A DNA stretch of 64,000 bases, from positions 4,836,001-4,900,000 of the forward strand of contig NZ_CP073714.1 of the NCBI RefSeq assembly GCF_023101145.1. The letters are read 5' to 3'. Below, piece after piece: positions 1 through 64,000 of this stretch; position 1 is the first letter of the stretch; each line of letters opens with the position of its first letter. This stretch comes from Paenibacillus pabuli. Lineage in GTDB: Bacteria > Bacillota > Bacilli > Paenibacillales > Paenibacillaceae. Under the pieces are notes generated by a model, which had not been told where the DNA came from, did no database searches, and worked only from the letters and a program-made list of their open reading frames with translations. The translations under genes and the position numbers were made by a program.

Positions 1-256
1 CCGTAACAGAACCGTCCTTATGCAGCGTGATATCGATTTTGGAGCAGAATTTGGCGAGATGTTCGTCGACAGCGTTGTCCACGATTTCCCATACCAAATG
101 ATGTAGACCCGAAGTACTGGTGCTGCCGATGTACATCCCCGGCCGTTTCCGTACCGCAACCAGTCCTTCAAGTACTTGAATGTCGTCCGCGTCGTAGCCT
201 GAAGACCCTTGTCCTCCGCCTGTCGAACCTGCCGACATATCGATTTGCTCGACCAT
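1..256 (-). CDS. parE: DNA topoisomerase IV subunit B (ParE), N-terminal part, cut by window edge
   Basis: The first 85 residues are visible. They carry the start of a GHKL ATPase: [19 protein letters not shown], then the N-box EIVDNAVDE whose Glu and Asn act in ATP hydrolysis and magnesium binding. Type IIA topoisomerase B subunits drive strand passage in decatenation (ParE) or negative supercoiling (GyrB). I prefer ParE because of the long low-complexity Gly/Ser leader before the first strand and because no dnaA-recF-gyrA neighbourhood is visible. GyrB cannot be excluded from this fragment. The start at 256 has an AAGGGGGAG site a few bases upstream. Confidence 0.75.
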
Positions 257-332
257 TCATGCTCCCCCTTCTTAACTTGCAACTAAAAAAATGCCTGAAA
301 TGCAAACAGATGTTTTCTTATCCTTGTCCATT

Positions 333-1331
333 TTAATTCAAGATATCCCGTTTCGTAAAGACAATGAATGACACAAAGAGTGAAGCAATGCCCCAAACAC
401 TAAGCACAATAAGGGAAAAACCCAAATTCATTCCTTCGATTGGAGGTAATCCGCCCGACAAATAATCCGGAAGTTCGAGGTTAACCATGAATAAATACTT
501 GGCTGATTGCCAAGATGCGGCCATACTGGTGAGAATGGTTCCTGCGATGAGTGATGCCATCATGATAACAATACTTGCAGCTGTACTTCGCACTAAAACA
601 GAGACCATGAAGGCGAGCATCGCCACAATTATACTGACAAACCAGATCAGTCCTGCCTGCATCAGCATATATAGCCACTGGTCCACAGCATGTACTGCTG
701 ACATATCGACATCCGTACCCACAACCTTGAATCCGGTAAAGATCGGCATGCCGAAACCTTTATATCCGAACACCGCTCCCGAGATGACATAACAGATAAT
801 GTACGCCGACACCACAATAATCGAGACGAACATAATTAACGTGATAAGTTTACTCAGCAGCACTTTCCAACGTTTGACGGGACGGGTCAGAAGCATTTTA
901 ATCGTACCTGTGGTGCGCTCACCGGATACCAGATCCGAAGCAATTGCCATAATGAGCAGTGGGATAAACAGTCCAACGGCGTTATTCATGAATTCCCGCG
1001 TAAAAGTTACACCGCCAGGCTCCTTCGGATTGATGTCATTCTCCAGATAGTATTGCATTTGCTGGATGTACACAGTCCTGTACTTTTTGTATTCTTCAGG
1101 TACCCGGTCACTGCCAAGAGAATTTTGATTATCCGTGATGGCCTGTTGCAGTTCAAGACGCCAGTCGCCGCCAAACTTGTCACGATTATTTTCCGCAGAT
1201 TTCATCTGGGCATACGTAAACATCGGAACCAGAACCGCGAGGACGATAAAAATAATATAAAGACGTTTTTTCTTTACCATCTTGATCGTTTCGTTTCGAA
1301 TCAGCGGCATAATGTTACTCAATGGATTCAC
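333..1331 (-). CDS. ABC-2 type transporter permease
   Basis: This 332-residue membrane protein has one N-terminal membrane segment (about residues 24-42), a hydrophilic extracytoplasmic region (about 43-115), then five or so hydrophobic segments. It contains the motif SGERTTGTIKMLLTRPV, typical of ABC-2 permeases of the NatB/YhaP-like families. It would form the membrane channel of an exporter with the ATPase encoded just upstream, whose 3' end it overlaps by 17 bases. The substrate cannot be told from sequence; antibiotics, peptides, lipids and sodium are all known for this family. It is the last gene of a three-gene operon. Confidence 0.88.
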   Translation of the reverse strand: MNPLSNIMPLIRNETIKMVKKKRLYIIFIVLAVLVPMFTYAQMKSAENNRDKFGGDWRLELQQAITDNQNSLGSDRVPEEYKKYRTVYIQQMQYYLENDINPKEPGGVTFTREFMNNAVGLFIPLLIMAIASDLVSGERTTGTIKMLLTRPVKRWKVLLSKLITLIMFVSIIVVSAYIICYVISGAVFGYKGFGMPIFTGFKVVGTDVDMSAVHAVDQWLYMLMQAGLIWFVSIIVAMLAFMVSVLVRSTAASIVIMMASLIAGTILTSMAASWQSAKYLFMVNLELPDYLSGGLPPIEGMNLGFSLIVLSVWGIASLFVSFIVFTKRDILN

Positions 1332-2292
1332 CTTCTGTCATTTTTAAGAATAGCTGTTCCAGCGTAGGCTGAATCCGCTGCACGCCTTCAACCTGAATGC
1401 CTGCTTGCACCATTTGCTGCACCAGAGCCGGAATCCGATCTTCGTGCATTTCAGCAACAACAGCATTTGGACCAAGTCCTGCAACAATGGTATCATCCAT
1501 AACATCAGCAGGCCGATCCACGAGGGAAACACCTGCATTCAGCAGCATTTGTTTACCTTCTTCCAGTGGAGTAACATGCCATATCGCCAATTTGGAATGG
1601 TCTTCAATCAGTTCATTCACGCCGCCAACTGCCAGCACACGCCCTGCACTGATAATTGCCACTCTGTCACAGAGAAGCTGAATCTCGCTAAGCAAATGAC
1701 TGCTAACAAACACAGCCATGCCTTCGCTTGCAAGCTGCTTAATAAAGACGCGAAGTTCCTTAATCCCTTTGGGATCAAGTCCGTTCGTTGGCTCATCCAG
1801 AATCAACAGTCGCGGACGTCCAAGCAATGCCTGTGCAATGCCAAGCCGTTGACGCATCCCCAGGGAGTAAGTTCTTACTTTATCATGAATCCGCTGATCG
1901 AGGCGTACAATATCCACAACTTCCTGAATACGGTCATTATCCACCCCGGGCTGCATGCGGGCAAAATGCTCAAGATTCTCCCATCCGGTCAAATAGGTGT
2001 ACACTTCAGGGTTTTCAACTATGGAACCGACGTATTTCAGAGCTCGTTCAGGATCACGATTGACATCATAACCACAGACTTGGATTTTACCTTCTGTTGG
2101 TTTAATCAGATCGACTAACATCCGAATGGTTGTTGTTTTTCCGGCACCATTGGGTCCCAGAAAACCAAAAATTTCGCCCGGTTTGACGTCAAACGTAACA
2201 TCCTTAATGATCCACTTGCGTCCAATCTTTTTCTTCAGATGTTGCACGGACAATACGGAATCCAACTGTTCTTGAGTCAAATCTTGTACCAT
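1315..2292 (-). CDS. ABC transporter ATP-binding protein
   Basis: This 325-residue nucleotide-binding subunit is of the DrrA/NatA/BcrA type. Walker A is GPNGAGKTT (residues 46-54), the signature is the variant YSLGMRQRL, and Walker B is LLILDEPTNGLDP with its catalytic Glu, followed by the switch His in VSSHLLSE. A C-terminal extension of roughly 100 residues is usual for ATPases paired with ABC-2 permeases. Its start abuts the stop of the GDSL hydrolase (2293) and its end overlaps the permease, so the three genes should be translated together. It energises export through the membrane partner; the substrate is unknown. Confidence 0.92.
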   Translation of the reverse strand: MVQDLTQEQLDSVLSVQHLKKKIGRKWIIKDVTFDVKPGEIFGFLGPNGAGKTTTIRMLVDLIKPTEGKIQVCGYDVNRDPERALKYVGSIVENPEVYTYLTGWENLEHFARMQPGVDNDRIQEVVDIVRLDQRIHDKVRTYSLGMRQRLGIAQALLGRPRLLILDEPTNGLDPKGIKELRVFIKQLASEGMAVFVSSHLLSEIQLLCDRVAIISAGRVLAVGGVNELIEDHSKLAIWHVTPLEEGKQMLLNAGVSLVDRPADVMDDTIVAGLGPNAVVAEMHEDRIPALVQQMVQAGIQVEGVQRIQPTLEQLFLKMTEGESIE

Positions 2293-3159
2293 CTATTTCC
2301 CGCTCCCTTCTGCTGGAGTCTCTGCCTGATATTCCTGTGCAATCCGAACCGCAATTTGCTCGTAGCCTTCTCCATTGGGATGAAAATGATCTGACGACAG
2401 ATATTGTCCGAGATGATTTTCAAACAGATCAAAGGTTGGCACAAGTGTCATCTTGTCCTCGTTGTTCAGAACCTTCATTGCAGCATCGTTCCATGCAGCT
2501 ACAACCGCATTTCCCGGCTCTTTGAGTTCCTTCACATCTCCAAACGGATTGTAAAGCCCTATGTAGGCAATCTGTGCGTCAGGGTTAATTTCTTTTACTT
2601 TCTTCAAAATCTCCTGCAAACGCTTCGACGTCTCCGGCAATGCCGCAGTTAATGACTCTGCTGTTGGCGCATCCTCTCCCTGAAGAACTTGCCCACTCTG
2701 GAATAGATCATTGGCTCCGATCGACAACAGAATAAAGTTGGATTGCTGTAAAACATAACGTACACCCTGTTCATCCAGCTTGCTCAACAATGCATCTGTT
2801 CTCAAACCATTCACACCCATATTGTTCAGCACCTGCACATCATATCCCTGATTTTTGAGCAAGTTACCAGCCCGTCTTACAAAGCCAAGACCTTCATCGT
2901 CTCCCGTACCTCTTGCCAGGGAATCACCGATCACAGCCATTCGAATTTTGCCATCCTTCACGGCAGGCTTTGATTGCTCATTATCCTTCGCAGGTGTCGT
3001 TGTCTGTTGTCCTGTACCTAATTGGGCATCTCCTTCAGGAAAAATGACATCTTTAATGGCGTATCCAAATCCAAATAACAGCAGCAATGTTGTCAAGATG
3101 GATACTGTGCTAATGGTTCTCCAGATCCATGGCGCTGAATCAAGATTTCTTTTTTTCAT
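2293..3159 (-). CDS. Membrane-anchored SGNH/GDSL-type hydrolase
   Basis: This 288-residue protein has one N-terminal membrane segment (about 13-36), a polar linker, and then an SGNH hydrolase fold. Block I is AVIGDSLARGTG with the nucleophile Ser, block II includes the Gly of GVNG, block III is SIGANDL with the oxyanion Asn, and block V is DHFHPNGEGY with the catalytic Asp and His. The family removes acyl groups from lipids, peptidoglycan or polysaccharides outside the membrane. It is the first gene of the operon with the ABC-2 exporter and may act on the exported product or on the cell envelope (inference). The true substrate is not predictable. Confidence 0.87.
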   Translation of the reverse strand: MKKRNLDSAPWIWRTISTVSILTTLLLLFGFGYAIKDVIFPEGDAQLGTGQQTTTPAKDNEQSKPAVKDGKIRMAVIGDSLARGTGDDEGLGFVRRAGNLLKNQGYDVQVLNNMGVNGLRTDALLSKLDEQGVRYVLQQSNFILLSIGANDLFQSGQVLQGEDAPTAESLTAALPETSKRLQEILKKVKEINPDAQIAYIGLYNPFGDVKELKEPGNAVVAAWNDAAMKVLNNEDKMTLVPTFDLFENHLGQYLSSDHFHPNGEGYEQIAVRIAQEYQAETPAEGSGK

Positions 3160-3242
3160 TCATCACATCTCCGCTCATGTACACCTGGTCGGGTACCTAA
3201 AATTTAAAATGATTTCATATTAAGATGACGCTTTTTCTAAAT

Positions 3243-3271
3243 AACATAAATGTTCTGTCGTTAATTTGCAA
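3243..3271 (-). promoter_or_regulatory. Sigma-A-like promoter for the GDSL-ABC operon
   Basis: On the minus strand TTGCAA (3266-3271) and TATGTT (3243-3248) are separated by 17 bases, about 85 bases upstream of the hydrolase start at 3159. The match is good but not perfect, and no transcript data exist here. Confidence 0.45.
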
Positions 3272-3317
3272 ATTTTGCCGACATATAAGTGGAATTCATT
3301 ATCCAATAATCTTTTAC

Positions 3318-3363
3318 AAAAAAAAGTTATGCCACGCACAGCTTTGAGCTGTGATGACATAAC
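3318..3363 (-). terminator. Intrinsic terminator after the CAP-domain gene
   Basis: On the minus strand a two-part stem (GTTATG/CATAAC outside, CACAGCT/AGCTGTG inside) is followed by eight T residues, about 40 bases after the stop of the CAP gene. Confidence 0.85.
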
Positions 3364-3403
3364 CTTTTGAACTAAAAGTCAGATTATTCTTCAATACAAT
3401 TCA

Positions 3404-4195
3404 TTAATTGCCGATAAATTCTTGAGCCCAGTAACCGTTGTAGTATCCAACACCGATTTTCGTAAAGTTTTTGCTCAGGATATTTGCACGATGGCCTTCG
3501 CTATTCATCCAGGCTGTTACAACCTCTTGAGGTGTTTTTTGCCCTTTTGCGATATTCTCACCAGCATAGCTGTAAGTCACTCCGAATTGTTTCATCATGT
3601 CAAACGGAGAACCATAGGTCGGTGATTGGTGATCAAAATAATTGTTGTTGCTCATATCCTTAACTTTGGCTACAGCCACTTTGTCCAAAAGAGCATCGGA
3701 AGCCAATGCGCCCAAGCCTGCTTTCGCACGTTCAGCGTTCACAAGTTTTACGACTTGAGCTGCAAAATCCGATTGTGTGCTCTCGCTGCCAGTGTTGCCT
3801 GTATTTCCTGTAGTCGTCCCAGTTCCACTATTCGAAGGATCTTTGGCAGGTGTAGTTGCCGGTTTATCTTCTTGAGCTGGTTTTGCAGGTGTTACCGGTT
3901 TAGCAGGTGTTGTCGGTTGAGCAGGTTTAGTAGTTTGATCAGGCTGTGTTGCAGGCTTCTCTACTGTTGTTTGCCCTTCGCCATTGGATACAGTGTAACC
4001 ATTATCTTTCAGCCATTGTTCAATATACGCTCTTATGCTTTCCGCATTCGTAATTTTATACGTTGCAGTTTTAGTAGTTGTTTTATATGATGCATCTGCA
4101 GCAGAAGCGGAAGCAGGGAGCATAACCCCTACGGCAAGTACGGCTGTCAGACTGCTGGTTACGACGGTTTTCATCCATTTCTTCTTCAAATTCAT
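3404..4195 (-). CDS. Secreted CAP (SCP/PR1) domain protein, YkwD-like
   Basis: This 263-residue protein has a signal peptide ending near ASASAAD. A short SpoIID/SafA-like region (about 45-80) follows, then a Pro/Thr/Lys-rich linker (about 85-140), then a CAP domain from about 143 to the end. CAP motifs visible are VNAERAKAGL, the metal-site His in NYFDHQSP, AGENIAKG with the Glu, and WMNSEGHRANIL. Bacterial CAP proteins of this type sit in the wall or spore coat region; their activity is still unclear. It is a single gene with its own terminator. A 15-base palindrome lies just upstream. Confidence 0.9.
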   Translation of the reverse strand: MNLKKKWMKTVVTSSLTAVLAVGVMLPASASAADASYKTTTKTATYKITNAESIRAYIEQWLKDNGYTVSNGEGQTTVEKPATQPDQTTKPAQPTTPAKPVTPAKPAQEDKPATTPAKDPSNSGTGTTTGNTGNTGSESTQSDFAAQVVKLVNAERAKAGLGALASDALLDKVAVAKVKDMSNNNYFDHQSPTYGSPFDMMKQFGVTYSYAGENIAKGQKTPQEVVTAWMNSEGHRANILSKNFTKIGVGYYNGYWAQEFIGN

Positions 4196-4234
4196 TCATC
4201 TCCTTAGAAATTAGTTATGACAACTTTGTAATTA

Positions 4235-4249
4235 ATACTCTAGGAGTAT
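4235..4249. promoter_or_regulatory. Palindrome upstream of the CAP gene, possible operator
   Basis: ATACTC-TAG-GAGTAT is a 6-base inverted repeat with a 3-base centre, about 40 bases upstream of the CAP start, where a -10/-35 region would be expected. The rest of 4250-4430 shows no gene that I can support. The regulator, if any, is unknown. Confidence 0.35.
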
Positions 4250-4430
4250 ATCAATTCAATAGTAGATTGTGAACCCATAAATTATGGAAAAGTTACTTTT
4301 TTGTCATTTTTAGATCCTGTTTCAAATGGGTGTGGACGGTTTATACTACATTGCACCATATCCTGCAAGCTGATCTTAAAACGCTGGCATATCAACCAAA
4401 ATCGCAACCATCAACCTTAAATTGCGGCAT

Positions 4431-4470
4431 AAAAAAAGGGCATCCGGACAAAAAATGCTTACCGAATGCC
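4431..4470 (-). terminator. Intrinsic terminator after GNAT gene
   Basis: On the minus strand a nine-base imperfect stem (GGCATTCGG with CCGGATGCC) is followed by seven T residues, downstream of the stop at 4538. Confidence 0.85.
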
Positions 4471-4537
4471 ACTTATCTTTTATTCATCATTCGCCACACT
4501 AAAAACGTGAAGATTGCGATAAAATAAAACTCTTTTT

Positions 4538-4996
4538 CTATAGAAGGACTTTACTGAAACGATAGCCTTTCTTCTGGAAACCAATATGCTCGTAGAAAGA
4601 ATAGGTTGTTGAAGTCACTTCACGGTTCGCTCCAGTGACAAACAATTGTTTACCACCTTGCTGTCTGCCCCAATCCTCGGCATGAGCCATCAGACGACGG
4701 CCAATTCCGCCCCCACGATGTTCTTGCCCTACAATCAAGGACGTAATTTGTGCAGCAGGTTCCGGATAGGCATGACTTTGCACACATTGCAAGCCAATCA
4801 CACCAATAATTTGTTCATCCACTTCGGCAACAAGCATGCATGCGTTTGGATTGCTTTCCAAACATTCAATGCGCTCTTTCATGACATTGGCTGTTGTGGG
4901 ATAGCTGACCTCTCGCATCAGTCCCGTTACCGCTTCAGCATCTCGCAGTTCACACTCTCGGATCATCAGTACAGGGGCCTCAACATTATTGGACAT
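4538..4996 (-). CDS. GNAT family N-acetyltransferase
   Basis: This 152-residue protein has a single acetyltransferase domain. Motif A is recognisable as [15 protein letters not shown] (about 87-101), the Q-x-x-G-x-G acetyl-CoA pyrophosphate loop. The C-terminal [13 protein letters not shown] matches motif B of RimI-like enzymes. It would transfer an acetyl group to an amine; the acceptor cannot be inferred. The gene overlaps the end of purT by 11 bases, so the two are probably cotranscribed, but I see no obvious functional link to purine synthesis. Confidence 0.88.
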
Positions 4997-6173
4997 GATT
5001 TACCTCCACTTTCAGCATATTAGCGGCTTGTACCGCTGTTTTACGAGCTTCTTCCACATCTTGGCCAGCACTTAATGCTACAGCCATTCGGCGTCCCACT
5101 TTGGTCTCAGGTTTGCCAAATACACGAACCTGAGTACGAGGAAGCGCCAGTGCTTCTTCAATCCCGCCTACAGTAAAGTCAGATGTTTCATCATTAGCCT
5201 TCAGCGTTGCTGAAGCTCCCGGTGTCAGTAGATGTACACCCGTAACCGGAAAACCAAGAATTGCACGCACATGCAGTGCAAACTCGGAACTATCTTGCGT
5301 TACCATAGTAACCATGCCTGTATCATGCGGACGAGGCGATACCTCGCTAAACACGACTCCATCTGATGTCAGGAATAATTCAACCCCGAACAGTCCATAA
5401 CCACCGAGTTCATCGGTAACAGACTTGGCAATATGACAAGCTTGCTCCCATTGCTCCGGTGTCATCGCATGAGGCTGCCACGATTCGACATAATCCCCAT
5501 CTTTCTGAATGTGACCGATCGGCGGACAAAATACAGTTCCTGAGACAGATCTAACCGTGAGCAGCGTAATTTCGCTGTCAAACTTCACAAAGCTTTCCAC
5601 AATGACACGTACGGATTTGCCACGCGCTCCGGAAAGAGCAATGTTCCAGCAATCCTCTACGTCATCCGATGTACGGCATACACTCTGCCCTTTACCGGAA
5701 GAACTCATTAGTGGTTTGATAACGCATGGTGTACCCAATTCACGAACAGCTTCCTGAAGTTGTTCCAGGTTGTCCGCAAAAAGATAGGCCGCTGTCGGAA
5801 GGTTCAATTGTTCGGCTGCCAGACGGCGGATGCCTTCGCGATCCATCGTTAAACGGGCAGCACGGGCCGTAGGAACGACACAAAACCCTTCTTCCTCAAG
5901 CTCGAGTAAAGCTTCTGTTGCGATTGCTTCAATCTCAGGTACGATGTAATGAGGTTGTTCCTTTCGGATCAATTGTTTCAGAGCTTCGGCATTTAACATG
6001 TCGATGCAGTAAGACCGATGCGCAACCTGCATGGCAGGTGCGTTTTCGTAACGATCAACAGCGATCGTTTCTACTCCCAGTCGCTGGGCCTCAATAACGA
6101 CCTCTTTTCCCAATTCTCCGCTGCCCAATAGCAGCATTTTTTTGGCTTGAGCCGAAAATGGAGCACCCCACAT
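4986..6173 (-). CDS. purT: Formate-dependent phosphoribosylglycinamide formyltransferase PurT
   Basis: This 395-residue ATP-grasp enzyme makes formyl-GAR from GAR, formate and ATP, the third step of purine synthesis without 10-formyl-THF. The N-terminal Rossmann region carries [20 protein letters not shown]. The ATP-grasp core has [14 protein letters not shown] and the metal-binding [15 protein letters not shown]. The length matches the family (about 385-395). The start at 6173 follows a GGGAGG site. It stands apart from the main pur operon, as in Bacillus. I found no clear PurR box upstream. Confidence 0.95.
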
Positions 6174-6309
6174 GTTCTTTCCAATCCTCCCAAAGAGAAA
6201 TCTTCTATATCTATCTCTCTATTTTCGGGGTTTTGGTTAAAGAATGCAAGAGTGCTCCCTATTTTTCTTGTGAATTTTACAAGATTTTTTGTGTTTTTTC
6301 GATCAATTT

Positions 6310-8160
6310 TTACAAAAATCTGTATTGAGCTTCTATTAATCCATTATAAACTCCTTGTTTCTGGATAAGTTGCTCATGGTTTCCTTCTTCCTTGATTTCA
6401 CCATGATCCAGCACGATAATGTTATCCGCATTTCGGATCGTGGAGAGACGGTGGGCCACCATAAAGGAAGTTCTTCCTTTTAACAGCACTTTCAAAGCCT
6501 CCTGAATTTTGAGCTCGGTTTCGGTGTCGATACTGGCAGTTGCTTCATCCAAAATCAAGATTCGTGGATCGGCCAACAAGGCACGGGCAAAGGATAACAG
6601 TTGACGTTGTCCCATGGATAATACATTCCCGCGTTCTTCGACTTCGGTATCGTATCCACCCGGCAGCTTCATAATAAATTCATGGGCGTTAACAGCCTTC
6701 GCAGCTTCTTCCACTTCTTCGTCGGTTGCATCAAGCCGTCCAAAACGAATATTATCTCTGATCGTGCCAGAGAAGATAAACGTATCCTGCAACACAATAC
6801 TGATCTGGCTGCGCAGACTTTCAACCGTTACATCTCTTACATCATGACCATCAATGGTGAGACGTCCTCCAGAAATGTCATAGAAACGGCTGATGAGATT
6901 GATAATAGTACTTTTACCTGAACCTGTATGTCCTACAAGTGCAATCGATTGTCCGGCAGCTGCAGCGAAACTGATTCCCTTCAGCGCCTGTCTGCCCTTC
7001 TCATATTCGAACACAACATTGTCGAATACAATATCTCCTTTAATTGAAGCAAGCGGCTTGGCCCCAGGTTTATCTGCAATACTTGGCTCCTCATCCATAA
7101 ACTCGAAAATCCGTTCGGAGGAAGCCATAGCAACGAGCAACTGATTATACATCTGTCCCAGACGGTTAATCGGGTCCCAGAAGTTGCCGACATAGTTGGC
7201 AAAAGCTACGAGCAATCCAATTGTCAGCTGATCCTGTTGAATCAGATAAGCACCAAACCAGAACAGGATTAACGTTCCGAAACCGCCCGTAATTTCAATC
7301 AGAGGACCAAAGCCCTGGTTCATGGCCGATGCTCTATCCCAGGATTTTTTGCTCGACAGGTTCATGTTGTCAAAATACTTCATGTTTTCTTTTTCCTGCG
7401 TATAGGCCTGAGTCACACGAATTCCCTGAATGGATTCATTCAAATGGGAGTTGATGCGTGAATTCTTCATGCGTACATCCTGCCAGGCACGGCGGATCAA
7501 CACACGCAGTTTGGTCGAAATAATAAACATGAGCGGAACTGTAATAATGACCGCAAGGCCCAGTTTCCAGTTGATCAGCAGCAAAATGACGATAATCCCG
7601 AGCAGCTGCACACAGTCAATCATGACATTGACCGCACCGTTGGTGAACAGATCCTGCAGGGAGTTGATATCATTGGTGACACGCACCAGCACCGAGCCTG
7701 CAGGTCTTTTGTCAAAGAAGTTAAAGGACAGCTTCTGAATATGTTTGAACAAATCGGAGCGAAGATCATAAATGACCCTTTGCCCGATAATGTTCGTCAA
7801 TTTGATTCGATACGTATTAGCCGCCCATTGAATCAGGTACAATACAAGCACAGAACCAGCAATAATATAGAGCATCGTCAAGCTTGGCAAACCCGTTGCA
7901 GGTGCAATCGCTTTATCAATCGCCAAACTGATCAAAAATGGCACGGATAATTTCGTTATGGTACCCAGTATCATCATTAGGATAATGAGTGGCAAGAGTT
8001 GCCTTGCATAAGGTTTCATGTACGAGAACAAACGTCCAAACTCACGCCAGTTAAACGGTTTTTCAATTATTTCGTCGTCCTGATATACAAAACGTTCATT
8101 CATTTTCTTGTCAGAGGTCTCTTTGACCTCGCGCCTATCGGCTACCGTTTCGGCACTCAT
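6310..8160 (-). CDS. ABC exporter half-transporter, subunit 2 of a heterodimer
   Basis: This 616-residue protein combines a six-helix ABC membrane domain (about 40-340) with a nucleotide-binding domain. Walker A is GHTGSGKST, Walker B is ILILDEATASID with the catalytic Glu intact, and the H-loop is VAHRLS. The signature is the variant LSMGQ instead of LSGGQ. Its start overlaps the stop of the upstream half-transporter by four bases (ATGA), which favours a heterodimer such as YfiB/YfiC or BmrC/BmrD. The substrate is unknown; multidrug or lipid export are family possibilities. Confidence 0.92.
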   Translation of the reverse strand: MSAETVADRREVKETSDKKMNERFVYQDDEIIEKPFNWREFGRLFSYMKPYARQLLPLIILMMILGTITKLSVPFLISLAIDKAIAPATGLPSLTMLYIIAGSVLVLYLIQWAANTYRIKLTNIIGQRVIYDLRSDLFKHIQKLSFNFFDKRPAGSVLVRVTNDINSLQDLFTNGAVNVMIDCVQLLGIIVILLLINWKLGLAVIITVPLMFIISTKLRVLIRRAWQDVRMKNSRINSHLNESIQGIRVTQAYTQEKENMKYFDNMNLSSKKSWDRASAMNQGFGPLIEITGGFGTLILFWFGAYLIQQDQLTIGLLVAFANYVGNFWDPINRLGQMYNQLLVAMASSERIFEFMDEEPSIADKPGAKPLASIKGDIVFDNVVFEYEKGRQALKGISFAAAAGQSIALVGHTGSGKSTIINLISRFYDISGGRLTIDGHDVRDVTVESLRSQISIVLQDTFIFSGTIRDNIRFGRLDATDEEVEEAAKAVNAHEFIMKLPGGYDTEVEERGNVLSMGQRQLLSFARALLADPRILILDEATASIDTETELKIQEALKVLLKGRTSFMVAHRLSTIRNADNIIVLDHGEIKEEGNHEQLIQKQGVYNGLIEAQYRFL

Positions 8161-9929
8161 GAATTCACCTGCTCCCCAGCCTCCCGCTTACCGCGGGCAA
8201 TATAATCTGCGTATTGAATCTCATATACGTCCCGGTAAGGCCCAGACTCTTCAATGAGATCTTTATGTGTGCCACGTTGAACGACACGTCCTTCATCCAA
8301 TACCAGAATCTCATCTGCGTGACGCAGGGAAGAAATCCGATGCGCAATGATAAACGTCGTTCTCCCACGCATGACTTCCTGGAATCCGGATTGAATTTCA
8401 TGTTCGGTTTCCATATCGACTGCACTGGTTGCATCATCCAGAACGAGAATTTTCGGGTTTTTCAGTAGAGCTCTGGCAATTGCAATCCGCTGTTTCTGTC
8501 CACCCGACAGGCCCATTCCCCTCTCACCTACAACCGTATCGTATCCTTCAGGGAATTCCATGATGAACTCATGGGCTTTGGCCAGTTTGGCTGCGCGGAT
8601 AATTTCGTCCATGGTTACATTTTTGAGTCCATAAGAAATATTGTTACGAATGCTGGAAGAGAACAGGAATGTTTCTTGGAACACAGAAGCAATCTGACTC
8701 CGAAGGCTGCGAATTCCAATATCCTTAATATTTTTGCCATCCAGCTTGATGGAGCCCGAGTTCACGTTATATGCACGCATCAGGAGCTGGATAATCGTTG
8801 ATTTACCTGAGCCTGTTCCTCCCAAAAAGCCGATAACGGAGCCTGGTGGCGCATCAAAGTTAATATCGGTTACGGCCGGCATTTTATTGCCGTAAGCAAA
8901 GGTAACGGACTCAAAGGTCACATGCCCTTTGACTTGATCAGCCTCCACAATGACTGGATCTTCTGTCTCTTGCACATCTACCGGCGTATTCAACAGTTCC
9001 AACACCCGTTCACCCGATGCTTTGGATTGCGTATAGTTGTTGATATGGAAACCAAGGTTCCACATTGGACCGATTATGTACCAGATCAAACTGAAAAAGG
9101 CAACGAGTTGACCAAGTGTTAGCGAGTTGTTAATAACCATGTTTCCACCAATCAGGAGCAGCAGAACTACGCTAACCGAAGCGAGAATCTCCATAATCGG
9201 AAAATAGTGACTCCATAGTGTTGCTGCATGAATCTGGTTCGTTTTGTAACGCTCGTTGCGGACGGAAAACTTCTCCACTTCGTGAGGCTCACGTGCAAAT
9301 GACTTTACAGTACGCACACCTGTAATATTCTCCTGTACTGCTGTCGTCAGAGAGCTGAGTGCCAGCCGCATTTCCTGGAACGCAGGGTGAATTCGGGATT
9401 CGAATCTCAGCGCAACGAAGGCAAGCAGAGGAATACATATGAGCGTTAGCAAGGTAAGCTTCCAACTCATGGTCATCATCATGATTGCGCCGAATACGAC
9501 CATCAGAACCATGTTGAGAATTTGAGCGAAGCCAAATCCGATAAAGTTACGGATCGCTTCGAGATCTCCCGTGAGGCGGGACATCAAATCTCCCGTTTTG
9601 GCCGTGTCATAATACCGGAAGGACAAAAATTGAAGCTTTTCGTAACAAGCGTTACGAAGTCGGTACGCCAGGAAATTTCCGAGGCGACCTCCAAAAAGAC
9701 CGTGTAAAAATTGCATTCCCGCTTTCAGAATCACGACACCTAACACTGTCAAAGCCAGTTTGGGAACGTCTTCAAAATTACGCGGAGTAATGACGTCATC
9801 AATCAGTATCCTTAGCAGGTTCGGATACACCAGTCCAAGCGCGGTCGCTATGGCGAGGCATAAGATCGATAAAAATAAATACGCGCGTTTCTCCCAGAAA
9901 AAGATCTGCAATTGCCTGAGAACATCCAT
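8157..9929 (-). CDS. ABC exporter half-transporter, subunit 1 of a heterodimer
   Basis: This protein has about 590 residues, with a six-helix transmembrane domain followed by an ATPase domain. Walker A is GGTGSGKST, the signature is the canonical LSGGQKQR, but Walker B ends LVLDDATSAVD, so Asp replaces the catalytic Glu. Together with the variant signature of the partner this gives one active and one degenerate ATP site, as known for heterodimeric exporters. I place the start at 9929 (MDVLRQL) because AGAGGAGGAG lies directly upstream; the frame stays open to 10022 without a good ribosome site. Confidence 0.92.
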   Translation of the reverse strand: MDVLRQLQIFFWEKRAYLFLSILCLAIATALGLVYPNLLRILIDDVITPRNFEDVPKLALTVLGVVILKAGMQFLHGLFGGRLGNFLAYRLRNACYEKLQFLSFRYYDTAKTGDLMSRLTGDLEAIRNFIGFGFAQILNMVLMVVFGAIMMMTMSWKLTLLTLICIPLLAFVALRFESRIHPAFQEMRLALSSLTTAVQENITGVRTVKSFAREPHEVEKFSVRNERYKTNQIHAATLWSHYFPIMEILASVSVVLLLLIGGNMVINNSLTLGQLVAFFSLIWYIIGPMWNLGFHINNYTQSKASGERVLELLNTPVDVQETEDPVIVEADQVKGHVTFESVTFAYGNKMPAVTDINFDAPPGSVIGFLGGTGSGKSTIIQLLMRAYNVNSGSIKLDGKNIKDIGIRSLRSQIASVFQETFLFSSSIRNNISYGLKNVTMDEIIRAAKLAKAHEFIMEFPEGYDTVVGERGMGLSGGQKQRIAIARALLKNPKILVLDDATSAVDMETEHEIQSGFQEVMRGRTTFIIAHRISSLRHADEILVLDEGRVVQRGTHKDLIEESGPYRDVYEIQYADYIARGKREAGEQVNS

Positions 9930-10121
9930 GTCTCTCCTCCTCTTATATCGTTCAAAAACAGTATGAACATTTATGAAGTTTATCACCGTCCCCCATTCGC
10001 GGCAAAGCGAATAAGCGACCATATTCAGGCTACTTTCACCTTAATGCGTCAATAACGGAGGTAGATACCCTCCTATCAATCAAATGTTTGAATATTCTCT
10101 TCCTTTCAGGTTGTTCGGACC
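9930..10121. other. Leader and intergenic region upstream of the ABC exporter pair
   Basis: About 320 bases separate the exporter start from the dynamin gene. The stretch holds a GGAGG/CCTCC inverted repeat (about 10060-10075) and a possible -35 TTGACG on the minus strand, but no convincing -10 at good spacing. The dynamin terminator follows at 10122. I see no gene in it. Confidence 0.4.
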
Positions 10122-10164
10122 AAAAAAGGCTCCCTGTATGCCTTTAGAGGCAGGAGCCTTTTTG
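10122..10164 (-). terminator. Intrinsic terminator after the dynamin gene
   Basis: GGCTCCCTG and CAGGAGCC form a stem (10128-10158) with one bulge. On the minus strand it runs into six T residues. The plus strand side also ends in T residues, so it may act in both directions. Confidence 0.8.
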
Positions 10165-10250
10165 GGTACAACGACAACATTTCAGAATATCGCTATATAA
10201 CTCATTTCGTTTTACAACCGTTTACATACAGACATGGGTTTGAATACCTT

Positions 10251-13200
10251 TTATTCCCGTCCAATTTGCCCCAGTTGTACAGCCAGACTCTCCCATTCTT
10301 CGGCAGGAATTCCACTGGTCAGTGTCTCCTGAAGGGCACCCAAAGCCTCCTCGAGTCTCTCTTCCAATTGACGGGATTTATGCTGCAAAGACTGCCCAAG
10401 CTGATTGTCATAGAACTGGACCAGCTTATTCTCCGCAGCAGGCAGAACATCGATCACCATCTGTTTAATAACGGGGTCAAGTGCCTCCTGCAGCCGCTGT
10501 CGTCCATTTCCTTCAAAGAACTGTTTCGGATTACGGAAATAACTCAGATACGCTTTCCAACCCGAAGGTTCTTCCAAACGCACCTCTTCCAAAACAGGTG
10601 TACTCCAGCGTTCGTCCAGCGGCAACGACAGATCCATGCCTCCGGATAATCGTTTCAATTCATCTACACATTCGGTCACTTGCTTGAGCAGCCAAGACTG
10701 ACCCGCCTGTTCGAGTCGGAGTGTAGTCGCAAGCAGTTCCTGTTCCAGTTCGATGGCAATCATGCGCAGCAGTTCGCGACCGCATGCAGCGAAGGCTGCT
10801 TTCAGGTTTCCGCGATCCTCTCGAAGAACGGATGGATGGAACGCTTCTGCCATAAACAAGCCAAAATGATAACCCAGGCGCTGTCGCACATGGAACAGCA
10901 ATTCAGCCGTTTCCTGAGCCAACTCTGCCTTCATGGACCGTTTTGCGAGCAAATGTACCCTCTGAAGAGACTGTTCCTGGATTGAGCCCAGCTCATCCCG
11001 ACGTCGCTGTAGTACCTCTTCTCCCTGGGCTGCATCCTCGGCACGTGTCTTAAGACGTTTCATCACCCGTACGATCTCTTCAGAAGCTCCACCGACCGCA
11101 AGATCCGCAAGCTCTCTTCCTGCAAACCGGTTAAATTCTTCCTCGAACTGAATAAAGCCGGATTGCTCCAGCAATTTCGCATCGTTGCCTGTCTTGCCTT
11201 CCATTGCCAGCATGCTCGATACAGGAAAGAGGCGTGGTGCCCGAATGCCATTACTGCGCAGTTGTGTGCTCACATGGTCCAGTACCTGCTCCAACTCTTC
11301 ATCAGAGGAAGACAAGTCACTCGCATTAACGACAAAGAACATCTGATCCATTGCCGAGCTGTCTTTCACCCGTCCCAATTGATTCAGGAACTGTCGGTCT
11401 CCCTGAGAGAAGGCATGGTTGTAGTACGTTACGAAAATGAGTGCATCCGCATTCTTCATATAATTGAAAGTTACGCCTGTATGACGGGCATTCACGGAGT
11501 CTGCCCCTGGTGTATCTACAAGGACAATGCCTTGTTCTGTCACATCACAACTGTAGTACAGGTCGATACTGTTGACAAAGCAAGACTTTTTCTCATTGGC
11601 GACAAAGTTACGATATCCGTTTAGATCCACCAGAACATCCTGGCCCAGTTGATTGGCGGTACTCTCCCAGCCTGCTGCGGCTGCCTGCAAAAAGCTGTAG
11701 TGTGGACGCCCCGCCGGATGCACATCCTGTGGAGAAAGGGCTTTGACCCGTTTTTGCCAGTCTGCCCCAGGCTCGCCCAGTCCAAGCAACCGGAAGGAAT
11801 ACGCGAGATCCTCCTGGAAGGCATCCAGGGTCTTCATCCGGACACGGGCAGTTCCATGCTCCGTGCCACCGGACGGAGCCATGATCCGGTTAATTGCCGC
11901 TGTCGTTGGATGCGGCGAGACCGGTAATACGGCTTCGCCCAGCAGCGCGTTGGCGAAGGAGGACTTGCCGGCGCTGAACGCTCCGAACAGCGCCAGTGTA
12001 AACGTGCCGCCCGCAAGCGAAGCCGCGCGTGCACGCAGATCCCGTACCGCCGACCCCATGGCGGGGTACGGCTCTACCAGCGCAGCAGCGGCTTCCAGCC
12101 GTGCCGCCGCTGCGTCCAGGCGCCGGCGGCGCTGTGCGCCAGCCGCCGGCTGCCCGTGCACCGCCGCTGTGCGCGGCGGCGGTGCCCCTGGAGTCTGTGG
12201 CTGCGCAGCCACAGACTCTGCCGTGCCCGTGTGCGGGCCGGGTGTTTCACCCGGCTCGTGCGCGGGCACGGGCGGGCCCTGCACCTCCGGCAACAGCCCG
12301 GAGGTGAGGGGGCCCGCAGGAGGCAGCAGGCTGCGCAGCCCTGCTGCCTCGGCGTCGGCGGCACGCTGGAGCGCCGTGTAGCGCGCCGCCGACGCGGATT
12401 GCGCCAGCAGCGCTGCGCGGCTGGCGTCCAGCGCCTGGAGCGCGGCTTCGCCCTGCGCGCCAAGCGCCTCAAGCAAGCGGTCGGCCAGCATCATGGCCGA
12501 CCTGCGGTAACGGGCCTCAATCTCGCCCCGTACATCTTTGCTGAATTGAAGCACATACTCGGGAGATACCTCTGCGCTGGCGCTCCGCTTCATCTCCAGC
12601 AGTGCTTCATCTATCACAGGCAGCTCCGCGTTCAGCGCCTGCTCCCACTCCGCGCCCCACAGCTGATGGGACTCTCCCAGCTGTCTGAGCATCGTACGGA
12701 TATGAACCTCGACTTGTCCCGAAACCTGATCCTGCAAAAGTCTAACAAGTTCAGCAGCACGACGCTGTTTCTCCTGTTCGGTCTTGCCACCAGAGAACAA
12801 TAAGCCTACACGGAAACCAGATTTACGGCTCTCCAAATAGGCCGCGGCTGAGGTACGAATATCGGCAGGGGTCAGGTTCGCATTCGCCAAAAGGGGTTCC
12901 AACTCTGCCCGGAACTTTTCACGTTCACGCGAGGGTTTGGAACGAAGTTCCGCTTCCTTTTGATCCAAGAGACCCAGCTCCCGTTCCAGGCGTTCAATAC
13001 CTTCCTTGCCCCCAACTTCCTCCAGGAGCGCTATCTCTTCCTCTTCGCGTTCCTCCGCCTGTCTTGTCAGATGCTGCTCCGTCACATGGCTCGCAGAGCT
13101 TGCAAGGCTGTGCTTGATTAACCCTTCCTTCTCATTCATCATATGATCAATCAGTTGAGGAAGCTGCTCCCACTGGTTGTAACGATGCTCCTTGTCCCGA

Positions 13201-13922
13201 AGCGAAGTAAACAGCAGACCATCATACCGAACTTCCCAGGCTGCAAAAATAGCTTCTACACCTTCAACATATTCGTCAAACGAAAGCTCCCGTTCCCGAT
13301 GTTTATCAATCTGGTTTACGATAAGAAACAACGGTTTGCCCCAATCCGATAGACTTTTGGCAAAGGAAAGATTGCTTTCCGATTGCACATGGTTATAATC
13401 CATCACATAGAACACCACATCGGCAAGATGCAGTGCTGAATGTGTTGCAAGGCTGTGGCCCTGATCGGTCGAATCCACGCCTGGCGTATCCAGTAATACC
13501 GCATCATCTTTCAGTAGGGGAATGTCATCCCATACTTCTATGGAGGTGTATGCCCCACCATTCTTGCAGTACTCCTCCAATTGTTCGGGCGAAACCTCAA
13601 GAACTCCCGCAGAATTGTCAGCGCTTACGTTCGATGACGTATAAATGAGTGCTCTCGGCTCACCGTTACGGATGGATACAACATTCGCACTTGTAGGTAC
13701 AGGACTCGAAGGCAAAACCCGCTTGCCACATAAACTATTAATTAGACTCGATTTGCCTGCCGAGAAGTGTCCACAAAACGCAATCGTTAACTGTTTCATT
13801 TCCGCCTTACTGATCAAATCCGTTAAAGCCTGTACAGCTGTATGGTCCCCTGTCTGCTCCATCGCTTCTCGCAGTGGAAGCAGAGGTATAGCCATCTCTA
13901 CTGGGTAATCTGTTCTGGACAT
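10251..13922 (-). CDS. dynA: Bacterial dynamin-like protein with two GTPase modules (DynA-type)
   Basis: This 1223-residue protein is a tandem fusion of two dynamin modules, as in B. subtilis DynA (YpbR, about 1190 residues), which tethers and fuses membranes and aids recovery from membrane damage. Module 1 shows G1 GHFSAGKSS (about 51-59), G3 DTPGVD and G4 NQIDK. Module 2 shows G1 GAFSAGKSS (about 648), G3 DTPGAD and a variant G4 NASD. Long helical stalk regions follow each. The linker (about residues 499-601) is Ala/Pro/Arg-rich and encoded by very GC-rich palindromic DNA unlike the rest of the gene. It has its own terminator and appears monocistronic. Confidence 0.93.
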   Translation of the reverse strand: MSRTDYPVEMAIPLLPLREAMEQTGDHTAVQALTDLISKAEMKQLTIAFCGHFSAGKSSLINSLCGKRVLPSSPVPTSANVVSIRNGEPRALIYTSSNVSADNSAGVLEVSPEQLEEYCKNGGAYTSIEVWDDIPLLKDDAVLLDTPGVDSTDQGHSLATHSALHLADVVFYVMDYNHVQSESNLSFAKSLSDWGKPLFLIVNQIDKHRERELSFDEYVEGVEAIFAAWEVRYDGLLFTSLRDKEHRYNQWEQLPQLIDHMMNEKEGLIKHSLASSASHVTEQHLTRQAEEREEEEIALLEEVGGKEGIERLERELGLLDQKEAELRSKPSREREKFRAELEPLLANANLTPADIRTSAAAYLESRKSGFRVGLLFSGGKTEQEKQRRAAELVRLLQDQVSGQVEVHIRTMLRQLGESHQLWGAEWEQALNAELPVIDEALLEMKRSASAEVSPEYVLQFSKDVRGEIEARYRRSAMMLADRLLEALGAQGEAALQALDASRAALLAQSASAARYTALQRAADAEAAGLRSLLPPAGPLTSGLLPEVQGPPVPAHEPGETPGPHTGTAESVAAQPQTPGAPPPRTAAVHGQPAAGAQRRRRLDAAAARLEAAAALVEPYPAMGSAVRDLRARAASLAGGTFTLALFGAFSAGKSSFANALLGEAVLPVSPHPTTAAINRIMAPSGGTEHGTARVRMKTLDAFQEDLAYSFRLLGLGEPGADWQKRVKALSPQDVHPAGRPHYSFLQAAAAGWESTANQLGQDVLVDLNGYRNFVANEKKSCFVNSIDLYYSCDVTEQGIVLVDTPGADSVNARHTGVTFNYMKNADALIFVTYYNHAFSQGDRQFLNQLGRVKDSSAMDQMFFVVNASDLSSSDEELEQVLDHVSTQLRSNGIRAPRLFPVSSMLAMEGKTGNDAKLLEQSGFIQFEEEFNRFAGRELADLAVGGASEEIVRVMKRLKTRAEDAAQGEEVLQRRRDELGSIQEQSLQRVHLLAKRSMKAELAQETAELLFHVRQRLGYHFGLFMAEAFHPSVLREDRGNLKAAFAACGRELLRMIAIELEQELLATTLRLEQAGQSWLLKQVTECVDELKRLSGGMDLSLPLDERWSTPVLEEVRLEEPSGWKAYLSYFRNPKQFFEGNGRQRLQEALDPVIKQMVIDVLPAAENKLVQFYDNQLGQSLQHKSRQLEERLEEALGALQETLTSGIPAEEWESLAVQLGQIGRE
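12122..12426. repeat. Array of consecutive GC-rich palindromes inside dynA
   Basis: Eight hairpin-forming inverted repeats follow each other: 12122-12150, 12158-12185, 12191-12218, 12221-12271, 12272-12317, 12320-12350, 12352-12395 and 12402-12426. The third is a perfect 28-base palindrome. The third and sixth share the 12-base core GGCTGCGCAGCC. The array stays in frame and encodes the linker between the two dynamin modules. GC content is visibly far above the flanking sequence. Confidence 0.85.
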
Positions 13923-14037
13923 GACTGGCCTTCCCCCTGGCTCCTCTAATTTGACATCTGTTCCGATGTCTTTATCTTATAATTCATTTATTTTACCATT
14001 ATCAAGTTTGAAATTGAACGGTTTGCTATTTTCCACA

Positions 14038-14067
14038 TAAAAAAATAAAACCGATGCTGTCGGTTTT
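14038..14067 (-). terminator. Intrinsic terminator downstream of the small ORF after nth
   Basis: AAAACCGA and TCGGTTTT form an eight-base stem with a short loop; on the minus strand it runs into an A/T stretch ending in T residues. The remaining 13923-14179 sequence shows no gene I can support. Confidence 0.75.
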
Positions 14068-14179
14068 ATCTGTGAAACGATTGAATTCCATAAGCTTGCT
14101 GCGTCCATGCCCCATGGAATCACCTTCAAAAGGATAACCCTGTGACATAGAAGCAGCATATCTTATTATTGCGAATCTC

Positions 14180-14452
14180 TTAAGAAACAGCGTTCTCCAT
14201 CGAAGGCAGCAAAATTTCAAATACTTGTCCATGCTGCAAAATCGTAATGTTACGACCTTTGTCTCTCATGACAACCACTTCTGGTTTCGTGGACATACGC
14301 TCCAGATAATGTTCAGGCACATCGCCAGAATGGCTTACAGTGATGCCTTCTACTTCTTTTTCTTCGTTTTCAGCCATTTCCTGTTCAACGATTTGTTCGA
14401 AAATATCGGAGAAGGCCTCAAAATTGTCAGTATACACGGAAATGCATTTCAT
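14180..14452 (-). CDS. Small hypothetical protein downstream of nth
   Basis: The 90-residue product is acidic and starts MKCISVYTDNFEAFSDIFEQ. It has no signal peptide, membrane segment or cysteine motif. The middle (EMAENEEKEVEGITVSHSGD) is strongly acidic and the end looks like a compact beta region. I do not recognise a characterised family. It starts 23 bases after the nth stop, with a GAGG site, and is followed by a terminator, so it is the last gene of an nth operon. Its length and clean boundaries argue that it is real. Confidence 0.7.
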   Translation of the reverse strand: MKCISVYTDNFEAFSDIFEQIVEQEMAENEEKEVEGITVSHSGDVPEHYLERMSTKPEVVVMRDKGRNITILQHGQVFEILLPSMENAVS

Positions 14453-14475
14453 AATTACTCATCCTCTTCTGCTCA

Positions 14476-15171
14476 TTAATTTATTTTTCGTTTTGGGGTT
14501 GTTGCACGTTCCTTATCTTTCCTGATTTGGGACGTTTTCATACGCTTTTTACCTTCTCTGCATATGTCCAGCAATGGACAGACATGACACCCCGGGTTTT
14601 GTGCTTTGCAATGGTAGCGTCCAAAAAATATGATCCGATGATGAGTTAAAGTCCACTCATCCCGGGGTACGCGCTTCATTAGTTTTTTCTCGACCTCAAG
14701 TACGGAATCATCCCAACCTGCCAGTCCCAACCTTTTGGATACTCGTTCAACATGTGTATCAACTGCAATTGCCGGGACTCCAAATGCATTGGATACAACG
14801 ACATTTGCAGTTTTCCGCCCGACACCAGGGAGGGTCACAAGCTGATCATGTTCCTGTGGTACATCACCGCCATACTGCTCTATTAAAATTCGGCACATGT
14901 TCTGAATATGCTTGGCCTTGTTTCGGTACAAGCCGATCCGCCGGATATCCTGCTCCAGCTCTTCGAGAGGAACGGACAGATAATCGGCAGGACTGGTGTA
15001 CTTTTTGAACAAGTCTGCAGTTACCTTGTTTACCGTTTCGTCGGTGCACTGGGCAGACAACAGGACGGCTACAGTCAATTCAAACGCGTTGCTGTGATTT
15101 AATTCGCAATGTGCATCAGGAAACATTGCTTCCATTGTATCGAGTATATGCCTAACAGTGGCTGCATTCAT
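14476..15171 (-). CDS. nth: Endonuclease III (DNA glycosylase/AP lyase)
   Basis: This 231-residue base-excision repair enzyme removes oxidised pyrimidines and cuts at abasic sites. The helix-hairpin-helix is LPGVGRKTANVV with the catalytic Lys, and the catalytic Asp is in VDTHVERVSKRLGL. The 4Fe-4S cluster loop C-x6-C-x2-C-x5-C is present in CKAQNPGCHVCPLLDIC. In B. subtilis nth follows dnaD; here it lies about 24 kb away from dnaD, so the operon has been split. GGGAGG precedes the start. The C-terminal tail beyond the cluster is basic. Confidence 0.96.
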   Translation of the reverse strand: MNAATVRHILDTMEAMFPDAHCELNHSNAFELTVAVLLSAQCTDETVNKVTADLFKKYTSPADYLSVPLEELEQDIRRIGLYRNKAKHIQNMCRILIEQYGGDVPQEHDQLVTLPGVGRKTANVVVSNAFGVPAIAVDTHVERVSKRLGLAGWDDSVLEVEKKLMKRVPRDEWTLTHHRIIFFGRYHCKAQNPGCHVCPLLDICREGKKRMKTSQIRKDKERATTPKRKIN

Positions 15172-15262
15172 GAAGAGCTACCTCCCACAAAATGACTCCA
15201 CTCGGTGGAGCCTTACTTCGTAGCTTCTTTCGAGTACTTTGCGGGGACCCCAAAAATCTTGC

Positions 15263-15304
15263 AAAAAAAACGTCCTGATACGGGAAAGATCCCGCATCAA
15301 GACG
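15263..15304 (-). terminator. Intrinsic terminator after the SLH protein gene
   Basis: CGTCTTGATGCGGGA pairs with TCCCGTATCAGGACG apart from wobble positions, followed by eight T residues on the minus strand, about 30 bases after the stop. Confidence 0.9.
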
Positions 15305-15334
15305 GTCATTCTTTTGATCCTCGAAAAGAAACGA

Positions 15335-18073
15335 TTACTGTTTTTGGATCTCCAGTACAACATTGTTCAGGAGATACAATACAATATTATCATTATCTTT
15401 GAGAGATTGCACGCTTAAAGTGTTGTCACCCTGGTGAACAAATGCGCCTGTACCCAGTGCAAAACGATAATTTGTGTCCGATGTGGACTCACGTTTAACC
15501 AAAATTTGGTTGCCAACTCCATCATAAGACCAGAATTGTTTGCTCATCACTGTCAACACTCTGAAACGGGTGGAATTATCCGTGTCCTTCGTCATCTCAA
15601 CACGGTCACCTACAGTAATACTGCCAAGAGTGGTTAATGTAGAGCCCGATTTGACCACTTTTACAGAACCACTAACAGGAACCGTTTCACTTTGACCATT
15701 AAACAGTTTCAGTGTAACGGACGAAGCATCAACAGATGTAACCTCCGCAAGCGTACGTTTAACAACTTGGACCGCTTTAGGCGTCGTTCCCTCAAATGTA
15801 ACGTTAATCAGGTTGCCCGCTGTCAATTGTGAAGCGGTGATAGTCTGACCGCTTTCTCCTGTCAGTACCGCTTGATCAACGTAGAACTGACTTGTCAGCG
15901 AATCCGATTTCACACGAATACGACCATTAGTCTCTACAGAAACTACTTCAAATTGAGCCACGGTGTTCAAAGCCACTTTTTGCACATAGTCCTGATTCGA
16001 ACCCAGCGTAACTGTGACATTATCACCGATCTTCAGATCACTAAGACTTGCTCCAGATTTGTTGTAGATCTCGATGGTTGGAACTGTAGAGTACGGTACC
16101 GTGATCGTTTGGTTTCCAGACAACAAACTGATTTTTCTGCCCGAGGTATCAATACTGCTGATTGTGCCTTCGTATTTGTAGATCACTTTAACGGATAACG
16201 CACGAGTTCCCACATACGTCAGATCCAATTTGCGACCATCATTCAACAAAGACTCCAATCCAGCAAGTGTAGGCTTCGATGTGTTGTAGTCCAGCTTCGT
16301 TTTATCATCGAGCGTGAACACAAACGGTTTTTTATTGCTGTCGAGAACCGTCAATACTTTTGTTTTACCGTTGTAGGATACAACGGAAACCCCGTTCATT
16401 GGCTCCATCTGACGTCCAATCACTTGAATGCGCGTCACACGATCTTCAGAGTTTAGCGTAAGTTCAACCTGATCTCCATTGGTTGCGTCCGTAATCAGAT
16501 CATTCAGCGTAGCATCCTGGATTCCGTTAATAATTACTTCCGGCTTTTCTGCAAGCAGCTTCGCTTCCAGTGATCCACCTTCACGTTTAAACGTCAGTGT
16601 CGATTGGTTACCACCGATCTCCACCAGTGTACCGCGTAAAGACTGCTCTACACCTTGCGACAATTCGATCGTTTGCAGGATGCTGTCTTTCACCGTATAC
16701 TTCACTGCACTTCCCGCTTTGAGCTCGGCCAGGGAAAGGATTCGGTCCTGGTAACGAATCATCAGATTATCGTTGTAGGTATATTGCTCTGTAGTTCCGG
16801 CAGCATTCGTAAGCTTGATCGTTTTGGCAGCAGTCGTTACTTCCGCAACAACGCCACTATCACTTTTGTTGACAATACCGGACTTCACACGAATAACAAC
16901 TGTCTTTTTGTCAGCAGAGAACGTCTCACGCTGTACTTCAATGGTGCTGTCTGCTGTTATATCAGACAGTTTGATTGCATTTCCGTTTTGATCGATAAAT
17001 GCCGTTGCCTCATCATAGCCGTACGTTTCATAATTCTCGCCTACAAACAAGCCAATTTTATTCCCTGACAATGAACGAGCAAACGTACCTTCAACGCTTT
17101 CTACCTGTGGTGTAGCATCAACCACTTCGACATAGGAAGCCGTACCGGTAGTACCTACAATCTGAACTTTTGTATACAGCTTCACATCCGCAGACGATGC
17201 ACGGGATTCACTGTCTTTTGTAAAGTAAGGCGTACTGCTGTTCACTGCGAAGTTGACAGCTTTTCCGTCAACAACAAGCGTAATCTGCCCATCCTTTAAT
17301 CCAGTTACATAACCCGTGAATGTGTTCGCATACTTCGTATCCGTTAACGTTTCGCCACGGCTGAAGAATGTAGCGAGTTGGGCACGCGTTACAGAACCGG
17401 TTGGATTAAATTTGTTACCGTCTACGCCTTTGGCCAGATCCAGGCTTACAGCCAGATTGATGTAACCTTTACCACTTTCGGAAATGCTATCATTATCAGC
17501 AAATCCGGTAGATTGATTGTTTTGCGCCTTCGCTTCAGCATCTTTGTTCAACGAACGGATCAGCAATTTTGTAATCCATTCACGTGATGCCTGTTTCTGT
17601 CCCCAAGATGTTTTGGACACATCCACAGCGGATTCTTCCGTTTTATCAATCAGTCCCAGTTGAAGCGCCAAAGCGACATATGGCTTGAAATAGTTTCCCA
17701 CTTCCATATTTGTCGGTAATGCCGTAGCCGTGCTGCCGTTCAACTGGTCCTCCTTGTTCATAAAACGGATCGCCATCGTCACAGCTTCCTGCTGCGTTAC
17801 CGCGTCTCCCGGACGGAACAAGCCGTTATTACCGAGAAGAATGCCTTGATAGGCCAGCTTGTACACATGTTTCTCAGCCCAGTATCCGACCTTGATATCA
17901 GTGAACAAACCGGTTGGTGCAGCTGTATTGCTTACAATTGCAGTCTGGCCTTGCCCCGTATCTGTTGATTCTGCTGCCATGGCAGCTCCGCCGGCGCTAA
18001 GGGCCATCATGCCTGCAAGCACGGCTGAAACTACTTTTTTAGAGTGTGATGGATTGTTATATTTAAAAGTCAC
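15335..18073 (-). CDS. S-layer homology (SLH) domain surface protein
   Basis: This 912-residue exported protein has a signal peptide (to about residue 33, ending near AAMAAES). About three SLH repeats follow (residues 55-245), for example FTDIKVGYWAEKHVYKLAYQ, VSKTSWGQKQASREWITKL and GYINLAVSLDLAKG..FNPTGSVTRAQ. SLH modules bind pyruvylated wall polymers, so the protein should be wall-anchored. The remaining 650 residues are a series of short beta-rich repeats with recurring 'D-G-x-I-T-L' and 'V-x-V-x-T-x-G-R-I' patterns and no catalytic motif that I can see. It could be a structural S-layer-like protein. It is the last gene of the amidase-GerMN-SLH block. Confidence 0.88.
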   Translation of the reverse strand: MTFKYNNPSHSKKVVSAVLAGMMALSAGGAAMAAESTDTGQGQTAIVSNTAAPTGLFTDIKVGYWAEKHVYKLAYQGILLGNNGLFRPGDAVTQQEAVTMAIRFMNKEDQLNGSTATALPTNMEVGNYFKPYVALALQLGLIDKTEESAVDVSKTSWGQKQASREWITKLLIRSLNKDAEAKAQNNQSTGFADNDSISESGKGYINLAVSLDLAKGVDGNKFNPTGSVTRAQLATFFSRGETLTDTKYANTFTGYVTGLKDGQITLVVDGKAVNFAVNSSTPYFTKDSESRASSADVKLYTKVQIVGTTGTASYVEVVDATPQVESVEGTFARSLSGNKIGLFVGENYETYGYDEATAFIDQNGNAIKLSDITADSTIEVQRETFSADKKTVVIRVKSGIVNKSDSGVVAEVTTAAKTIKLTNAAGTTEQYTYNDNLMIRYQDRILSLAELKAGSAVKYTVKDSILQTIELSQGVEQSLRGTLVEIGGNQSTLTFKREGGSLEAKLLAEKPEVIINGIQDATLNDLITDATNGDQVELTLNSEDRVTRIQVIGRQMEPMNGVSVVSYNGKTKVLTVLDSNKKPFVFTLDDKTKLDYNTSKPTLAGLESLLNDGRKLDLTYVGTRALSVKVIYKYEGTISSIDTSGRKISLLSGNQTITVPYSTVPTIEIYNKSGASLSDLKIGDNVTVTLGSNQDYVQKVALNTVAQFEVVSVETNGRIRVKSDSLTSQFYVDQAVLTGESGQTITASQLTAGNLINVTFEGTTPKAVQVVKRTLAEVTSVDASSVTLKLFNGQSETVPVSGSVKVVKSGSTLTTLGSITVGDRVEMTKDTDNSTRFRVLTVMSKQFWSYDGVGNQILVKRESTSDTNYRFALGTGAFVHQGDNTLSVQSLKDNDNIVLYLLNNVVLEIQKQ

Positions 18074-18145
18074 CTGTGATTCCCCTCTCTCATGTAAAAC
18101 GGCCGATATTCCGCAGATTCACGGTAAAACAACATGCTGTACAGC

Positions 18146-18829
18146 CTATTCGGATCGTGTCATTGGATGCTCAAGATCCACATGTCCCATCAAACTCTCG
18201 GATTTCTGGCCGTCTACCAGCAAATCAAGTGATTTGACTTCATCAAACTGGAAGAACGTTTGCTTCAAAGCATCAATGGCAAATACTTCACCACCTGCAC
18301 CAAGACGTGCCGTGTCCGGCATATGGATATCCAGCGTAAGCGCACCGTCTTTGAACTGAACAGATTTCAATTCAATTTCTTTCGCCCAAAGCGGAACGAG
18401 CTTGTCGTCCTTGCTTTGTTGCAGTGCTGCAAATGCAGCCTTGTACTTGGCATCATCCGAAGCGTAAGTGATATCTGCCGTTGCTTTGTGTAATTCCAAC
18501 TCTTCCAGATCTGTGTAGTACACATCAATGGTTTTCTTCTCATTGCTTTCGGAAGTTCCAGGTTTCTCCGATGTAGTTCCACCCGATGGAGTCGTTGTAC
18601 CCTCCGTACTGTCTACTGTCGTACCCGGTGTCGTTGTCGTTGTATCCTCCGGGTCCACGGTTACAGGTTCAGTAATATCCGTCTCATTCTGATCTTCAGA
18701 CGCATTATTCTCTGTTCCCGCACCTTGAGTCTGATTTGGAGCTGGAGCAGCTGTTGGCTTGCTTCCACATCCAGCAGCAACTGTCATAACCGTTACCAGC
18801 AGCGCTGCAATCCATAATTTTTTGTTCAT
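18146..18829 (-). CDS. Lipoprotein with GerMN domain
   Basis: The 227-residue product has a lipobox VAAGC (Cys21), a long Thr/Glu/Pro-rich linker (about 30-100), and a GerMN domain (about 105-225) with KTIDVYYTD near its start and FDEVKSLDLLVDGQKSESLMGHVDL near its end. GerMN domains occur in the germination/sporulation protein GerM and in envelope lipoproteins. It lies between an AMIN-amidase gene and the SLH gene on the same strand, which fits a cell-surface or spore-cortex role (inference). Confidence 0.87.
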   Translation of the reverse strand: MNKKLWIAALLVTVMTVAAGCGSKPTAAPAPNQTQGAGTENNASEDQNETDITEPVTVDPEDTTTTTPGTTVDSTEGTTTPSGGTTSEKPGTSESNEKKTIDVYYTDLEELELHKATADITYASDDAKYKAAFAALQQSKDDKLVPLWAKEIELKSVQFKDGALTLDIHMPDTARLGAGGEVFAIDALKQTFFQFDEVKSLDLLVDGQKSESLMGHVDLEHPMTRSE

Positions 18830-18864
18830 TCTAACTCCGCCTCCTGATCATAAGGGTTGAACCC

Positions 18865-20277
18865 TTATTTAATTCCCAGATACTCCTTGATCCCTGCAAC
18901 AATTCCTTTGGCTACACTGTTCTGAAAACTTTCAGTAAACAATGCAGCTTCATCGCTCTTGTTGCTAAGGAAACCAGCTTCCAGCAAAACAGCCGGCATC
19001 GTTGTTTCACGGGTTACGTGGAGACTTGCCGTTTTGACTCCGCGGTCCTTCAGGCCAGATGATTGCAGAAGGTACTTGTGCATCACCGTAGCCAATGCCT
19101 TGCTATTCGAACGGGTGTAATACGTTTCCACACCGTTTGCCGCTGCAGACCCGCTGTTCGCATGAATTGAAATAAAGATATCCGCCTTCAATTTTTCTGC
19201 AATCTTTACTCGTTCACTCAAAGCCAAAAATGTATCATCGCTGCGCGTCAGCACAACGTCAATGTTGGATTCTTTTTTCAGCAATGCTTCCACTTTCAGA
19301 GCCATTGCCAGATTAAAGTCTTTTTCCTTTTTGCCAGTGACACCAATGGCTCCTGGGTCTTGATCACCATGTCCCGCGTCTACAACAACTACTTTTTTGC
19401 CGTTGTTTCCAACAGGAGGTTGCGGTGTTGTAGTGCCTTCTTTGTTCAAATCAATCATAACGAGACCGGAGTCACTTTGCACGTCATAACCTTTGGCATT
19501 ACTCAAGTCAATGACAAAACGAAGGGTCGAAGGACTATTGCTGTAGAGAGAATAACGAATCTTTGAAACATCCGGATACCCACTCACTACTAGCTGTCCA
19601 TTCTGGTTGCTGTCCAAAGCTTGTCCTTCACTGAAAGAATCAGCGAAAGCGGTATTTGGCAAGTCTATAACGATTCGATCCGGTCCTGTCATCGTGAAGA
19701 CGTTCGGCTTTGTGTTTCCGCTTGTTGCAATCAAAAAGCGGTTATCACTAAAGCTGATGCCGTTCACCAGTACAAGACCCTCCTGATCCGATCCTCCACC
19801 ATCATTGCCAGAGTTCGGAGGAGTGGTTGTCCCGTTTCCGGAACCTGAATTCTGGGTAACTAATGTTACCGTCTTCGTTGTATTGTTCCAACCCACCTTA
19901 AGACCCATTTGTTCACCAATGAACCTTAAAGGTACAAGTGTGGTTCCGTTTTTCACGAGTGGCGGGGCATCCAGGTTCACGTTACTGCCGTTCACCGTTG
20001 CCGTCTTCTGTCCAACAATCATCTGCATGGCAGTGTTGTCTTTGCTAATAGTCACGGTGCTTGTTGCCTGTTTCCAGTCCACACCATATCCCAGGCTCTC
20101 CGAAATAACCCGAATCGGAACCATCACTTTGCTATTGATGATTTCCGCTTTGGCATCCGAAGGCTGCACAATTTCTTTCCCATCTAGGATAATGTGCGTA
20201 TCTGCTGCTGCATGACTATAGCCCGGGAAAACGAGCCCAAAGACAAATAACAGTACCAAAAAACCGAACTTCTTCAT
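18865..20277 (-). CDS. N-acetylmuramoyl-L-alanine amidase with copper-amine-oxidase N-terminal and AMIN domains (copy 1)
   Basis: This 470-residue secreted protein has a signal peptide (about 1-24), a copper-amine-oxidase-like N-terminal module (about 28-145), an AMIN domain (about 165-275), and an Amidase_3 domain from about 293 to the end. The zinc site is visible as VVDAGHGDQDPGAIG, ISIHANSG and the catalytic Glu in LLEAGFLSN. It cuts the amide bond between muramic acid and the stem peptide. The next gene upstream (20536-21942) encodes a close paralogue, so this pair arose by tandem duplication. Confidence 0.94.
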   Translation of the reverse strand: MKKFGFLVLLFVFGLVFPGYSHAAADTHIILDGKEIVQPSDAKAEIINSKVMVPIRVISESLGYGVDWKQATSTVTISKDNTAMQMIVGQKTATVNGSNVNLDAPPLVKNGTTLVPLRFIGEQMGLKVGWNNTTKTVTLVTQNSGSGNGTTTPPNSGNDGGGSDQEGLVLVNGISFSDNRFLIATSGNTKPNVFTMTGPDRIVIDLPNTAFADSFSEGQALDSNQNGQLVVSGYPDVSKIRYSLYSNSPSTLRFVIDLSNAKGYDVQSDSGLVMIDLNKEGTTTPQPPVGNNGKKVVVVDAGHGDQDPGAIGVTGKKEKDFNLAMALKVEALLKKESNIDVVLTRSDDTFLALSERVKIAEKLKADIFISIHANSGSAAANGVETYYTRSNSKALATVMHKYLLQSSGLKDRGVKTASLHVTRETTMPAVLLEAGFLSNKSDEAALFTESFQNSVAKGIVAGIKEYLGIK

Positions 20278-20403
20278 CCTTCACCCCTACCATTCTCATA
20301 TTTTTTTGCCGCATGTTGTGAACCTTCAGCTCCGACTGACCACTGAGGCATTACCAGACACCTATTAGACGCCTCGTACTCTCAAAAGTTGCGAATATAT
20401 TCC

Positions 20404-20430
20404 AACATAACAGAAAAAAAACGTTGTCAA
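20404..20430 (-). promoter_or_regulatory. Possible sigma-A promoter upstream of amidase copy 1
   Basis: A perfect TTGACA (20425-20430, minus strand) is followed after 15 bases by TATGTT (20404-20409). The spacing is short. It suggests that copy 1 can be transcribed independently of copy 2. Confidence 0.35.
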
Positions 20431-20535
20431 ATCAAGCTTTTTCTACATTTTATTGTCTGAATTTTTCCTTAATTATCAAATATGCATCTCGAAACAACGC
20501 ACTACCCTGATCTTCATATTTGCGCACAACCCTCA

Positions 20536-21942
20536 TTAAAGACCCAAATATTCTACAATTCCGTCTACAATGGCCTGTGCACATTTGTTCTGATAATCTT
20601 CGGTAAGCATCATTGCTTCATCCGCAGGATTACTCAGAAATCCGAGTTCAAGTAAAACCGCGGGCATCGTTGTTTCACGAGTTACATGCAGACTTGCCGT
20701 TTTGACTCCCCGATCTTTAAAGCCTGTAATTGGCAGCACATGCTTGTGCAAAATGTCGGCCAAATCCTTGCTTTCCTTACGACTGTACAACGTTTCAATT
20801 CCATTAGGTACAGGCGTTGTAAACTTGTTTCCATGAATCGACACAAAAATATCCGCCTGATTCAGTTGGGCGATGTCCACACGCTGCTGCAATGATAGTT
20901 CCGTATCGTCCTGTCTTGTAATTACCGTTTGAATCTCCGTATGCTGCTGCAATAGTGTCTGAACTTTGAGTCCCACTGCCAAATTAAAATCCTTCTCATA
21001 GGCGCCTGTGACACTGACAGCCCCCGACTGTCGTCCACCATGTCCTGGATCGATAATGACAACCTTTTTACCATCATGGGTTGGTACAGCAGGCTGACTT
21101 GTTGGTTCTCCATTACTTGCCGCAAGATCAACAAGCAATACGTTGTTCTCGCCTAGTGACCATTTGGCAGTCGCTACCTGGCTCAAATCAAGAACCACAC
21201 GTACCGTTGAAGGCGTTTGGCTGAACATTGCATATCGCACCTTGGAAACCAGCAATGAATCTGTAACCAGAAGGGTTCCGCTGCCATCCAGATTGGTAGC
21301 CTGCCCCTGGATGAACTCCTCGGCAAATGTGGTGTCAGGCAAATCTACGATGATCCGATCAGGTCCGCTTAGACTCGAAACCTTTGGTGTGATTTTCCCA
21401 TTCGCGGCCAGAATCAAACGATCTCCGCCGAAGCTGATGCTTTGAAGTTCAGAAAGACCTTCCGGCTCAGGAGCTTCCACGGGGTCAATTTCACTTTCCG
21501 TACCTGCTACAGGAGGAATACTTAATAGGCTTACTGTCTTGGTTCCATTGTCCCACCCCACCTGAAGGCCCATGCCTTCACCGACAAAACGTAACGGAAC
21601 CAATGTAGTCCCCTGTTTAATTAGAGGCGGAGAATCGAGACTTACCCGATTCCCATTCACGGTGGCCGCATCTTGGCCTGCCGTCATCTGGATACTGCTG
21701 TTGCCTTTGAGAATACGAACAGTCTGAGTGGCTTTCTCCCATTTCACCTGATAACCGAGGTTTTCTGAGACGATCCGGATCGGCACCATTACGGTTTTGC
21801 CAATATTCTCTGCCGGAGCTCCCGACTGCTGATTTATGGTCACACCGTCCAGCATAATCGAAGGAGACGAATCGGCATTTGCCATGACAGGAAATAAACA
21901 CAGGAACAGAAAAACAAAGACTGCTGCCGACCATTTCTTCAT
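20536..21942 (-). CDS. N-acetylmuramoyl-L-alanine amidase with copper-amine-oxidase N-terminal and AMIN domains (copy 2)
   Basis: This 468-residue paralogue of the neighbouring gene has the same layout: signal peptide ending near ANAD, copper-amine-oxidase-like module, AMIN domain and Amidase_3 domain. Zinc and catalytic motifs are IIDPGHGGRQSGAVS, VSIHGNKF and LLELGFLSN, all intact. The region most like copy 1 is the last 150 residues, including an identical stretch around DRGVKTASLHVTRETTMPAV. The linker and N-terminal module have diverged more. Both copies look functional. About 260 bases separate them, with a possible promoter for copy 1. Confidence 0.94.
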   Translation of the reverse strand: MKKWSAAVFVFLFLCLFPVMANADSSPSIMLDGVTINQQSGAPAENIGKTVMVPIRIVSENLGYQVKWEKATQTVRILKGNSSIQMTAGQDAATVNGNRVSLDSPPLIKQGTTLVPLRFVGEGMGLQVGWDNGTKTVSLLSIPPVAGTESEIDPVEAPEPEGLSELQSISFGGDRLILAANGKITPKVSSLSGPDRIIVDLPDTTFAEEFIQGQATNLDGSGTLLVTDSLLVSKVRYAMFSQTPSTVRVVLDLSQVATAKWSLGENNVLLVDLAASNGEPTSQPAVPTHDGKKVVIIDPGHGGRQSGAVSVTGAYEKDFNLAVGLKVQTLLQQHTEIQTVITRQDDTELSLQQRVDIAQLNQADIFVSIHGNKFTTPVPNGIETLYSRKESKDLADILHKHVLPITGFKDRGVKTASLHVTRETTMPAVLLELGFLSNPADEAMMLTEDYQNKCAQAIVDGIVEYLGL

Positions 21943-22360
21943 ACATCAACCACCATTCTGTTCATCTTTTGAACTTCCGACCTGATTCACTGTGATACAA
22001 CACTCGACTCTATCTACCCTTCCATAATCTACTAATCAGTTTATCAGATATTGTCACTTCATCCGGTTACAACGTTGTCATATTTAGTCAGAAACAAGAT
22101 GATAACAGGAGATCTTATTCAAGAATATGATCTTTTTTTTGTATGAATATATATCGTTTAAAAGATGTTATGTATCTCGTGTTCTTCTATTTTATAATGT
22201 ACTAATGGGATACATATTCTGGGACAGAAAGGGCTGCTAAATAAGCGAAAAATCTGATAATTAATGATTTCTGTCCTCTTCTTTATGCCTGTCCAATCGC
22301 TAGCAATGAACAACTGATAGACTAGAAAGCTGCAATAATCTATTTACCGGAGGGAGTTAT
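21943..22360. other. Intergenic region between divergent amidase copy 2 and the WGR-like gene
   Basis: The stretch is AT-rich. A TATAAT hexamer (22193-22198, plus strand) could serve the plus-strand gene, but no good -35 lies at 17 bases. I see no terminator, RNA gene or further ORF with a ribosome site. Confidence 0.3.
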
Positions 22361-22930
22361 ATGCTTACATTGTATAAGAGAGAACCAGATGGCAAGCTGC
22401 TTTATGCGGAATACTGGATTGATGAAAGTCAGGTTGTGGAACATATCGGGACAGTCGGCACATCTGGCACAACAAGCAGAGCAGATTTTCCGGGTATGTA
22501 TAGAGATGAAGAAGAATTCAAAATTGAATTTCTTAAGCGCCTCACAGATCAGGGCTATAAACAGGCTTCAGAACTGGACGGTTACATTCTGCTCATCCAA
22601 TACCCAATGAAGAGCATGGCAGGAAGCAAACGTGATCTGTGGCTTAAGGACAAAGCGACTGAAGCATTAACAAATGAACTCGGTTGGAAAGGACTGGGGT
22701 TTGTAGATGGGCACGATATGGGCAAGACGGCAAATCCGGTCCCCCAGTACGCCTTGAATATATACTGCTTTGTCATGGATGAGAAACTTGGGATCCAAGC
22801 GATTAAGCGTGTGCTTAAAGAGACACGGCTTGACTATACCAGGATCAAAATTGCATCCAGAGAACTGAACATTGACGGGGAATACGTGTTGAAACATTCA
22901 GCCAAGAAGGATCTCGAATTCTATGTATAG
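22361..22930 (+). CDS. Hypothetical protein with WGR-like N-terminus
   Basis: The 189-residue product begins LTLYKREPDGKLLYAEYWIDESQVVEHIGTVG in pattern (quoted here only to show the beta strands), which resembles the start of WGR domains. The rest has no motif I can name; it is soluble, mixed alpha/beta and contains MAGSKRDLWLKDKATEAL in the middle. GGAGGG precedes the start. It is the only plus-strand gene for 20 kb, standing alone between amidase copy 2 and leuD, so context gives no function. WGR domains are otherwise known from PARP-associated and MolR-type proteins. Confidence 0.6.
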   Translation: MLTLYKREPDGKLLYAEYWIDESQVVEHIGTVGTSGTTSRADFPGMYRDEEEFKIEFLKRLTDQGYKQASELDGYILLIQYPMKSMAGSKRDLWLKDKATEALTNELGWKGLGFVDGHDMGKTANPVPQYALNIYCFVMDEKLGIQAIKRVLKETRLDYTRIKIASRELNIDGEYVLKHSAKKDLEFYV

Positions 22931-22967
22931 ATTACTCGTATAGTTGTCATTTCGTTTTTGGAAGTAC

Positions 22968-23023
22968 AAAAAAAGCTTCTGTCTCACAGATCGGAACAAA
23001 GTTCCTTTCGGGAGACAGAAGCT
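22968..23023 (-). terminator. Intrinsic terminator after leuD
   Basis: AGCTTCTGTCTC (22974-22985) pairs perfectly with 23012-23023. An inner GGAAC/GTTCC hairpin sits in the loop. Seven T residues follow on the minus strand. Confidence 0.88.
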
Positions 23024-23047
23024 TCCTACTATACAACACTTTAGCAA

Positions 23048-23650
23048 TTAACCGAATAGTTTAGCCGCGTGGCGTTCTTCATAAGCTGTAATTTCATCAT
23101 CATGTTGAAGTGTCAGACCGATATCGTCCAATCCCTGCAGCAGGAATTGACGACGGTGTTCATCCAGATCAAAATCAATATGCAGTCCGTATGCATCCGT
23201 AATTGTTTTGTTCTCCAGATTCACATTCATCTCATAGCCTTCATGTGTCGCTGTACGTTGGAACAGATCTTCAACCTGCTCTTCCGACAGTATAATCGGC
23301 AAGATACCATTCTTGAAACAGTTATTATAGAAGATGTCGGCATAGGATGGTGCAATCACACAACGGAATCCATAATCCATAATCGCCCATGGTGCATGCT
23401 CACGAGAAGATCCACAGCCAAAGTTGGCACGTGAGATGAGAATGGATGCCCCTTCGTAACGAGGTTTATTCATTTCGAAAGAAGGATTATTGTTACCCTC
23501 TTCGTCAAAACGCCATTCGTAGAACAAAAATTGTCCAAATCCGGTCCGTTCGATCCGTTTCAAAAATTGTTTCGGAATGATTGCATCTGTATCTACATTG
23601 ACCCGGTCTACCGGTGCAACGATGCCTTGCAGTGTTTTGAATTCTTCCAT
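23048..23650 (-). CDS. leuD: 3-isopropylmalate dehydratase small subunit
   Basis: This 200-residue protein is the swivelling aconitase-like small subunit. With LeuC it isomerises 2-isopropylmalate to 3-isopropylmalate in leucine synthesis. Visible family motifs are PVDRVNVDTDAIIPKQFLK near the start and ISRANFGCGSSREHAPWAI, the substrate-recognition loop. The length fits the family. It follows leuC by 32 bases with its own GGGAG site and ends at a terminator, so leuCD forms a two-gene operon apart from the usual ilv-leu cluster. Confidence 0.96.
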   Translation of the reverse strand: MEEFKTLQGIVAPVDRVNVDTDAIIPKQFLKRIERTGFGQFLFYEWRFDEEGNNNPSFEMNKPRYEGASILISRANFGCGSSREHAPWAIMDYGFRCVIAPSYADIFYNNCFKNGILPIILSEEQVEDLFQRTATHEGYEMNVNLENKTITDAYGLHIDFDLDEHRRQFLLQGLDDIGLTLQHDDEITAYEERHAAKLFG

Positions 23651-23682
23651 ATCATTCGTTCTCCCTTCAATCCGTTCGTTGA

Positions 23683-25104
23683 TTAGATAGCTGCTTCTGT
23701 TTTGAAATTCCAGTCACGTACGTCAACGAAGTGTCCCTTAACCGCTGCTGCTGCCGCCATTGCAGGAGATACGAGGTGAGTACGTCCTCCACGTCCCTGA
23801 CGTCCTTCGAAGTTACGGTTGGATGTCGAAGCACAGCGTTGTCCTGGTTTCAATACATCCGGGTTCATTGCCAGACACATACTGCATCCTGCATCACGCC
23901 ATTCAAATCCAGCCTCAGTGAAAATTTTATCCAGACCTTCTTTTTCGGCTTGAATTTTAACACGTCCCGAACCTGGAACAACGATTGCTGTAACATTGCT
24001 GGATACCGTGTGACCTTTGGCTACCTGTGCAGCAGCACGCAGATCTTCAATCCGTCCATTGGTGCATGAACCGATAAATACATAATCAACCGGGATTTCG
24101 GAGATTGGTGTTCCAGGCGTAAGTCCCATATATTCAAGCGCTTTTTCAGCAGCTTTACGTTCGTTTTCAGTTGGCAGTTCAGCCGGAACAGGAACTTTCG
24201 AAGAAATGTCGGTACCCATACCTGGGCTAGTACCCCAAGTCACTTGTGGAATCAATGATTCCACATCGATTTCAACCACACGGTCGAATTCAGCACCTTC
24301 ATCAGTTACAAGCTCTTTCCAGGCAGCAACCGCTTCATCGAATTTTCCATCAGCAGGTACGTATTCACGTCCACGCAGATATTCAAATGTGGTTTCATCC
24401 GGAGCGATCATCCCCGCTCTTGCTCCACCTTCGATGGACATGTTGCAGACGGTCATGCGCTCTTCCATGCTCAGTTCACGGATCGATTCGCCTGTATATT
24501 CAATAACATATCCAGTAGCAAAGTCTGTACCGTATTTGGCGATGACTGCGAGAATCATATCCTTCGCCGTTACGCCGGGGTTACGTTTGCCGACAAAACG
24601 AACTTCCATTGTTTTGGCTTTGGCTTGCTGCAAACATTGGGTTGCCATAACGTGCTCTACTTCACTTGTTCCGATTCCGAATGCGAGTGCACCAAATGCA
24701 CCGTGAGTAGATGTGTGGCTGTCGCCACATACAATCGTTTTACCTGGATGAGTCAGGCCCAGTTCAGGTCCCATAACGTGTACAACACCTTGATCAATAG
24801 TATCCAGGTCATACAGTTTTACGCCGAAGTCACGGCAGTTTTGTGAAAGTGTGTCAATTTGTTGTTTGGAGATCGGATCTGTAATGTTGAAACGATCCTT
24901 CGTTGGAACGTTGTGATCCATTGTTGCGAACGTCAACTCAGGGCGACGAACTTTACGACCACTCAGACGCAGACCTTCAAATGCCTGTGGGGATGTTACT
25001 TCATGCACCAGATGCAGATCGATATACAAAATGCTTGGTTTGCCTTCTTCCTGATGAATCACGTGGTTTTCCCAGATTTTCTCAAACATCGTTTTTTTAC
25101 TCAT
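23683..25104 (-). CDS. leuC: 3-isopropylmalate dehydratase large subunit
   Basis: This roughly 473-residue aconitase-family subunit binds the 4Fe-4S cluster. The first cluster Cys is in [13 protein letters not shown] and the other two in [31 protein letters not shown] is a further signature. I place the start at 25104 (MSKKTMFEK): GATGAGGTG lies upstream, and the frame also offers ATG at 25107 and GTG at 25113. Because the enzyme depends on an iron-sulfur cluster, the Fur-like box upstream is noteworthy. The divergent LysR-type gene is a likely regulator. Confidence 0.96.
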
Positions 25105-25233
25105 CATTTTCACCTCATCATAAGTTCGGTCCTTGGAAGAGCCTCGTATGTTCCTTTAAAAGTGAAGCTCTTGAATGACATAAATATATCACCCTGTCCT
25201 TCATTGTTCCAAGATATAATATCTATAGATGTA

Positions 25234-25248
25234 ATAGGTTTAACCTAT
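25234..25248. promoter_or_regulatory. Candidate LysR-type operator upstream of leuC
   Basis: ATAGGTT-T-AACCTAT is a perfect inverted repeat with the T-N11-A form of LysR-family sites. It overlaps a possible -35 (TTAAAC) whose -10 (TATTAT) lies about 16 bases closer to leuC on the minus strand. It is a natural target for the divergent LysR-type regulator (inference). Confidence 0.5.
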
Positions 25249-25295
25249 AATGAGAAAAAGCAAATAAACCGCTGTTCTCCACAGAGGTTTCTATT

Positions 25296-25314
25296 GATAA
25301 CAATTATCATTATC
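25296..25314. promoter_or_regulatory. Candidate Fur box between leuC and the LysR gene
   Basis: GATAACAATTATCATTATC matches the 19-base Fur consensus (GATAATGATTATCATTATC type) at all but about two positions. It lies 192 bases upstream of leuC and 269 bases upstream of the LysR gene. A TATACT hexamer (25325-25330) on the plus strand is close enough for Fur to block a promoter there. Which of the two genes it controls is not settled by sequence. The rest of 25315-25582 shows no gene. Confidence 0.6.
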
Positions 25315-25582
25315 ATATGAGTCTTATACTACGTTCCATTCTCTTTGCTGTCAATGTTTTTATGTGAAAAGAAGAAAAACAGAGTGATTCGTATTCCTCC
25401 AACGAATGTATTTCACCTGAATGACTTGGAATTTTCAGCGCATCTACAGTTTCATTCGAATACCTTGAACAGTATTCTGACACAGTACACCTGCTCCTTT
25501 AAACAGTTACAGGCCCTCCACTGAAAATAATGATTTCTTCATCTATAGTGATATAATGATGGCATAACGAAAGGAATGACGT

Positions 25583-26509
25583 ATGGATATGGAATTCAGA
25601 CAACTTCAATATACGCTGCAAATTGCGGCAGAGCGGAATTTCTCCCGGGCAGCTGAGAAGCTGCACATTGCTCAGCCTTCTTTAAGTCAGCAGCTATCCA
25701 AACTTGAAAAGGAACTGGGCGTACTACTATTTCAGCGTAATACCAGCACCGTGGAGTTGACCCATGCAGGGGTGACTTTTGTAGAGCAGGCTCAGAAAAT
25801 TATCGATGCAGTCGAGCTGCTCAGACAGGAAATGTCAGACATTTCTCAGTTGCGTAAAGGTAAAGTCGTTGTAGGCAGCATGCCGATTACTGGCTCCCAC
25901 CTGCTTCCGCATGTGCTTCCCGCATTTCAGCAGGCCTATCCCGAGATTGAAGTAACCTTGATGGAAGATTCCGGGCTGACGCTTGAAAAGTTGACGGCCA
26001 GTGGCAAGGCAGACTTAAGCTTGCTCTCCCTCCCATTGCAGGAGCCAAGCCTATCTTATGTAACGATTGGTGAAGAACGAATTGACTTGGCTGTTCCTCC
26101 AAATCACCCTCTTGCACGCAGAGGAGATCCGGAACATCCGGTTCCAGTACGGATGGAAGAGCTTCGAGATGAACCATTTGTTCTTCTGAAAAAAGGACAA
26201 GGCTTCCGTAAACTTACATTTGATCTGTGCGAGGAAGCCGGGTTTGACCCCAATGTGGTGTTTGAGAGTACAAATATTGAGACAGTGCAGTCACTGGTGG
26301 CTACAGGTATGGGCATTACGCTCGTTCCGCGCTTTATTGCCCGCGCGCCCCGCAGTGAATTCGTTCCTGTTTATGTACCGCTAGCTGAGCCAACGCCTAG
26401 TCGCACCCTTGTAGTTGCATACCGCCAAGGACGGGTTCTCTCCAAAGCCGCGGAGGCATTTATTCATACGTTTCAACAAACCGTTGCCGAGCTTTCTCAA
26501 GGAGAATAA
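25583..26509 (+). CDS. LysR-type transcriptional regulator
   Basis: This 308-residue protein starts with the LysR winged helix: MEFRQLQYTLQIAAERNFSR, AAEKLHIAQPSLSQQLSKLE and FQRNTSTVELTHAG. A linker helix and a periplasmic-binding-like effector domain (about 92-300) follow, with VGSMPITGSHLLPHVL at its start and ATGMGITLVPRF near the hinge. It is divergent from leuCD, the usual arrangement for a LysR activator and its target, so control of leuCD is likely. The effector is unknown. An AAGGA site precedes the start; a second ATG lies two codons in. Confidence 0.93.
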   Translation: MDMEFRQLQYTLQIAAERNFSRAAEKLHIAQPSLSQQLSKLEKELGVLLFQRNTSTVELTHAGVTFVEQAQKIIDAVELLRQEMSDISQLRKGKVVVGSMPITGSHLLPHVLPAFQQAYPEIEVTLMEDSGLTLEKLTASGKADLSLLSLPLQEPSLSYVTIGEERIDLAVPPNHPLARRGDPEHPVPVRMEELRDEPFVLLKKGQGFRKLTFDLCEEAGFDPNVVFESTNIETVQSLVATGMGITLVPRFIARAPRSEFVPVYVPLAEPTPSRTLVVAYRQGRVLSKAAEAFIHTFQQTVAELSQGE

Positions 26510-26554
26510 TTGGACGGTCAGCGAATTAGCCCACCATACATGGCAATAAAATAA

Positions 26555-26588
26555 ACAAAGGCTTGACCCGTAAGGGCCAAGCCTTTGT
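26555..26588 (+). terminator. Probable terminator after the LysR gene
   Basis: ACAAAGGCTTG (26555-26565) pairs with CAAGCCTTTGT, forming an 11-base stem about 45 bases after the stop. The T-run is short (TTTGTTCT), so efficiency is uncertain. Confidence 0.6.
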
Positions 26589-26728
26589 TCTATACTCGTC
26601 TCCCGCATCCGCAGGATAAAGTTCTTACATGGTATCAGCAGTACATCATCGTTACAGCACAATGTTGCTAAATCATCATTGAATTGTTAACGTAAAAACG
26701 TACATATGGGAATTTCAAGTATGGCGGT

Positions 26729-26914
26729 TTATTTTCGCAAATTACGTTCACTTGTCAGCCTGTTCTGTTGATTCACAAGGCGGACTTCGTCCTGAACAGT
26801 TTGTTCAGGTGGTGATAGCCCTCCTGCCCCATTCTCTAAGAATGGCCTCAAGTGATCTACCCTAGTGTTTTCCTGTTCCAGTCTCCTGAGCGTATCTTTC
26901 ACATGGTTGTCCAT
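26729..26914 (-). CDS. Small hydrophilic hypothetical protein
   Basis: A 61-residue product starting MDNHVKDTLRRLEQENTRVD. A perfect AAGGAGG lies 11 bases before the ATG at 26914, which is the main reason to accept it; the frame is open upstream to 26971 without a better site. It is rich in Glu, Arg, Asn and Gln, with no membrane segment or cysteine motif. It follows the carbon-nitrogen hydrolase gene on the same strand and may be cotranscribed with it. I do not recognise a family. Confidence 0.45.
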   Translation of the reverse strand: MDNHVKDTLRRLEQENTRVDHLRPFLENGAGGLSPPEQTVQDEVRLVNQQNRLTSERNLRK

Positions 26915-27000
26915 TGATTGATCATCCTCCTTGGTGACGGGATAGTTATCATTACCCGCCTCCCGGAACAATAAACACTTTATTGGAAAATTACCGATTT

Positions 27001-27822
27001 TTATTTGCTGCCAAAATAAATGCCAGGTCTGCGGTCTTCGAATACCGGAATACGGCCACGAACCTCATCCACAAGCGAAGGACGGATAATTCCTGTCAGA
27101 ATCTCTTCTCCATCTCCGCCTTCAACCACAATTTCACCCCAAGGATCAATAATGAGGGAATGCCCAAAAAATTCGGTGTCTCCGCTTTTCCCTACGCGAT
27201 TGCAGGCAATAACATACATCTGATTCTCGATGGCCCTTGCTGTAAGCAGTGTGCGCCAATGATGTAAGCGCGGGTTCGGCCATTCAGCGGGGACAATTAA
27301 TGCTTTGGCTCCGTTCAAGGCAAGTGTTCGAGCAAGCTCAGGGAAACGGATATCGTAACAGATCGAAGCTCCCGCAGTGAGGCCGTTCTCCAATTCGAAT
27401 ATTTCCGGTTCTGCACCAGGCTGCAAATATTTCTCTTCATCCATCAGGCGGAACAAATGCAATTTATCGTAACGTGTCACCTGATTTCCTTCACTATTAT
27501 AGGCGTACATTGTATTGAAGATTTGGCCATCACGTTTCTCCGCAATGGAACCGCCAACAATGGAGATTCGATGTTTTTGGGCAAAAGCCGCGAGCCACTC
27601 TCTTGATTTCTGCCCCTCCGGGTCAGCAAGCTCATGAATTTGTTCCAAAGCATAGCCTGTATTCCACATCTCCGGCAGCACAGCCAATCCTAGATCGGGA
27701 TACTGTTCTACCGCTCGTTCGAGCAAAGACTGCATATGTTTATGGTTGGCCTCAGGGTCTCCGAGCTGAATATTACCCTGAATCAGGGCCACACGCATTT
27801 CCCCTTGTTGTTGTTCTGTCAT
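27001..27822 (-). CDS. mtnU: Carbon-nitrogen hydrolase, MtnU-like omega-amidase
   Basis: This roughly 273-residue nitrilase-superfamily enzyme has the Glu-Lys-Cys triad: Glu in LAVLPEMWNTGY, Lys in YDKLHLF and Cys in ASICYDIRFPE. In B. subtilis the related YkrU (MtnU) lies beside the methionine-salvage aminotransferase, where it is thought to hydrolyse alpha-ketoglutaramate formed from glutamine. Here too the mtnE-like aminotransferase is the next intact gene, though a decayed gene lies between. The start is placed at 27822 (MTEQQQGEM) because GAGGAG lies eight bases upstream. General omega-amidase function is fairly safe; the salvage role rests on context. Confidence 0.8.
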   Translation of the reverse strand: MTEQQQGEMRVALIQGNIQLGDPEANHKHMQSLLERAVEQYPDLGLAVLPEMWNTGYALEQIHELADPEGQKSREWLAAFAQKHRISIVGGSIAEKRDGQIFNTMYAYNSEGNQVTRYDKLHLFRLMDEEKYLQPGAEPEIFELENGLTAGASICYDIRFPELARTLALNGAKALIVPAEWPNPRLHHWRTLLTARAIENQMYVIACNRVGKSGDTEFFGHSLIIDPWGEIVVEGGDGEEILTGIIRPSLVDEVRGRIPVFEDRRPGIYFGSK

Positions 27823-27870
27823 AACCAGCACTCCTCTGAACCGTAATACCTGTAATCATAGCTTGATCAT

Positions 27871-28455
27871 TCAAACATCTGCAACCTGTTTTCGTGTTGA
27901 ACTCCTACATAATAACTCGGGCAGCAATGTTAACAATCGGTTGCTCGTCAGTGCATCGCCCAAATTCCATGTTGTTTCCTGCACTCCGTACACTTGCCCC
28001 TTCTGCACGGCTGGAAGTGCTCGCCAGGTTGGACTCTGCATCAATTTCTCTGTCGCCTGCCTTGTAATAATCTCTTCAGGAAGCAAAACAAATATATAAT
28101 CACCCGCATACTGACGAATTGCATCAGACGAAATTTCCTTATAAGCTCTGCCAGCGACAAGCGCCTCTTTCACTTTCTTAACGGGACTAAACCCCATTGG
28201 GTGATACAACAGTGAGGCCAGTCCGATATTTCCCATGACAAACAATCATGCACCCCGATGATAGGTAAATACGGATGCCGTGTCTCCTGGTTCAACCGAC
28301 ATTTGAATCTTCATCCACATCTTTTCCATAAGTTGCTGATAGGAGGAGAGCCATTTTCCAGCCTCTGATTGCTTGCCAAACCAGCTTCCCACCCTACAAA
28401 TTCGATCTTCCAGCGTTGCATGAGAGTTATATGCCAGTGTGGGTGCATTCCTTTT
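27871..28455 (-). pseudogene. Remnant of a siderophore/iron-complex binding protein, C-terminal part only
   Basis: One frame from 28455 to 27871 encodes the C-terminal half of a FeuA/YxeB-like binding protein: APTLAYNSHATLEDRI, then a stretch including WMKIQMSVEPGDTASVF, a TGA stop near 28246, then LFVMGNIGLASLLYHPMGF and AGDYIFVLLPEEIITRQA. The N-terminal half, signal peptide and lipobox are missing, and the frame is closed by TGA immediately upstream. A strong Fur box sits directly next to the remaining 5' edge. This looks like an internal deletion plus a nonsense mutation. It separates the mtnU-like gene from mtnE. Confidence 0.8.
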
Positions 28456-28463
28456 TCATAAAT

Positions 28464-28482
28464 GATATTGATTATCATTATC
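28464..28482. promoter_or_regulatory. Fur box adjacent to the decayed siderophore gene
   Basis: GATATTGATTATCATTATC matches the 19-base Fur consensus at 18 positions. It begins nine bases upstream of the remaining edge of the binding-protein remnant and about 200 bases upstream of mtnE on the other strand. Confidence 0.75.
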
Positions 28483-28544
28483 GTATATTATCATAAAACA
28501 GGCTTTATCCTAATCTCAATGGACAAAACAAAATACCTCATTTC

Positions 28545-28560
28545 AGTTTTGTACAAAACT
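28545..28560. promoter_or_regulatory. Perfect 16-base palindrome upstream of mtnE
   Basis: AGTTTTGTACAAAACT is self-complementary over its full length and lies about 120 bases before the mtnE start. It could be a repressor site. I see no SAM riboswitch or other leader RNA between it and mtnE. Confidence 0.35.
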
Positions 28561-28678
28561 CGGATATAGGCTCCATTCAAGTATTCATGAAGCGTTTTCC
28601 CCCTATACAGCTCGGGATTGACGTGATAAATTAATGAGTACTATATTGCCATCTTTAATAACCGGAGTGATGTAAAGC

Positions 28679-29887
28679 ATGACTAATCAGCCTAAAACAT
28701 CGGGTCGTTCAGCCTTTACCATACCTACATCCGATGTAATGACACAGCTTCCCACACAATTTTTTGCGACTCTAGTTCAAAATGTAAACCGCGAAATCGC
28801 AAGTGGTCACGACGTGATTAACCTGGGTCAAGGTAACCCGGATACACCTACCCCGCCCCATATTGTTAAAACATTGCAAGAGTCCGCGGAGAATCCGCTT
28901 TATCACAAATATTCGCCTTTTAGCGGGCATGCTTTCCTGAAAGAAGCCGTTGCGAAACGGTACAAGGAAGATTACAACGTGGACCTCGATCCCGAAACGG
29001 AAGTTGCGATTTTGTTTGGCGGAAAAACGGGTTTGGTCCAGCTGCCTCAGGTATTGCTCAATTCTGGCGACGTATGTCTCGTACCCGATCCAGGTTATCC
29101 GGATTATTGGTCCGGCGTAGCACTAGCAAAAGCACACATGTCTTTTATGCCACTGCTGGAGTCCAATGCATTCCTGCCTGATTATGAAGCGATCTCTACA
29201 GAGGATCGGGAAAAAGCCAAGCTGATGTTCCTGAACTATCCCAACAATCCAACATCAGCAACCGCCCCACTTTCCTTCTATGAAGATACGGTAGAGTTTG
29301 CCATTCAAAATCAAATCGTCGTAGCCAGTGACTTCGCCTATGGTGCAATTGGATTCGATGGACATCGTCCAGTAAGCTTTTTACAGGCACCAGGAGCCAA
29401 AGAAGTGGGCATTGAGTTTTACACGTTATCCAAAACCTACAATATGGCGGGTTGGCGCGTCGGATTTGCTCTGGGCAATGCGGACATCATCTCCAAAATC
29501 AATCTGCTGCAGGATCACATCTACGTAAGTCTCTTCGGAGGCATCCAGGCCGCTGCTGCGGCGGCACTTACGTCTTCCCAGGAATGTGTCACTTCACTGG
29601 TTGCACGTTATGAATCACGGCGCGATGCTTTCTATGCCGCTCTCTCATCCATCGGCTGGCAGGCCCCTAAACCGGGAGGTTCCTTCTTTAGTTGGCTGCC
29701 TGTTCCAGCAGGCTTTACTTCTGCTTCCTTTGCCGACGTGTTACTGCGTGAAGCAAAAGTTGCGGTAGCGCCGGGTATTGGTTTCGGCTCACATGGTGAA
29801 GGCTATGTCCGTGCAGGACTGTTAAGTGATGAAGATCGATTAAGGGAAGCTGCGGAGCGGATTGGCAAGTTGAATTTATTCAAGTAA
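28679..29887 (+). CDS. mtnE: Aminotransferase of methionine salvage, MtnE-like
   Basis: This 402-residue class I PLP aminotransferase has NLGQGNPDTPTPPHIV near the start, FLNYPNNPTSATA, and the PLP-binding Lys in TLSKTYNMAGWRVGFALG. It resembles B. subtilis MtnE (YkrV), which transaminates 4-methylthio-2-oxobutanoate to methionine. That assignment is supported by the mtnU-like gene on one side and mtnW, mtnX and mtnB downstream. The proBAC genes lie between it and those, behind their own promoter and T-box. A PatA-type general aminotransferase is the main alternative. Confidence 0.82.
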   Translation: MTNQPKTSGRSAFTIPTSDVMTQLPTQFFATLVQNVNREIASGHDVINLGQGNPDTPTPPHIVKTLQESAENPLYHKYSPFSGHAFLKEAVAKRYKEDYNVDLDPETEVAILFGGKTGLVQLPQVLLNSGDVCLVPDPGYPDYWSGVALAKAHMSFMPLLESNAFLPDYEAISTEDREKAKLMFLNYPNNPTSATAPLSFYEDTVEFAIQNQIVVASDFAYGAIGFDGHRPVSFLQAPGAKEVGIEFYTLSKTYNMAGWRVGFALGNADIISKINLLQDHIYVSLFGGIQAAAAAALTSSQECVTSLVARYESRRDAFYAALSSIGWQAPKPGGSFFSWLPVPAGFTSASFADVLLREAKVAVAPGIGFGSHGEGYVRAGLLSDEDRLREAAERIGKLNLFK

Positions 29888-29907
29888 TTTACAGGTGCAT
29901 AACCCCT

Positions 29908-29936
29908 TTGCATCTACCAAGTTTCCATGGTATGTT
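29908..29936 (+). promoter_or_regulatory. Promoter of the proBAC-mtnWXB operon
   Basis: TTGCAT (29908-29913) and TATGTT (29931-29936) are spaced by 17 bases, ending just before the T-box leader and 21 bases after the mtnE stop. Confidence 0.6.
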
Positions 29937-29940
29937 ATAA

Positions 29941-30192
29941 GGAAATATTGAACGAAACGTGATGACGGGACCAGTACGAGAGGATCAGCCGCGCCCAGAG
30001 AGTAAATTCCACCCGGCTGCAAGAATTTACCGCGGCTTCTCTCCGAAACCTACCCCTGAGCGGCCTGTGATGCACAGGACAGTGCCTTCTGTTACAGGGC
30101 ATGAAGCCGGATGATCCAATCATCAATAAAGGTGGTACCGCGGAAGTAACGAACTTTCGTCCTTTTTAACCAAAAGGGCGGGAGTTTTTTTT
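29941..30192 (+). ncRNA. T-box leader (tRNA-Pro-sensing) upstream of proB
   Basis: The leader has the conserved T-box sequence AAAGGTGGTACCGCGG (30128-30143). It has a stem I with the loop-E-like pair AGTA (29973-29976) and GAAACCTA (30045-30052), and a strong terminator. The terminator is a 13-base stem (30154-30166 with 30172-30184) plus eight T residues. The specifier is read as CCU (30049-30051), a proline codon, which agrees with proB as the first gene. Uncharged tRNA-Pro should pair with the T-box and favour antitermination. The exact specifier frame is by eye. Confidence 0.9.
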
Positions 30193-30248
30193 GTACCCAA
30201 CGGTCTGCTCCAGGGTCAAACATTAATATTGTTTAAGGAAGTGAAAAC

Positions 30249-31352
30249 ATGACCTCACGTATTGTAGTTAAGATTGGAAGCAGTTCGCTTACTACGGAAG
30301 AAGGCGGGCTCGATCGAAGTGCCATTACTTTTTTTGCCGGAGAAATGGCTGCCTTGGCTGAACAAGGCCATGAAGTTCTTCTGGTCACTTCGGGAGCGGT
30401 GGCTGCCGGATTCAGGGAGATCGGTTACCCGCAGCGTCCCAAGCAGTTACATGAAAAACAAGCCGCAGCGGCTGTTGGGCAAGCTTTACTGATGCAGGCA
30501 TATCAACAGGCTTTTGCAGCGCACCGCGTTACTACAGCACAAATTCTGCTCACCCGTACCGACTTTCACAGCCGGAAACGTATGGGCAACGCAGGCATGA
30601 CCGTGGAAGAGCTGCTCAAACAGCGCGTCATTCCGATCTTTAACGAGAATGATACCGTATCTGTCGATGAATTGAAGTTTGGAGATAATGACCTCCTGTC
30701 TGCTCTGGTAGCGAATCTGGTCAAGGCACAGCATCTGGTCATTCTTACGGATACCAATGGTCTGTACACGGCCGATCCACGCAAAGATCCATCTGCCGTG
30801 CGTTATGATCGTATTCCCAAAATTACGGAAGAAATTTACGCCTATGCTGGAGGTGCTGGATCATCTGTAGGTACAGGCGGTATGCGATCCAAGGTAGATG
30901 CAGCCAAAGTGGCAACGCGTGGCGGCGTGCCTGTTTTTGTGGGAAGTGTGAAAGAACCAGGTGATATGCAGAGAGCGGTAGATGGCATCGGCAAAGGAAC
31001 CTATTTCGAGACTCGCCTTGCGGCACTCTCTCGTAAAAAGCAATGGCTTGGCTTCATGTCTACTCCACTCGGCACCGTCGTTGTAGATAATGGTGCCGAA
31101 GAAGCACTGGTCCATGGAGGTCATAGTCTCCTGCCTGTGGGTGTCAAACGTGTGCTGGGTACTTTTCACGCCGGAGATGTTGTAGAGGTACTGGGCATGG
31201 ATGAAACCTTGCTGGGTCGTGGTATCGTCAATTATGATGATGACCAGCTACGGCTCATCGCAGGACTGCCAAGTGGCGAAGTAATGAAGCAGTTGAACAG
31301 TATCCATCGACTTGAGGTTGTTCACCGGGACGAGTGGATTACGTTAAAATAG
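30249..31352 (+). CDS. proB: Glutamate 5-kinase
   Basis: This 367-residue enzyme phosphorylates glutamate as the first step of proline synthesis. The amino-acid kinase domain (about 1-255) shows VKIGSSSLTTEEGG, TSGAVAAG, IPIFNENDTVS and GTGGMRSKVDAA. A PUA domain (about 275-360) follows, as in most ProB proteins. It is the first gene behind the T-box leader and so should respond to proline-tRNA charging. About 90 bases separate it from proA. Confidence 0.96.
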   Translation: MTSRIVVKIGSSSLTTEEGGLDRSAITFFAGEMAALAEQGHEVLLVTSGAVAAGFREIGYPQRPKQLHEKQAAAAVGQALLMQAYQQAFAAHRVTTAQILLTRTDFHSRKRMGNAGMTVEELLKQRVIPIFNENDTVSVDELKFGDNDLLSALVANLVKAQHLVILTDTNGLYTADPRKDPSAVRYDRIPKITEEIYAYAGGAGSSVGTGGMRSKVDAAKVATRGGVPVFVGSVKEPGDMQRAVDGIGKGTYFETRLAALSRKKQWLGFMSTPLGTVVVDNGAEEALVHGGHSLLPVGVKRVLGTFHAGDVVEVLGMDETLLGRGIVNYDDDQLRLIAGLPSGEVMKQLNSIHRLEVVHRDEWITLK

Positions 31353-31443
31353 AACAACTATAATTCTACCGTGTACTACTCAGGTTCATATGATATAGCC
31401 AATAATAATTTTTTGTTTCCACTTTTATATATGGGAGGAATTT

Positions 31444-32694
31444 ATGATGAGTGAAGTCAGAGAAAAAGCGAGCAAGGCCCAGACCGTCGTTCCGCAGCTG
31501 AATCGACTGAGCACAGAACAGAAAAATAACGCCCTGCTGGTCATGGCGGACGCATTGATAGCCCAAGCGGATTCTATTATTGCAGCAAACGCTGACGATC
31601 TGGAACGTGGCAGACAGCAAGGCACGCCAGAATCGATGCTGGATCGCCTCGCCTTGAATAAGGAGCGTATCGCCGGCATTGCTGAAGGATTGCGTCAAAT
31701 CGTGGAGCTGCAAGACCCGGTTGGCGAAGTGCTGGAGACGTTTACTCGTCCGAACGGATTGCATGTTGAAAAATTGAGAGTGCCCATCGGTCTGATCGGC
31801 ATTATCTACGAGGCCCGTCCAAATGTTACAGTGGATGCTGCCGGACTATGCCTCAAAACGGGCAATGCTGTACTGCTGCGTGGCGGTTCCTCTGCTCTCT
31901 CCTCAAATAGAAAAATTGTGGAGGTGCTTCATCAGGCACTGGCAGCAACAGACATGCCAGCGGACGCCTTGCAGCTTGTTGAGGATGCAGACCGCTCTTC
32001 GGTGGACGAAATGCTCAAGTTGAACGGACTGCTGGACGTCATTATCCCGCGCGGCGGAGCCTCACTGATTCGTAATGTGGTTGCCAATGCATCCGTGCCT
32101 GTGATCGAAACCGGTGCAGGGATCTGCCATACTTATGTGGATGAATCTGCCGATCCGGTCATGGCTGCGGAGATTGCTGTTAATGCCAAGGCACAGCGTC
32201 CATCCGTTTGCAACTCCATGGAAACCTTGTTGCTGCACGCTGTTTACGCCGAGGAGCATCTGCCGACACTGGCTGAACAACTGCGTGAGGCCAATGTCCT
32301 GTTGAAGGGGTGTGACACGGTTCGCCGTCTCGTTCCATCTGCCCTTCCTGTGACGGAAGAAGATTATGCGACAGAGTACAATGATTATATTTTAAATATC
32401 CGTGTAGTTCAGAACCTGGATGAAGCGATGGAGCATATCGCACGTTATGGCACTAAGCATTCAGAATGTATCGTCACCAAGGATACGAGCAACGCAGAAC
32501 GTTTTTTACATGATGTTGATGCAGCTGCTGTGTACCATAATGCTTCCACACGTTTCACTGACGGATTTGAATTCGGTTATGGAGCCGAAATTGGGATCAG
32601 CACCCAGAAGCTGCATGCTCGTGGACCTATGGGTCTGCCTGCCTTAACGTCAACCAAATACCGTATCACTGGCAATGGACAAATCCGGCAATAA
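31444..32694 (+). CDS. proA: Gamma-glutamyl phosphate reductase
   Basis: This 416-residue member of the aldehyde dehydrogenase superfamily reduces gamma-glutamyl phosphate with NADPH to glutamate semialdehyde. Signatures seen are PIGLIGIIYEARPNVTVDAA, LRGGSSA and the active-site Cys in KAQRPSVCNSMETLL. The C-terminal FGYGAEIGISTQKLHARGP is typical. GGGAGG lies before a double ATG, of which I use the first. It is the second gene of the proline operon. Confidence 0.97.
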   Translation: MMSEVREKASKAQTVVPQLNRLSTEQKNNALLVMADALIAQADSIIAANADDLERGRQQGTPESMLDRLALNKERIAGIAEGLRQIVELQDPVGEVLETFTRPNGLHVEKLRVPIGLIGIIYEARPNVTVDAAGLCLKTGNAVLLRGGSSALSSNRKIVEVLHQALAATDMPADALQLVEDADRSSVDEMLKLNGLLDVIIPRGGASLIRNVVANASVPVIETGAGICHTYVDESADPVMAAEIAVNAKAQRPSVCNSMETLLLHAVYAEEHLPTLAEQLREANVLLKGCDTVRRLVPSALPVTEEDYATEYNDYILNIRVVQNLDEAMEHIARYGTKHSECIVTKDTSNAERFLHDVDAAAVYHNASTRFTDGFEFGYGAEIGISTQKLHARGPMGLPALTSTKYRITGNGQIRQ

Positions 32695-32730
32695 TATCGC
32701 AGCTACAGTTATATAGGAGGAACGATAAAT

Positions 32731-33591
32731 ATGAGTCAAGAACAACAGACGTTATTACAACAAAAGATTACTTTTCATGGAGCAGGTGCGATGGCTGAAG
32801 CCATCGTCCGGGGATTGATCTCCCGCCTTGTCGTTCGTCCTCAGGATATTACGATGCTGAACCGCAGCAACCAGAAACGTCAGGAGGAGCTCAGCACCCG
32901 TTATGCCGTACATACCGGAACTGCTTCACAATCGCTGGATCATCTCGCCGCTTCTCCGGTTATTGTACTCTGCATGAAACCGAAGGATGCTGCCGCAGCG
33001 CTGCGTGAACTTGGGCCGCTCCTGTCTCCGGATCAATTAATTGTCTCCGTTATTGCCGGATTATCGATCCGTACGATGCAATCCCTACTGGGACGCAAGC
33101 AACCGATTGCCCGCACCATGCCGAATACGTCCAGTACAATCGGGCTCGGTGCAACCGGACTTGCCTTCTCTGAAGAGATTACGGATGAACAGCGCAGTAC
33201 AGTCATGACGATGTTCGAAGCGGTTGGAATCGTGACCATCGTGCCTGAAGATAAACTCGAAGTGCTCACAGGCATTTCCGGAAGTGGTCCGGCTTATGTA
33301 TACTATTTGATGGAGGCCATGATTGCCGCAGGCATTCGTGGTGGCTTGTCAAGCCAACAGTCCCGCGATCTGACTGTTCAGACCGTGCTGGGTGCTTCAC
33401 GCATGGTGCAGCAAACTGGCTTAGAGCCAATGAAACTTCGTAGTGATGTAACCTCCCCGGGAGGCGCAACCCAAGCAGCACTAAAAACGCTGGACGAGGG
33501 AGATTTCTTTGAAAATGTAATCGCAGCCGTCAACCGCTGTGCAGAGCGCTCACGGGAGATGGGAGCTGCTTTGGAGGGAGATTTAAGATGA
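32731..33591 (+). CDS. proC: Pyrroline-5-carboxylate reductase
   Basis: This 286-residue enzyme makes proline from pyrroline-5-carboxylate with NAD(P)H. The N-terminal Rossmann motif is FHGAGAMAEAIVRGL. The family signature lies in the C-terminal dimerisation domain: SGSGPAYVYYLMEAM and DVTSPGGATQAALKTL. AGGAGG lies upstream. Its stop overlaps the mtnW start as ATGA (33588-33591), joining proline synthesis to methionine salvage by translational coupling. Confidence 0.97.
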   Translation: MSQEQQTLLQQKITFHGAGAMAEAIVRGLISRLVVRPQDITMLNRSNQKRQEELSTRYAVHTGTASQSLDHLAASPVIVLCMKPKDAAAALRELGPLLSPDQLIVSVIAGLSIRTMQSLLGRKQPIARTMPNTSSTIGLGATGLAFSEEITDEQRSTVMTMFEAVGIVTIVPEDKLEVLTGISGSGPAYVYYLMEAMIAAGIRGGLSSQQSRDLTVQTVLGASRMVQQTGLEPMKLRSDVTSPGGATQAALKTLDEGDFFENVIAAVNRCAERSREMGAALEGDLR

Positions 33592-34811
33592 ATAATATGT
33601 GCACAGCCACATATCGTCTGCATGATGATCATGCAGACTTCCGCAAGAAGGCTGAGTCCATTGCTGTCGGCATGACCGTTGGCAGTTGGACCGAATTGCC
33701 TCAGGCCAAGCGTGAGGCGATGCAGAAACATTTGGGTGAAGTCATCAGCGTTGAGGTGCATGAAGCTGAGGGCATGGTACCGGGTGAGCGTTACGCTGAT
33801 ATTACGATTGGATATCCAGACGTCAATTTCAGTCGTGATATTCCTGCCCTGCTCGTGACGGTCTTTGGCAAAATTTCAATGGATGGACGCATCAAACTGA
33901 CACGGCTTGGATTCTCGGACGGCTTCCTCAGCGCATTCCCCGGTCCCAAGTTTGGACTGAATGGTGTTCGTGATCTGCTGGGTGTACATGATCGTCCATT
34001 GTTAATGAGTATCTTTAAATCAGTCATTGGACTGGATGCTGACGAACTGAGGGAACAATTTATTCGCCAAGCTCTCGGTGGAGTAGACTTGATTAAAGAC
34101 GATGAAATTCTGTTTGAAAACAAACTGACTCCGATTGAGAAAAGAGTCGAGGTCTGCATGAAAGCTGCGGAGCAGGCACGCCAGGAGACGGGTAAGAAAC
34201 TTCTTTATGCCGCAAATTTAACCGGACCAACCTCACGCCTGAAACAACAGGCTGAACGCGCGATAGGTGCAGGAGCAAATGCGCTGTTGTTCAATGTCTT
34301 GTCTTACGGATATGACGTGCTGCACGAACTAAGCAGTGATCCGGACATCAACGTGCCCATCATGGCTCACCCTGCGCTTGCAGGTGCACTGTATCCTTCG
34401 CCACACTATGGTATCTCGGCATCCGTCCTGCTGGGACAGCTGATGCGGCTTGCTGGAGCGGATTTGGTTCTCTTCCCTTCCCCTTACGGATCTGTAACGA
34501 TGCCGAAAGAAGAGAATATGGCCATTACAGAACAACTGCTGTCTCCTGAACTTCCGGTCAGAGTCAGTATGCCTGTACCATCTGCTGGTATACATCCAGG
34601 GCTTGTACCGCTTATTCTACGTGACTTTGGCACTGATGTGATTGTTAATGCCGGCGGAGGCATTCATGGCCATCCCATGGGCACTGAGGCAGGCGGCCGG
34701 GCATTCTTGCAGGCTATCGAGGCAGCCCAACGTTCCATTCCACTGGCAGAATATGCAGTCGAACATCCCGAACTGAAAAGTGCACTGGATCTGTGGGGTG
34801 GCGAACGATGA
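33588..34811 (+). CDS. mtnW: 2,3-diketo-5-methylthiopentyl-1-phosphate enolase, RuBisCO-like protein
   Basis: This 407-residue form IV RuBisCO-like protein enolises diketomethylthiopentyl phosphate in methionine salvage. It has the RuBisCO large-chain barrel with GGVDLIKDDE, in which Lys170 is the expected carbamylated metal ligand. FPGPKFGLNGVR and GGGIHGHPMG, the phosphate loop, are also present. It overlaps proC at its start and mtnX at its end by four bases each. The unusual feature is the location behind a proline T-box rather than a SAM-responsive leader. Confidence 0.95.
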   Translation: MNNMCTATYRLHDDHADFRKKAESIAVGMTVGSWTELPQAKREAMQKHLGEVISVEVHEAEGMVPGERYADITIGYPDVNFSRDIPALLVTVFGKISMDGRIKLTRLGFSDGFLSAFPGPKFGLNGVRDLLGVHDRPLLMSIFKSVIGLDADELREQFIRQALGGVDLIKDDEILFENKLTPIEKRVEVCMKAAEQARQETGKKLLYAANLTGPTSRLKQQAERAIGAGANALLFNVLSYGYDVLHELSSDPDINVPIMAHPALAGALYPSPHYGISASVLLGQLMRLAGADLVLFPSPYGSVTMPKEENMAITEQLLSPELPVRVSMPVPSAGIHPGLVPLILRDFGTDVIVNAGGGIHGHPMGTEAGGRAFLQAIEAAQRSIPLAEYAVEHPELKSALDLWGGER

Positions 34812-35485
34812 GAAGTGATAAAAAAACGGTCATTTTCTGTGATTTTGATGGCACGATCACCCTTTCGGACAATATCGTAGCGATTATGAAGCATTTTAAA
34901 CCCGCAGGTATTGAAGCAATTATGAAAGACACGATTGAACAGCGAATTTCGCTCCGTGAAGGTGTGGGAGCGATGTTCGCTCTGCTGCCTTCTTCGCAGA
35001 AAGATGAGATTGTGGAATTTGTACTTGGACAGGCTGGCATCCGAGAAGGGTTCAGCGAATTTCTTGCATACGTTCGGGACGAGGGCATTGAATTCAATGT
35101 CACCAGCGGAGGAATGGACTTTTTTATCGAGCCTTTACTCGCTCCATTCGATATTCCACAGGACCACGTTTATTGCAATGGGGCGGATTTCACAGATGAA
35201 TTCATACGTATTGAATGGCCTAATCCATGCCAGCCTCCTTGTGAAAATGGCTGCGGCATGTGTAAAACAACGGTTATTCGTACATTCCCCGAAGAACAAT
35301 ATAATCGTATTCTCATTGGAGACAGTTTAACGGATTTTGAAGGTGCCAAAATCGCTGATCTTGTCTACTCCCGCTCTATCCTGACGGATAAGTGTATTGA
35401 GCTGGGTGTGGATCATGTCCCATTCGCAACCTTCTACGATATTATGGAAGATATGAAACAGAAGCAAACACAAGGAGTGCTATAA
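34808..35485 (+). CDS. mtnX: 2-hydroxy-3-keto-5-methylthiopentenyl-1-phosphate phosphatase
   Basis: This roughly 225-residue HAD-family phosphatase starts MRSDKKTVIFCDFDGTI, which carries the nucleophile DFDGT motif. NVTSGGMDFFIEPLL and LIGDSLTDFEGAK give motifs II and IV. It removes phosphate from the product of MtnW in the two-enzyme Bacillus version of the pathway. The cysteine-rich stretch CQPPCENGCGMCK is typical of MtnX. I place the start at 34808, where ATGA overlaps the mtnW stop; an in-frame ATG five codons earlier lies inside mtnW. Confidence 0.95.
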   Translation: MRSDKKTVIFCDFDGTITLSDNIVAIMKHFKPAGIEAIMKDTIEQRISLREGVGAMFALLPSSQKDEIVEFVLGQAGIREGFSEFLAYVRDEGIEFNVTSGGMDFFIEPLLAPFDIPQDHVYCNGADFTDEFIRIEWPNPCQPPCENGCGMCKTTVIRTFPEEQYNRILIGDSLTDFEGAKIADLVYSRSILTDKCIELGVDHVPFATFYDIMEDMKQKQTQGVL

Positions 35486-35486
35486 A

Positions 35487-36140
35487 ATGGGTTTTGAAAA
35501 GATTACATTGGAACATAAACGCCAGGTCCTCGAAGAGCTGGCCGATATCAAAGCGCTGTTTGCCAGCCGTAACTGGTTCCCGGGTACAAGTGGCAACCTG
35601 TCGATGCGTGTGGGCGACTTCGACCCGGAGCAATTCTACTTTGCAGTTACTGCATCAGGCAAAGACAAGTCTCTCCGTACACCGGAAGACTTTCTGTTTG
35701 TGGACAAGCATGGTAAAGCCATTGAGACCACAACCCTGAAACCGAGCGCTGAAACGTTGATTCACTGCGAAATCTATCGTTTAACCGGCTGTGGCGCGGT
35801 GTTCCATGTGCATACCGTATTTAACAACCTGATCAGTGAATTCTTTGGAGCAGATGGACATGTACCGATTCAAGGAATAGAATTGATCAAAGCTTTCAAC
35901 ATCTGGGAAGAAAATGCGGAGATTCGTGTACCGGTTCTGCCTAACTTTGCAGATATTCCATCTATCGCTGAATTGGTGCCAGGTGTACTTGATGCCAACG
36001 TACCGGGAATTTTGCTGCGTAACCACGGTATTTATGCCTGGGGTAAAGATGCTTTTGAAGCGAAACGTCACCTGGAAGCGTTCGAGTTCCTGTTCGAAGT
36101 GATGTACCGTCAACTTCTGCTGAAGGGCGCCACAAAATAG
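35487..36140 (+). CDS. mtnB: Methylthioribulose-1-phosphate dehydratase
   Basis: This 217-residue class II aldolase-family enzyme dehydrates methylthioribulose 1-phosphate, feeding MtnW. Zinc ligands are the two His of VFHVHTV and the His of LRNHGIYAWG; FPGTSGNLSMR is the phosphate-binding part. It starts two bases after the mtnX stop and is the last gene of the operon. No mtnD, mtnA or mtnK is visible in this window, so the salvage pathway must be completed elsewhere. Confidence 0.95.
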   Translation: MGFEKITLEHKRQVLEELADIKALFASRNWFPGTSGNLSMRVGDFDPEQFYFAVTASGKDKSLRTPEDFLFVDKHGKAIETTTLKPSAETLIHCEIYRLTGCGAVFHVHTVFNNLISEFFGADGHVPIQGIELIKAFNIWEENAEIRVPVLPNFADIPSIAELVPGVLDANVPGILLRNHGIYAWGKDAFEAKRHLEAFEFLFEVMYRQLLLKGATK

Positions 36141-36173
36141 CAATCATTCATTCGAAATCAAGGTTGCACAACC

Positions 36174-36217
36174 AAAAACACGCCAAGGCTGAAATACATA
36201 GGCCCCGGCGTGTTTTT
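36174..36217. terminator. Bidirectional terminator between mtnB and the membrane protein gene
   Basis: AACACGCC (36177-36184) pairs with GGCGTGTT (36207-36214), with T-runs on both strands. It can end both the plus-strand proBAC-mtn operon and the minus-strand sigma-factor operon. Confidence 0.85.
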
Positions 36218-36283
36218 TATGTTTGAAGAATTCCTTGTCTTCTATGATTTCTTTGTTCCCATTCGGAAAAAATCTGTAAAGTT

Positions 36284-37588
36284 CTACAATCGATCATCCC
36301 GATCCTTGAATAAAAAGAGACTGTCTGCTCCATCATCATTTCGATGAACCGCACTATTCGCACTCGCCCCGCGCTGCTTGCCGAACAATAACTTCAGACC
36401 GCCAAAAATGAGCAGCAAGGACACAATGACGGTGTTCACATACGAACGAATCTCGTACGTCAGAAATGCATCCGGGAACAGCTCATTCAGCTGTGGAATG
36501 ACCAAGCGGATAAACAGATAGTACAATCCCAATGCAGCAATTCCGAATCCAATCAGGCGCTGGTGACGAGCCCAGTCCTTGAAAATGGGTTGATCTGTTA
36601 ACGGTTCACGGCCATACCGGCTCGAACACTGAAGTCCGTCAAAGAAGCTGTAGAACCAGATCAACGGAATCATGAACAGGAACACCGATAAATGAAGCAG
36701 GTCCAGAATGTAGATGCTGCCAAGAAACAGGAACATGAGTTGCATGCCTCTTTTTTGCAGTCCCAGATACAGATGTCCCGCACCCGGGAAAGCTGATAAC
36801 AGGGTTGCCAGCACTTTACTGCGCCGTCCAGAAGCCCTGCCCATCTCCAGTTCCTCGAACAACGTACGATCTTGCAATACCTCACCGGCCTGCTTGCGAT
36901 GCACATGTTGAACTGCATCAAACATACAGTACACCCAGATGACAGGCAGAATGAGCAAGAACATCAGAAATACGGATTCATTCGTAATGGAAGCTACAAA
37001 AACCATCATGGCAAATGAACCGAAGAACGCGATCAGGAACGATAACCCGCGATGTAACAATCCGAGATGAAGATGTCCCAGACCTGGAACAAAGGAAAGC
37101 AAAATCGTAAAAAATCGTTCGCTTTCACTACCTTTCCGATAGATCGGTTGATCGTAGCCCCCTTCGAGGCCACCATACTGAACGCCCTGATGCTGATGTA
37201 TTCCCTCTTGGTCCATCTCCATCTGTCCCAAGTGGCCTTCCTGATCAGGGTATGCTCCCTGATATGCCGCCCCCTGATGGGGACCACCGTAATGTGTGCC
37301 ATATCCATGGTATCGGGCATCATGCATTGAAGGGGCACGAAGCAGAACGATAATCATATCCAGCATGCTGATACACCAGAAGAATACGGCTCCCAGGAAC
37401 CCGACAATCATCAGTTCCTTTTGATCAATCAACAACGCCAACATGACGAAGCCAATGCCTGTTCCAAAAAAGAGTAATGGATAGACCACAGCTCTGGTAG
37501 GCCGTTTCCAATAGAGAAAACCAAGACCCGGTATCAGGTTCAATAAAAATGCAAGTAATTTGTTACGATCTGATTGCACAATCGTCAT
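36284..37588 (-). CDS. Membrane protein with three copies of a PGxGHLYLG hairpin module
   Basis: This 434-residue protein has eight or more hydrophobic segments. Three modules with the same pattern begin near residues 13 (LNLIPGLGFLYWKRPTRA), 162 (LLSFVPGLGHLHLGLLHRG) and 262 (TLLSAFPGAGHLYLGLQKRG). Each is followed by about 60 residues of helix pairs. A Gly/His/Gln/Tyr-rich loop (about 90-150) separates the first two. I do not recognise a characterised family; the modules recall TM2-type two-helix domains. It follows an ECF sigma gene and an anti-sigma-like gene in the same operon. The start could be GTG at 37579, which has the better spacing to AAAGGA. Confidence 0.75.
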   Translation of the reverse strand: MTIVQSDRNKLLAFLLNLIPGLGFLYWKRPTRAVVYPLLFFGTGIGFVMLALLIDQKELMIVGFLGAVFFWCISMLDMIIVLLRAPSMHDARYHGYGTHYGGPHQGAAYQGAYPDQEGHLGQMEMDQEGIHQHQGVQYGGLEGGYDQPIYRKGSESERFFTILLSFVPGLGHLHLGLLHRGLSFLIAFFGSFAMMVFVASITNESVFLMFLLILPVIWVYCMFDAVQHVHRKQAGEVLQDRTLFEELEMGRASGRRSKVLATLLSAFPGAGHLYLGLQKRGMQLMFLFLGSIYILDLLHLSVFLFMIPLIWFYSFFDGLQCSSRYGREPLTDQPIFKDWARHQRLIGFGIAALGLYYLFIRLVIPQLNELFPDAFLTYEIRSYVNTVIVSLLLIFGGLKLLFGKQRGASANSAVHRNDDGADSLFLFKDRDDRL

Positions 37589-37616
37589 CCTTTCTTTTCA
37601 GGCAATGCGAAACAAT

Positions 37617-38054
37617 TTATGGTCCAGGTTTGAAATGATCCAGCCAGGAAGTGGCTGCTTCCGTCCATTTTTCCGTAAATGACCCCCTGTGATCACCGTC
37701 CTGGAACTTATGATAAGGCGCTACCTTGTCAAACAGTCCCGAGGAGAGGAAGATTAACGTGAGACAAGCCGCTACAGCATAATGAAATACTTTGTGATCC
37801 AACCAGAGCCGGCTTCGGCCTGAACGCGATTTGCGCTTTGGCTTGGAGGATTGCATATCCGTAATTTGATTCATGACCGAATCGGCGAAACCTGCCGGGT
37901 CTTTCAGTTGTGGCAACTCCCGATGAATGCCGAGTGCTTCGAGATAGTTGTCCATTGCTTCCGGCACGTCCATAAGCATCTGTTCCATCATACTAGCCTG
38001 GTCTGCAGTCATTCGGCCTTCAATATAATCAGTCCATTCCTGGACGGTATACAT
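37617..38054 (-). CDS. Probable anti-sigma factor, single membrane segment
   Basis: A protein of about 145 residues: a soluble N-terminal part (MYTVQEWTDYIEGRMTADQA to about residue 75) resembling anti-sigma N-terminal folds, a basic stretch (KPKRKSRSGRSR), one membrane helix (about 93-110), and a short outer tail. No His-x3-Cys-x2-Cys zinc site is present. I place the start at 38054, four bases after the sigma stop, preceded by GAGG; an ATG at 38078 sits too close to its ribosome site. Position directly after an ECF sigma gene is the main evidence for its role. Confidence 0.7.
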   Translation of the reverse strand: MYTVQEWTDYIEGRMTADQASMMEQMLMDVPEAMDNYLEALGIHRELPQLKDPAGFADSVMNQITDMQSSKPKRKSRSGRSRLWLDHKVFHYAVAACLTLIFLSSGLFDKVAPYHKFQDGDHRGSFTEKWTEAATSWLDHFKPGP

Positions 38055-38058
38055 CCTT

Positions 38059-38679
38059 TTATTCCTCACGCCATTCATCCTCCTTCCAATGATTTCGAAT
38101 CCACTGCCGGGCACGATACAGACGGGATTCCACGGTTTTCACTGCCACCTGTGCATCACGGGCAATCTGCTCATAATTTTTTTCGCTTAAGTAATACGCA
38201 GTAATAATGTCCCTGTGCTGGGCAGGCAGCTGGTTGATTCGCTCGCGCAACTTCTCCTGACGCTCTTCCCGCACAAGACGGGCAAGAACATCTTCTTCAC
38301 GACCGGGCATGTTTATTATTTTTTCTTCTCCGCCCAGATCCTCAGCGCTTCGTCTGCCCAGCTTGCGTTTAGCATCAATTGCTTTGTGAAAGGCAATTCG
38401 GGTTAACCACGTTTTGAAACCTTCGGATCGGTAATCGGGGAGAGATTTAACCATCTGAATGAACGCCTCCTGCGCTGCATCCTGTGCATCCTGATCGTTC
38501 CGCAATACGGAGTAGGCCACATGGTATACATGCTGGCTGTACTTTTCGATCAACAAGCGCATCTGGGATGTGTCGCCTTGACGGATTTGTTCGATTAAGC
38601 GCGCTTCATCAATGACTCTCCCCTCCTCTCCACTACAATAGACGACAACTTGTTTGTTGACCCCTGCGTATTCATTCAT
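38059..38679 (-). CDS. ECF-family RNA polymerase sigma factor
   Basis: Sigma-70 region 2 is visible as YHVAYSVLRNDQDAQDAAQEAF and following FKTWLTRIAFHKAID, and region 4 as LPAQHRDIITAYYLSEKNYEQIA with the helix-turn-helix VAVKTVESRLYRAR. It should direct polymerase to a small regulon and be held by the protein encoded next to it. The first ATG (38679) has no ribosome site. A strong GGAGAGGAGGGG lies inside the frame, six bases before an ATT codon at 38613, just before the conserved region begins, so translation may start there. The operon order is sigma, anti-sigma, repeat membrane protein. Confidence 0.9.
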   Translation of the reverse strand: MNEYAGVNKQVVVYCSGEEGRVIDEARLIEQIRQGDTSQMRLLIEKYSQHVYHVAYSVLRNDQDAQDAAQEAFIQMVKSLPDYRSEGFKTWLTRIAFHKAIDAKRKLGRRSAEDLGGEEKIINMPGREEDVLARLVREERQEKLRERINQLPAQHRDIITAYYLSEKNYEQIARDAQVAVKTVESRLYRARQWIRNHWKEDEWREE

Positions 38680-38762
38680 TTTTTTATAAAAAGGTTACAC
38701 ATTGCCTGAAAAATCAGTTCCACTGGGAACTGAACGTGTCCAACTTAACATCTATATAATCT

Positions 38763-38800
38763 AAAAAAAACAGGCGCAGAATATCTTCTGGCCTGTTTTT
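38763..38800. terminator. Terminator downstream of dnaD
   Basis: ACAGGC and GCCTGT with inner CAGAA/TTCTG form a stem, flanked by a T-run on the minus strand (eight bases) and a shorter one on the plus strand. Confidence 0.82.
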
Positions 38801-38844
38801 GGTTTATTCTGAATGGAATTGTTGTTTAATATCTAACATTGGTA

Positions 38845-39567
38845 TTAACGTCCACCGTTACGGAACCGCTGCGTATATGCCTTGGCGTCCTGCACATTCT
38901 TCACTCGGTTACGGCTCCATTCAAGCAGAATTCGGTCAATATAGCGGAAATGCACTTTGCCAGCAAACACGGCTTCTTTCAATGCCATCAGAATAAGTTC
39001 CTCCTGATAGCGATCCTGATCCAGCCAGCCGGATATCGTCTCGCATTCCATCGGGGAAAGCGGGCGGCCAAATTCTTTTTCAAAAATAGAGAACATATTT
39101 CGTTCTTCCTCTTCTTTTTGAACACTGTTCGAATCCGGGCGCAGTGCATTACTGTCCAGCCGCTGCTTACGGGCCACAGCCATACCCTCTGCTGTACATC
39201 CTGCAAGCTTCGCGTATAATCCGTGCAGATCATAACGTTCATACTGAATGTCACGCTCTTCATCCCGATGCTCGTCAATGTGAATGTACCCGTCTCTCAT
39301 GAGACGCTGCAGCATTCTGGCGATACCTTCCGGGGCAAGCCCCATACGGATAGCAAGCTCTTCAAGCGTTGGGAACTCATTGAATTCGACTTGCCGGAAT
39401 CCAAACAATTGAATCAGCAGAAGCACCTCTGCGTCACTTAATCCCAGTTGATGATAATAGCGCAATAAAGCATATGGGAGCTGCGCTGTCCCTGATGCCA
39501 TACCGTAAGCTGCTCCATTCAACCAGGCTTTGGAGCCGGTTTCTTCCATGGACTCGTGGTTAAACAT
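38845..39567 (-). CDS. dnaD: DnaD family primosomal protein
   Basis: This 240-residue protein has the DnaD layout. The N-terminal winged helix includes LLRYYHQLGLSDAEVLLLIQL and FPTLEELAIRMGLAPEGIARML. The C-terminal DnaB2-type domain includes FEKEFGRPLSPMECETISGWL and DRILLEWSRNRVKNVQDA. DnaD helps load the replicative helicase at oriC and at stalled forks. It follows asnS with a one-base overlap, the same order as in B. subtilis. The nth gene that usually follows is elsewhere (14476). Confidence 0.94.
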   Translation of the reverse strand: MFNHESMEETGSKAWLNGAAYGMASGTAQLPYALLRYYHQLGLSDAEVLLLIQLFGFRQVEFNEFPTLEELAIRMGLAPEGIARMLQRLMRDGYIHIDEHRDEERDIQYERYDLHGLYAKLAGCTAEGMAVARKQRLDSNALRPDSNSVQKEEEERNMFSIFEKEFGRPLSPMECETISGWLDQDRYQEELILMALKEAVFAGKVHFRYIDRILLEWSRNRVKNVQDAKAYTQRFRNGGR

Positions 39568-40862
39568 TAAGGGTACAGACGATAGAGCATACGTGGGAAT
39601 GCAATTGTTTCACGTACGTGATCCAATCCACAGATCCACGCTACCGTCCGCTCCAATCCCAGACCGAAGCCGGAGTGAGGAACCGATCCGTATTTACGCA
39701 AGTCCAGATACCACTGGTATGCCTCTTCTGACAACTGATGCTCATCAAAGCGCTGCTGCATCAGTTCCGGATCATCAATACGCTGGGAACCGCCAATGAT
39801 CTCTCCGTATCCTTCCGGTGCGATCATATCTGCACAGAGGACCACTTCAGGACGATTTGGATCAGGTTTCATGTAAAATGCCTTGATTCCAGCCGGATAA
39901 TGGGTAATAAAGACCGGTGTTTCGTATTTCTCGGCAATCGCCGTTTCGTGTGGGGCTCCAAAGTCTTCTCCCCAAGGAATATCGAAGCCTTGTCCATTCA
40001 GGAATTCAATTGCTTCATCATACGTAATGCGTGGGAATGGAGCTACAATTTTTTCAAGCTTGGATACATCACGTCCGATGGACTCGAGTTCTGCACGGCA
40101 GTTTTTCAGAACCGTTTGAACCACGTGAGCAATAAACTTCTCTTGCACGCGCAGGCTTTCCTCGTGATCCACAAACGCCATTTCCGGTTCAATCATCCAG
40201 AACTCGATCAGGTGACGACGTGTTTTGGATTTCTCGGCACGGAACGTAGGACCGAAGGAGTATACTTTGCCCAGCGCCATTGCAGCAGCTTCCATATACA
40301 ACTGTCCACTTTGTGTCAGATAAGCATCTTCATCAAAGTATTTGATGTGGAACAAGTTCGTTGTTCCTTCAGCAGATGAAGGTGTAAGAATAGGAGGATC
40401 AACCTGCGTGAATCCGTTACCATCAAAGAACTGCTGAACAGCGCGGATAATCTCTGCACGAATCACCATAATTGCACGTTGTTTTGTCGAACGCAGCCAC
40501 AGATGGCGATGATCCATCAGGAAGTCTACCCCATGCTCTTTCGGAGTAATTGGATAGTTTTCAGTCAGATGAATAATTTCCACACCAGTAACTGTCATCT
40601 CATAACCTGATGCACTACGTGGTTCTTCCCGGATAATACCTGTTACATACAATGAACTTTCTTGAGTCAAGCTCTTCGCAGCATTCCAGATATCTTCGCT
40701 GACTTCGCTCTTAACCACTACCCCTTGAATATATCCGGTTCCATCACGCAGTTGCAAAAATTGAATTTTGCCGCTGGAACGTTTGTTGTTAATCCAGGCG
40801 CCGATCTTAACCGTCTCGCCCACATGCTCGCTCACATTACGAATTACACAATCCGTACTCAT
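39567..40862 (-). CDS. asnS: Asparaginyl-tRNA synthetase
   Basis: This roughly 431-residue class IIb synthetase has an OB-fold anticodon domain (about 1-110: [21 protein letters not shown]). Its catalytic core carries motif 2 [20 protein letters not shown] and motif 3 [12 protein letters not shown]. The Asn rather than Asp specificity follows from overall similarity and context with dnaD. I place the start at 40862 (MSTDCVI); an ATG two codons upstream (40868) is also possible, with AAGGAGA before both. It is the first gene of an asnS-dnaD pair. Confidence 0.95.
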
Positions 40863-40894
40863 GCACATATCTCTCCTTGGAATCCTGAATTTGA

Positions 40895-40929
40895 AAATGC
40901 AGCGGGCAGGCATATGCCTGTCCCCTGCA
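40895..40929 (-). terminator. Probable terminator after ackA
   Basis: TGCAG/CTGCA with an inner CAGGCATATGCCTG palindrome gives a strong stem on the minus strand, followed by only four T residues. Confidence 0.55.
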
Positions 40930-40964
40930 CTTCCTTGTCATGCTATATTCACTTTACAATTAGA

Positions 40965-42170
40965 TTACAGAGAATTCAATACGATTCGGTGTGTATCTCT
41001 TGCAATTACCAATTCTTCGTTCGTAGGAACGACGAGAACGTCCACTTTGGAATTCGTGGTTGTGATGCGGCGTGGTTCCCCAGAACGAATTGCATTCAGC
41101 GCTTCATCCAGTTCAACACCCAGGTACGTGAGCTGCTCACATACTTTTTGGCGAAGAACAACGGAGTTTTCACCTACACCAGCCGTAAATACAATCACGT
41201 CAACACCGTTCATCGCTGCTGCATAAGAACCGATGTATTTACGCAGACGGTATTCGTACATTTCGAAAGCAAGCGTGGAGTTAGCATCGCCAGCCTCCAT
41301 ACCCTCCGTGATTTCACGCATGTCACTGCTGATGCCGGAGATGGCAAGAAGTCCACTATGTTTGTTCAACATGGAGTTTACTTCGCTCACGCTCAATTCT
41401 TCCTTGTTCATAACATAAGGTACAATTGCCGGATCCAGGTCACCACTACGTGTTCCCATCATCAATCCTTCAAGTGGAGTCATGCCCATGGACGTGTCTA
41501 CGGATACCCCGCCCTTTACAGCCGTTACGCTACCACCGTTACCAACGTGGCATGTGATGATCTTCAGATCTTCCAATGGACGATCCAGATATTCAGCTGC
41601 TGCTTTACTTACGTAATCATGGGAAGTACCGTGTGCTCCATAACGACGAACTTTATATTTTTTGTAGAGCACACGTGGAATAGCATACAGATATGCTTTT
41701 TCAGGCATCGTTTGATGGAAAGCTGTATCAAAGACCATTACCTGTGGTACGCCTGGCATATTGGCTTCAGCCGCACGAATACCCATCATTGCTGCAGGGT
41801 TATGCAGTGGCGCCAGATCGAACAGACGACGGATTTCTGCTTTGGAAGCATCATCAACCAACGCGGATTCCTTAAATGCTTCACCACCGTGAACCACACG
41901 ATGTCCCACAGCCTGAATTTCATCCACGGAACCAAGCACACCATTTTCTTTGTCTGTCAGGATGTCAATAACTTTACGAATCGCAGTAGTATGTTCGAGA
42001 ATTTCGCTAACTTCCGTAACATCCTCACGCCCTGTAGGTTTATGAGTCAGAATGGAAGAGTCCATCCCGATCCGCTCTACCAGACCTTTAGCCAGTACGG
42101 ATTCATCCGTCATGTTATACAATTGATATTTAAGCGAGGAACTCCCCGCATTAATTACGAGAATTTTCAC
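40965..42170 (-). CDS. ackA: Acetate kinase
   Basis: This 401-residue ASKHA-fold kinase interconverts acetyl phosphate and acetate with ADP/ATP. It has LVINAGSSSLKYQLY at the start, GHRVVHGGE, VFDTAFHQTMP, AHGTSHDYVS and FTAGVGENSVVLRQKV. It overlaps the upstream 3-hydroxyacyl-CoA dehydrogenase gene by four bases (ATGA), which is an uncommon partner for ackA and suggests coupled use in fermentation or acyl-CoA overflow. Butyrate kinase is the main alternative, but length and motifs favour acetate kinase. Confidence 0.94.
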   Translation of the reverse strand: MKILVINAGSSSLKYQLYNMTDESVLAKGLVERIGMDSSILTHKPTGREDVTEVSEILEHTTAIRKVIDILTDKENGVLGSVDEIQAVGHRVVHGGEAFKESALVDDASKAEIRRLFDLAPLHNPAAMMGIRAAEANMPGVPQVMVFDTAFHQTMPEKAYLYAIPRVLYKKYKVRRYGAHGTSHDYVSKAAAEYLDRPLEDLKIITCHVGNGGSVTAVKGGVSVDTSMGMTPLEGLMMGTRSGDLDPAIVPYVMNKEELSVSEVNSMLNKHSGLLAISGISSDMREITEGMEAGDANSTLAFEMYEYRLRKYIGSYAAAMNGVDVIVFTAGVGENSVVLRQKVCEQLTYLGVELDEALNAIRSGEPRRITTTNSKVDVLVVPTNEELVIARDTHRIVLNSL

Positions 42171-43039
42171 AGCCGGTCACCATCCTTGTCGTACTTGAAG
42201 AATCCTTCGCCTGTTTTGACACCCAGGTGTCCTGCACGTACCATTTTTTTCAGGACTGTGGAAGGACGATATTTCAACTCACCAAATTCACGGAACATTC
42301 TTTCGAGTGCAGCTTCTACCGAATCCAATCCGAAACGGTCTGCCATCTCAAGCGGTCCGTGCTGGAAGTTATATCCGATACGCATAGCGTCATCAATATC
42401 TTCAGCGGAAGCGACACCTTCCTGCAATACATGCAGTGCTTCGTTTATCAAAAGACAGATCAGTCTGGACGTAACAAATCCAGGCGATTCATAGATCATA
42501 ACGCCTTTTTTGTCTGCTACTTCCTCCACAAAACGTCTAGTTTCTTCAAAAGTGGTATCGGATGTTTTCAGACCACGAATAATCTCTACAAGGTCAACCC
42601 GGGAAACCGGGTGAATAAAGTGCATACCAATAACACGCTCTGGGTATTTGGTTGAGCTTGCAAGCTCAGTCAAACTCAGCGTGGATGTATTACTTGCAAG
42701 AATTACGTTACTTGGGCAAACTTGGTCAAGCTGACTGAATACCGCTTTTTTTGCTTCCAGATCTTCAGAAATAGTCTCAATGACCATATCGCAAGTTCCG
42801 AGTTCAGCCAGATGAGCAACTTTGGTGATACGGGAGAGAATCAATTTCTTCTCAGCCTTCGTAATAGCCCATTTCTCCAGTTGTTTATCGAGGTTGGTCT
42901 CAATCATGTTATATGCATGATCCAGCTTCTCCGTTGTGTGTTCCACCAGAAGCACATCAAGTCCTTTGGCTGCAAGCATCTGGGAAATACCTTGCCCCAT
43001 CGTGCCGCCGCCGACAACTCCTATCTTTTTGAAAAACAT
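42167..43039 (-). CDS. 3-hydroxybutyryl-CoA dehydrogenase
   Basis: This 290-residue NAD(P)-dependent 3-hydroxyacyl-CoA dehydrogenase has IGVVGGGTMGQGISQMLAA (nucleotide fold), ASNTSTLSLTELA, and the catalytic region GMHFIHPVSRVDLVEII with the active His. The length and single-domain form match short-chain Hbd/MmgB enzymes rather than long FadB fusions. It oxidises or forms acetoacetyl-CoA. It is translationally coupled to ackA. Confidence 0.9.
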   Translation of the reverse strand: MFFKKIGVVGGGTMGQGISQMLAAKGLDVLLVEHTTEKLDHAYNMIETNLDKQLEKWAITKAEKKLILSRITKVAHLAELGTCDMVIETISEDLEAKKAVFSQLDQVCPSNVILASNTSTLSLTELASSTKYPERVIGMHFIHPVSRVDLVEIIRGLKTSDTTFEETRRFVEEVADKKGVMIYESPGFVTSRLICLLINEALHVLQEGVASAEDIDDAMRIGYNFQHGPLEMADRFGLDSVEAALERMFREFGELKYRPSTVLKKMVRAGHLGVKTGEGFFKYDKDGDRL

Positions 43040-43074
43040 GGTTCTGCTCCATCCTTTCGGTTCTCTATTTCTCT

Positions 43075-43102
43075 ATTGTACCCTGTTCGCCGAAAATTAC
43101 AA
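43075..43102 (-). promoter_or_regulatory. Sigma-A-like promoter for the hbd-ackA operon
   Basis: On the minus strand TTGTAA (43097-43102) and TACAAT (43075-43080) are separated by 16 bases, about 36 bases before the dehydrogenase start. Confidence 0.55.
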
Positions 43103-43146
43103 ATTTCGACCCAACATATAATAATATCTTAGCACGAGTGAAATGT

Positions 43147-43182
43147 AAAAAAAAATAACCGACATAAATAAATTATGCCGGT
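43147..43182 (-). terminator. Terminator overlapping the stop codon of the FtsH-like gene
   Basis: ACCGGCATAA pairs with TTATGTCGGT (one G-U pair) and is followed by nine T residues on the minus strand. The stop codon at 43173-43175 is part of the stem, so no untranslated 3' spacer exists. Confidence 0.88.
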
Positions 43183-44675
43183 AGAAGGGCGCTGTCACGA
43201 AATTGACAACGAAATTGTTCGCCAGACAGTACTTCTTCCCTGAGGAGTGTGTCGAGGGAATTGTCGAAAATTGTCCGCTGTTCTTCAAGCAATCGTTTGG
43301 TCTGTTCCATCAGGTCTTGCAGGATCAATTTGTTCTCCCGCATCAATTCTTCCGTAGTTACCATATCCATGTTAACAATACCTAACGTTGTGAGCCCGGA
43401 AGCCATCATCGTCTGTACCACATTCGTTGCTTGTTCGAAGTCATTACGTGACCCTGTACTGCGTCCACCGTAATACATTTCCTCCGCTGCTGCACCTCCG
43501 AGAGCAATCATGATCTGCTCTTCCAGGAAGCGCTTCGTGTACAAAAATTGCTCTTGCTGCGGGTTATGACGTACATATCCCAGAGCCTGTCCACGAGGGC
43601 TGAGAGCAACTTGACTCACACTGCCAGGACGAACCAGCTCAGCCATGATGGCATGTCCCAATTCATGAATAGCCACTCTTTTCTTCTCTTCTACGCTGGA
43701 TTCGCGGTCTGTCTTCTCACCCATCATTACTTTGTCAATCGCAAGGGACAGATGACGCTGTTCAATGTTGAGCAGGCCGTCTCTCATCGCGTAAATTGCA
43801 GCTTCGTTCATCACGCTTTCCAGTTGTGCCCCAGAGAATCCGTAAGATTCTTCTGCTGTCTTCTCAAGGCTGACCCCTTCCATAAGAGGCTTATTGACTG
43901 CATGCAGCTCCAGTATGTGTTTTCTGCCTTTCTTATCGGGCAAGTCTACCTGAATATGACGGTCAAAGCGCCCTGGTCGTGTCAACGCGCTGTCCAGCAT
44001 TTCTTTTCGGTTCGTAGCAGCGATCACGAGTATGCGCGGTGTGTCGGAAGAGTATATACCATCCATTTCTGTCAACAGCTGATTCAGCGTCTGATCATAT
44101 TCACGCTGTTGCCCGCCTTCCCGTTTTCCACCGATCACATCAATTTCATCGATAAATATAATGGCATTTTCCTTATTTTCTTTAGCGGCACGTGTTCTTG
44201 CATCACGGAACAAATCCCGTATTCTGCCTGCACCTACACCAACATACATCTCAACAAACTCACTGCCTGAAGCAGCTACAAAAACAGAATCCGTATAATG
44301 TGCAGCAGCTTTGGCCATCAAGGTTTTACCTGTTCCTGGAGGGCCAGTAAGCAGGATACCTTTCAAAGGACGAATACCAAACTTCTGAATTTCTTCATGT
44401 CGAATAAGAAAATCAAGCGCTTCCCGCAGTTCCTGCTTCGCACTCTCCTGACCACCGATTTCTTCAAAAGTCAGCTTGGAAGGCCCTTTTTTCTTGCGTT
44501 TGCGTTCCTGGCCCGCTCCTACCGTAATTCCACCGCGCATTTGCATCATGAACAGTAGAGCCCCCACAAACACTGCTGCGATCAAAATGGGAATCATATT
44601 TACACCGATAAAAGCAAGAAAAATAATCAATACGGGTACAAATCCAATGGCAATTTCTTTCGTCCATTTAGGCAT
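43173..44675 (-). CDS. Compact FtsH-like AAA membrane protease without extracytoplasmic domain
   Basis: This 500-residue protein is FtsH-like but short (FtsH is about 630-640). Residues 8-46 form two back-to-back membrane helices with no room for the usual 70-residue outer domain. The AAA part has Walker A GPPGTGKT (111-118), the pore loop FVEM, Walker B IIFIDEID and arginine fingers in RPGRFDRH. The protease part keeps HELGH (337-341) and the third zinc ligand Asp in SRNDFEQAT. It overlaps the upstream gene, which encodes a one-helix membrane protein with an outer domain. It is likely an active quality-control protease; the substrate is unknown. Confidence 0.88.
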   Translation of the reverse strand: MPKWTKEIAIGFVPVLIIFLAFIGVNMIPILIAAVFVGALLFMMQMRGGITVGAGQERKRKKKGPSKLTFEEIGGQESAKQELREALDFLIRHEEIQKFGIRPLKGILLTGPPGTGKTLMAKAAAHYTDSVFVAASGSEFVEMYVGVGAGRIRDLFRDARTRAAKENKENAIIFIDEIDVIGGKREGGQQREYDQTLNQLLTEMDGIYSSDTPRILVIAATNRKEMLDSALTRPGRFDRHIQVDLPDKKGRKHILELHAVNKPLMEGVSLEKTAEESYGFSGAQLESVMNEAAIYAMRDGLLNIEQRHLSLAIDKVMMGEKTDRESSVEEKKRVAIHELGHAIMAELVRPGSVSQVALSPRGQALGYVRHNPQQEQFLYTKRFLEEQIMIALGGAAAEEMYYGGRSTGSRNDFEQATNVVQTMMASGLTTLGIVNMDMVTTEELMRENKLILQDLMEQTKRLLEEQRTIFDNSLDTLLREEVLSGEQFRCQFRDSALLPA

Positions 44676-45195
44676 TAGGCCACACTCCTATCTGACCGGG
44701 CACACGCGGCAGAATAATAAACTTGCTGGCATCTCCATCTCTGAGACTGACATAAACATTATTGTCATCCATGGCTGTGTTTACCTTGATCCCATTTGTA
44801 GCCATTTTAGACAAGGTCGGTGTAATCTCGGTGTATTGCTTGTTCTCCATCGCTTGAGCTACGGTAAACATCGCGCTTCCCCACCAGCTTTCCAACGCTT
44901 CGTTGGAATGATCCACCACATCAAGCTTCAACGAACGAGAACCAATCAAGGTCTGTCCTTCTTTGTGAATATATTGTACCAACCTGCCCAGATCAACATC
45001 CGGCTGCAAATCGAGTTTCAATTGTACATCATTGCGGTTAATAGTTAATTGAACATTATTGACCCCATCGTACTGGGTAACCATCTTTTCAATTGGGCTT
45101 TGCAAAGCCACATGACGATACACAAACCAACCTCCAAACAACACAACGGCTGAAATGACAGCAGTCAGAGCAATAGGCAATACTTTTATCTTCAA
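44668..45195 (-). CDS. Single-pass membrane protein, partner gene of the FtsH-like protease
   Basis: The product has about 175 residues: a basic start (MKIKVLPIALTAVISAVV), one membrane helix (about 5-25), then about 150 residues predicted outside. That domain has alternating strands such as NNVQLTINRNDVQLKLDL and ends FIILPRVPGQIGVWPNA. I do not recognise a family. The start is TTG at 45195, nine bases after GGAGGGG; the frame stays open to 45336 without a ribosome site. It overlaps the protease gene by eight bases, so the two should be made together. Confidence 0.75.
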   Translation of the reverse strand: MKIKVLPIALTAVISAVVLFGGWFVYRHVALQSPIEKMVTQYDGVNNVQLTINRNDVQLKLDLQPDVDLGRLVQYIHKEGQTLIGSRSLKLDVVDHSNEALESWWGSAMFTVAQAMENKQYTEITPTLSKMATNGIKVNTAMDDNNVYVSLRDGDASKFIILPRVPGQIGVWPNA

Positions 45196-45421
45196 GTGAG
45201 TTACCCCTCCTAAATTTTGGCCCATCTTGTAGCTTGTAGGCAAGAATATGAATATAGGCATGTAATATCCTGTGATCTGCCTGACAGGATTTATTTGTGT
45301 ATGATGTATCCTTGAATACATATTTGAGTATATCACATCGTATATACAATATCTAAGGCGAAAATATGAATAAATTAATAATTTTAACTATTCAAATCCA
45401 AAATGATCAGGAAAGCACGTC
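45196..45421. other. Intergenic region upstream of the FtsH-partner gene
   Basis: The stretch is AT-rich. It contains a TATACT hexamer on the minus strand near 45325 but no convincing -35. I see no gene. The tseB hairpin follows at 45422. Confidence 0.3.
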
Positions 45422-45461
45422 AAAGAACCGGTCCAGTCGGGTTTCCGTCTGCCGGTTCTTT
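45422..45461 (-). terminator. Probable terminator after tseB
   Basis: AAAGAACCGG (45422-45431) pairs perfectly with 45452-45461. The T-run on the minus strand is short (TTTG). Confidence 0.55.
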
Positions 45462-45498
45462 AATGTATTCTTTTCAAATGATAGTAAGCTTGCTGATT

Positions 45499-46029
45499 CT
45501 AGCTATTCGGGATCGTATAGACCAGATCTACCTGTTCCCCGTTACTAAAGCGGTAAAACCGATAATAGTTATGAGTATCATCGTTATAATACACTTGCCA
45601 TACATAGATTCCATTCACAACACCTGGCATAATTCGTTTGATCTCTCCACCTGGAACTTCTGAGCTGAACCGATTTCGAATCTGAGCTTCAGACATGCCG
45701 TTCTTCAACAGTTCACCGTGCACCGCATTGGTCCCCGTCACAGGTTTGTTGTTCTCATCGAACTTAATCCACACCAAGACATCCTGGTTATCCTTATCTT
45801 TGCCAATCAGGGTCCAGTATATGTTGTCTCCACCGTCTTTTTGCCCCCAAACATACTTACGCAGGTCTTCGTGTGACGTAATCCCCAGCTGTTCCTGGGC
45901 TGCCTGTATGGCCAATACCTCTTCCTTGCGCTGATCCTGGGTAACATAGACATAATAACGCTGAAGTCCAAACAGAATCAGAACCAGGAGCAGCAGCGAA
46001 ATCCATATCCACTTCTTTTTTTTCTTCAA
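45499..46029 (-). CDS. tseB: TseB/YpmB-like cell-wall elongation regulator
   Basis: This 176-residue protein has one N-terminal membrane helix (about 7-25, KKWIWISLLLLVLILFGLQ) and an outer domain made of two repeated small folds with WTLIGKDKDNQDVLVWIKFD and VWQVYYNDDTHNYYRFYRF. This is the DUF5590/YpmB layout. B. subtilis YpmB (TseB) helps control penicillin-binding protein 2A. It is in the expected chromosomal neighbourhood (asnS, dinG), though aspB is absent. Confidence 0.85.
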   Translation of the reverse strand: MKKKKKWIWISLLLLVLILFGLQRYYVYVTQDQRKEEVLAIQAAQEQLGITSHEDLRKYVWGQKDGGDNIYWTLIGKDKDNQDVLVWIKFDENNKPVTGTNAVHGELLKNGMSEAQIRNRFSSEVPGGEIKRIMPGVVNGIYVWQVYYNDDTHNYYRFYRFSNGEQVDLVYTIPNS

Positions 46030-46070
46030 AAGCCGAACTTCCTTTCCCTATGACGCTGCTGTCCTTGTAA

Positions 46071-47375
46071 TTAACGGGCAAGCAGACTGTCAAATGCCAG
46101 TTGAGACTCACGCAGAATACGCTCTTCATCCATTGTAAGACACTCCCCATGTTTAACCACTTGTTTACCATCTACCCACACATGCTCCACATCTTTGGCC
46201 GATGCCGAGTAGATCGTATGGGAAATTAGATCCGTATGAGGATAGAAATGGGCTTGTTCGATGTTCAGCGCGATGAAGTCGGCCTTCATGCCTGCTTGCA
46301 GAGCACCTGTATTGTTCAGGAAAATGGATTTGGCACCGTACGAAGTTCCGAGCAGCAGCGCTTCCCCTGCTGGAACTGCCGTAGGGTCACCGGATACCCC
46401 TTTATGAATCAATGCAGCCAGTCTCATCTCTTCAAACATATCCAAGTTATTGTTACTTGCCGGACCGTCTGTTCCCAGGGACACGGTCACGCCTGCTTTC
46501 AGCAGATCAGGTACACGCGCAACACCCGAAGCCAGTTTCAGGTTACTGCCTGGATTGTGGGAAACGGCTACATCATGCCGTGCGAGAATCTCGATCTCTT
46601 CATCATTCAGATGCACTGCATGCGCAACCAGAGATGGACGGGAGAAGAAGCCCAATTTCTCCAGATGTGCAACCGGACGCAGTCCGTAATCAGCCACGTT
46701 CTGCTCCACTTCACGAAGCGTCTCAGACATATGCGTATGCAAAGGCAGATTCAGGTCATGAGCTACCTGTACCAGCTTCTCTATGTAATCCGGAGGGCAA
46801 GTGTAAGGTGCGTGTGGAGAGATTACAGTTGTAATTCTTCCATCTGCTTGTCCATTCCATTGACGGGCAAATGCTGCGGACTCTTCCAGTTTGCGCTGTT
46901 GTTCTTCTTCTGAGCAAAGACCGATTACTCCACGTGCCAGAGCAGCCCGAACGCCGGATTGTTCCACCACTTTCGCCACCTGATCCATATGATCATACAT
47001 ATCCAGAAACGCCGTTGTACCGCCCTTCAACATTTCAAGCACGGATAGCGACGTGCCCCAATATACGTCTTCAGACGTCATTTTGGCTTCCATTGGCCAC
47101 ATTTTCTCCTGCAACCATACTTGTAACGCCAGATCATCACCATGGCCTCTCAGAAGCGACATCGCTGCGTGACCATGCGTATTGATCAGACCCGGCAAGA
47201 AGAGCAGTCCTTTTCCGTCCACCTTTGTCAGGTTTTCGTCTCCTTCCGGCAACGTCTCACCAATATGCACAATCTTGTCATTCTCGATGACCATGTAACC
47301 TTTGACTACTTTCCAATTCGTGCCCTCACTCACGGCAAATTTGCCGTTGTGAATGACCCATCTATTTGTCGTCAT
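46071..47375 (-). CDS. mtaD: 5-methylthioadenosine/S-adenosylhomocysteine deaminase
   Basis: This roughly 434-residue amidohydrolase has the metal-binding H-x-H in LINTHGHAAMSLLRG, the later metal and catalytic residues ISPHAPYTC, PLHTHMSET and the Asp of LGTDGPASNNNLD. Its overall pattern matches MtaD/SsnA-type deaminases acting on MTA and SAH. The start is placed at 47375 (MTTNRWVI), which overlaps the end of rex by 14 bases. It gives the cell a second outlet for methylthioadenosine beside the mtn pathway seen at 27-36 kb. Confidence 0.88.
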   Translation of the reverse strand: MTTNRWVIHNGKFAVSEGTNWKVVKGYMVIENDKIVHIGETLPEGDENLTKVDGKGLLFLPGLINTHGHAAMSLLRGHGDDLALQVWLQEKMWPMEAKMTSEDVYWGTSLSVLEMLKGGTTAFLDMYDHMDQVAKVVEQSGVRAALARGVIGLCSEEEQQRKLEESAAFARQWNGQADGRITTVISPHAPYTCPPDYIEKLVQVAHDLNLPLHTHMSETLREVEQNVADYGLRPVAHLEKLGFFSRPSLVAHAVHLNDEEIEILARHDVAVSHNPGSNLKLASGVARVPDLLKAGVTVSLGTDGPASNNNLDMFEEMRLAALIHKGVSGDPTAVPAGEALLLGTSYGAKSIFLNNTGALQAGMKADFIALNIEQAHFYPHTDLISHTIYSASAKDVEHVWVDGKQVVKHGECLTMDEERILRESQLAFDSLLAR

Positions 47376-48015
47376 CTTCCTCGTCGTCCTTTCCATTTTC
47401 CAAATAATAAGCAAGACTAAGCAGATCTGTCGTAAAATCGGCATGGTGAATGCGAATATGCGGCGGGGTCTTCAGGATGGTTGGCGCAAAATTAAGAATT
47501 GCCTCAATTCCTGACTCAATTAACTGATCCGCGACATTTTGGGCCTCCGTATCCGGAACCGTGATAATGCCTATCCGAATATTATCCTTTTTGACCGCAT
47601 CTGTTAATTCATTCATCGGCTGCACCGTCAGACTGTTGATTTGACTCCCAATCTTCGGACCGTAGGCATCAAATACAGCGACTATTTTCATGTTGTCTTT
47701 GAGATAGGCATTATAGTTGGACAAAGCATGTCCCAAATTACCTGCTCCGACAAGAGCCACATTGATCTGCTGGTCTATTTTTAAAATATGGCGGATTTTC
47801 TCGATGAGATATGAAACGTCATACCCGATCCCTTTACGACCAAAGTCACCGAAGTAAGCCAAGTCTTTACGAATTTGGGCAGGATTCAAATCCAGCCTCA
47901 GTCCAAGTTCTTGTGAAGAAACCGTATTGACTTCGCGCTGATGCAGTTCATTCAAATAACGCAAGTAAACAGGCAATCTACGCACCACGGCTTCCGAAAT
48001 TTTATCTGATTTCAT
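47362..48015 (-). CDS. rex: Redox-sensing transcriptional repressor Rex
   Basis: This 217-residue NADH-sensing repressor has an N-terminal winged helix (VVRRLPVYLRYLNEL, SSQELGLRLDLNPAQIRKDLA, YFGDFGRKGIGYDV) and a Rossmann domain with NVALVGAGNLGHALSNY. The C-terminal domain-swapping helix is followed by an acidic tail (DDEEDDD). High NADH/NAD ratios release it from DNA, derepressing fermentative genes. I searched by eye for TTGTGAAATATATTTCACAA-type sites near ackA and found none. Confidence 0.95.
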   Translation of the reverse strand: MKSDKISEAVVRRLPVYLRYLNELHQREVNTVSSQELGLRLDLNPAQIRKDLAYFGDFGRKGIGYDVSYLIEKIRHILKIDQQINVALVGAGNLGHALSNYNAYLKDNMKIVAVFDAYGPKIGSQINSLTVQPMNELTDAVKKDNIRIGIITVPDTEAQNVADQLIESGIEAILNFAPTILKTPPHIRIHHADFTTDLLSLAYYLENGKDDEEDDDK

Positions 48016-48057
48016 TCAATGCTCCCCCTTACCAAGGCCACGATAGATAGATGAAAA

Positions 48058-48117
48058 GAGGAGCACCCTGTCTAAAACGATGCAAAAATGATTACTGAAT
48101 TAAACAGGGTGCTCCTT
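48058..48117 (-). terminator. Long inverted repeat after dinG, possible terminator
   Basis: AGGAGCACCCTGT (48059-48072 region) pairs with ACAGGGTGCTCCT (about 48104-48116) across a 30-base loop. T residues are few on the minus side, so termination is uncertain. Confidence 0.5.
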
Positions 48118-48247
48118 GTTATAGAATGGATAATTGCTTAACTCACTTTACTCGTATATCCATGAAACGAATGAATGAGGTTACTCAATTTTACCGCCAA
48201 TCCATGACGGCATGCAATCATGCTAGCTACAGATTATAGCTGTTATT

Positions 48248-51109
48248 TTATTGCTGTTCATCGGCTGGTCTCTCGAGCCATTCCGAAATGCGTGGAACCA
48301 TCTGCTCAGTGAGCATGTGCTCCATTTTGGGACCAGGTAATGAATATAAAAAGTACTTTCCATAATACGCTTCAATGACGCGTGTATCGTATACAATCAC
48401 AATGCCTCTGTCTTTGCCAGTACGAACCAGTCTGCCAAATCCCTGCTTGAAACGGATGACCGCCTGGGGCACGGACAGCTTCATGAACGGGTTTTTCTTC
48501 TGCTGTTGCAAAAGCTCGCTCTTCGCTTCGACTAATGGATGATTCGGTGGCTGGAATGGCAATCTGACAATCGCAAGACAGGTCAGAGCCTCTCCGGGTA
48601 TGTCCACCCCTTCCCAGAAGCTGCTTGTGCCAAGAAGAACCGTCGCTTTTGCATCCTGGAAACGGCGTGTAAGCTTGGAACGGCTTCCGCTGTCCACCCC
48701 TTGGCCCAGCAAAGAGATATCATTGCCTGACAAGGCCTCCTTGAGCGGGTCATAGACCTGACGCAGCATACGGTAGGAGGTGAACAACACCATCATGCGT
48801 CCACGAGTCGCGATAGCCGTTTCCGCGAGAGAGTGCACGAGCATATCCACAAAGTGAGCATCGCCTACACTGCCCTTCACACTTGGGAAATCACGCGGAA
48901 TGACGAGCAGAGCCTGTTCGCGATAATTGAACGGTGACGGCAACATGGACGTTAACAGACGGTTATTCTCGGCAGCTTCCTGCAAGCCCAGCTGTTCGAT
49001 CATGAATTGAAATGACTTGTCAACGGAGAGCGTAGCCGATGTGAGCACAACGCTTTTCTTTTTATCAAAGAACATATCCTTCAATTGTGCACTGACATCG
49101 ACAGGAACAGCATAGAGTTGCAGTGATTTACTGCGGAACTGGCCGCTGGCCTCCATCCAGTACACGGTATTGGCATCATCCATGCGCATGAAGAAACGCA
49201 GATTATCTTTGATCGTCGCCAAATCCTTTAGCAGCCCTGAGATATCCGTAATCAGACTATCGGACTGATAATCATCCTGATCTTCTTTTACTTCAAGCAG
49301 CAGCTTGTCGCCTTTACGAATCAAATCCCCTAGAGTGACATAGATTTGGTTCTCAGCATCCTGCAATTCCTGCCATTTGGCTGGTTTTTGCGAAGGCTTC
49401 AGTCGAAGAGAGAATTGTCCAGTCTCGCCAGGAGAAGCATCGCTGCGTTCAGGCAGCAGGCCAAACAAGGTATCGCTTAGTCGATCCCACATCTCTTTGA
49501 CTTCGACGGCAAGCGGGAACATCTGATCAATCATGGAGCCCCACTGTACCGAATTTTCATGACCCGACAATTGAGAACGAAGCATAGGCAGTTGGCCATT
49601 ACGGCTATCTTTAAACAATCGGGTCAGTGTATGAACCAACGTGAAATATTTCATATGAAGACCAAGATGTTTACCGGCTACATCCTCCAGATGATGTGCT
49701 TCATCGATGACAAGACTTTCGTAGGCTGGCAGCAGCTGATGTGCTGCTTTGACATCTGTAAACAATTTCGAATGATTCGTAATCACGATATCGGACAGCC
49801 CGGCTTCATGTTTGGCCCGGTGATAGAAACATTTGCGGAACCAAGGACAGGAACGTCCAAGACAGGATTCGGACTCACTCTGTACCGTCTCCCAGAAGTC
49901 TCCTCCGCGCCCGCTTAGATTAAGCTCCTCATCGTCTCCAGACTCCGTCTGGGTAAGCCAGACAATCATCTGAGCTGCTGTAAAATAATCCTCTTTCGGT
50001 GTAGCGAACTCACGTTTATTGATTTTATGCTCAAATTTGCGAAGACACAGATAATGCCCCCGTCCTTTGAACACCGCTGCCTTGAACGGGAACGGAACCA
50101 CTTGGGTCAGCATAGGTATATCCCGTTCTCTCAATTGCTCCTGCAGGTTGATGGTATGTGTGCTGACCATGACTTTCTGTTCCTGTTTCACACTTTCATA
50201 GATGGCAGGCAACAAATAACCAAGTGATTTACCTGTACCCGTTCCAGCTTCGATTAATAGATGTTTCTCTTCATCCAATGCTTGTCGTACACTGCTGAAC
50301 ATCTGAGTTTGCGCCTCACGCTCCTCATAATGGTCCAGTGTCTCCTTCAGGTTATCTCTAACCTGATCCATAAACTGCTCAAAGCTTACGCCTTCCAGCG
50401 GGTTACCCTGTCGCTCATCTCGTGGTGAGCCTATATCGGTCCAGTCACTTACGTTCAGGGCGAGCTGACGGTAATACGTATGACCATCCAGATCCTGAAT
50501 CGGCTCTGATTCTTTCTCTGTACGCAATCCGTCGAAGAACCAACCCAAGTCACTGTCTTCTGGCGCAAACAGATCACTGAGGCGCTGAATCGTGATGAGA
50601 GGAAACGCACGCAGCTCATCGAGACACTTCAGTAATACAAAAGCTGTCGCAAGAGCATCACTGTCTGCCTGATGAGGGCGGTCGTGCTGAAACCCGAATT
50701 CGGATGACACATAACCAAGCTGATAAGAGCCCAGTGACGGGAACGTGATCTTGAGGAAATCAATCGTATCCAGAATCCTTCCGGTAAATGGCAAGTAACC
50801 ACAGCGATCGAGTGCATTTTGAAGAAAATGAAAATCAAAAGCAACGTTGTGTCCAACAAGTACAACATCGTCCAGCAGCGGAACCATCTCCATCATCATC
50901 TCTTCCAATGAGGGAGCATCCGCCACATCTTCATCAGTAATACCGGTTAACCCCGTAATAAACGGAGGAATCGGTACACCTGGGTTCACATAAGAACTAT
51001 ATATTTGAGTTATGCTGTAGTCATGATCTATGATGGCAAGTCCGGCCTGTATTATCTCACCGTCGGACTGCGTGCCGGTTGTTTCGAAATCCAATACGGC
51101 AAATTTCAT
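48248..51109 (-). CDS. dinG: DinG-family helicase with N-terminal DnaQ-like exonuclease domain
   Basis: This 953-residue protein has a DEDDh exonuclease domain (about 1-175; FAVLDFETTG, VGHNVAFDFHFL, HQADSDA). A superfamily 2 XPD-like helicase follows, with Walker A EAGTGTGKS (288-296) and DEAH in VIDEAHHLEDV. Four Cys (355, 416, 421, 427) are spaced as in the 4Fe-4S cluster of E. coli DinG (C-x4-C-x5-C after a distant Cys), so an iron-sulfur cluster is likely. Related proteins act in DNA repair. It is in the B. subtilis-like position beside panD. Confidence 0.93.
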   Translation of the reverse strand: MKFAVLDFETTGTQSDGEIIQAGLAIIDHDYSITQIYSSYVNPGVPIPPFITGLTGITDEDVADAPSLEEMMMEMVPLLDDVVLVGHNVAFDFHFLQNALDRCGYLPFTGRILDTIDFLKITFPSLGSYQLGYVSSEFGFQHDRPHQADSDALATAFVLLKCLDELRAFPLITIQRLSDLFAPEDSDLGWFFDGLRTEKESEPIQDLDGHTYYRQLALNVSDWTDIGSPRDERQGNPLEGVSFEQFMDQVRDNLKETLDHYEEREAQTQMFSSVRQALDEEKHLLIEAGTGTGKSLGYLLPAIYESVKQEQKVMVSTHTINLQEQLRERDIPMLTQVVPFPFKAAVFKGRGHYLCLRKFEHKINKREFATPKEDYFTAAQMIVWLTQTESGDDEELNLSGRGGDFWETVQSESESCLGRSCPWFRKCFYHRAKHEAGLSDIVITNHSKLFTDVKAAHQLLPAYESLVIDEAHHLEDVAGKHLGLHMKYFTLVHTLTRLFKDSRNGQLPMLRSQLSGHENSVQWGSMIDQMFPLAVEVKEMWDRLSDTLFGLLPERSDASPGETGQFSLRLKPSQKPAKWQELQDAENQIYVTLGDLIRKGDKLLLEVKEDQDDYQSDSLITDISGLLKDLATIKDNLRFFMRMDDANTVYWMEASGQFRSKSLQLYAVPVDVSAQLKDMFFDKKKSVVLTSATLSVDKSFQFMIEQLGLQEAAENNRLLTSMLPSPFNYREQALLVIPRDFPSVKGSVGDAHFVDMLVHSLAETAIATRGRMMVLFTSYRMLRQVYDPLKEALSGNDISLLGQGVDSGSRSKLTRRFQDAKATVLLGTSSFWEGVDIPGEALTCLAIVRLPFQPPNHPLVEAKSELLQQQKKNPFMKLSVPQAVIRFKQGFGRLVRTGKDRGIVIVYDTRVIEAYYGKYFLYSLPGPKMEHMLTEQMVPRISEWLERPADEQQ

Positions 51110-51184
51110 TGCAATGTACGGTCCCTTCCATTCCAGTCTATGTTACAGCATAGCAAAAAAAAGGGCATTTGAAAATTAACTGAC

Positions 51185-51231
51185 AAAAAAGGCGGTGTCC
51201 CCGCCGCTATGCCAGAGGAGGGAACACCGTC
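51185..51231 (-). terminator. Intrinsic terminator after the TPR-like gene
   Basis: GACGGTGTTCCC pairs imperfectly with GGGGACACCGCC, followed by six T residues on the minus strand, just after the stop at 51251. Confidence 0.82.
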
Positions 51232-51250
51232 TTATGCCGCCGAATAGCCC

Positions 51251-51898
51251 TTAATTTAAGGCAGTCAGCTGATTTGCATATTGCAATTTTCCGCTGTTCA
51301 AACGACAGGCTTCCATGTTATACAGCGGTTCGGTCAACGTCGGGTCATACTGAAGCGCCTGCGCAAATAGTGAACATGCTCCTTCAGGGTTCGCAAGTTT
51401 GGCCTCAATACAGCCCAGGACGTTACATACGAGTCCTTTCAATCTTGGCGAACCGTTCAGGTGCATAATCCGCTGCAAGTGTATCCCAGCTTCCTCGGTT
51501 TGTTCCAGGTTAAGATGAGCCAGAGCCAGATAAAAACGAGTCAGTGCAGTTTCCGGATAGTCGGTCACAACTCTGGAAAATTGCATAATCGCCTGCGGGT
51601 ACATTTGAAGCTTGAAATATCCCTGACCGCGACTGAAGCACTCCAGATGCAGTTCGGGCAGTGCGGTAACAGCTTCCTGTTCAGGTGCAAGGGAAGCAGG
51701 CTTATCCAGCTCCTTTTCCCTCACCTGGCTCATTTTTTCTTCAAACATCAGCCACTCATCAATCATCCCGTCGCTCATCCGCTTCAGCAAATTCCACTTT
51801 TGCAGCAGTTCCTGTTTGTTTAGGCCTTCAGCAGAAGGGTAGCGCTTGATAATTTCATCTAACATGTCGTTCATTTCTGCGAAAACATGCTGGAACAT
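51251..51898 (-). CDS. TPR-like protein between panD and dinG
   Basis: This 215-residue soluble protein has about three tetratricopeptide-like repeats in its C-terminal part: CFSRGQGYFKLQMYPQAIMQF, TRFYLALAHLNLEQTEEAGIHL and LGCIEAKLANPEGACSLFAQAL. The N-terminal 80 residues are helical and charged (LLQKWNLLKRMSDGMIDEW). It has no catalytic motif and probably binds other proteins. It has its own terminator and lies about 90 bases downstream of panD. I do not recognise a named family; a similar TPR gene occurs at 60142. Confidence 0.75.
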   Translation of the reverse strand: MFQHVFAEMNDMLDEIIKRYPSAEGLNKQELLQKWNLLKRMSDGMIDEWLMFEEKMSQVREKELDKPASLAPEQEAVTALPELHLECFSRGQGYFKLQMYPQAIMQFSRVVTDYPETALTRFYLALAHLNLEQTEEAGIHLQRIMHLNGSPRLKGLVCNVLGCIEAKLANPEGACSLFAQALQYDPTLTEPLYNMEACRLNSGKLQYANQLTALN

Positions 51899-51991
51899 CG
51901 ATGCATCCCCACCCTTGAAAAAATGGATTAGTGCAGTGACCTGTACTCATTTTTTGTAGAATGGGTCGATTTCATTCCCCTTACCAGTCGA

Positions 51992-52375
51992 TTACATAAT
52001 CGTCGCATGAACTTCGTGCTTCATCGTTTGAACAGGTTTATTCTGTCCATCCACAAAAACAACAGTAGGTTTGTGATGATTTGCCTCTTCTTGAGACATC
52101 ATCGCATATGAAATGATAATGACGGTATCGCCAGGCTGTACCAGACGCGCCGCAGCTCCATTCAAGCAGATCACTCCACTTCCACGTGGACCTGGGATGA
52201 CATAGGTTTCCAGACGTGCGCCATTGTTGTTATTCACAATTTGCACTTTTTCATTTTCCATCAGATCGGAAGTTTCCATTAGATCCTCATCAATGGTAAT
52301 GCTACCCACATAGTTCAGGTTCGCTTCCGTAACGGTAGCCCGGTGAATTTTGGATTTCATTAGTGTTCTAAACAT
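51992..52375 (-). CDS. panD: Aspartate 1-decarboxylase proenzyme
   Basis: This 127-residue self-cleaving enzyme makes beta-alanine for pantothenate. The cleavage site Gly24-Ser25 is in NYVGSITID, generating the pyruvoyl group on Ser25. The Tyr22 before it, [12 protein letters not shown] near the start and [19 protein letters not shown], are typical. It overlaps panC by eight bases and ends the panBCD operon. Confidence 0.97.
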
Positions 52376-53264
52376 GGGACAGCACCTCCGAATTATGCAG
52401 CCTTATATTGTCAATCAATCTGGTTTTGCCGAATTTTACTGCAAGAGCGATCAGCAGATCGTCACGACCATGAACTTTGTCCTGATCCGCAAGTGGCTCC
52501 AGACTTGGAAAAGCCTGAATTTCAGCATAATCAATCACGGCCATGGGTGAACGTTCAATGTTCTGACGCAATATACCACGAATATCTGCTGCTGTCATCG
52601 CTGTTCCTGCATCCACAGCTTCCTGTGCCTCGCGCAGTGCCTTGGACAGAACGAGAGCTTCCTGACGCTGTTCTGTGCTGAGGTATACGTTGCGAGAACT
52701 AAGAGCCAAACCATCATTTTCACGAACGATTGGGCAAGGCACAACCTCAATCGGCATGTTCAAATCATTAACCATCTGCTGAATGACAGCTACCTGCTGT
52801 GCATCCTTCATTCCAAAAAATGCACGCTGTGGTTGTACAACGTTAAACAGTTTCGTGACAACTGTAGTCACTCCATCAAAATGCCCTGGACGTGATGCAC
52901 CGCATAAGCGATCCGTTAAACGGGAAACCGAAACGGTCGTTTGTGTAGGCTGTGGATACATCTCTTCAACAGAGGGAATAAATACGATATCAACCCCTTC
53001 TGCCCGTGCAGTTTCCACATCTCTGTCTTCATCCCTAGGATAACTGTCAAAGTCCTCATTCGGACCGAATTGAATTGGATTTACAAATATGGTCAAAACC
53101 ACGATGTCACTCTGTTGTTTCGCCGCGTGCATCAAACTGGCATGGCCTTCATGAAGAAATCCCATCGTAGGCACAAGTCCTACAACGGACTCTCTGGACT
53201 GAATCGACTGACGTTTCAAGCTAAGTTCTTGTCTTAATTCTGCGATTGTCCGTATCACTTTCAT
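52368..53264 (-). CDS. panC: Pantothenate synthetase
   Basis: This 298-residue adenylate-forming ligase joins pantoate and beta-alanine. Class I synthetase-like motifs are seen: [19 protein letters not shown] with the HIGH-like [20 protein letters not shown], and the KMSKS-like loop [11 protein letters not shown]. It overlaps panB by four bases (ATGA) and panD by eight, so translation is coupled along the operon. Confidence 0.97.
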
Positions 53265-54136
53265 ACGCTCGTCTCCACCTTTTCTTTACGATGTCCATAC
53301 AGCTGATCCAGAACGCCGTCAGCTGCGGTAAATACATGCTCTTCTGCCGGGAATGAGCGATCCTTGACTTCTTTCACATAGGATTCAATGCTATTGCGAA
53401 TCAATGTACCTACATCTCCATACGATTTGACAAAGCGTTTTGGCGTATACGGGGAAGCATACTGAACCACATCATGGAATACCAGTACCTGGCCATCGCA
53501 CCCTCTACCTGCTCCGATACCAATCGTGGGAATAGACAGTTCTTCCGAGATCGCTCTTGCCACTTCTTCCGTGACCAGTTCAAGCACAATGCCGAAAGCT
53601 CCGGCAGCTTCAAGCGCCTTGGCTTCGTCCATCAGCCGTTTGGCATCTGCAGCATCCTTGCCCTGAATACGATAACCGCCAATTTGATTCACGGATTGTG
53701 GTGTAAGCCCGATATGTCCGAGGACAGGTACACCGGCTCGCACAACCGCTTTTACCGTATCTGCAATTTCGAGACCGCCCTCCATCTTGACCGCATGTGC
53801 GTGACCTTCCTGCATCAGACGACGGACACCTTTGAGTGTCTCGTCCACACTGCCATGATACGTCATGAAGGGCATATCAGCCACGATAAATGTATTTCCC
53901 GCACCACGTACTACAGAACGTGTATGGTACACCATATCGTCGATCGTAACAGGTAAGGTGGAATTATAACCCAGTACCACGTTTCCCAGTGAATCACCAA
54001 CCAGAATGAGGTCGATACCTGCTTCCTCGGCCAATTGGGCTGTTGGATAATCGTAAGCTGTTATCATGCTAAGCGGCACGCCGTCCTGCTTATATTTTTT
54101 CATTTTCACAATATTCAAAGCCTGTTTATTTGCCAT
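53261..54136 (-). CDS. panB: 3-methyl-2-oxobutanoate hydroxymethyltransferase
   Basis: This roughly 291-residue barrel enzyme makes ketopantoate from ketoisovalerate and methylene-THF. Visible motifs are MITAYDYPTAQLAEEAGID, LVGDSLGNVVLGY, VKMEGG and VLGHIGLTPQSV, with the catalytic Glu in LELVTEEVA. I place the start at 54136 (MANKQAL); ATG codons at 54145 and 54157 are in frame and the AGAGGAG site sits nearer to the first, so the start is uncertain by a few residues. A terminator-like hairpin lies 40 bases upstream. Confidence 0.95.
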   Translation of the reverse strand: MANKQALNIVKMKKYKQDGVPLSMITAYDYPTAQLAEEAGIDLILVGDSLGNVVLGYNSTLPVTIDDMVYHTRSVVRGAGNTFIVADMPFMTYHGSVDETLKGVRRLMQEGHAHAVKMEGGLEIADTVKAVVRAGVPVLGHIGLTPQSVNQIGGYRIQGKDAADAKRLMDEAKALEAAGAFGIVLELVTEEVARAISEELSIPTIGIGAGRGCDGQVLVFHDVVQYASPYTPKRFVKSYGDVGTLIRNSIESYVKEVKDRSFPAEEHVFTAADGVLDQLYGHRKEKVETSV

Positions 54137-54177
54137 TTTCGCCATGGCTCCTCTCATCTTTTCAATTTAAACGCAAC

Positions 54178-54206
54178 AAAAAAACCTTTTAGTTTCCACT
54201 AAAAAG
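54178..54206 (-). terminator. Terminator in the leader of panBCD
   Basis: CTTTTTAG pairs with CTAAAAGG (two G-U or mismatched ends) across a short loop, then seven T residues, on the minus strand. Because a promoter-like sequence lies between birA and this hairpin, it may work as an attenuator for panBCD rather than only as the end of birA. Confidence 0.7.
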
Positions 54207-54398
54207 TCCCGAAAAGTCAAAAAAGAGTCACTTGCGATCGTCCCTTCTGTCTCGGTCCTCTTCGGCTCAGAGCAGAATCCAACAACTCACTTTGCTACCA
54301 TTCCTGCCTTGTCACTGCAACATTTTTGAAGCAGAACAAAGCATACTATTGCCGGAGTGCAATTCGGTCTGCATTAACCGATATCGCCTCACGAACAC
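54207..54398 (-). ncRNA. Candidate leader RNA of panBCD
   Basis: The roughly 230-base transcript from the promoter at 54399-54427 would include a TCGGT/ACCGA hairpin (about 54364-54381), a TTCTGCTC/GAG-A-CAGAA hairpin with one bulged A (54245-54277), and the terminator. A structured 'pan' motif is known upstream of pantothenate genes in Firmicutes; bulged A residues are a feature of it, but I cannot confirm membership by eye. Confidence 0.4.
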
Positions 54399-54427
54399 AG
54401 TATACCAAAGTTCTGCTCAAAGTTCAC
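54399..54427 (-). promoter_or_regulatory. Probable promoter for panBCD
   Basis: On the minus strand TATACT (54399-54404) lies 17 bases after a weak -35 GTGAAC (54422-54427), about 260 bases upstream of panB and 40 bases after the birA stop. Confidence 0.5.
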
Positions 54428-54467
54428 GTCTTATGTTCATTTTAACGGTGTAGATTCGACAAATTGT

Positions 54468-55445
54468 TTAATTCAGCAATGATACTTCACCGGAGTAAAC
54501 CGATACACGCTCCCCGTTTCCCTTCTCCACAATCAATGCCCCAGAAGGATCAAGGCCTATAGCTGTACCCTCGATGATCCCCTGCGGATTAGTCACCTTA
54601 ATTTCACGGTTCATGGATACGGACAAAGCTTCCCAGAGCGAAGAGATCACACCAAACCCTTCCTTTTGATACAAAAAATACAAACGCTCCAATTCCGAGA
54701 GAATGGCCGCTGCAAGTTTGGTTCGGTCTATGGTATGTCCCGTCTCCATCTTAAGTGAAGTTGCGATTGATATTAGATCCTCGGGATAATCCTTGGGGTC
54801 GAAGTTCACATCCACGCCTATGCCTGCGATACAGTAGCGTAATTCGTGGTCTTCCACGGTTGATTCTAGCAGAATCCCACATACCTTGCGGCCATCAATC
54901 AAAAGATCATTAGGCCATTTGATCCCCGCATCAGCACCTGTAAATGACCGAATGGCACGACACACCGCCACACCCGTTAATAGCGTAAGCTGTGGTGTAT
55001 TTTGCAGTGCAAGCTCTGGACGCATTAGAACACTCATCCAGATGCCTCGTCCAGGTGGGGAGAACCATTTACGTCCAAAGCGGCCTCGTCCACCCGTCTG
55101 TTCTTCCGCCAGAACCACTGCCCCTTCGCCCTGCCCCTGTTCAGCCAGTTGCTGAACGTCACCTTGGGTGGACAACGTGGAGTTCAGAATACTCGCTTTC
55201 CGACCGAACACCGTCGTTTCCAGTGCGAGCTGAAGCGCTGTGGCATCGATACTGTCCGGTTTTGTGACCAAGCGATACCCTTTGCGAGATACGGCCTCAA
55301 ACTCATAACCCATGTCACGCAGTTTGTTGACGTGCTTCCACACGGCCGTTCGGCTAATGGAAAGGTTGCGACTGATCTCTTCACCAGACACAAACTCTCC
55401 TTCGGCATCCAGTAACATATGTAACAGTTCCTCATGCTTTGTCAT
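54468..55445 (-). CDS. birA: Biotin-protein ligase / biotin operon repressor
   Basis: This 325-residue group II ligase has an N-terminal winged helix (about 1-65: ISRNLSISRTAVWKHVNKLRD). The biotin ligase domain has the adenylate-binding motif GGRGRFGRKWFSPPGRG and KWPNDLLIDGRKVCGILLE, and a C-terminal SH3-like cap ends it. It biotinylates acetyl-CoA and other carboxylases and, with its helix-turn-helix, can repress biotin genes. It overlaps cca by 14 bases, preserving the Bacillus order cca-birA-panB. Confidence 0.95.
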   Translation of the reverse strand: MTKHEELLHMLLDAEGEFVSGEEISRNLSISRTAVWKHVNKLRDMGYEFEAVSRKGYRLVTKPDSIDATALQLALETTVFGRKASILNSTLSTQGDVQQLAEQGQGEGAVVLAEEQTGGRGRFGRKWFSPPGRGIWMSVLMRPELALQNTPQLTLLTGVAVCRAIRSFTGADAGIKWPNDLLIDGRKVCGILLESTVEDHELRYCIAGIGVDVNFDPKDYPEDLISIATSLKMETGHTIDRTKLAAAILSELERLYFLYQKEGFGVISSLWEALSVSMNREIKVTNPQGIIEGTAIGLDPSGALIVEKGNGERVSVYSGEVSLLN

Positions 55446-56730
55446 CTGCAGCCACCCGCTTTACTTCGTTGATCAGCATGTCATGCTGATTCGCTATATT
55501 TCCAATCGCAGTCTCTCTTAAAAGATATTTCATCAATTGTCCCAGCCACGGTCCACCCTTGCGTCCAAGAAGCTGCAAAACGTTCTCACCCGTGATATGC
55601 AGATCTTTTAGTTCATGAACCTTCATGGATTGACTCCATGCTGTACCTCGGGATTGTATTACCCCGATCTGCTCTTCGTTCAGAGCCTCTTGATCTCGCC
55701 AACCTTGTGGAAGCATTGCTTGAATCATAAGCCAATCCTCGGTTGCCTGACGTCCGCAAGACAGCACAGTTACAATCCATTCTGATCGCAGAGCCTCTTC
55801 ATCTTTCTGCCCGTGTACGACCGTTTGAATCAACTGTTCGACCTGGAGAACTCCATTGATGCGGGAACGATCGTCATTAGAAAATGTCCACTTTCGAAGC
55901 AAAGCATCTGCTTCATCTTGCGTATAATGGCCGGCAATCAGCATTACGGACCAGCGCAATAAAACGTTCTCTTCCATCAATTGTTCCATATTGGCCATGA
56001 GAGCTTTATTGAATCGCTCCCTGTGGATAGGTGCCTTCACATGCTCCAGCGCTCGGCTGCGAAACAGCAGTTCCAGACCGCGCAGTGGATGGGGTCCTGC
56101 CATCATTTTCACCATTTCGGTACGTACTCTTTCCATGGCGATATGTTGAAGCAGATCCTTTTGTCGTACTAAACCCTTCCAGGTGTTGTAGGCAATTTTG
56201 AAATCAAATACCGAAGCAAAACGAACACATCTAAGCATCCGCAGCGCATCTTCACCAAAGCGCTCTGCCGCCGATCCCACACATCTGACCCGTCCATCCC
56301 GAATATCCGATTGCCCGCCAAAAGGATCAACGATATTTCCATCTCGATCCATAGCGAGAGCATTCATGGTGAAGTCACGTCGCTGCAAATCTTCTTTGAC
56401 ATCCTGCACAAATTGAACGGCAGCGGGTCTTCGATTATCCTTATATTCAGATTCGGTACGGAATGTCGTAACTTCAAAGTAAAAGCCTCCTGAACGAACA
56501 GTAACCGTTCCATGCTGGAGGCCTGTAGGAATACAATCCGCGAACAGTTCCATGACTTGCTCAGGGGAAGCTGACGTGGTGATATCCATATCATCCACGC
56601 TGCGTTTCAGCAGTTCATCACGCACACAACCACCGACCCAATAAGCTTCATGCCCTTTTTCATTTAGTGTTCGCAGTACCTGTTCACTTTGTCTTGCCAT
56701 TTCATGATCTACCTGTGTCCATTGAACCAC
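55432..56730 (-). CDS. cca: CCA tRNA nucleotidyltransferase
   Basis: This 432-residue class II nucleotidyltransferase adds or repairs the CCA end of tRNAs. The palm domain has AYWVGGCVRDELLKR and the metal-binding DMDITTSA; RRDFTMNALAMD and ALRMLRCVRFASVFDF are further signatures. The C-terminal tail includes the conserved LQLLGRKGGPWLG. The start is a GTG at 56730 preceded by GGGGTGA. It heads the cca-birA pair. Confidence 0.95.
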   Translation of the reverse strand: MVQWTQVDHEMARQSEQVLRTLNEKGHEAYWVGGCVRDELLKRSVDDMDITTSASPEQVMELFADCIPTGLQHGTVTVRSGGFYFEVTTFRTESEYKDNRRPAAVQFVQDVKEDLQRRDFTMNALAMDRDGNIVDPFGGQSDIRDGRVRCVGSAAERFGEDALRMLRCVRFASVFDFKIAYNTWKGLVRQKDLLQHIAMERVRTEMVKMMAGPHPLRGLELLFRSRALEHVKAPIHRERFNKALMANMEQLMEENVLLRWSVMLIAGHYTQDEADALLRKWTFSNDDRSRINGVLQVEQLIQTVVHGQKDEEALRSEWIVTVLSCGRQATEDWLMIQAMLPQGWRDQEALNEEQIGVIQSRGTAWSQSMKVHELKDLHITGENVLQLLGRKGGPWLGQLMKYLLRETAIGNIANQHDMLINEVKRVAADDKA

Positions 56731-56811
56731 TTCATCTCACCCCATAACTACGTGTTGCTTGGTGTGGCTTACACAGAACTATTTCCAAGATGGAACACCC
56801 CGATCTGACAA

Positions 56812-57972
56812 TCAGCCACAAATCGGCTTCAGATTCGGAACCTCACGTCCCAGTACCCGGTAGTATATTTGTTCATATTCATGCCGAATGGCATCATTGC
56901 AGAAATCATGGTGTGCCCGTCTCAAGCACGCTTCTCTGAAATCCGCTGTCAAACGGTCGTCTGTCAACAAGCGAATCGTGTTCTCCGCCATTGATTGCGT
57001 ATCGCCGATTGGAGATAAAAATCCGGTCTTGCCGTGCAATACCAGTTCCGGGATACCACCGGCCTGTGATCCAATGGTAGGCACACCACAAGCCATAGCT
57101 TCAAGTGCCACCAGTCCGAAACTTTCTTTCTCCGACGGCAGCATAAGCACATCAGCCATCGAAATGACTTGAGCAATATCATCCTGCTTGCCTAGGAAAT
57201 GAACCTTGTCATTCAGCCCAAGTTCATTAATTTTCCATTGAATCTTCGGCAGATCCGGCCCTTCTCCAACAAATAACAGTTTGGCAGGAACTTGCTCCTG
57301 TACCTGACGGAACACTTCTACCACGTCCTGTGTTCTCTTCACAGGTCGGAAGTTGGAGATATGCATCAATATTTTTTCGTGAGGTGCCGCGAAGTCTCTA
57401 CGCAGACTTGCTGCATCACGTGGATAATAAATTCTTTTATCAATAAAGTTATAGGTCAGATCAATTGGACGCCCAATATCAAGCAAATCAACCGTTTCAC
57501 GAATCAAATCCTGGGATACAGCAGTAACCGCATCACTCTCGTTAATGGCCAGTCGAATCAAATCCTTCAAAGACTCATCCTGAGCCAGTACAGTAATATC
57601 TGTTCCGTGTAACGTTGTAACCACCTTTAGATCCTCACCAACCATTTGTTTTGCCAGGAAGGCACACACCGCATGTGGCACTGCATAATGAACATGCAGC
57701 AGATCCAGTTGCTGTGCTTTGGCTACTTGCGCCATTTTCGTGGCCAATGATAGGTCATACGGCGGGTAACGGAAGACGTAATAATCGTTGACCTCAACTT
57801 CATGATAAAAAATATTTTTCTGGAATTTACCCAGTCTAAACGGGATACTGTTGGCAATAAAATGAACCTGGTGACCCTGTTCGGCAAGCAATTTGCCCAG
57901 CTCCGTTGCGACAACGCCAGACCCTCCGAGGGACGGATAACAGGTAATACCAATTTTTAACTTTTGATCCAT
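56812..57972 (-). CDS. bshA: N-acetyl-alpha-D-glucosaminyl L-malate synthase BshA
   Basis: This 386-residue GT4-family glycosyltransferase makes GlcNAc-malate, the first step of bacillithiol synthesis. Visible are ITCYPSLGGSGVVATELGK at the start, HVHYAVPHA, HISNFRPVKR and the C-terminal donor site SEKESFGLVALEAMACGVP. It lies beside bshB1, the deacetylase of the next step, which makes this identification safe. AAAGGAG precedes the start. Confidence 0.95.
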   Translation of the reverse strand: MDQKLKIGITCYPSLGGSGVVATELGKLLAEQGHQVHFIANSIPFRLGKFQKNIFYHEVEVNDYYVFRYPPYDLSLATKMAQVAKAQQLDLLHVHYAVPHAVCAFLAKQMVGEDLKVVTTLHGTDITVLAQDESLKDLIRLAINESDAVTAVSQDLIRETVDLLDIGRPIDLTYNFIDKRIYYPRDAASLRRDFAAPHEKILMHISNFRPVKRTQDVVEVFRQVQEQVPAKLLFVGEGPDLPKIQWKINELGLNDKVHFLGKQDDIAQVISMADVLMLPSEKESFGLVALEAMACGVPTIGSQAGGIPELVLHGKTGFLSPIGDTQSMAENTIRLLTDDRLTADFREACLRRAHHDFCNDAIRHEYEQIYYRVLGREVPNLKPICG

Positions 57973-58067
57973 CCGGTGGACGCTCCTTTAATCTCCCGCG
58001 TGTGCAGGTTGATATGATGCAACGGAAATGCAATGATTCATGATTTATACGAGCAAATTCAATCGTT

Positions 58068-58769
58068 TTATAACTTGGCTGCCTGACCAAATTGATGAAC
58101 TACATAAGGTGTGATGCTAGCAAATCCTTCTGCAAACGGAATAAGGCTCCGCTGTCCGAGCAAAGAATCCCGGGCTTTCACACGTTCAATATATCCTTGG
58201 GTCAATGGAGTGGCAACTCCGCCTTCTCCCAATTCAAACTGGGAACGATAACTAAGCAATGAGTTTTCCTTCTGCTCATAGTGTTCCGTAATATCCACAA
58301 TCAAATCCGTTGGTCCGATATCGTTAATGAAGTAAAAATACAATTCTTTCACCTGAACTGCGGGCATGACTGGCATATAGTTTCTAAGCTTGGCATTAAA
58401 CACAGCCTCCTGCACCAGCTTGCTGCACATCACATGATCAGGGTGACGATCCTCCCAATATGGTGCAAACACAATTCGAGGGGCATGACGCCGTATCTCG
58501 GCAGTCACAGCCTCTATGTGTTCAGGAGTGATGTACAGCCCCCGATCAGGCAAACCGAGATTGGTTCGACACGAAAGACCGAGGACGCGGGAGGCTTGCT
58601 CCGCTTCCTCGGCTCTGCGCTCTACCGTCCCGTTGGAAGACATCTCTGCCCGGGTTAGATCACAAACGCCTACTTTCAGTCCAGCTGCAGTATGCTTGGC
58701 AATCGTTCCTGCCATCCCAATCTCTGCATCATCGGCGTGTGCACCAAATATGAGAATATCCAGACTCAT
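58068..58769 (-). CDS. bshB1: Bacillithiol biosynthesis deacetylase BshB1
   Basis: This 233-residue zinc deacetylase of the PIG-L/LmbE family removes acetyl from GlcNAc-malate. Metal ligands are in [15 protein letters not shown] (the AHxDD motif) and the His of [11 protein letters not shown]. The GRKP-free form with a C-terminal PFAEGF loop matches BshB1. It overlaps mgsA by four bases (ATGA) and is followed by bshA, so bacillithiol synthesis steps 1 and 2 lie together. The third enzyme BshC is not in the window. Confidence 0.94.
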
Positions 58770-59206
58770 TGAGCATCACCTGAATTCAATCCACCCTCAG
58801 GCTTGTATTTATGTACAAGCTCTCTCCAGCCAAAATCACCGCGATCGAGCGCTTTAACGAGTATCTCTGCAGTTGCGATATTCGTGGCAAGTGGTATCCC
58901 CTGTACATCACACAGACGCAGCAAAGCGTTAATATCTGGTTCATGCGGCTGTGCCATTAATGGATCGCGCAGAAAAATAATCAAATCCATCTCATTTTGC
59001 GCAACCAAGGCTCCGATTTGTTGATCCCCGCCCAGCGGACCCGATTCAAACCGATGGATCTGTAATGAGGTTCCTTCCATAATGCGAAGACCTGTTGTAC
59101 CTGTCGAGTATAGCTGATGGCCTGTAAATACATTTTCGTAAGCTGTCACGAAGTTAACCATCTCTTCTTTTTTGCGATCATGGGCAATAAATGCAATTTT
59201 CAACAT
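58766..59206 (-). CDS. mgsA: Methylglyoxal synthase
   Basis: This 146-residue enzyme converts dihydroxyacetone phosphate to methylglyoxal. Motifs are [21 protein letters not shown], the catalytic Asp in [12 protein letters not shown], and [14 protein letters not shown]. It is followed by bshB1 with an ATGA overlap; bacillithiol detoxifies methylglyoxal, so coupling producer to protective thiol makes sense. AAAGGAG precedes the start. Confidence 0.96.
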
Positions 59207-59255
59207 GACAATCTCCTTTTAGTGTGTGTTCAAAAAACTTTTTGAACTACCTCTT

Positions 59256-60059
59256 TTAGTCGATAAAGTGATCAAATCCGTAGATAAGTCCTGTATATTC
59301 CATAACTTTCTGTACACCAATCTTAACACCTGGCATATACCCCGCACGCTCATAGGAGTCATGACGAATTTTGAGGGATTGGCCAAAGTCTCCAAATACC
59401 ACTTCCTGCTGAGCGAATACACCAGGCAACCGTACACTATGAATTCGGAATCCGTTATAATATCCGCCACGCGATCCTTCAATCGTCTCTTCTTCATTCG
59501 GATTGCCCTGACGAATCTCCTCGCGGTTTGCCGCTATCAACTCGGCTGTTTTGATTGCTGTACCTGAAGGAGCATCCAGCTTCTGATCACCGTGATATTC
59601 GATGATTTCCACGTTCGGCATATGTTTGGCAGCCTGTGCGGCAAATCTCATCATCAGAATAGCACCGATCGAGAAATTCGGGGCGATTAACCCTCCAATG
59701 CCTTTGTCCTGACACTGCTTGTCCAGCTGTTCAATCTGCTCCGGCGTAAAGCCGGTAACACCCATTACAGGTCTAACTCCATGACGAATCGCAATCTCTG
59801 TATGAGCGAAAGCATATTGAGGGACTGTGAAGTCCACCATAACCTGTGGTTTCGTCTCTGTAAAAGCCATCTCGATATCATCGGTCAAAAGCACTCCACA
59901 TTCGGGCAGACCGACAAGTGTTCCGGCATCCGTACCTACTCCGGAGCGGTTGACCGCTGCGGCGAGCTCCAGTTCAGGATCTTGAAGCACCAGTTTTACT
60001 ACTTCACGGCCCATCCGGCCGGCCGCTCCGATTACGGCAACTCTTATTACTTCACTCAT
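59256..60059 (-). CDS. dapB: 4-hydroxy-tetrahydrodipicolinate reductase
   Basis: This 267-residue enzyme acts in lysine and diaminopimelate synthesis, also feeding spore dipicolinate. The NAD(P) fold begins VAVIGAAGRMGREVV, and the substrate and catalytic regions are EYHGDQKLDAPSGTA and APNFSIGAILMM. No lysine riboswitch is visible upstream. It precedes mgsA, as in B. subtilis. Confidence 0.96.
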   Translation of the reverse strand: MSEVIRVAVIGAAGRMGREVVKLVLQDPELELAAAVNRSGVGTDAGTLVGLPECGVLLTDDIEMAFTETKPQVMVDFTVPQYAFAHTEIAIRHGVRPVMGVTGFTPEQIEQLDKQCQDKGIGGLIAPNFSIGAILMMRFAAQAAKHMPNVEIIEYHGDQKLDAPSGTAIKTAELIAANREEIRQGNPNEEETIEGSRGGYYNGFRIHSVRLPGVFAQQEVVFGDFGQSLKIRHDSYERAGYMPGVKIGVQKVMEYTGLIYGFDHFID

Positions 60060-60141
60060 TTTAGCTGCATCTCCTCACTAATGTTGGTTCGTTTGGTTGA
60101 ACCCATCTCAACCGAGCTCCATCCCTTAATGAAATGGACTC

Positions 60142-60666
60142 TTATTGAATGGATTTCATACGCTGCTTAATCTCCTGTAACAATAGATGCAGTTGCTCAT
60201 TCTGCGGGTCCAGCAACAATGCGTCATGAACGGACCGGGCTGCAAGATCGAACTCATTTAGGTCGATGTACGCAAGAGCAAGCATAAGATGCGCTTCCAC
60301 ATATAACGGGTCAAGTTTAACTGCCTGTTTCAGTAGACCGGCTGCCTCCACATACCGTTCATGCGTTTCATTCCCGACTTGTTCAAGCAGCGACTTGGCC
60401 TGAATACTTAACTGTTTGGCTTCCAGGGTCTGCAAATGCAAAACATACTCCTCGATCCCCTGTGAAAGCTCAACAGCCTTGCGCGCATACTCAAGCGCTG
60501 GACCCAAGTGTTGACTGCGGGCATGTGTAATGGAACAACGATAATAAAGCTCCGCCTGTTCCGGGTGAGCAATAATGGCAGATTCAAACCAACGAATTGC
60601 CTGCTCAAAATCATTTTGCAAAATACAGCGGTAAGCATGCTGCATATACTCTTCCGGTGTCATCAT
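60142..60666 (-). CDS. TPR-repeat protein between the MazG-like gene and dapB
   Basis: A soluble protein of about 174 residues with four or so tetratricopeptide repeats: YMQHAYRCILQNDFEQAIRWF, AELYYRCSITHARSQHLGPAL, LLKQAVKLDPLYVEAHLMLA and LAYIDLNEFDLAARSVHDAL. The start is placed at 60666, nine bases after GGGAGG; the frame stays open to 60741 inside the upstream gene. It has no enzyme motif and is probably a protein-binding adaptor. Confidence 0.78.
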   Translation of the reverse strand: MMTPEEYMQHAYRCILQNDFEQAIRWFESAIIAHPEQAELYYRCSITHARSQHLGPALEYARKAVELSQGIEEYVLHLQTLEAKQLSIQAKSLLEQVGNETHERYVEAAGLLKQAVKLDPLYVEAHLMLALAYIDLNEFDLAARSVHDALLLDPQNEQLHLLLQEIKQRMKSIQ

Positions 60667-60716
60667 CAAGCTGTCCCTCCCCATTGAGGTGATGGTACAG
60701 CATATGTAATCTACGC

Positions 60717-61046
60717 CTAATCGGTGTTTTTTGGCGTCCACCGATTTGCATCGCGTGTGTTAAATTTATGCATGACTTTGTCGTGCGCCTCTGCCAGATC
60801 GATCCCGAGAGAGTTAGCAAAACAAATCGTGATAAATAAAATATCCCCAAGCTCAAGCTCAATGGAATTGTCTGCTTCGGAAGATTTTTTCGGTTTTTCA
60901 CCGAATTCGTGATTCACTTCCCTTGCAAGCTCCCCCACTTCTTCAGACATACGGGCGAGCATGGCCAGCGGGCTGAAGTATCCTTCTTTGAACTGAGAAA
61001 TATACAGATCAACTTCACGCTGCATTTCTGCAATGCTTTTCTCCAT
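60717..61046 (-). CDS. ypjD: MazG-like nucleotide pyrophosphohydrolase, YpjD-type
   Basis: This 109-residue all-alpha NTP pyrophosphohydrolase has the MazG metal motif: EEVGELAREVNHE with its Glu residues and later LELGDILFITICFANSLGID. Such enzymes clear modified nucleotides. In B. subtilis the homologue lies just before dapB; here a TPR gene has been added in between. The start at 61046 has a GGAGAAT site. Confidence 0.9.
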   Translation of the reverse strand: MEKSIAEMQREVDLYISQFKEGYFSPLAMLARMSEEVGELAREVNHEFGEKPKKSSEADNSIELELGDILFITICFANSLGIDLAEAHDKVMHKFNTRDANRWTPKNTD

Positions 61047-61220
61047 GAGAACGGATTCTCCTTTTGAAATTGTGTCGTATTTGTTACCTAATATATCAGT
61101 TATTTAGATTCACTTCCACCATCATAAAAGACAAATCATTTTTAAAGAATCGATAAACAGGTATACTAAGATGGGAATGATTGCTTTCTCATTCTAATTT
61201 GTAAAATGGAGAGGGAACTT

Positions 61221-62090
61221 ATGAGCACATCCAAAACCTGGGTTCAATTCAAATTGATTCTCCCCATCCTATTGGGCACGGCATTATATGCCTTTGGACT
61301 TCTGTACTTCATTATCCCCAATCAGCTCATGGAAGGTGGCGTAACCGGGATTACAGTCCTGTTGAATTATGCCTTCAACATCTCTCCTTCGCTTACAACC
61401 TTGGTTGTTAACATTCCGCTTTTTCTGGTAGGGCTCAAGATTTTGGGCGGCAGACAGATGATTTATACAGGCGTTGGTATTGGAGCACTTACTCTGTTCC
61501 TCTGGTTATTTGAAAAAATGATTCATCTCGGCTGGATTGAACCGCTGCATACCGAGAATGACCTTTTACTTGCTGCACTTTACGCCGGTGTTACACTGGG
61601 GGCAGGACTTGGAATTGTATTTCGCTGGGGTGGAACGACAGGTGGCTCTGACATCATTGCCCGCATTCTTAATCGAAAATATGGCTGGAGCATGGGACGT
61701 GTACTCTTAGGTATCGATTTCATCATTATCGGTATTTCCCTCGTCTACATTCCCAAAGAAAAAATACTGTATACCCTTGTAGCTGTATTCATAGCCTCGA
61801 AAGTGATTGACTTCATTCAGGAAGGAGCCTATTCGGCCCGCGCATTTATGATCATCAGTGATCATGCACCCGAAATCGCAGATTTAATTACCCGTGATAT
61901 GGACCGCGGTGTAACGCTCATTCCCGCCATTGGTGCATATTCGAAGCAAGCCAAACACGTTGCTTACTGTGTCATCTCCAGGCAGGAATTCAGACGTTTG
62001 CAGACCATTGTGCGTTCGGTTGACCCTAGAGCATTTGTTATTATTAGCGATGTCCATGATGTACATGGAGAAGGGTTCAAGGAAAGCTGA
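61221..62090 (+). CDS. YitT-family membrane protein (YpjC position)
   Basis: This roughly 289-residue protein has five or six membrane helices (about 13-180, including ILPILLGTALYAFGLLYFIIP) and a C-terminal soluble DUF2179 domain (about 195-285: AFMIISDHAPEIADLI, DRGVTLIPAIGAYS). The family is common in Firmicutes in several copies; its transport or regulatory role is unsettled. It is divergent from the ypjD-dapB operon and matches ypjC in position. The start at 61221 follows GGAGAGGG; an ATG at 61206 overlaps that site. Confidence 0.9.
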   Translation: MSTSKTWVQFKLILPILLGTALYAFGLLYFIIPNQLMEGGVTGITVLLNYAFNISPSLTTLVVNIPLFLVGLKILGGRQMIYTGVGIGALTLFLWLFEKMIHLGWIEPLHTENDLLLAALYAGVTLGAGLGIVFRWGGTTGGSDIIARILNRKYGWSMGRVLLGIDFIIIGISLVYIPKEKILYTLVAVFIASKVIDFIQEGAYSARAFMIISDHAPEIADLITRDMDRGVTLIPAIGAYSKQAKHVAYCVISRQEFRRLQTIVRSVDPRAFVIISDVHDVHGEGFKES

Positions 62091-62192
62091 CTTTTATTTG
62101 TACAAAAAGAAACCTCTTTCCCCAAGAGAAGAGCCACAGTTCGGCCTTTCTTGTAGACAGAGGTCTTTGTCATGTCGTGATGCATAAACATC

Positions 62193-63062
62193 TTAACGCC
62201 GAAAAGGAAAAATGCCTTGCTGCTGTGCCCGATATTTACGGTAACCTGCATAACTTAGCGCTGCTATGATTATGGAAGTAATAAGCATTCCAGCTGCCCT
62301 GCGATTAGGCCCCTGAACAAATGGTACGAAGGCACTTTCGTCCTTTTCCCGACCAAACAACTGGTTCACCAACTCTTCACCATGGGTTAACATACTCTTC
62401 AATTGGACAATGTCAGTTCGCTTGGCCTCACTCAGACCTTTGGTATGAGACAACCAGGCGTCGAGCTGGGCGATCTCGTAAGGTTCACGGCGGATCATCG
62501 CCGCAGGCCGAATGGTCTCATAATGCTCCTCCAGCAAGGCGTAGCGGCTTGCTATGATCGCCGTACTTAACTGCTGATCTGCTGCGGTTGACAGCGCATC
62601 GATATCATTTTTTACGATTTTATAATATTGGAGCCATAAAGGTTTGGCCGGGTTGGCGAGACTGTCTGCCGCAAGTCGAAGTTTGGCCGAGGCCTGCTGG
62701 AGGGAAGCATCATCATTTTTTACCCTGACTGCAGCTTCTTTCACTTCAACAATAGTCTCAGATAGGGCATGAATGCCTTCTACTGTCGTCTGACCCGCAA
62801 AGGAGATATGCTCCAGCCCTTTACTGATTCGCAAAATACTGCCTCTAACCTCTTCGATATCATTGTCCAAGGCGTGACGGTACAGCAGGGCCGCTTCTTC
62901 ATTTAATTGCTCTATTGAATTCTGGACAGAGACTTGCTGATCTGTATTTCCGTTCGCACCTGTACTTTCCGCTGATACGCTGTATGACAAGTTCGTCCAG
63001 AACAGCAGAGTCATGAACGACACCACCATAAATCCAGTTTTGATCCTGAACGTTCTCTTCAT
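62193..63062 (-). CDS. ypjB: Sporulation protein YpjB-like
   Basis: A protein of about 289 residues with a signal peptide (MKRTFRIKTGFMVVSFMTLL), a long helical outer domain, and one C-terminal membrane segment (about 255-275) before a basic tail. This is the arrangement of YpjB, and the position between ypjA and the ypjC-type gene is that of B. subtilis. YpjB has been linked to sporulation; its biochemical role is unknown. The start at 63062 is chosen for GGGAGGG six bases upstream. Confidence 0.85.
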   Translation of the reverse strand: MKRTFRIKTGFMVVSFMTLLFWTNLSYSVSAESTGANGNTDQQVSVQNSIEQLNEEAALLYRHALDNDIEEVRGSILRISKGLEHISFAGQTTVEGIHALSETIVEVKEAAVRVKNDDASLQQASAKLRLAADSLANPAKPLWLQYYKIVKNDIDALSTAADQQLSTAIIASRYALLEEHYETIRPAAMIRREPYEIAQLDAWLSHTKGLSEAKRTDIVQLKSMLTHGEELVNQLFGREKDESAFVPFVQGPNRRAAGMLITSIIIAALSYAGYRKYRAQQQGIFPFRR

Positions 63063-63128
63063 GGACATCCCTCCCACCATCAATGTATGGCAGGGAAGGA
63101 CCCCTTAGAACAAGCTTAGATTATGAAA

Positions 63129-63755
63129 TCAGGTCCGTTTGGCCTGCCTCAAGGCAAGCCACGCACAGAGAATACTCACTAGCGTCAGTCCAACAGTGAA
63201 ATTGCGTACACCATCCAGATGGTCCATCAGCGATGCAGGCAGCCAAGGGAAGATGTCATAGGTATAGTCCATTGTATCGTTTAGTAGTGTCCACAAGGCA
63301 GCGATCACCAAGGCACCCCAACGGAATCCAAAGAACCTCACATACAGCAGAGCCTCAATAGCCATGGCGCTATGCGACGCAATTAACATCCAATCCTGCC
63401 AGTTCTGTGCGCCTCCCTGCATCCAGCCTGCAAAAATGATAGAAACTGCCCAAACGCCGTATTTTACCGAAGTAACCACAGCAAGCGCCTGTATGACATG
63501 TCCAATCCGATCCATAAGCATCGATTTGGGCTTGTACAAAATCCACAACAAGGAAAGTGTAAAAAACAGGCTTGCTGTTGGACTGTCTGGCACAAACACA
63601 ATTTGCCACATTGGTTGCTGTGCCAGCGTATACTCCAATTGATCCCCATACCATATGTATCCATATACTGTTCCTAATGCGTTACACCAAAAAAGAAGCC
63701 ACAGGAAATAACGGTTTGTTAGAAATTCCCGGCTCCAAAAGTACGATAAAGCCAC
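63129..63755 (-). CDS. ypjA: DUF1405 membrane protein YpjA
   Basis: A protein of about 208 residues with six or seven hydrophobic segments, beginning ALSYFWSREFLTNRYFLWLL after a GTG start at 63755. A GGAAGGGG site lies eight bases before that GTG. The frame is open to 63836, but that longer start would lie inside the terminator after qcrC, so I reject it. The family is conserved in Bacillota next to ypjB and qcrC; function unknown. Confidence 0.85.
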   Translation of the reverse strand: MALSYFWSREFLTNRYFLWLLFWCNALGTVYGYIWYGDQLEYTLAQQPMWQIVFVPDSPTASLFFTLSLLWILYKPKSMLMDRIGHVIQALAVVTSVKYGVWAVSIIFAGWMQGGAQNWQDWMLIASHSAMAIEALLYVRFFGFRWGALVIAALWTLLNDTMDYTYDIFPWLPASLMDHLDGVRNFTVGLTLVSILCAWLALRQAKRT

Positions 63756-63818
63756 ATGCTCTACCCCTTCCATCATTTGTGTTCTGCGTTTCAAAGAAGG
63801 TGTTGCGTAAAACGCCTC

Positions 63819-63850
63819 AAAAAAACCTGACCGCATAAACGATCAGGTTT
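63819..63850 (-). terminator. Intrinsic terminator after qcrC
   Basis: AAACCTGA pairs with TCAGGTTT and is followed by seven A/T-run bases reading as T on the minus strand. It lies between the qcrC stop and ypjA. Confidence 0.85.
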
Positions 63851-63867
63851 CATTGCTTATTTCAATT

Positions 63868-64000
63868 TTACTGTTCTGCCTTTTGTTTCGCAAGCCATTC
63901 CGCCAAGTGATTGATATCATCATCTGTCAGCCCTTGAGCTATGGCGTTGTCATACTGAGCAGGCATGCTGTTATATCCTTCTTTGATAATCGTCAGGATC
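63868..64000 (-). CDS. qcrC: Menaquinol-cytochrome c reductase cytochrome subunit QcrC, C-terminal part, cut by window edge
   Basis: The last 43 residues are visible, ending EWLAKQKAEQ, with the cytochrome c pattern ILTIIKEGYNSMPAQYDNAI (Met as distal haem ligand) and LTDDDINHLAEWL. The position upstream of ypjA is that of qcrC in B. subtilis, where the cytochrome domain is fused to the C-terminus of the subunit. Another membrane cytochrome c is possible from this fragment alone. Confidence 0.8.
   Translation of the reverse strand, partial: ILTIIKEGYNSMPAQYDNAIAQGLTDDDINHLAEWLAKQKAEQ

Follow-up and report, generated by a model that had tools for sequence, protein, structure and literature searches.

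The run of inverted repeats in the linker of the dynamin-like gene dynA is real and lies far beyond chance expectation, and it belongs to a small class of hairpin islands carried by unrelated Paenibacillus genes. Among relatives, the dynA island is conserved as pairing and position, not as sequence. From these sequence comparisons we infer both selection and function, i.e. that GC-rich intragenic fold-back islands may be kept by purifying selection acting at the DNA level, a reading to which slightly less than an even chance is given.

The hairpin island of dynA

The open reading frame at 10251-13922 on the minus strand, dynA, encodes a tandem dynamin-like GTPase of 1223 aa with two Dynamin_N stretches in Pfam, and its product is 96% identical in the named relatives Paenibacillus taichungensis and P. 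xylanivorans. The island sits within the linker between the two GTPase modules, where a block at 12122-12426 has a GC content of 79%, compared with 47% for the window (the whole 64 kb stretch of DNA that was analysed), and consists of eight abutting inverted repeats with arms of 9 to 24 nt. Stems cover 160 of 300 bases at the block, against a mean of 5.5 (sd 11.8) per 300-base window, which is the highest coverage among 4,577 windows of 300 bases from 464 kb of the same genome.

All eight inverted repeats of the original prediction were found at the positions it gave. Hairpin 1 (12122-12150) pairs GCCGGCGGC with GCCGCCGGC over 9 bp around an 11-nt loop, and hairpin 2 (12158-12185), intact in the nearest species only, pairs GCACCGCCGC with GCGGCGGTGC over 10 bp around an 8-nt loop. 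Hairpin 3 (12191-12218) was confirmed as a perfect 28-nt palindrome, GAGTCTGTGGCTGCGCAGCCACAGACTC, and is the longest short-loop stem in the 64 kb window. Hairpin 4 (12221-12271) has 24-nt arms that are 83% complementary across a 3-nt gap, with double changes at several pairs, and is followed by the nested hairpin 5 (12272-12317), made up of GCGGGCCC/GGGCCCGC plus the 9-bp stem CACCTCCGG/CCGGAGGTG, which overlies the recurrent peptide motif SGLLPEV. Hairpin 6 (12320-12350) pairs GAGGCAGCAGG with CCTGCTGCCTC over 11 bp, hairpin 7 (12349-12398) has 19-nt arms that are 89% complementary around a 12-nt loop, and hairpin 8 (12402-12426) has 12-nt arms that are 92% complementary. The predicted sharing of a 12-base core, GGCTGCGCAGCC, between two hairpins was likewise confirmed, with copies at 12199-12210 and at 12329-12340, the second lying at the centre of hairpin 6. 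The claim of a real structural feature inside a linker is thereby borne out. The accompanying statement that adjacent sequence shows nothing similar was inexact, as further hairpins occur beyond the block at 12081-12114 (12-nt arms, 92% complementary) and 12479-12502 (a perfect 9-bp stem, GGTCGGCCA/TGGCCGACC). The whole island of inverted repeats extends over 12081-12502, approximately codons 474-614 of dynA, and four-fold divergence and GC content per 50 codons place the elevation of synonymous conservation and GC out to approximately codons 451-700.

Folded as RNA, the minus (coding) strand of the block reached -234 kcal/mol compared with -183 ± 5.7 in dinucleotide shuffles (z -9.1), and the plus strand folded as DNA gave z -8.8 against dinucleotide shuffles; across dynA, the antisense strand folds equally well or better than the sense strand. 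When shuffles preserved both the protein and its codons the block still gave z -8.9, with z +0.6 and -1.9 for two other stretches of dynA, and the codon-preserving values over the dynA linkers and rbsK tested ranged from -5.6 to -8.9.

Hairpin islands in unrelated genes

The wider genome was sampled as 80 stretches of 20 kb, covering 1.66 Mb (22%). Hairpin content was at expectation in coding windows generally (z 0.03 ± 1.09). Coding stretches in this 1.66 Mb with a GC content of at least 0.70 over 300 nt were hairpin-enriched in seven of seven cases, with a z of -4.7 to -8.2 in the best window. Besides dynA, islands were located in rbsK, encoding ribokinase (L074:7699-8700, equivalent to G000:C1:107699-108700, in the second half of the gene and within the catalytic domain), an RskA-like anti-sigma factor (L097:11148-12125), the HrpB helicase (L223:9522-12035), a ComFA-like helicase (L245:1863-3842), a transglutaminase (L213:7708-10068) and an Ala/Gly-rich protein with no Pfam or NCBIfam match (L222:17559-19601). 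The ComFA name is a tentative assignment, presumed from the domain layout together with weak helicase matches. Each island is a row of hairpins placed end to end, whose loops are ordinary and whose Watson-Crick stems are nearly perfect; GC content is high in the stems and ordinary in the loops, and the rbsK island has GC-rich hairpins and synonymous constraint centred on stems. The seven genes have no common function or theme, and the islands are not confined to linkers, those of dynA and the RskA-like gene falling between domains, that of rbsK inside the catalytic domain and that of hrpB inside the helicase.

The rbsK, RskA-like, ComFA-like and Ala/Gly-rich islands came from stretches chosen regardless of sequence, and dynA was given beforehand. 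Since the stretches holding the transglutaminase and HrpB islands had been chosen for an all-G/C 19-mer, five is a fairer count than seven, and extrapolation without these two leads to a rough guess of approximately 20-30 islands per genome. All-G/C 19-mers were rejected as island markers, as they occur at only three genomic places, dynA not being one; another observation is that one of these three 19-base runs, at G000:C1:6792278-6792297 (L244), lies outside coding windows of at least 66% GC. The seven island genes are all on the leading strand, which is uninformative given that approximately 80% of the coding sequence is also leading-strand, and a leading-strand bias was consequently dropped. 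Loss of the hairpin nuclease SbcCD was also discarded as a cause, SbcD being found in 12 of 12 genomes.

The original prediction had considered that such palindromes might be equally dense in many unrelated GC-rich genes and explained by base composition alone. The density does recur in the other GC-rich coding islands of this genome, but is not accounted for by composition or codon usage. More local secondary structure and more short inverted repeats than expected have been described for bacterial coding sequences in general (Katz and Burge 2003 and Ladoukakis and Eyre-Walker 2008, cited in PMC4060949; see also PMC1590033). The islands resemble this trend in that inverted repeats occur in protein-coding DNA beyond the expectation from codon use. 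However, the general trend spans whole gene sets, whereas the islands are rare, discrete, GC-rich stretches of 300-800 bases against a background z of 0.03, and they show strong stem-centred synonymous constraint.

Conservation of the island across relatives

Alignment of dynA across relatives, as originally suggested, showed that the block is present in near species and missing from some lineages. In the 30 closest dynA genes of the genus it is kept at nearly the same length, and the island is also found in other genera of the family and in part of the order. A local GC island was present in 52 of the 75 dynA genes from named genomes, with a z of -3 or lower in 50 of these 52, and was absent from others among the 75, such as L324, L328 and L366; dynA genes without an island still carry an aligned linker, of different composition. 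As some lineages have lost it, the island is not essential.

Within the conserved position, individual pairs and hairpins have turned over. The outer A-T pair of hairpin 3 is C-G in most relatives and its inner T-A pair is A-T in L014 and L024. Distant congeners, at about 53-55% protein identity, carry different hairpins at this position, such as the 17-bp stem of L065, and the SGLLPEV stem has been kept or swapped pair by pair in relatives at this level of identity (L059, L063, L065).

Synonymous constraint and compensatory change

Divergence was compared in dynA, rbsK, hrpB and the RskA-like and ComFA-like genes, with 15 to 41 species each. Pooled over the five genes, four-fold site divergence was 0.097 for stems and 0.256 for loops of the islands, as against 0.42-0.48 outside the islands, figures that set many related species against one reference and are therefore not independent comparisons. 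The partial conservation of the loops perhaps stems from imperfections in the predicted structures. Four-fold sites occupied by G/C diverged by 0.046 in long stems compared with 0.175 in island loops, and those occupied by A/T by 0.150 compared with 0.355. Slowest of all, at 0.040, were pairs within helices of at least 5 bp in which both sites are four-fold, as against 0.35-0.48 over the remainder of the genes, i.e. stem sites free of protein constraint do not evolve at a neutral rate. In the negative control, predicted stems outside the islands were just slightly slower than loops.

Double changes were counted between independent sister pairs, using as a control partners slid by 1 to 4 bases. 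There were 32 double Watson-Crick changes across the five genes compared with 3.1 in the slid controls, and 12 compared with 0.5 in dynA alone. The islands therefore show compensatory pair changes, as structured RNA does, and also arms homogenised by paired changes, as sequence-directed mutagenesis would leave them.

Selection or copying between arms

Hairpins within bacterial genes have been ascribed both to selection for structure and to neutral self-repair of inverted repeats, two explanations that are difficult to separate. The islands offer replicated natural tests, since the models differ in what they predict at identifiable sites. An alternative to selection, to which roughly a quarter of the weight is assigned, is that the islands are a functionless, self-maintaining mutational product. 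Polymerase template switching would perfect imperfect inverted repeats, perhaps aided by a G.C bias in the repair of G.T and A.C mismatches, and GC-rich hairpins would renew and reinforce themselves at any site where the protein can accommodate them. Stems can arise and be mended by template switching between their arms, a process that predicts both arm homogenisation and compensatory changes (PMC8794818, PMC8604942), and the same copying and the same prediction are attributed to Ladoukakis and Eyre-Walker in PMC4060949. Such a process would account equally for strand symmetry, for the occurrence of islands in unrelated genes, for high-GC stems with ordinary-GC loops and for the turnover of individual hairpins.

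The islands are like the products of template switching or sequence-directed mutagenesis (PMC8794818, PMC8604942) in having perfect stems and paired substitutions, coding DNA included, but unlike them in that the stems are several times slower than the gene, even where neither partner is constrained by the protein. Under unbiased copying neutral sites are left unslowed, and a synonymous site would be slowed only if its partner were protein-constrained, so the value of 0.040 at long-helix pairs in which both sites are four-fold favours purifying selection on the fold and indicates that neutral arm-to-arm copying alone is insufficient. Copying with a GC bias should hold G.C pairs fixed and accelerate the A/T sites of stems, but the latter are also slowed (0.150 versus 0.355 in loops). 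A mutation hot spot should also outpace its gene, whereas the island diverges less in more distant sister pairs. A lower mutation supply in stems, or a mixture of copying and selection, may alternatively account for the pattern.

The molecule under constraint

A base pair under selection in mRNA would be expected to accept G.U more readily than A.C. One-sided stem changes in the five genes produced 181 G.U and 176 A.C (p 0.83; slid-control ratio 1.06), with nearby terminators too invariant to provide a positive control, and in long stems A.C outnumbered G.U at four-fold sites, by 40 sites to 22. Because G.U and A.C are approximately equal, selection on mRNA pairing is unlikely; this equality, together with antisense folding at least as strong as that of the sense strand, makes the constraint strand-symmetric, as expected for DNA and as would mark a DNA cruciform or hairpin element. 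The comparison of G.U with A.C is strong evidence, though short of final.

It is accordingly improbable that the islands are selected mRNA hairpin chains that slow ribosomes or protect the message, such that the first GTPase module folds before the second is made. An mRNA role would fit the excess of local mRNA structure over expectation in bacterial coding regions (Katz and Burge, cited in PMC4060949), the mRNA fold z of -9 and the placement of several islands between domains (dynA, RskA-like). Against it stand the ratios of 181:176 and 22:40, the even better folding of the dynA antisense strand and the presence of like islands inside the catalytic domain of ribokinase and inside HrpB. The translational pause between modules suggested in the original prediction is not favoured, because one-sided changes show no preference for G.U on the mRNA and because of these islands in ribokinase and HrpB. 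A search of Rfam returned no match at gathering score in the 64 kb window, with chance-level miRNA matches only on the block, and a known RNA family was thus rejected as its identity.

Comparison with repeat and binding-site arrays

A second copy of the block was not found in the 7.6 Mb genome, and the genome-wide search for the 12-base core that had been proposed recovered only its two sites in the block. An array of sites bound by a sequence-specific protein, another of the functions first suggested, would explain why two hairpins have this core in common, but the core is absent from the rest of the genome, the other hairpins have no common motif, and the stems change sequence pairwise between species. 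Beyond the one pair of 12-mers, no common motif was found within the array or across genes, and a binding array is considered very unlikely.

Rickettsia palindromic elements are palindromes that lie in frame within protein genes, and the dynA palindromes, being in frame in a coding gene, could by analogy be an accumulation of small palindromic mobile elements, as was first envisaged. This is judged barely credible. The islands lack the repeat family, the signs of insertion and the dispersal of the Rickettsia elements; neither block nor core has the many related genomic copies typical of RPE, MITE and REP elements, relatives do not show insertion-type presence and absence, and about 40 near species share the length and position of the block. 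A mobile or dispersed-repeat reading is not supported, as block and core are found at a single locus and the position is conserved by descent. REP/BIME palindromes, as described in PMC3733652, are small hairpins in extragenic arrays with consensus sequences in common; the islands are similarly arrays of small palindromic hairpins, but are intragenic and without a common consensus.

The 79% GC and Ala-rich composition of the block could suggest an assembly error or a mere consequence of high GC and Ala/Pro codons, but this reading has practically no probability, being already contradicted by the z of -8.9 against shuffles preserving GC and Ala/Pro codons, by stem-specific conservation and by agreement among independently assembled genomes.

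A possible DNA-level mechanism

Of the original interpretation as a whole, the idea of a DNA structure survives in broadened form, mobile elements are not supported and the translational pause is weakened. The evidence base for purifying selection on the DNA comprises structure in excess of expectation, the deep persistence of the dynA island, compensatory change, strong stem-centred synonymous constraint and the alike behaviour of the two strands. In this reading, once the duplex is opened or underwound, be it in a cruciform, at the replication fork or in the wake of RNA polymerase, either strand would collapse into a chain of hairpins serving as a structural signal or sink. Candidate roles include a pause for the fork or polymerase, a landing place for a structure-binding protein and a sink for supercoils. 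The linker protein of DynA would merely accommodate the island, its richness in Ala, Pro and Arg being a consequence of the DNA. Counting against a DNA fold, GC-rich imperfect inverted repeats extrude reluctantly as cruciforms.

More tentatively, and with the balance of probability somewhat against it, Paenibacillaceae chromosomes may contain a few dozen intragenic DNA fold-back islands selected independently of the proteins they interrupt, with a possible role in topology, fork handling or the recruitment of structure-specific proteins. If true, coding sequence would conceal a class of chromosomal elements.

Effects on assemblies and rate estimates

Islands coincide with assembly and reading-frame breaks at dynA in many public Paenibacillaceae genomes. 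Drafts from many genera are interrupted within this linker. In 15 draft genomes outside the genus the two halves of dynA lie on different contigs, parted at the linker, and several drafts inside the genus part dynA likewise, whereas rbsK and hrpB in the same genomes are hardly ever split in this way. The assembly breaks are an independent sign of hard-to-sequence DNA, for which high GC alone could be the cause. On single contigs, dynA is read in two pieces in G005, G010, G054, G084, G102, G130, G147, G148 and G172, mostly meeting near the hairpin linker, and these are more likely to be sequencing errors than true gene splits. The ComFA-like island gene is also on two contigs in several drafts (G018, G020, G032, G056, G071). 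The islands further distort dN/dS: at codons 551-600 of dynA (approximately 12122-12272), divergence is greater for amino acids (0.29) than for four-fold sites (0.17), a pattern that a dN/dS test would misread as positive selection.
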